Assembly (NCBI GenBank): GCA_028716765.1
Contig: JAQUPC010000046.1
Location: forward strand, 1 to 15,929
Source: Alphaproteobacteria bacterium
Lineage (GTDB): Bacteria > Pseudomonadota > Alphaproteobacteria > UBA9219
DNA: 15,929 bases
Direction: 5' to 3'
The notes under the pieces are model-generated. The model searched no databases. It had not been told where the DNA came from and saw only the letters and a list, made by a program, of their open reading frames with translations. Within the stretch, counting starts at the first letter, position 1. Every line of letters begins with the position of its first letter. Below are positions 1 through 15,929 of the stretch, piece by piece. Position numbers and translations under genes: made by a program.

Positions 1-1245
1 GTGCGGGTGATCGGAGCGGGGCCCGCGGGGCTGTCAGCTGCGTATCAACTTGCGCGGCTCGGGCATCAGGTCACGATACAGGATTCCAACGCAGCGGCGG
101 GCGGCATGATGCGCTACGGCATTCCCGCCTATCGCCTGCCGCGTGACGTTCTGGACGCCGAAGTGAAGCGCATACTCGATCTCGGCGTGGAGCTAAAGCT
201 CAACGCCAGGGTGGCGAACGTTGAAAAGGCCATGAAGGACGGCGGTTACGACGCAGTCTTTATGGCGGCCGGCGCGCACACGGCGAAACAGGTTTCTTTT
301 CCCACAAGCGGCAAGACCAACATTCTTGATGCCGTATCGTTGTTGCGCGGGATGGAGCTGGGGGAAAAGCCTCCCTTCGGCAAGCGCGTGGCGATCTACG
401 GCGGCGGCAATACGGCTTTGGACGTTGCCCGCACGGCTCTGCGTATGGGCGCGGCCGGGACGACCGTCATCTATCGCAGGAATCGCGAGAAAATGCCCGC
501 CAACGCTATTGAGATTGAAGAGGCGTTGCAGGAAGGCGTCGTTATCAAATGGCTGTCCACGATCAAAAAGGTGGACGGCAAGACCATCACCTTTGAGCAG
601 ATGGCCCTCGACGACTGCGGATACCCTCAGCCCACCGGCACGCTTGGCAAGATGGAAGCGGATTCCATTATTCTGGCCGTTGGCCAGGATGCGGACCTGT
701 CGCTTATCGGTAAGGATAGCGGCATCGACATCGAAAACGGGATGGTGAAGGTCGACGCCGGCATGATGACGGGCCATCCGGGAATTTTCGCCGGCGGCGA
801 TATGGTGCCTTCGGCGCGCACAGTCACGACCGGGATCGGGCACGGCAAGAAAGCCGCGCGCCAGATCGATTTATGGCTGCGCAATGTGCATGAGATTTCG
901 ACGAAAACGGAGTTGGCCTCCGCCGACCGGCTTAATACATGGTATTATACCAGCGTTGCCGGGACGCAGCGGCCCGAACTTCCGATTGAGCGCCGCAAGA
1001 CGTCGTTCGACGAAGTGCAGGGCGGCCTTTCCGCCGAAGAAGCCTTGAGCGAGGCGCGGCGCTGCCTGTCGTGCGGCAATTGTTTCGAATGCGACAACTG
1101 CTACGCCGTTTGCCCCGACAACGCCGTGAAGAAATTGGGCGAAGGCAAGGGCTTCGCTTTCAATTACGATTATTGCAAGGGCTGCGGCATTTGCGTTGCC
1201 GAATGCCCCTGCGGCGCCATCGATATGGTGGCGGAGGATATTTAA
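1..1245 (+). CDS. NAD(P)/FAD-dependent oxidoreductase with C-terminal 2[4Fe-4S] ferredoxin domain (5' partial)
   Basis: This is a GltD-like flavoprotein that would pass electrons between NAD(P)H and ferredoxin-type clusters in the cytoplasm. The frame is open from base 1 and the first dinucleotide fold (GAGPAG, residues 5-10) lies at the very edge, so the true start is outside the window and an N-terminal region is missing. A second nucleotide-binding fold shows as GGGNTALD near residue 135, and a GGD motif typical of the FAD site follows near 265. The C-terminal 60 residues hold a CLSCG element (C355, C358), then CxxCxxCxxxCP (C361, C364, C367, C371) and a second CxxCxxCxxxCP (C392, C395, C398, C402), as in two-cluster ferredoxins. 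In aromatic-degrading bacteria such proteins act as the ferredoxin:NADP oxidoreductase partner (KorC) of 2-oxoacid:ferredoxin oxidoreductases; whether that holds here depends on genes upstream of the window. It ends 3 bp from the convergent flavin reductase gene. Confidence 0.85.
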   Translation: MRVIGAGPAGLSAAYQLARLGHQVTIQDSNAAAGGMMRYGIPAYRLPRDVLDAEVKRILDLGVELKLNARVANVEKAMKDGGYDAVFMAAGAHTAKQVSFPTSGKTNILDAVSLLRGMELGEKPPFGKRVAIYGGGNTALDVARTALRMGAAGTTVIYRRNREKMPANAIEIEEALQEGVVIKWLSTIKKVDGKTITFEQMALDDCGYPQPTGTLGKMEADSIILAVGQDADLSLIGKDSGIDIENGMVKVDAGMMTGHPGIFAGGDMVPSARTVTTGIGHGKKAARQIDLWLRNVHEISTKTELASADRLNTWYYTSVAGTQRPELPIERRKTSFDEVQGGLSAEEALSEARRCLSCGNCFECDNCYAVCPDNAVKKLGEGKGFAFNYDYCKGCGICVAECPCGAIDMVAEDI

Positions 1246-1248
1246 AGA

Positions 1249-1791
1249 TCAAACCGCCGACTTAATTCTAATCTGCTTACCCGAAACCATAAAAACCCCG
1301 TCGCCGCGGTAGTGGATCGTTTCGGGATATTTAGGCGCCGTTGCCACATGGGCCTTAAGCACCTTGAAAATGAAAAAATTGTATTTGCCGATGAGCGAGG
1401 CGTCGTAAAGTTTGCATTCCAGATTGGCGTAGCATTCCTTGATCAAAGGCGTTTTCACAAACTTGCCCCGTACGGGCGTCAGCCGGAATTTCCTGAACTT
1501 ATCGGTGTCTTCGCCCGAGCAGTTGCCGATCCCCACAACGGTTTTTGCAAGATCCCGCGCCGGCAGGTTGATCACGCATTGCTTGCTCTGACGGATCATC
1601 TCGAAGCTGTAGTTCCGGTTGCTGATGATGCAGCCGATCAGGGAAGGGGAGAACTCCATAAGCGTATACCAGCCGAGAGTCATGATGTTCGTCTTGTCTT
1701 TCCATGCGGAGCTGACGAGAACGATCGGGCCGGGTTCGAGAAACCGGCGGATTTCCGAAACATCGAAGTCTTTTTTGCGCAAGGCTTTCAT
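1249..1791 (-). CDS. Flavin reductase-like (DIM6/NTAB, flavoredoxin-type) domain protein
   Basis: The 180-residue protein has the FMN-binding split-barrel pattern: PGPIVLVSS near residues 20-28, NIMTLGWYTLMEFSPSLIG at 35-53, NYSFEMIRQSKQCVINLP at 60-77 and IGNCSGEDTDKF at 88-99. Members bind FMN and reduce flavins or act as flavoredoxins; the electron donor cannot be told from sequence. I chose the ATG at 1791 because GGAGG lies 8 bases upstream of it. Longer reading frames from an ATG at 1806 or a TTG at 1836 lack a ribosome site. It is the last of three minus-strand genes (cyclase, alpha/beta hydrolase, this gene), 87 bp after the hydrolase, and converges on the Fe-S oxidoreductase gene. 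No signal peptide or membrane segment is visible. Confidence 0.85.
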   Translation of the reverse strand: MKALRKKDFDVSEIRRFLEPGPIVLVSSAWKDKTNIMTLGWYTLMEFSPSLIGCIISNRNYSFEMIRQSKQCVINLPARDLAKTVVGIGNCSGEDTDKFRKFRLTPVRGKFVKTPLIKECYANLECKLYDASLIGKYNFFIFKVLKAHVATAPKYPETIHYRGDGVFMVSGKQIRIKSAV

Positions 1792-1878
1792 GAACGGGGC
1801 CTCCATATGAAAGTGTGCGTTCGCAGGATTGGGCAAGGCATGCCGATGGCACTGAATTAATATAACACAAAAGCCGGT

Positions 1879-2781
1879 TTAGGGGTGACTCGCCAGCGTT
1901 TCCAAAACCGCAGCCACATACGCTTCGTTCCCGTCGAGAAACGCAAGATGACCGCTGCCCGGAATGACCTTAAGAGTCGAACCATTAATCAAAGACTGCA
2001 CAATTTTCATGGTTTTAGGCGTGGCCGTATCGAACTCGCCGCAAATAATCGCCGTTGGAACCTTGATTTCTGGCAGGCGCGGGAAAAGATCGAAATCCTT
2101 TAAAAGGCCCATGCACGTAAATTCGCTCGGTCCCCACATCGCATTGTATATATTCGGGTTCCATTGCTTGCTGTGCTTGGCCCATAAGTCCGGCATTTTT
2201 TCGAGGCGGCACATATAGCGGGCAAAGAAAAGTTTGTCGGCGGCTTTGTATTCTTCGCTGTCTGTCGTGCCTTCCGCTTCGCATCGATGAATCGCCGCCT
2301 GTGCATCGGCGGGCAATGCCTTCAACAATTCGTTGCAATCATCGATCCAGCGTTTCGTGGACAGAAATGGGCAGGAAAGGATCAGGCCTTCGACCCGTTC
2401 GCAATATTGCAGGGCAAAGGCGGCGATAACCGCCGCGCCCCACGAATGGCCCAATAGAACTGCTTTTTTCAAATTTAAGGCATCAAGAAGCCGGAGGATT
2501 TCATCCGCAAACCTGTCCACGCGCATCAGGTCTTGCGTAACCTCGGCCGGAGAGAAATAAGACCCAAGTTGATCGTAAAACAGGGCAGGGCGCTCATCCG
2601 CCAGAGCGCATAGCGCGTCGTACATCATGACATGCGAAGCGCCGGGCCCTCCGTGAACGACGACAATCGGCGTTCTTCCGGTTTTTTCAAGATCGTGAGG
2701 TTCGTAATAACGGTAATGAATGTTCCCGCCTTCGACGGAAACTTCACCCGATTTTTCAAGGGAATGGCGCATGATTGTCAT
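1879..2781 (-). CDS. Alpha/beta hydrolase, proline iminopeptidase-like
   Basis: The 300-residue protein is a complete alpha/beta hydrolase. HGGPG (residues 43-47) is the oxyanion motif characteristic of proline iminopeptidases and related amino acid amidases. GHSWG (111-115) is the nucleophile elbow with Ser113, followed by Asp251 in GEFDTATP and His278 in GSGHLAF to complete the triad. A helical cap spans roughly residues 140-230. The usual DQRG segment reads DQLG (70-73). Family knowledge suggests cleavage of an N-terminal residue or an amide or ester bond, but the substrate is unknown. An AAAGGG ribosome-site-like sequence precedes the ATG. Position in the middle of a same-strand trio with a cyclase-family hydrolase and a flavin reductase suggests a small catabolic operon rather than general peptide turnover; that is inference. 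Confidence 0.85.
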   Translation of the reverse strand: MTIMRHSLEKSGEVSVEGGNIHYRYYEPHDLEKTGRTPIVVVHGGPGASHVMMYDALCALADERPALFYDQLGSYFSPAEVTQDLMRVDRFADEILRLLDALNLKKAVLLGHSWGAAVIAAFALQYCERVEGLILSCPFLSTKRWIDDCNELLKALPADAQAAIHRCEAEGTTDSEEYKAADKLFFARYMCRLEKMPDLWAKHSKQWNPNIYNAMWGPSEFTCMGLLKDFDLFPRLPEIKVPTAIICGEFDTATPKTMKIVQSLINGSTLKVIPGSGHLAFLDGNEAYVAAVLETLASHP

Positions 2782-2838
2782 AAGTAAAACCCTTTGGTTA
2801 TGCCTGCGCAGATAGCGTTGCTTTAGGCGCGATAACGT

Positions 2839-3456
2839 TTACACATCCGTTTCCGCAACGACGCGCACAGGCGCGCCGCCGGCCATATATTTTATTGGAT
2901 AGGTGTGAACATGAAAAGATTTTAGGGATTGCAAAGATTCAAGATTGGCAAGATTTTCGATAATGAGAACTTCCTTTTCCAATAAAATCTTGTGCACGGG
3001 AAACGGCTCTTTGTCGGGAGAAGGCGTATCAAGCCCGATAAGGGAAACGCCCAACGCAACAAGCCGTTGCGCAAAAGCCTCCGTTATCATTGGATGATCA
3101 TTAAAATAATCCGGCTCGCGGAATTTTTTGGACCAATCCGTCCAGACAAGAACGATGTCCCCTTTGTTTATGGAATGGTTCGTCAATAAATCCGGCGTGA
3201 CGGTTTTTTTATTTCTGGCGTCGACGAGATGTCCCTTTCCGTAAAGACGGGCCAACGGGATATCTGAAATAGTTGCTCCGCCTTCGACCATATGCGACGG
3301 CGCGTCCATATGGGTGCCTACGTGCATGTTGCTTTCGACGCAATGATCGGAAGAGCCGGAATCTTTTATGAAGGTGCTTTGATAGAGCCGTGAGCACGGA
3401 TCGCCGGGAAAAACCGGCATATTGTCCGTAAACGTATGGGTCAGGTCGATGAGCAA
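2839..3456 (-). CDS. Cyclase family protein (kynurenine formamidase-like metal hydrolase)
   Basis: The 205-residue protein carries the family signature HVGTHMDAPSH (residues 45-55), which supplies metal ligands in kynurenine formamidase KynB and other members of the 'cyclase' superfamily. The N-terminus, LIDLTHTFTDNMPVFPGDP, is the normal beginning of the family, so the start is well placed although the codon is TTG; AAGGGG lies a few bases upstream. The ending, with HVHTYPIKYMAGGAPVRVV, is also family-like. The family hydrolyses amides or lactones such as N-formylkynurenine, but no kynurenine-pathway gene is near, so the substrate is open. It is the first gene after tRNA-Ser on the same strand and 57 bp upstream of the alpha/beta hydrolase. 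Confidence 0.88.
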   Translation of the reverse strand: MLIDLTHTFTDNMPVFPGDPCSRLYQSTFIKDSGSSDHCVESNMHVGTHMDAPSHMVEGGATISDIPLARLYGKGHLVDARNKKTVTPDLLTNHSINKGDIVLVWTDWSKKFREPDYFNDHPMITEAFAQRLVALGVSLIGLDTPSPDKEPFPVHKILLEKEVLIIENLANLESLQSLKSFHVHTYPIKYMAGGAPVRVVAETDV

Positions 3457-3499
3457 AAATTACCCCTTGTCAAACCACAGCCCCACGAAGCGCAAAGGC

Positions 3500-3589
3500 T
3501 GGCGGATGGGGTGGGATTCGAACCCACGGTACCCTCGCGGGCACGCCGGTTTTCAAGACCGGTTCCTTAAACCACTCGGACACCCATCC
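3500..3589 (-). tRNA. tRNA-Ser (anticodon TGA)
   Basis: The minus strand gives a complete 90-nt class II tRNA. The 7-bp acceptor stem pairs GGATGGG (5' end, 3583-3589) with CCCATCC (3504-3510). The anticodon stem CCGGT/ACCGG encloses the loop CTTGAAA with anticodon TGA at 3553-3555. A long variable arm and a T arm with GGTTCGAATCC follow. The discriminator is G and the CCA end is encoded (3500-3502). It should read UCA and other UCN codons. A promoter lies immediately upstream at 3600-3627. Confidence 0.97.
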
Positions 3590-3599
3590 ACGGGTTATG

Positions 3600-3627
3600 G
3601 TTATAATCTGGCAAGTGCGGAAAGCAA
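3600..3627 (-). promoter_or_regulatory. Probable promoter of tRNA-Ser
   Basis: On the minus strand, TTGCTT (3622-3627) and TATAAC (3600-3605) are separated by 16 bp. This predicts transcription starting about 4 bases before the mature tRNA 5' end, a plausible short leader. It is a pattern match only. Confidence 0.5.
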
Positions 3628-3703
3628 AGGCACAAACTATTGTGGCGACTGGTCTTGAAAAACACAAAAATTATGTAATTCCGGTGCTTAAGCGGCCAGA
3701 TTT

Positions 3704-3720
3704 CATGAATTAGTTTCATG
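3704..3720. repeat. Short inverted repeat upstream of the GGDEF gene, possible operator
   Basis: CATGAA (3704-3709) and TTCATG (3715-3720) are perfect inverted arms around 5 bases. TTTCATG also occurs twice as a direct repeat (3701-3707 and 3714-3720). The site lies in the 195-bp gap between tRNA-Ser and the GGDEF gene, 65 bp before its start. The rest of this gap is AT-rich with no gene. Confidence 0.25.
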
Positions 3721-3784
3721 GCTGATGGTGTATTATACAAATCATTCATAGACGCTCATTCATATATCAAAAATTATTTTAATC

Positions 3785-4636
3785 ATGAAAGAAGCGGCAG
3801 AAATAAGCCTCACACAAGACCAAGCCGCTCTTTGCGGCCGTTCGTTGTGCGCGAAAGAAAAGCAGCTGCAAACGGAGAAGATTGAGCACGCCAAAACAAG
3901 GCAGGCACTCCGCAACGCAAAAAACCAGCTCAAAAAACTGGAACGTCTCTTAAGAACGGATCCTCTGACTGGCTTGCCGAATAGAAGGGCTCTAAGCGAA
4001 GATCTTAAACAATTAATCAAAGAAATTATCGAGGCTCCGCAAAGAACGCAATTTGCGTTTGGAGATAAAACCGGGCAAAGAAAGCCACCGCAATATCTGG
4101 CCGCCATGATCATCGATCTGGATCATTTCAAGGCCGTCAACGACAGGTACAGCCATCTCACGGGCGATAACGTTCTCAAGATCGTGGCAAAAACGTTGCG
4201 GAAAACGGATATGTTTTACAAGGGCAGGGCGGCAAGATTTGGCGGCGAAGAAATGGTGGTTGTTTTTCGTTGTGCCGAGCAAAGCGACGCCATTTTTCTT
4301 GCGGAAAAGGTCCGAAAGGAACTCGAAGTCCTGAATCATAAAGTTTCCGGCACGGGAATATCTTTTCCGGTCACGGCGAGCATCGGCGTGACGGCTTTGC
4401 ACAACTCGCTTGTCAGGAAATACAAGGTTGCCAAAACTCAAAAGGAATTGTTCACGCTGGCCGACGTTGCCCTGTACGCGGCAAAGGTCAACGGGAGAAA
4501 CCGCGTCTGTTTCGTGGACTGGGAAGGCGAGCTGGCCTGCAACCCCGTGCTTCAGTCGCCAAAAACGACGTTGCCAAAAGCAGCCCGCCCGACAGCATGC
4601 AATGTCTGCCATCGCAAGAGCGCGCCTGCATCTTGA
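3785..4636 (+). CDS. Soluble GGDEF-domain protein, probable diguanylate cyclase
   Basis: The 283-residue protein has no membrane segment or signal peptide. Residues about 22-58 form a charged, coiled-coil-like helix, a common dimerising linker before GGDEF domains. The catalytic domain follows: DPLTGLPNRR (59-68), metal-binding IIDLDHFKAVND (109-120), RFGGEEM (151-157) at the active half-site and SIGVT (199-203), ending with DVALYAAKVNGRNRV (227-241). GGEE is intact, so synthesis of c-di-GMP from two GTP is plausible, although the last motif residue is M rather than F. An RxxD (139-142) resembles the inhibitory I-site but lies 10 residues before GGEEM instead of the usual 5. About 24 extra residues sit between the first helix and IIDLDHF. 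A 40-residue tail contains one CxxC (272-275). The ATG lacks a good ribosome site. Confidence 0.85.
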   Translation: MKEAAEISLTQDQAALCGRSLCAKEKQLQTEKIEHAKTRQALRNAKNQLKKLERLLRTDPLTGLPNRRALSEDLKQLIKEIIEAPQRTQFAFGDKTGQRKPPQYLAAMIIDLDHFKAVNDRYSHLTGDNVLKIVAKTLRKTDMFYKGRAARFGGEEMVVVFRCAEQSDAIFLAEKVRKELEVLNHKVSGTGISFPVTASIGVTALHNSLVRKYKVAKTQKELFTLADVALYAAKVNGRNRVCFVDWEGELACNPVLQSPKTTLPKAARPTACNVCHRKSAPAS

Positions 4637-4641
4637 TTTAA

Positions 4642-4670
4642 CTTCCCCCTTTATTATTACGTGATATAAC
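4642..4670 (+). promoter_or_regulatory. Possible cysK promoter
   Basis: CTTCCC (4642-4647, 4 of 6 matches to the alphaproteobacterial CTTGAC -35) and TATAAC (4665-4670) are spaced 17 bp apart, 60 bp before cysK. A small inverted repeat, TACTC (4676-4680) and GAGTA (4693-4697), lies between promoter and gene and could be a leader stem or operator. Pattern match only. Confidence 0.3.
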
Positions 4671-4729
4671 CTGAATACTCCATTGGCAAAGCGAGTAGCG
4701 TGCCTTTTTTCGCTTAAAAGGAAATCTTC

Positions 4730-5680
4730 ATGCCCTTCACCACACAAGGCCGCGGCCGGATTTATAACAACATCGTCGAAACCGTCGGCAACACGCCCCT
4801 CGTTCGCCTGAACAAGCTGCCGCAAGCGGCGGGATGCGTGGGCGCCGTGCTTGCCAAGCTCGAGTTTTTCAACCCGCTTTCGTCCGTCAAGGACCGCACG
4901 GCGCTCGGCATGATCGAAGCCGCCGAAAGGGAAGGGCGGCTGAACAAGGATTCCGTTCTTGTCGAACCGACTTCAGGCAACACCGGCATCGGGCTGGCGT
5001 TCATCGCGTCGGTGCGCGGCTATAAGCTGATCCTGACGATGCCGGAGAACATGTCGGTCGAGCGCCGCAAGCTGCTCGAGTTTCTGGGGGCGGACATCGT
5101 GTTAACGCCTGCTGGAGAAGGCATGACAGGATCAATAAAGAAAGCCGAAGCCATTTTGAAGACCGATCCCAACGCCATTATGCTGCAACAGTTCAAGAAT
5201 CCCGCTAACCCGGCCATTCACCGCGTTACAACGGCCTTGGAGATATGGAACGATACGAGCGGGGAGGTGGATGTTTTCGTCGCGGGGGTCGGTACGGGCG
5301 GCACGGTTCAGGGCGTGGGCGACGAGTTGAAGCGTCTTAAGCCCGAAATCAGCGTTGTCGCCATTGAGCCCGCAAGCAGTCCCGTTTTGTCAGGCGGCAA
5401 GGCCGGCCTGCACAAGATTCAGGGCATCGGCGCCAACTTCGTCCCCGATATTCTGGACGTAAAAATGCTCGACGAAATCATGGCTATCGAAGACCAGGAA
5501 TCCATGGAAACGGCGCGTAAGCTTGCGGGGGAAGAGGGCATCCTTTGCGGCATTTCGTCCGGCGCGGCCGTGGCGGCGGCTCTCAAGATCGCCGCGCGTC
5601 CGGCCATGAAGGGCAAAACCGTCGTCGCCCTTCTTCCCGACAGCGGCGACCGCTACATCTCGACGGAGTTGTTTGGCTGA
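4730..5680 (+). CDS. cysK: Cysteine synthase A (O-acetylserine sulfhydrylase)
   Basis: This is a full-length 316-residue PLP enzyme that makes L-cysteine from O-acetylserine and sulfide in the cytoplasm. Lys54 in SSVKDR is the PLP Schiff-base lysine. PTSGNTG (80-86) binds substrate carboxylate, GTGGT (188-192) binds the PLP phosphate, and PDSGDRYIST (303-312) holds the serine near the pyridine nitrogen. EPASSPVLSGG (213-223) and IQGIGANFVP (230-239) are typical of CysK rather than cystathionine beta-synthase or tryptophan synthase. AAGGA lies 7 bases before the ATG. No cysE or sulfate-assimilation gene is adjacent. Base composition is GC-rich, unlike the following gene. Confidence 0.95.
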   Translation: MPFTTQGRGRIYNNIVETVGNTPLVRLNKLPQAAGCVGAVLAKLEFFNPLSSVKDRTALGMIEAAEREGRLNKDSVLVEPTSGNTGIGLAFIASVRGYKLILTMPENMSVERRKLLEFLGADIVLTPAGEGMTGSIKKAEAILKTDPNAIMLQQFKNPANPAIHRVTTALEIWNDTSGEVDVFVAGVGTGGTVQGVGDELKRLKPEISVVAIEPASSPVLSGGKAGLHKIQGIGANFVPDILDVKMLDEIMAIEDQESMETARKLAGEEGILCGISSGAAVAAALKIAARPAMKGKTVVALLPDSGDRYISTELFG

Positions 5681-5712
5681 TTTGCACGCCGAAGGATTAA
5701 AAATATCTTATA

Positions 5713-5724
5713 AATCAATTGATT
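5713..5724. promoter_or_regulatory. 12-bp perfect palindrome upstream of the M48-like gene
   Basis: AATCAATTGATT is its own reverse complement. Its right half includes TTGATT (5719-5724), a possible -35 for the metallopeptidase gene, with weak -10 candidates near 5743-5749. The palindrome lies in an AT-rich 84-bp gap, so chance is a real alternative. Confidence 0.25.
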
Positions 5725-5764
5725 AAATAAGTTTTTACTAAATTATGTTATATGTGTTTTCATT

Positions 5765-6949
5765 ATGGGACGAAAACAAAAATCATATAAAGAATTGAGA
5801 AATTATGGAAAGAACTTCGAATTTGTAGTTCCTTCTGATGCAGAATGGACTCTGGATCAATTGGATCAAGGCAAACTGAAACGTATTAAACGATTTCTAA
5901 TAGAAACTGACCGCAAACTTGGGGGAATTCTTCCGAGAACAGTTGAAATTTCCGATGACAACAATCCCGTCAACATCGGCATGCAGTCTGATCTGATTGG
6001 CATGGACATTTCGTCTCTGGACTATTTGGGCGAACGGAAGCTAAGCGTCGTAATGGCTCACGAAAGCGCTCACTTAACATATAAAGATACCGCCATTATA
6101 GATACCTTTTCCAAAATGCAAGGGTGTCTTTGCGGCATCAAAGACATTCAGGATGTCTATGAAGAGAACCCGGCGTCGTGTTGTGGCCTCATCCTGGACC
6201 GCTTTGGCAGCTTGGAAACATTCAAATACGAGATGACGAAAGCTTTGCTTCGGACGAATGAAATCAGACGTTTCTTTTCGGGGATCGGTATAGAGCCTGA
6301 TACGGACCGGGTAAAATTAGCCAACGAGTTGATTGCCGGAAAAGAAAAACAAAATCAACTTGATCGTTTCTGCGATATGTTTCCGAATGACGACTATAAT
6401 TCTGTGTACACAGACCCAACGTACCGTTTTTGCAAGAATTTTGCAGGCGAAACAATTGCCCACCGTGAACGCATGGCCGCTTTGGATTTTCATGATTTTG
6501 TCGATTATGAATCTTTTTTGCCGCAAACTCCTGCAGAAAGAAACATGCTGGCCAAAGGCGTAGCTCAAGTTTATCGCGATATCGTCTTGCCAACTTTATC
6601 GGTTTTTAAAGAACTTGCTATCGTAGAAAGAATCATTCATCACGCAATGGAACATAGAGCCGATTATGAGGCTCTTCTCAGGTTTGGTCCTGAAGCCGCT
6701 TTAGACATAACCCGATTTTATCAAAAGGAATATCATGATGAGTTGAATCGACTTCCCGAAAAAAGAAGGGAGGAACTGAGGTTGGCCAAGCTTGATCTGC
6801 ATCCTCACCCTGATGATCGCATCAAGTTCATCGAAAGCCATTCCATAACAAACCAACATGTTTGTTATGCACAATCCCGGCACAAACATGAAGTAAAAAG
6901 GGGTCCAAGAAAAGCGGTGCTTCACAGGTGCTCATTCCACCCGCTATGA
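5765..6949 (+). CDS. M48-like zinc metallopeptidase domain protein, probably horizontally acquired
   Basis: The 394-residue protein has no visible membrane segment. HESAH (residues 99-103, inside VVMAHESAHLTYKD) is an HExxH zinc motif. EHRAD (296-300) matches the ExxAD third-ligand motif of M48 peptidases such as HtpX. HPHPDDRIKFIES (346-358) resembles the C-terminal HPp..eRI motif of that family. The two zinc motifs are about 197 residues apart, far more than in HtpX (about 80). The insertion is charged and contains several cysteines (121, 123, 139, 140, 203, 223). The gene is much more AT-rich than cysK (a hand-counted 60-base stretch at its start is 28% GC, against 63% in cysK), has no ribosome-binding sequence and is flanked by AT-rich DNA, which together suggest transfer. 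The last ~35 residues after the HP motif look unrelated to the domain. Target unknown. Confidence 0.7.
   Translation: MGRKQKSYKELRNYGKNFEFVVPSDAEWTLDQLDQGKLKRIKRFLIETDRKLGGILPRTVEISDDNNPVNIGMQSDLIGMDISSLDYLGERKLSVVMAHESAHLTYKDTAIIDTFSKMQGCLCGIKDIQDVYEENPASCCGLILDRFGSLETFKYEMTKALLRTNEIRRFFSGIGIEPDTDRVKLANELIAGKEKQNQLDRFCDMFPNDDYNSVYTDPTYRFCKNFAGETIAHRERMAALDFHDFVDYESFLPQTPAERNMLAKGVAQVYRDIVLPTLSVFKELAIVERIIHHAMEHRADYEALLRFGPEAALDITRFYQKEYHDELNRLPEKRREELRLAKLDLHPHPDDRIKFIESHSITNQHVCYAQSRHKHEVKRGPRKAVLHRCSFHPL
6844..6869. repeat. Perfect 10-bp inverted repeat inside the M48-like gene
   Basis: CATAACAAAC (6844-6853) and GTTTGTTATG (6860-6869) are perfect inverted arms around a 6-base loop. They lie in the coding sequence just after the conserved HPHPDDRIKFIES segment. 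No T tract follows, so it is not a standard terminator. Confidence 0.6.
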
Positions 6950-7043
6950 CGCCCCCGGACATCATCTTGAAGGATAAACTCACACATTGCGATTGAGCTA
7001 CGAACAATGACTCAGGCAGGCTCGGCTAAGTAGTCAACCGCCG

Positions 7044-7844
7044 TCAACTTTTTTTCTCCGCCTTCGCCTCATCCCACAGCCGGTCCATTTCTTCGAGGTT
7101 GCTTTCGGCGGGAGTGCGACCTTGGGCGGCGAGACGGGTTTCGATCGCGCGGAAGCGGCGCTCAAACTTCCGGTTGGTGCTGCGGAGCGCCGTTTCGGGA
7201 TCGATCTTCAGATGACGCGCAAGACAAACGAGCGTGAACAGAACGTCGCCCATTTCATCCTCAAGCATTTCACGGGGAGACGCGTCCTCGACTTCAACTT
7301 TAAGCTCGGCCAATTCCTCGCGTATCTTGTCAAAAAAACTATTTGCATCGGGCCAATCGAAACCAACGCGCGCCACACGCTCGGAAAGTTTAAACGCACG
7401 CGTAGTCGCGGGGAGGGCAGTGGTTACGCCGTCGAGAAGGCTAGGGGCCCTATTCTCAACCTCAGCCTGTTTGGCGCGCTTTTTAGCCTTTCCGGACTCC
7501 CACAAATCCTTGACATCCTTGGCCGTATCGGCCTTTTCCTCACCGAAAACGTGAGGATGGCGCTCAATAAGCTTGTTTGTAAGCCCTGCGGCCACGTCAT
7601 CGAGGTCAAATAGGCCGTCTTCCCTGGCCATCTGGGCGTAAAAAACGATCTGGAGGAGGAGGTCGCCCAGCTCGTCGCGCAGGCCCTCCATATCGCCGTT
7701 TTCGATAGTTTCGATGATCTCATAGGTTTCCTCGATCGTGTCGTGGGCGATGGATTTAAAAGTCTGTTTCCTGTCCCAGGGACATCCATTCGGCCCGCGG
7801 AGCAGAGCCATAATTTCGGTAAGACGGTCGATTGCTTCGGACAT
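7044..7844 (-). CDS. mazG: Nucleoside triphosphate pyrophosphohydrolase MazG
   Basis: The 266-residue protein hydrolyses (d)NTPs to monophosphate and pyrophosphate, a house-cleaning and stress-related activity. Two tandem all-alpha MazG domains are visible. The first has GPNGCPWDRKQTF (17-29), EETYE (38-42) and DELGD (57-61). The second has EELAE (176-180) and EDEMGD (195-200). These acidic residues bind Mg2+. The length matches E. coli MazG (about 263). The ATG has AAGGAG 12 bases upstream, slightly far. It is the last minus-strand gene after the glycosyltransferase (70-bp gap) and converges on the M48-like gene. Confidence 0.95.
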   Translation of the reverse strand: MSEAIDRLTEIMALLRGPNGCPWDRKQTFKSIAHDTIEETYEIIETIENGDMEGLRDELGDLLLQIVFYAQMAREDGLFDLDDVAAGLTNKLIERHPHVFGEEKADTAKDVKDLWESGKAKKRAKQAEVENRAPSLLDGVTTALPATTRAFKLSERVARVGFDWPDANSFFDKIREELAELKVEVEDASPREMLEDEMGDVLFTLVCLARHLKIDPETALRSTNRKFERRFRAIETRLAAQGRTPAESNLEEMDRLWDEAKAEKKS

Positions 7845-7914
7845 AGGGGGCTCACTCTCCTTATTGGAATTGTCGCATAAGGTATATTATGTTAAATGAA
7901 ACACGTATCAGGCA

Positions 7915-9543
7915 TCAGGGCTCATCGGGTTTGTAATCCTTCTGGCCGCGAAGGTCCTCGACGATACTAAGCGGCGCGCCCATCCGCGTGACGCGAATGA
8001 TCTCCTTGCCGGGTCTCATGTTCTGGCATTTCCACCGCGTCGTCGACAGAAAGAACTCAGCCGTCTCGTTGGCTACCACGGGCTGATAATACGGCGGCAA
8101 ATAGATCGTGGCCGCCGACCACGGCCCGCAGATGGCAATCCTGTAAATCTCGCCCGCCGGTACGCCGCCTTCCTTGTTCACATAAGCCTGAAGCTTCTCG
8201 GCCGCTTCCTTGAACGAACTGCCCCAGTAATCGAGTTCATAATGGCCGTAGCCGCCCTTAACGCCGCCTGCCAGCGGATTGATGTAAATATACTCATACG
8301 GATGCAACCGGACCATCGGCACGATCTGTGCCGTCATGACAGCCGCCAAACCGGCTACAAACATAATCACGGTAAGCTGCCTGACGTTGTGCGACCTAAT
8401 TTTGACGAGACCATGAAGGCCATATTTAAGAATCTGCTTGATCGCCAGCGCCGCCAGCACACACAAAAGCGGCAGAATAAAAATGAAATGCCTGACGGCG
8501 TCGTACAGCGCCGGATGTCGCGTCACGGCGAAGAAAACCGGCGCGAAAGCCGTTAAAAGCACCATCATAAAGGCGTAGCGGTTCGCCTTTGACTCCAAAT
8601 CCCGCCATATCAACGGCAACAAGGCAATTCCCGAAAGAGTCAGAAAAAGCTGCGGCAAGGGCAACTGCACGGCGAAATAAAGCGGCACGTAATACCACGG
8701 CAATTCCGTCGACATATAAGTGACGCCGTCCAGAAGCACTTCGACATTTTGCGGAAAATGGCTGAATTGAATGAACGCTTTTATGGGATTGGCGATGGGC
8801 GCTTCCTGCGCCCACGGCCAGCAAAACAACATCACGGCATAGGCGATAACGACGACTGGAACGGCCAAACGTACAAGCCGCAAAAACAAAAACAATAACG
8901 AAGGCTTCTCATTCAACCATATAGAGGCCGCATAAAAAACCAGCGACACCCCCCAATAGCCAAGCAGCATGACGCCGCCTACCCGCACGCCAAGCGTCAA
9001 ACCCAAAACAAGGCCGAGCACGACAATCAGACGTTTTGGAACATCGGGAAACGCCCGCAGACTCTTCGTCATGTAATACAGGGTCCACACCACGCCAACG
9101 GCGAATGGAATGTCCTTCGGGTTGTTGAATATATGGCCGTAGTACATAGGCGTCAGCGCCAGAAGGACGAGCGTGACAAATCCCACCTGCCCGCCGCCGA
9201 TCAACCGCCCCAGCCGCCATGCGCCCCACAACCCCAACAATCCGACCAACGCGTTCAGCAAATGCCGCGTGGCGTAAATGCCGAAGGGCGAATAAGCTTC
9301 GAACAACGCCGCCAGCCCGTCGAACATGCCGCCGTAGAGATAAAGATTGAAAATCTGGTTGTAGCGGTGATCGACGAAGCCGGAATTGTAAAAGTCGTAA
9401 ATCGCCTGGCCGTATTGGCTCTGGATTTCCTCGTCCCAACTAACGCCGTAATGGCGGAACGTCAGAAAAACAATGACCGCCAAAACGGCGATAAACAGCT
9501 GCGAGGCCCTGCGATACGTTTTTTCCCCGATCGCAATCAACAT
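7915..9543 (-). CDS. GT39-type membrane glycosyltransferase
   Basis: This 542-residue, very hydrophobic protein has about ten or more membrane segments, the first at about residues 13-29, then a soluble C-terminal region from about 420. WDEE (36-39) just after the first segment matches the acidic DE motif in the first extracytoplasmic loop of GT39/PMT and ArnT-like transferases, where it is the catalytic site. NNPKDIPF (140-147) is a second family-like loop motif. Such enzymes move a sugar from a polyprenyl-phosphate donor onto lipid A, protein or polysaccharide at the periplasmic face; donor and acceptor are unknown here. Its ATG overlaps the end of the MBL-fold gene by 7 bp, so the two are probably translated from one mRNA. 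The C-terminal region may be an acceptor-binding domain. Confidence 0.75.
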   Translation of the reverse strand: MLIAIGEKTYRRASQLFIAVLAVIVFLTFRHYGVSWDEEIQSQYGQAIYDFYNSGFVDHRYNQIFNLYLYGGMFDGLAALFEAYSPFGIYATRHLLNALVGLLGLWGAWRLGRLIGGGQVGFVTLVLLALTPMYYGHIFNNPKDIPFAVGVVWTLYYMTKSLRAFPDVPKRLIVVLGLVLGLTLGVRVGGVMLLGYWGVSLVFYAASIWLNEKPSLLFLFLRLVRLAVPVVVIAYAVMLFCWPWAQEAPIANPIKAFIQFSHFPQNVEVLLDGVTYMSTELPWYYVPLYFAVQLPLPQLFLTLSGIALLPLIWRDLESKANRYAFMMVLLTAFAPVFFAVTRHPALYDAVRHFIFILPLLCVLAALAIKQILKYGLHGLVKIRSHNVRQLTVIMFVAGLAAVMTAQIVPMVRLHPYEYIYINPLAGGVKGGYGHYELDYWGSSFKEAAEKLQAYVNKEGGVPAGEIYRIAICGPWSAATIYLPPYYQPVVANETAEFFLSTTRWKCQNMRPGKEIIRVTRMGAPLSIVEDLRGQKDYKPDEP

Positions 9544-10301
9544 TCGATCACCAACCCGTCATAGGCCGGCTCAACCCCTTTCGGCAAGCGGGCCGCGAGC
9601 TTGGCGTAATCCATGCTGTGATCCATATGCGTCAAGATCGCGCGCGCGGGCTTGATACGTTCGATCCAGCCCAGGACTTTTTCAAGATCGGCGTGCGAGG
9701 GATGCTGCTTCTCGCGTATGCAACTGACGATCCAGACTTTAACGCCATCCAGGGCCGTGAACACGTCTTCGTCCATTTCGCTTACGTCCGTTGTGTAGGC
9801 AAAATCGTTAACACGGTAGCCGAGCGAATGACCCTTTCCATGCTGTAAAGCAAATGGCGTGATGCGTAGCGACCCGAACGCCAAATCGCCTTCGACGATA
9901 TGCGTCTCCAAAAAAGGCCGGCTGAAGTGATTGCCCTTCGGCTCGAAATCGAAAATGTAGCCGAAACGGCTCCGGAGTTCGGCCATCGTGACGGCGTCGG
10001 CGTAAACGGGCACAGGCCCGTTCGCAAGCCAGTTCATGCTACGCAGATCGTCAATGCCGTGGCAGTGGTCGGCGTGCGCGTGCGTATATAGCACGGCCGT
10101 CAGTCGCTGGAGATCGCAACCGAGCAATTGCTGACGCATATCGGGCGACGTGTCGACGAGCAACGCGACATCCCCCTCTTCCACCAAAATGGACGCGCGC
10201 GAACGCCGGTTACGCGGATCGGACGGATCGCACTCGCCCCATTTATTTCCGATCAGCGGAACACCCGCCGCGCTTCCGCAACCGAGGATGGTGATTTTCA
10301 T
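9537..10301 (-). CDS. MBL-fold metallohydrolase, PhnP-like
   Basis: The 254-residue protein is a complete metallo-beta-lactamase-fold hydrolase. GCGSAAGVP (7-15) near the start is typical of the PhnP/RNase Z-like branch. HAHADH (74-79) supplies zinc ligands, with further histidines in LQHGKGHSLGY, DVSEMDE and LTHMDHSMDY. PhnP cleaves phosphoribosyl 1,2-cyclic phosphate, but no phosphonate genes are near; in Alphaproteobacteria this gene commonly follows tatD, where its role is not settled. Its start shares one base with the stop of the upstream DUF559 gene (TAATG). Its likely ribosome site, AGAGGG, lies in the flanking hairpin repeat, so its translation now depends on inserted DNA. It overlaps the downstream glycosyltransferase by 7 bp. 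Confidence 0.9.
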   Translation of the reverse strand: MKITILGCGSAAGVPLIGNKWGECDPSDPRNRRSRASILVEEGDVALLVDTSPDMRQQLLGCDLQRLTAVLYTHAHADHCHGIDDLRSMNWLANGPVPVYADAVTMAELRSRFGYIFDFEPKGNHFSRPFLETHIVEGDLAFGSLRITPFALQHGKGHSLGYRVNDFAYTTDVSEMDEDVFTALDGVKVWIVSCIREKQHPSHADLEKVLGWIERIKPARAILTHMDHSMDYAKLAARLPKGVEPAYDGLVIEC

Positions 10302-10699
10302 TATTTGCCCTCTCCCGTCTTGCGGGAGAGGGAGGGACCCAAGCGCTCTGCGCTTGGGAGGGTGAGGGTATTTCTGTTACTAAGGTTGCTCAAAATAACT
10401 GCCATAACCCCCTCCGTATTGGCGATGATGTCGTTGTTCCAAAAACGAACGACTCTCCACCCTTCTCTCTCCAGCCGAGCCGTGCGGCAAGCATCGGCCC
10501 AATTTTCGGCATGCTGTCCGCCATCGGCCTCAATGATCAGTTGATGCTCAATGCATGCGAAATCAACGATGAATTTCTCTATGGGATGTTGTCTCCTGAA
10601 TTTATACCCGCTGAATTGACGTCCGCGCAACGCTTTCCATAATAAACGCTCGGCTTCTGTAGCTTTTCGGCGAAGTCCACGTGCTTTTTCAATTGCCAT
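10301..10699 (-). CDS. DUF559 endonuclease-like protein, copy 1
   Basis: The 132-residue protein belongs to DUF559, a small restriction-endonuclease-like family related to Vsr mismatch nicking enzymes. Visible motifs are LRRKATEAERLLWKALR (9-25), GYKFRRQHPI (31-40), FIVDFAC (43-49), LIIEADGGQH (54-63) and VVRFWNNDI (83-91). Asp46, Glu57, Asp59 and His63 are the likely metal or catalytic residues. The ATG begins two bases inside the right repeat, which supplies GGAGG about 10 bases upstream. Residues 111-132, rich in P, S, G and R, are encoded by the left repeat and are probably not part of the fold. The stop overlaps the MBL-fold start (TAATG). It is about 56% identical by eye to copy 2 over ~100 residues, so the copies are old paralogues, not a fresh duplication. 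DNA cleavage is family inference. Confidence 0.88.
   Translation of the reverse strand: MAIEKARGLRRKATEAERLLWKALRGRQFSGYKFRRQHPIEKFIVDFACIEHQLIIEADGGQHAENWADACRTARLEREGWRVVRFWNNDIIANTEGVMAVILSNLSNRNTLTLPSAERLGPSLSRKTGEGK
10308..10369. repeat. Left two-hairpin repeat of unit 1
   Basis: Hairpin 1 pairs CCCTCTCCCG (10308-10317) with CGGGAGAGGG (10323-10332) around 5 bases. Hairpin 2 pairs CCCAAGCGC (10338-10346) with GCGCTTGGG (10350-10358) around TCT. AGGGTGAGGGT (10359-10369) then faces the DUF559 gene. The repeat codes for the last 22 DUF559 residues and, on the minus strand, supplies AGAGGG before the MBL-fold start. Confidence 0.93.
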
Positions 10700-10701
10700 A
10701 G

Positions 10702-10761
10702 ACCCTCACCCTCCCGGCCCTACGGGCCGGGCCCCTCCCTCTCCCGCTTCGCGGGAGAGGG
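10702..10761. repeat. Right two-hairpin repeat of unit 1 (inverted copy)
   Basis: ACCCTCACCCT (10702-10712) faces the DUF559 gene. Hairpin 2 pairs CCCGGCCC (10713-10720) with GGGCCGGG (10724-10731). Hairpin 1 pairs CCCTCTCCCGC (10737-10747) with GCGGGAGAGGG (10751-10761). It is the inverted counterpart of 10308-10369, with the second stem changed in sequence but still fully paired. It encodes the C-terminus and stop codon of tatD. Confidence 0.93.
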
Positions 10762-11542
10762 GATAAACCTTATCGAACAGCCGAAAGAAGTTGGCCGTGG
10801 TTTGGGCGGCGATTTCATCATAGCTCACGTTTTTCACTTCGGCCAGTTTACGCGCCGTGTGCGCGACAAAGGCTGGCTCGCATAGCTTGCCGCGATAAGG
10901 CTCGGGTGCAAGATAGGGCGCGTCGGTTTCCACCAGCAGCCTGTCGAGCGGTATGTCGCGCGCGATCGTGCGCAGGCCTTCCGACTTTCCGAACGTCAGG
11001 ATGCCGGAAAAAGAAATGTAAAATCCGAGTTTCAAAGCCTCTTCCGCCAGTTCGCGTTTCGAACTGAAGCAATGCATAACGCCTTTGAGTTTGCCGCCCC
11101 GCCCCTTTCCTTCTTCCTGCAATAAACGGATCGTATCTTCCTCCGCGTCGCGGCTGTGAACAATGAGCGGAAGGCCGGAGGCTATCGCGGCGCGGATATG
11201 TTCGCGGAAATTCCTGTGCTGTTCCTCGCGCGGCGCGTAATCGTAAAAATAATCGAGTCCCGTTTCGCCTATAGCGACGATTTTTTCGTCGTTCGTTAAT
11301 TTAACCAAATCAGCCGCGGTAACACTTTCTCCTTCCTCGGCGCAGTGATGCGGGTGGACTCCGGCGCTGCAGAAAACATCGTCATAGGACGCCGCCGCTT
11401 CGCGCACTTCGGAAAAGCTTTTCATGGTCGTGTTGGCGGTGAGCAGCCGCACAACGCCCGCTTGCCTTGCGCGCGCCACAATTTCGTCGCGTTGTTTCGC
11501 AAGTGCGGGATAATTCAGGTGGCAATGACTGTCGACAAGCAT
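10706..11542 (-). CDS. tatD: TatD family metal-dependent hydrolase (DNase)
   Basis: The 278-residue protein is a TIM-barrel metallohydrolase; TatD proteins are 3'-5' exonucleases or DNases. Metal ligands are visible: DSHCHL (residues 4-9), GETGLDYFYD near 92-101, IVHSRDA, MHCFS and VETDAPYLAP. The ATG at 11542 gives the normal family start (MLVDSHCHL); a TTG nine bases further up has no better ribosome site. TatD proteins usually end shortly after FFRLF. Here the last 18 residues and the TGA stop are encoded by the hairpin repeat at 10702-10761, so the native end has been replaced. It is followed after 6 bp by the DUF559 gene. It would normally be in an operon with metG, from which it is now separated by two opposite-strand genes. 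Confidence 0.95.
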   Translation of the reverse strand: MLVDSHCHLNYPALAKQRDEIVARARQAGVVRLLTANTTMKSFSEVREAAASYDDVFCSAGVHPHHCAEEGESVTAADLVKLTNDEKIVAIGETGLDYFYDYAPREEQHRNFREHIRAAIASGLPLIVHSRDAEEDTIRLLQEEGKGRGGKLKGVMHCFSSKRELAEEALKLGFYISFSGILTFGKSEGLRTIARDIPLDRLLVETDAPYLAPEPYRGKLCEPAFVAHTARKLAEVKNVSYDEIAAQTTANFFRLFDKVYPLSREAGEGGARPVGPGG

Positions 11543-11560
11543 GTTAACCAAGATTTTTTA

Positions 11561-11588
11561 TTGGCTTTGCAGCATAGCCCTGTATAGT
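11561..11588 (+). promoter_or_regulatory. Predicted promoter of the small unknown gene pair
   Basis: TTGGCT (11561-11566) and TATAGT (11583-11588) are spaced 16 bp apart, with a start expected near 11595, about 25 bases before the first ATG. The -10 overlaps that of a minus-strand promoter for tatD. Confidence 0.45.
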
Positions 11589-11608
11589 CCGCTTAACAAA
11601 TTTCGCAA
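11581..11608 (-). promoter_or_regulatory. Predicted tatD promoter overlapping the plus-strand promoter
   Basis: On the minus strand, TTGCGA (11603-11608) and TATACA (11581-11586) are spaced 16 bp apart. Transcription would start near 11574, giving a leader of about 30 bases for tatD, which needs its own promoter because its usual operon partner metG is cut off. Confidence 0.4.
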
Positions 11609-11619
11609 AGGAGATGATT

Positions 11620-11952
11620 ATGAGGGTTATTGGAATTACCGGGTTTGTTATTTTTGAAGGACCTCTTGACGTTGTGACAGAAGCCGCTGATTGGATGAAA
11701 ATGAGCAACCCCGCTTCGAATTTCAGAAGCATCCTGCCGGAAGTGTTTCCTGGCGATACCGTGCGCTGGGGAATGTTTTTCTGTAAAGGCGAACAAGCTC
11801 TTATAGATGGCAAGAGGCCTACGTTTGATTCGGCTGCGCGTCTTATTACAATAAACGGCGGCAATGAAAGGCAACCTGTGCCATATCGCACGTTACTGAT
11901 GACGCCCGAGCAAGTGCCGAACTACGCCTTTATCGACTGCTCGAGGAGATAG
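11620..11952 (+). CDS. Small protein of unknown function, first of a divergent pair
   Basis: I do not recognise this 110-residue protein. It is soluble, without signal peptide or membrane segment, and has an alternating hydrophobic pattern suggesting a small alpha/beta fold (RVIGITGFVIFEGPLDVVTE at the N-terminus). The ATG at 11620 is chosen over 11614 because AAGGAG lies exactly 6 bases before it. The N-terminal EGP (13-15) and the C-terminal PNYAFI (100-105) have counterparts at matching positions in the next gene (EGP 15-17, RNFEFI 99-104), so the two are probably diverged tandem duplicates. The pair runs against the metG-tatD direction and interrupts that gene order. Cysteines at 55 and 107 are not shared. 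Confidence 0.75.
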   Translation: MRVIGITGFVIFEGPLDVVTEAADWMKMSNPASNFRSILPEVFPGDTVRWGMFFCKGEQALIDGKRPTFDSAARLITINGGNERQPVPYRTLLMTPEQVPNYAFIDCSRR

Positions 11953-11984
11953 AAGCTATCCGGAAAATACTATGGAGACGCAAA

Positions 11985-12314
11985 ATGGCCATTAGGGAAG
12001 AATTTATTGCCGCGGCATATGTCGTCGAGGGACCTTTCGAGGAGGTTAACGACTTTCTGGATCAGCTCGACAGCTTTCAACGCAAGCACGGCAAGGGCAT
12101 TTGCGTTTATACTGATAAGCAAGAGGACGATCCGGCCAAATACCGCCTTGCCATCTATTATCAATCCGGCGGCCGGACGGATGCGAATTTCAGGGAAATT
12201 GCCAATCTCATCGCCAAAAAACCTACGCTGGGCGAAGCAAACGAGCCCGTGCGTTCCGAGGACTTTGTGTCCGCGCCGAGAAATTTCGAGTTCATCAGGC
12301 TGACGCAGGAATAA
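11985..12314 (+). CDS. Small protein of unknown function, second of a divergent pair
   Basis: This 109-residue soluble protein is also unrecognised. GGAG lies 7 bases before the ATG. The hydrophobic segment FIAAAYVVEGPFEEVNDFL (7-25) and the ending PRNFEFIRL (98-106) match the ends of the preceding protein in spacing and character (EGP to N[YF].FI is 88 versus 85 residues). The middle is more charged (KQEDDPAKYRLAIYYQ). It begins 32 bp after the first gene, so they are probably co-transcribed, perhaps as partners. It ends 1 bp from the convergent metG stop, with no terminator between. Confidence 0.75.
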   Translation: MAIREEFIAAAYVVEGPFEEVNDFLDQLDSFQRKHGKGICVYTDKQEDDPAKYRLAIYYQSGGRTDANFREIANLIAKKPTLGEANEPVRSEDFVSAPRNFEFIRLTQE

Positions 12315-12315
12315 C

Positions 12316-13866
12316 TCAGGCCTTCTGAGCATCCTCCACAATCCTCGGGAACAAGCCTTGCGGCGCAGGAAGCGGCGCGCCGGGCTTAAGGGCTTGATCC
12401 GCTGTGAGCGCCGCGAAGTTGCGTTGATCCTCCGGCACAGCGAGTTGATCGAGAAGCTTGTTCATCGAGTCCGGCATGAACGGCTGGATCAGAATGGCAA
12501 GGTGACGAAGCGTCTCCGCCAGCACATAGAGCACCGTGGCCATGCGCGCAGGATCGTTTTTCTTTAAGGCCCACGGCGCTTGCTCGTCGACATAACGGTT
12601 CCCGTCGCCGATAACGGCCCACAGCTTGTCGAGCGCTTTGTGAAAGGCCTGAACGTCCATTTCTCCGCGCACCTGCGGCAATAGTTCCCCTGCCCTGCCG
12701 AGCAGCCATTGATCGGCCTCGGTAAAGGCGCCGGGCCTGGGCACTTGCGCGCCGCAGTTCTTTCCGATCATCGACAATACGCGCTGCGCCAGATTGCCGA
12801 GATCGTTCGCCAATTCGCCGTTGATGCGCCGGATCAAGGCGGCATGGGAAAAATCAATGTCATTGCCGAACGGGACTTCGCGCATAATGAAATAACGAAC
12901 CTGATCGAGCCCATAGGTATTGATCAGGTCAATCGGATTGACGACATTGCCCAACGATTTGGACATTTTCTCGCCTTCGTTCGTCCACCAGCCGTGCGCA
13001 AAAACGCGCTTCGGCACTTCAAGTCCCGCCGCCATCAGAAACGCGGGCCAGTAAATGGCATGAAAACGAAGGATGTCCTTGCCGACAATGTGCAGGTCGG
13101 CGGGCCAGAAACGCTGGAAGCTTTCCGAATGAACGTCCGGGAATCCTATAGCCGTCAGATAATTTGTCAGAGCGTCTAGCCAGACGTACATGACATGCTT
13201 AGGCTCGCCCGGCACCGGCACACCCCAGCTTATCGCCGTGCGCGAAACGGACAGATCGTGCAGACCGGATTTAACAAAGCTTGTCACTTCGTTGCGGCGG
13301 TAATGCGGCAGGATGAAATCCGGGTGCGCGTCGTAAAACGCCAGCAGCCGTTCGCCCCACGCCGAAAGCCGGAAGAAATAGCTTGGCTCCTCGACCCATT
13401 CGCACTCTGCGCCGGATGGCGCAATTTTTTTGCTGTTGGGGCCGTCTTTCAATTCGGTTTCCGTATAATAAGCCTCGTCGCGCACGGCGTACCATCCGGC
13501 ATATTTGCCGAGGTAAATCTCGCCGCGCTCAAGCAGCTCCGTCCACAACGCCTGACACGCTTTAATGTGGCGCTCCTCGGTCGTGCGGATGAAATCGTCG
13601 TTAGAAAGATTCAGCGTCTTCGTGAGATCGCGAAAATTCTGCGAAACCTTGTCGGTAAAGGCCTTCGGCTCCATCCCGGCCGCAGCCGCCGATTTGGCGA
13701 TCTTCTGGCCGTGTTCGTCCGTGCCGGTCAGGAAGAAAACGTCATAGCCGTCGAGGCGCTTGAACCGCGCCAGCACGTCGCACGCCAGAGAAGGATACGC
13801 GCTGCCAAGATGCGGAACGTCGTTGACGTAGTAGATCGGAGTGGTGATGTAATAACGGGGGTTCAT
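12316..13866 (-). CDS. metG: Methionyl-tRNA synthetase
   Basis: The 516-residue class I enzyme charges tRNA-Met. The HIGH motif reads HLGS (19-22, after TTPIYYVNDVP) and KMSKS is at 300-304 in NEGEKMSKSLGN. GTDEHGQK (48-55) and the WLDALTNYL region (229-237) are typical of MetRS. The connective domain has WYAVRDEAYY without cysteine pairs, so this is the form without a zinc knuckle. It ends without the C-terminal EMAP-like tRNA-binding domain, as in the short alphaproteobacterial type. It lies 32 bp after holB and is probably co-transcribed with it. No strong ribosome site precedes the ATG. Confidence 0.96.
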   Translation of the reverse strand: MNPRYYITTPIYYVNDVPHLGSAYPSLACDVLARFKRLDGYDVFFLTGTDEHGQKIAKSAAAAGMEPKAFTDKVSQNFRDLTKTLNLSNDDFIRTTEERHIKACQALWTELLERGEIYLGKYAGWYAVRDEAYYTETELKDGPNSKKIAPSGAECEWVEEPSYFFRLSAWGERLLAFYDAHPDFILPHYRRNEVTSFVKSGLHDLSVSRTAISWGVPVPGEPKHVMYVWLDALTNYLTAIGFPDVHSESFQRFWPADLHIVGKDILRFHAIYWPAFLMAAGLEVPKRVFAHGWWTNEGEKMSKSLGNVVNPIDLINTYGLDQVRYFIMREVPFGNDIDFSHAALIRRINGELANDLGNLAQRVLSMIGKNCGAQVPRPGAFTEADQWLLGRAGELLPQVRGEMDVQAFHKALDKLWAVIGDGNRYVDEQAPWALKKNDPARMATVLYVLAETLRHLAILIQPFMPDSMNKLLDQLAVPEDQRNFAALTADQALKPGAPLPAPQGLFPRIVEDAQKA

Positions 13867-13898
13867 GCAGGCTATTAGAGACTATTTTTTTAGCTTTT

Positions 13899-14891
13899 TC
13901 AAGCCGTTGCCCGGCGTATTTCGCAAACTGCGTTCACGAACGCCAGTTTGCGGTCCAGATTAGAATCCACGGCCATAGCAAAGGTTTGGCGCACGTTATC
14001 CCAAAGCCGCAGAGAACGATCGAGCGAGCCTCTTTGGCCCTTCAGCGCTTTTTCCCGGACGCCTTGGCACAGCTTATTGGTCAGCAGATGCGTTATAACG
14101 GAAAAATTATCGCCGTCTCCCTTGCGCCCGATACGGTCGGCCAGCGTATGCAATTTTGCCATATCCAGCGCCGGAAGGCCTTGAAGCAACGCCATCAGCT
14201 CTTCAAAAAGCGGCAACGTTTCCGCCTCCGCCATATTCAAGGCAAACCCTGCGCTGCCGCCCGAAAGTTCGATAAGGCGTTCCATATCGCTTGCAACCAT
14301 GTCGAGACCGGAACGCGCTAAAACAGCGCGAAGCGACGTTTCATCCAGCGGCTGCAACGGCAACATGCGGCAGCGCGAGCGGATCGTCGGCAAAAGAGCG
14401 CCCGGCGCCGTCGCCGTCAAAAGGATCAGGCAGTTCGCCGGAGGCTCCTCGATCACTTTCAAAATAGCGTTTTGGCCGTGACGGTTCAGAGCGTGAGCTT
14501 CGTCGATTATGGCAACGCGCCAGCCGCCGTGCGTGGCGGTCATATGTAAAAAAGGCGCCAGCTTGCGTGCGTCTTCAACGGGAATGGAGTCTTTCGTTTT
14601 GCCGGTTTTTTCATCAAGAGGACGCCGGAGAACAAATAAATCCGGATGCGCTTCGCCCGCGACAAGCCGTGCCGCGGGATGCAACATGTCCAGCTTGCCG
14701 AGCGGATTTTGCCCTCCGGAGAGAACGTAATGGGCCGCATGAAAGGCCAGCGTCGCCTTGCCGATGCCCTCGATGCCGCTCATCAGCCACGCATGCGGCA
14801 TGCGGCCGGAGGCGAAAGCCGCCTCGATTTGCCGCAACGCATGATCATGCCCGATCAAAACCGGATTTTGCGCCGGGGGCAAAATGTTCAT
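13899..14891 (-). CDS. holB: DNA polymerase III subunit delta'
   Basis: The 330-residue protein is the delta' subunit of the clamp loader, which helps load the beta clamp on DNA. It is an AAA+ protein: GIEGIGKAT (39-47) is the P-loop, VAIIDEAHAL (126-135) the Walker B, and TIRSRCRML (169-177) the SRC sensor region. The N-terminal PVLIGHDHALRQIEAAFASGRMPHAWL pattern, here at residues 10-36, is characteristic. In many Alphaproteobacteria holB directly follows or overlaps tmk; here a DUF559-repeat unit separates them by about 500 bp. Its start lies 21 bp from the left repeat, with only a weak AGGC ribosome site. Confidence 0.95.
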   Translation of the reverse strand: MNILPPAQNPVLIGHDHALRQIEAAFASGRMPHAWLMSGIEGIGKATLAFHAAHYVLSGGQNPLGKLDMLHPAARLVAGEAHPDLFVLRRPLDEKTGKTKDSIPVEDARKLAPFLHMTATHGGWRVAIIDEAHALNRHGQNAILKVIEEPPANCLILLTATAPGALLPTIRSRCRMLPLQPLDETSLRAVLARSGLDMVASDMERLIELSGGSAGFALNMAEAETLPLFEELMALLQGLPALDMAKLHTLADRIGRKGDGDNFSVITHLLTNKLCQGVREKALKGQRGSLDRSLRLWDNVRQTFAMAVDSNLDRKLAFVNAVCEIRRATA

Positions 14892-14912
14892 GCGTTGCCT
14901 ATTGAGCGGAGC

Positions 14913-14961
14913 AAAGCCCCTCTCCTCCCTTTGGGAGGAGAGGGGTTTGGGGTGAGGTGGG
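14913..14961. repeat. Left 49-bp hairpin repeat of unit 2
   Basis: CCCCTCTCCTCCC (14917-14929) pairs with GGGAGGAGAGGGG (14933-14945) around TTT. The gene-facing side continues as TTTGGGGTGAGGTGGG (14946-14961). The DUF559 stop codon lies two bases further in. Confidence 0.95.
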
Positions 14962-14963
14962 TC

Positions 14964-15311
14964 TTAATTCTCATCGATCCTGTTCTCCCAATATGCCAGT
15001 ATTGTTTCTAGAACAATTTCCGTCTTGGTAAGAATGTCATTATTCCAAAAACGCAGCACACGCCAATTCTGTGTTTCCAGCCATGCCGTGCGTTCGACGT
15101 CCTTGGCGTTTTCGGCATGCTGACTGCCGTCAGCCTCAACAATCAAAGAATGCTCGACACAAGCAAAATCAGCAACGTAAGGGCCGACAGAATGTTGGCG
15201 GCGAAATTTGTAGCCACATAATTTCCGGCTGCGCAACATAGACCACAAACGTATTTCAGCATCTGTAGGTTGTTTGCGCAAACGGCGGGATACTATTTTA
15301 TTATACACCAT
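14964..15311 (-). CDS. DUF559 endonuclease-like protein, copy 2
   Basis: The 115-residue protein (from the ATG at 15311) is a compact DUF559 member. Motifs are LRKQPTDAEIRLWSMLRSR (11-29), GYKFRRQHSV (33-42), YVADFAC (45-51), LIVEADGSQH (56-65) and VLRFWNNDI (85-93). Asp48, Glu59, Asp61 and His65 match copy 1 with the same spacing. An upstream GTG at 15326 lies inside the repeat and would add only GWNI-type residues; the ATG gives the usual family start, with GAGGTG from the repeat 12 bases upstream. The stop lies two bases from the left repeat, so unlike copy 1 the protein has no repeat-coded tail. Family relation to Vsr and PD-(D/E)XK nucleases suggests DNA cutting or nicking. Confidence 0.88.
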   Translation of the reverse strand: MVYNKIVSRRLRKQPTDAEIRLWSMLRSRKLCGYKFRRQHSVGPYVADFACVEHSLIVEADGSQHAENAKDVERTAWLETQNWRVLRFWNNDILTKTEIVLETILAYWENRIDEN

Positions 15312-15321
15312 GATGTTCCAG

Positions 15322-15370
15322 CCCACCTCACCCCAAACCCCTCTCCTCCCAAAAGGAGGAGAGGGGCTTT
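15322..15370. repeat. Right 49-bp hairpin repeat of unit 2 (inverted copy)
   Basis: CCCACCTCACCCCAAA (15322-15337) faces the gene. CCCCTCTCCTCC (15338-15349) pairs with GGAGGAGAGGGG (15355-15366) around 5 bases, then CTTT. It is the reverse complement of 14913-14961 with a single difference, in the loop-proximal base. Confidence 0.95.
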
Positions 15371-15392
15371 ACGCTCTACCTGAATCGACGTG

Positions 15393-15929
15393 CTATGCAT
15401 TTCCTGTAAGGGCAAAGAATTGCGTCACGGCCGTGCGAATGTCGGCGGTTACTTTGTCCTGATTTTGGGAAGCGTCGATCACGTTAAAACGATGCGGCTC
15501 CATTTTCGCAAGATCCAGAAATCCGGCACGCAACATTTCATGAAACTTCTTATGCTGACGCTGATAGCGGTCGTCAGGACCGCAGCGCGAGGCCATGCGC
15601 TCCAAACCTGTCTCAACCGGTACATCGAGCAGCAGCGTCAAATCGGGCCAGAAATCTCCCGCGATCTCTTCATATATGGCGTCGACTTTCTCGAGACCGA
15701 GGCCAAGGCCGATGCCTTGATAAACGCGCGCGGAGTCGACGAAACGGTCGGAGACGACCCAAATCCCTTTTTCAAGCGCGGGCCAGACGGTCCGCACCAG
15801 ATGTTCGCGCCGCGCCGCCATGGTCAGCATCAATTCGGTCATCGGATCCCAATGGCCTTCGGCTTTGCCGAGCCAGAGCGAACGGATATCTTCAGCGCCC
15901 GGCGCGCCGCCGGGCTCGCGCGTGGCAAT
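15393..15929 (-). CDS. tmk: Thymidylate kinase (5' partial)
   Basis: The enzyme phosphorylates dTMP to dTDP. The frame stays open to the right edge without a stop: the edge codes for IATREPGGAPGAEDIRSLWL, and TREPGG is the family signature. This is followed by AARREHL, SDRFVDSARVYQG (the DR[FY] motif) and a lid region with RCGPDDRYQ. The N-terminal P-loop and about 40 residues are outside the window. It is the first gene of the tmk-holB-metG-tatD run on this strand, and its stop lies 22 bp from the right repeat of DUF559 unit 2. Confidence 0.94.
   Translation of the reverse strand: MATREPGGAPGAEDIRSLWLGKAEGHWDPMTELMLTMAARREHLVRTVWPALEKGIWVVSDRFVDSARVYQGIGLGLGLEKVDAIYEEIAGDFWPDLTLLLDVPVETGLERMASRCGPDDRYQRQHKKFHEMLRAGFLDLAKMEPHRFNVIDASQNQDKVTADIRTAVTQFFALTGNA

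Follow-up and report, generated by a model that had tools for sequence, protein, structure and literature searches.

DUF559 nuclease genes framed by inverted triplex-type repeats: probable minimal mobile elements of a REP/RAYT-like kind

DUF559 nuclease genes are linked with inverted, triplex-type ends in at least two phyla. We examined a 15,929-nucleotide stretch of an Alphaproteobacteria contig (JAQUPC010000046.1), here called the window, in which two such genes spaced 4606 bp apart each lie between their own pair of ends. Triplex-type repeats framing these genes and many of their relatives suggest a mobile DNA element, and each unit probably is, or descends from, a minimal one comprising one DUF559 nuclease gene and two inverted triplex-capable ends. 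The most likely reading is a mobile system akin to REP/RAYT, with a Vsr-like PD-(D/E)XK nuclease as its enzyme.

Results

Two DUF559 units in the window

The first-pass annotation had described two DUF559 genes, each caged by inverted hairpins, and our analysis confirmed this arrangement, both products matching PF04480 (E 1.1e-38 and 2e-38; 131.8 and 131.0 bits against a curated cut-off of 20.6). The features are as follows.

10308..10761: unit A, 454 bp, flanked by an MBL-fold gene (9537-10301) and tatD
10308..10368, plus strand: left end of unit A, hairpin 10308-10332 with a CCCTCTCCC arm, second hairpin within the spacer
10370..10699, minus strand: DUF559 gene A (PF04480)
10703..10761, minus strand: right end of unit A, the inverted counterpart, with the foot complement at 10703-10711 and the hairpin at 10737-10761
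14913..15370: unit B, 458 bp, filling the 501-bp gap from holB (13899-14891) to tmk (15393-15842)
14913..14961, plus strand: left end of unit B, a 49-nt arm with stem CCCCTCTCCTCCC/GGGAGGAGAGGGG, loop, spacer TTT and foot GGGGTGAGGTGGG
14964..15326, minus strand: DUF559 gene B (PF04480)
15322..15370, minus strand: right end of unit B, a 49-nt arm, 98% complementary to the left end

The left foot of unit A, GGGTGAGGG at 10360-10368, is oriented toward the gene, and the two ends of this unit pair over 33 nt at 85% with a further 14 nt exact. The open frame of gene A passes through the left element and stops at 10301-10303, and the final codons of the tatD frame (10706-11551) fall in the right end. 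The foot of unit B mirrors the purine arm of its stem except for two A-to-T changes; the GTG-start frame of gene B shares 5 nt with the right arm and has an in-frame ATG five codons downstream. In 25 of 30 relatives holB and tmk are spaced by only about -13 to 73 bp. Arms of unit A scored 10.25-11.5 against those of unit B, compared with 24 and 46.5 for the units' own ends, and are thus little alike, so that the earlier description of the repeats as related in their core but distinct is a fair one. When the whole window was scanned strictly for a hairpin with a mirror foot (7-bp stem; foot without mismatch except A-to-T), four places emerged, which are the four unit ends, and none elsewhere, and an Rfam search over the window found only a tRNA.

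A Vsr-like nuclease as the sole enzyme

Up to an E value of 1, genes A and B matched only PF04480 and, below threshold, PF18741, with no match to the Y1 transposase (PF01797). The EDxHD homing endonuclease family, to which I-Bth0305I (PDB 3r3p) belongs, offers one comparison: I-Bth0305I sits in a mobile intron, whereas both DUF559 genes are free-standing between other genes and between their repeats, outside any intron or intein. Likewise, TnsA of Tn7 acts together with the joining enzyme TnsB, while the DUF559 units hold no partner gene. Residues E24, D53, E64, D66 and H70 were invariant across 74 DUF559 proteins. Against the Vsr model (TIGR00632) the two products scored 18.6 and 13.8 bits, below the cut-off of 97.85; DUF559 and the Vsr mismatch endonuclease share the fold only. 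The DUF559/YcjD family, NGO0050 (PDB 3hrl), has been grouped with Vsr-like PD-(D/E)XK nucleases (PMC1189080). The accessible portions of the literature found on this family report no repeat partner.

The foot mirrors the stem purine arm

For the most part, the foot repeats the purine arm of the stem in mirror order, A being retained or replaced by T; read from the sequence, this is the code for an intrastrand triplex of the purine motif. Opposite a stem-arm A the foot carried A 63, T 47, C 9 and G 7 times, the place having been selected with A-to-T allowed, which biases the count toward T. At asymmetric stems only the mirror reading was satisfied at 16 loci of the main sample (defined below) and only the direct-copy reading at 0; the corresponding numbers for Planctomycetota were 5 and 1. 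The direct-copy reading was also satisfied at 45/74 and 11/22 loci, and in Planctomycetota a mirror element was present on 8/44 strands of the remaining locus sequence as well. The triplex code of the foot points to the repeats as relatives of BoxC/PIT/TM. The first pass had rightly called hairpins, but it missed this BoxC-type nature, and its reading of a hairpin plus a short tag has to be replaced, as hairpin and foot together form one mirror repeat.

Inverted triplex-type ends accompany DUF559 genes

The main sample comprised 74 DUF559 genes from Alphaproteobacteria, two Planctomycetota and the window, and a second sample 22 DUF559 genes from Planctomycetota. Matching inverted ends, scoring above the 99th percentile of 425 sliding control intervals within the sampled loci (99th percentile 14.5, maximum 17), were present at 56/74 genes of the main sample and at 19/22 of the second, compared with 6/30 Y1_Tnp and 3/30 holB control genes. 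Most DUF559 genes thus have inverted ends and unrelated genes have them less often, contrary to what the first pass had named as the signs of a chance association. Cross-locus end pairs matched above chance, 61 of 400 scoring at least 16, and part of the inverted-end signal is therefore a shared motif.

Strict triplex elements within 300 bp of the gene gave a similar profile: they accompanied 62/72 genes (42 on both sides, 20 on one side, 10 with none) and, in Planctomycetota, 18/22 (15, 3 and 4, respectively), compared with 0/30 Y1_Tnp genes, 1/30 holB genes and 2/56 random intervals. The nearest foot was oriented toward the gene in 123 cases and away from it in 18, and at both-sided loci it faced the gene on both sides in 48/59. 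Seven of the 72 sampled genes had neither strict elements nor inverted ends above threshold.

Dispersed copies and probable mobility

At least 10 dispersed copies of the motif were found in 33/58 genomes with DUF559 but in 5/182 others, and at least 5 copies in 12/23 Planctomycetota genomes with DUF559 but in 7/126 others, both comparisons being counts that ignore relatedness. The motif was present in 22 of the 182 genomes without a strong DUF559 match, and one Planctomycetota genome without a match held 358 copies. Gene-less ends were dispersed and occurred in several genomes as inverted pairs. In only three of the six genomes tested did the dispersed copies clearly fit the fetched gene's ends; in G187 and G065 they did not resemble those of the single gene fetched, and in G039 they did so only in part.

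One case of an empty site came from genome G188, where a 659-bp unit was missing from 3/3 genus mates, the empty site not being base-exact since the mates are about 73-84% identical there. For a second copy of the unit, blastn homology spanned from hairpin to hairpin and no further. Gene-less copies of the repeat pair numbered at least 39 in this genome; of 31 measured, 28 were 120-127 bp long. Their flanks were mostly unrelated. Among 31 gene-less copies scored there was no target duplication of at least 4 bp; the IS200/IS605 family, which is related to REP/RAYT, makes no larger target duplication according to the available text of PMC2817692. Five 43-kb stretches of Azospirillum showed no motif-bearing insertion of at least 60 bp.

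The first-pass annotation had further supposed that each protein has its own cognate repeat. Within genomes, protein and repeat similarity of paralogue pairs indeed correlated (rho 0.51, p 0.007, 23 pairs), but a strict one-to-one relation did not emerge, as some paralogues share repeats and as dispersed copies clearly fitted the fetched gene in only half of the genomes tested. In 16/37 cases a unit's ends matched the end of a paralogue no less well than they matched one another.

Alternative explanations

Other readings must be weighed against a mobile element. The repeats might be moved by host replication slippage or by an unlinked transposase, with DUF559 guarding the genome by removing triplexes or mismatches and lying among repeats on which it acts or which it tolerates. 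We consider this unlikely, as the foot faces the gene on both sides at most both-sided loci and as a whole unit, ending at the hairpins, was both duplicated and inserted relative to genus mates. Still less probable is that the hairpins are bidirectional transcription terminators insulating an acquired gene, for which there would be only a very slim chance. They are GC-rich and adjoin gene ends, as such a role would have it, yet the two ends match each other and vary between loci, no long T run follows the window hairpins by eye, the flanks of gene-less copies are mostly unrelated, and control genes mostly lack such hairpins. Nor do we know of any role of a mirror foot in termination. Earlier work cited in the accessible text of Holder et al. 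found the E. coli motif to be devoid of promoter and terminator activity (PMC4666352).

A further variant leaves the rest of the model unchanged but has the ends act as G-quadruplexes instead of triplexes. Of 125 elements, all selected by the mirror rule, 67 carry a canonical four-run motif in the purine strand; the other 58 do not, examples being elements with runs of GG or with a long second hairpin that separates the arm from the foot. The foot bases found opposite a stem-arm A also argue for the triplex, with the selection favouring T, and so do the CD and NMR data that Holder et al. report, in the part available, for the isolated E. coli strand, although no stable triplex was seen there for this motif in vivo (PMC4666352). 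Quadruplex ends thus appear quite improbable.

Proposed mechanism and relation to known repeats

In the mobile-element model, the DUF559 product would be a PD-(D/E)XK nuclease of the Vsr/I-Bth0305I fold, and the ends as single strands would fold from a pyrimidine arm, a purine arm and the mirror-image foot facing the gene. The nuclease may recognise its own folded end where this is exposed on single-stranded DNA, e.g. at replication forks, and may cut at or near it, after which the freed element or the break would be joined elsewhere via host replication and repair. We assign the joining to the host because enzymes of this class hydrolyse DNA, and no rejoining activity is known for them.

The earlier proposal of a RAYT-like system on another enzyme thus gains support in its architecture and behaviour from the flank tests, the co-occurring dispersed copies, the tendency of similar paralogues in one genome to carry similar repeats, and one empty site. 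In common with REP/RAYT, a single small gene lies between two inverted hairpin repeats, copies are dispersed and paired, and some genomes hold more than one gene-repeat family. The differences are the Y1 transposase there and the PF04480 PD-(D/E)XK nuclease here, the mirror foot with triplex code borne by the present hairpins, and the feet GGGTGAGGG and GGGGTGAGGTGGG in place of the GT(A/G)G head given in the available part of PMC2817692.

With BoxC/PIT/TM_ECO the ends share the order pyrimidine arm, purine arm, purine foot, with a foot mirroring the purine arm of the stem (A matched by A or T) at all four window ends, and an intergenic, dispersed occurrence; unit A moreover has the CCCTCTCCC/GGGAGAGGG stem and the GGGTGAGGG foot in common with them. 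Neither unit conforms to the E. coli BoxC/TM consensus CCCTCNCCCN3-6GGGNGAGGGN3GGGNGAGGG as given in the accessible text of PMC4666352: in unit A the second hairpin replaces N3, and in unit B the stem is longer. Repeats of this type have been reported from more than 260 genomes and tied to genome instability, and Holder et al. (2015) state, in the part available, that transposases or integrases were never found near them, leaving their origin unanswered (PMC4666352). They were published without a linked gene, whereas a DUF559 gene between two such repeats provides a candidate agent for them. We lean towards the wider proposal of a class of bacterial mobile element, with a Vsr-like PD-(D/E)XK nuclease as sole encoded enzyme and triplex-hairpin ends, that would also be the source of the BoxC/PIT/TM repeats. 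Those of E. coli would be among them, with ycjD as the founder gene and its ends decayed. If true, this would assign a role to a widespread family of nucleases whose function is unknown, and raise the enzymological question of how an element can spread when a nuclease is all that it encodes. E. coli K-12 holds both halves, ycjD and BoxC; elements lie on one side of ycjD only, and the nearest ones are degraded in this strain.

Two DUF559 units in the window

The window holds two DUF559 (PF04480) genes, A and B (E 1.1e-38 and 2e-38, respectively, by Pfam profile comparison), each between inverted hairpin repeats:

3503–3589, minus strand, tRNA gene (Rfam RF00005)
10308–10761, unit A, 454 bp, encloses DUF559 gene A
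14913–15370, unit B, 458 bp, encloses DUF559 gene B

The ends of unit B are 98% complementary over 49 nt, those of unit A over 33 nt at 85% plus 14 nt exact. Strict scanning of the full 15,929 bases found a hairpin with a mirror-image foot (the short purine element between hairpin and gene) at only four places, the ends of these units. Profile matches, end complementarity and scan together bear out the first-pass annotation, which had described two hairpin-enclosed DUF559 genes in units of these lengths.

Unit B occupies the 501-bp gap separating tmk from holB. Subtracting it leaves 43 bp, inside the usual range of relatives: among the 30 best-matching ones, 25 have a spacing of about −13 to 73 bp and the other five 169, 268, 404, 1046 and 1216. 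At locus L113 (genome G005), from a relative without a DUF559 match, several hairpin repeats seen by eye occupy the tmk–holB gap, as unit B does. The frame of gene A (to 10301) traverses the hairpin end within 10301–10332 and that of tatD (10706–11551) the end within 10706–10761, so that the final codons of both gene A and neighbouring tatD come from unit A. Between tatD and frame 12316–13866, which presumably encodes a methionyl-tRNA synthetase, lie small open frames (11614–11952 and 11985–12314) without a Pfam match up to E 1.

Inverted repeats flank DUF559 genes in two phyla

Relatives were sampled around two species obtained by a protein scan, whose genomes served as centres. DUF559 matches were present in 77 of 240 Alphaproteobacteria genomes, 58 of these at E 2.5e-17 or better. 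The set of 74 genes comprised both window units, two Planctomycetota loci from genome G002 and 70 Alphaproteobacteria loci (the 72 best-scoring rows minus two with an internal stop, weaker rows being left out). We locally aligned the 400-bp flanks in inverted orientation and set the threshold at the 99th percentile of scores from 425 sliding control intervals within the loci. This threshold was exceeded by 56 of the 74 DUF559 genes, with a median score of 23 vs 10.5 for the sliding controls (maximum 17). Flanks paired across different loci also scored above the sliding controls, because the ends have a motif in common (median 11; score of at least 16 in 61/400 cross-locus pairs vs 53/74 own-locus DUF559 flanks and 1/425 sliding controls). 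Among gene-bounded controls, 6/30 Y1_Tnp and 3/30 holB genes passed. In a Planctomycetota sample of DUF559 loci (L178–L199, one locus per genome), 19/22 passed the same threshold; two same-locus controls were possible there and neither passed. The proposal that flanking inverted repeats are commoner at DUF559 than at control genes was thereby upheld. Twelve of the 44 named records found were examined, and seven exceeded the threshold.

Flank scores of named DUF559 records
Sinorhizobium meliloti, 104, passes
Pseudanabaena, 63, passes, variant sequence
Deinococcus psychrotolerans, 57, passes
Sinorhizobium K101, 46, passes
Sphingomonas parapaucimobilis, 32.5, passes
Azospirillum lipoferum, 25.5, passes
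Neisseria gonorrhoeae, 16, passes
Picosynechococcus, 14.5, below threshold
Azospirillum brasilense, 14, below threshold, motif copies on one side
Synechocystis B12, 12.5, below threshold
Klebsiella, 10, below threshold, motif copies on one side
E. coli KE47, 9.5, below threshold, motif copies on one side

At locus L193 (genome G348) the DUF559 gene lies within an inverted repeat scoring 192, made of repeated blocks with an internal CCTCTCCC hairpin. Loci L019, L021, L024, L037, L039 and L174 have flanks in common; in L174, from Sphingomonas, the DUF559 gene lies near carA, with dnaG on one side and a GatB/YqeY-domain gene on the other. When these loci were compared, the flanks in several cases aligned but the unit did not, as if the unit were old or had been replaced in place.

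The ends carry a triplex code

In most variants the gene-proximal foot mirrors the stem's purine arm, A being retained or replaced by T, most clearly in unit B (foot GGGGTGAGGTGGG, stem arm GGGAGGAGAGGGG). For the 69 arms whose core is asymmetric, the mirror reading was better in 47, tied in 16 and worse in 6, with a mean normalised match of 0.86 vs 0.67 for the direct reading and 0.63 (sd 0.018) for shuffled cores. By strict scan, a mirror element (hairpin plus mirroring foot) lay within 250 bp at 61/74 loci and 15/22 Planctomycetota loci, a direct element at 45/74 and 11/22; 16 and 5 loci, respectively, had the mirror element only, 0 and 1 the direct only. On rest-of-locus strands, mirror elements were found in 8/148 (first set) and 8/44 (Planctomycetota), direct ones in 2/148 and 4/44. 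Counted with a 6-bp stem, elements lay within 300 bp of 62/72 DUF559 genes, 42 of them on both sides, and of 18/22 Planctomycetota genes, vs 0/30 Y1_Tnp genes, 1/30 holB genes and 2/56 random intervals. The foot of the nearest element was directed at the gene 123 times and away from it 18 times. The gene with its inverted triplex ends is a recurring unit, and we regard the linkage of gene and repeats as virtually certain.

The purine-motif intrastrand triplex code is G.GC, A.AT and T.AT, and a mirror foot in which A either stays or becomes T follows the code of such a triplex. The ends could instead form a G-quadruplex, for which 67 of 125 elements would be suited and 58 would not. The triplex code identifies the DUF559-flanking repeats as kin of the known intrastrand-triplex repeats BoxC/PIT/TM. 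According to Holder et al. 2015 (PMC4666352), whose main text contains no word starting with 'DUF' or 'nuclease', this G/C-rich motif is known from more than 260 genomes (23 copies in E. coli MG1655) and linked to genome instability; single strands form the triplex by CD and NMR, with no stable triplex in vivo, transposases or integrases were never found near it, and its origin was left open. Among open-licence papers we found none joining DUF559 genes and BoxC-type triplex repeats. The E. coli DUF559 protein is YcjD, its gene flanked by fabI and sapF. In strain KE47, 2/12 motif copies are found no more than about 265 bp downstream of ycjD, and the K-12 fabI–ycjD gap holds degraded copies and one intact copy.

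A unit inserted and duplicated as a block

One unit was inserted and duplicated as a block and has gene-less relatives with the same ends. This 659-bp unit of genome G188, limited by its outer hairpins, follows a stop codon. It is missing from all three genus mates, which have both neighbouring stretches (about 73–84% identical), with spacers of 106, 72 and 97 bp vs 106, 108 and 98 expected for G188 minus the unit. Homology to a second G188 copy runs from hairpin to hairpin and ends there by blastn, a permissive alignment extending past one end with many gaps; the two proteins are 87% identical. At least 39 further copies of the inverted pair alone are 86–97% identical to the unit's pair, with mostly unrelated flanks. 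Of the 31 measured, 28 span 120–127 bp, and none of the 31 scored shows a target duplication of at least 4 bp. Four repeat-pair copies (L229, L242, L245 and L260) have common flanking sequence and thus spread as part of a longer duplicated segment. That the unit is mobile appears very probable to us.

The first-pass annotation had proposed a system resembling that of the REP-associated tyrosine transposases (RAYT), with a nuclease in place of the transposase, and this holds as an analogy. REP/RAYT and IS200/IS605 work on single strands; the DUF559 units are like them in their hairpin ends, with no target duplication seen, and differ in their enzyme, which is unrelated. As far as can be seen, the units work like REP/RAYT. 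The nuclease, probably the agent acting on the ends, would read the folded end and cut, and strand joining would be left to the host. Membership in REP/RAYT itself was rejected, given the different enzyme and the lack of a GT(A/G)G head in these units. Generality over the two sampled phyla, the triplex code, BoxC kinship and the empty site add to the earlier finding.

Dispersed copies and co-variation

Dispersed copies track the DUF559 gene. Counting one broad motif form in the 240 Alphaproteobacteria genomes, with 19 weak-hit genomes among the others, we found at least one copy in 50/58 DUF559 genomes vs 22/182 others (Fisher 9e-26) and at least ten in 33/58 vs 5/182 (Fisher 1e-19), with medians of 13 vs 0; for genomes of 2.5 Mb or more, any copy was present in 43/48 vs 17/72. 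This pattern undercounts, G188 scoring 0 despite many copies of a variant. In Planctomycetota (149 genomes), one copy or more occurred in 14/23 vs 17/126 (p 4e-6) and at least five in 12/23 vs 7/126 (p 2.5e-7), the counts for both phyla taking in copies that flank DUF559 genes and the statistics ignoring relatedness. For 35 copies from six genomes, compared with part of these genomes' DUF559 genes, likeness to the local gene's ends was clear in G016, G053 and G150, partial in G039 and absent in G187 and G065. The Planctomycetota genome G325 has 398 motif copies, with runs at C1 569456–570561 and 799177–804285, partly spaced by 173–174 bp, and a DUF559 gene at 817187 on the same contig. Another, G386, has 358 copies without any DUF559 match; these are either orphan repeats or the gene is missing from the assembly.

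Protein and repeat co-vary, as had been suggested, with rho 0.51 between protein identity and repeat similarity (permutation p 0.007) for 23 pairs of paralogous units, each pair from a single genome, and 0.61 for the most similar pair per genome (n=17); a weak correlation is also present across genomes (rho 0.17, p 0.01, 56 units). Recent unit duplications contribute to this co-variation, as joint movement of gene and ends would predict. The two window proteins are 55% identical and their ends unlike, consistent with this pattern.
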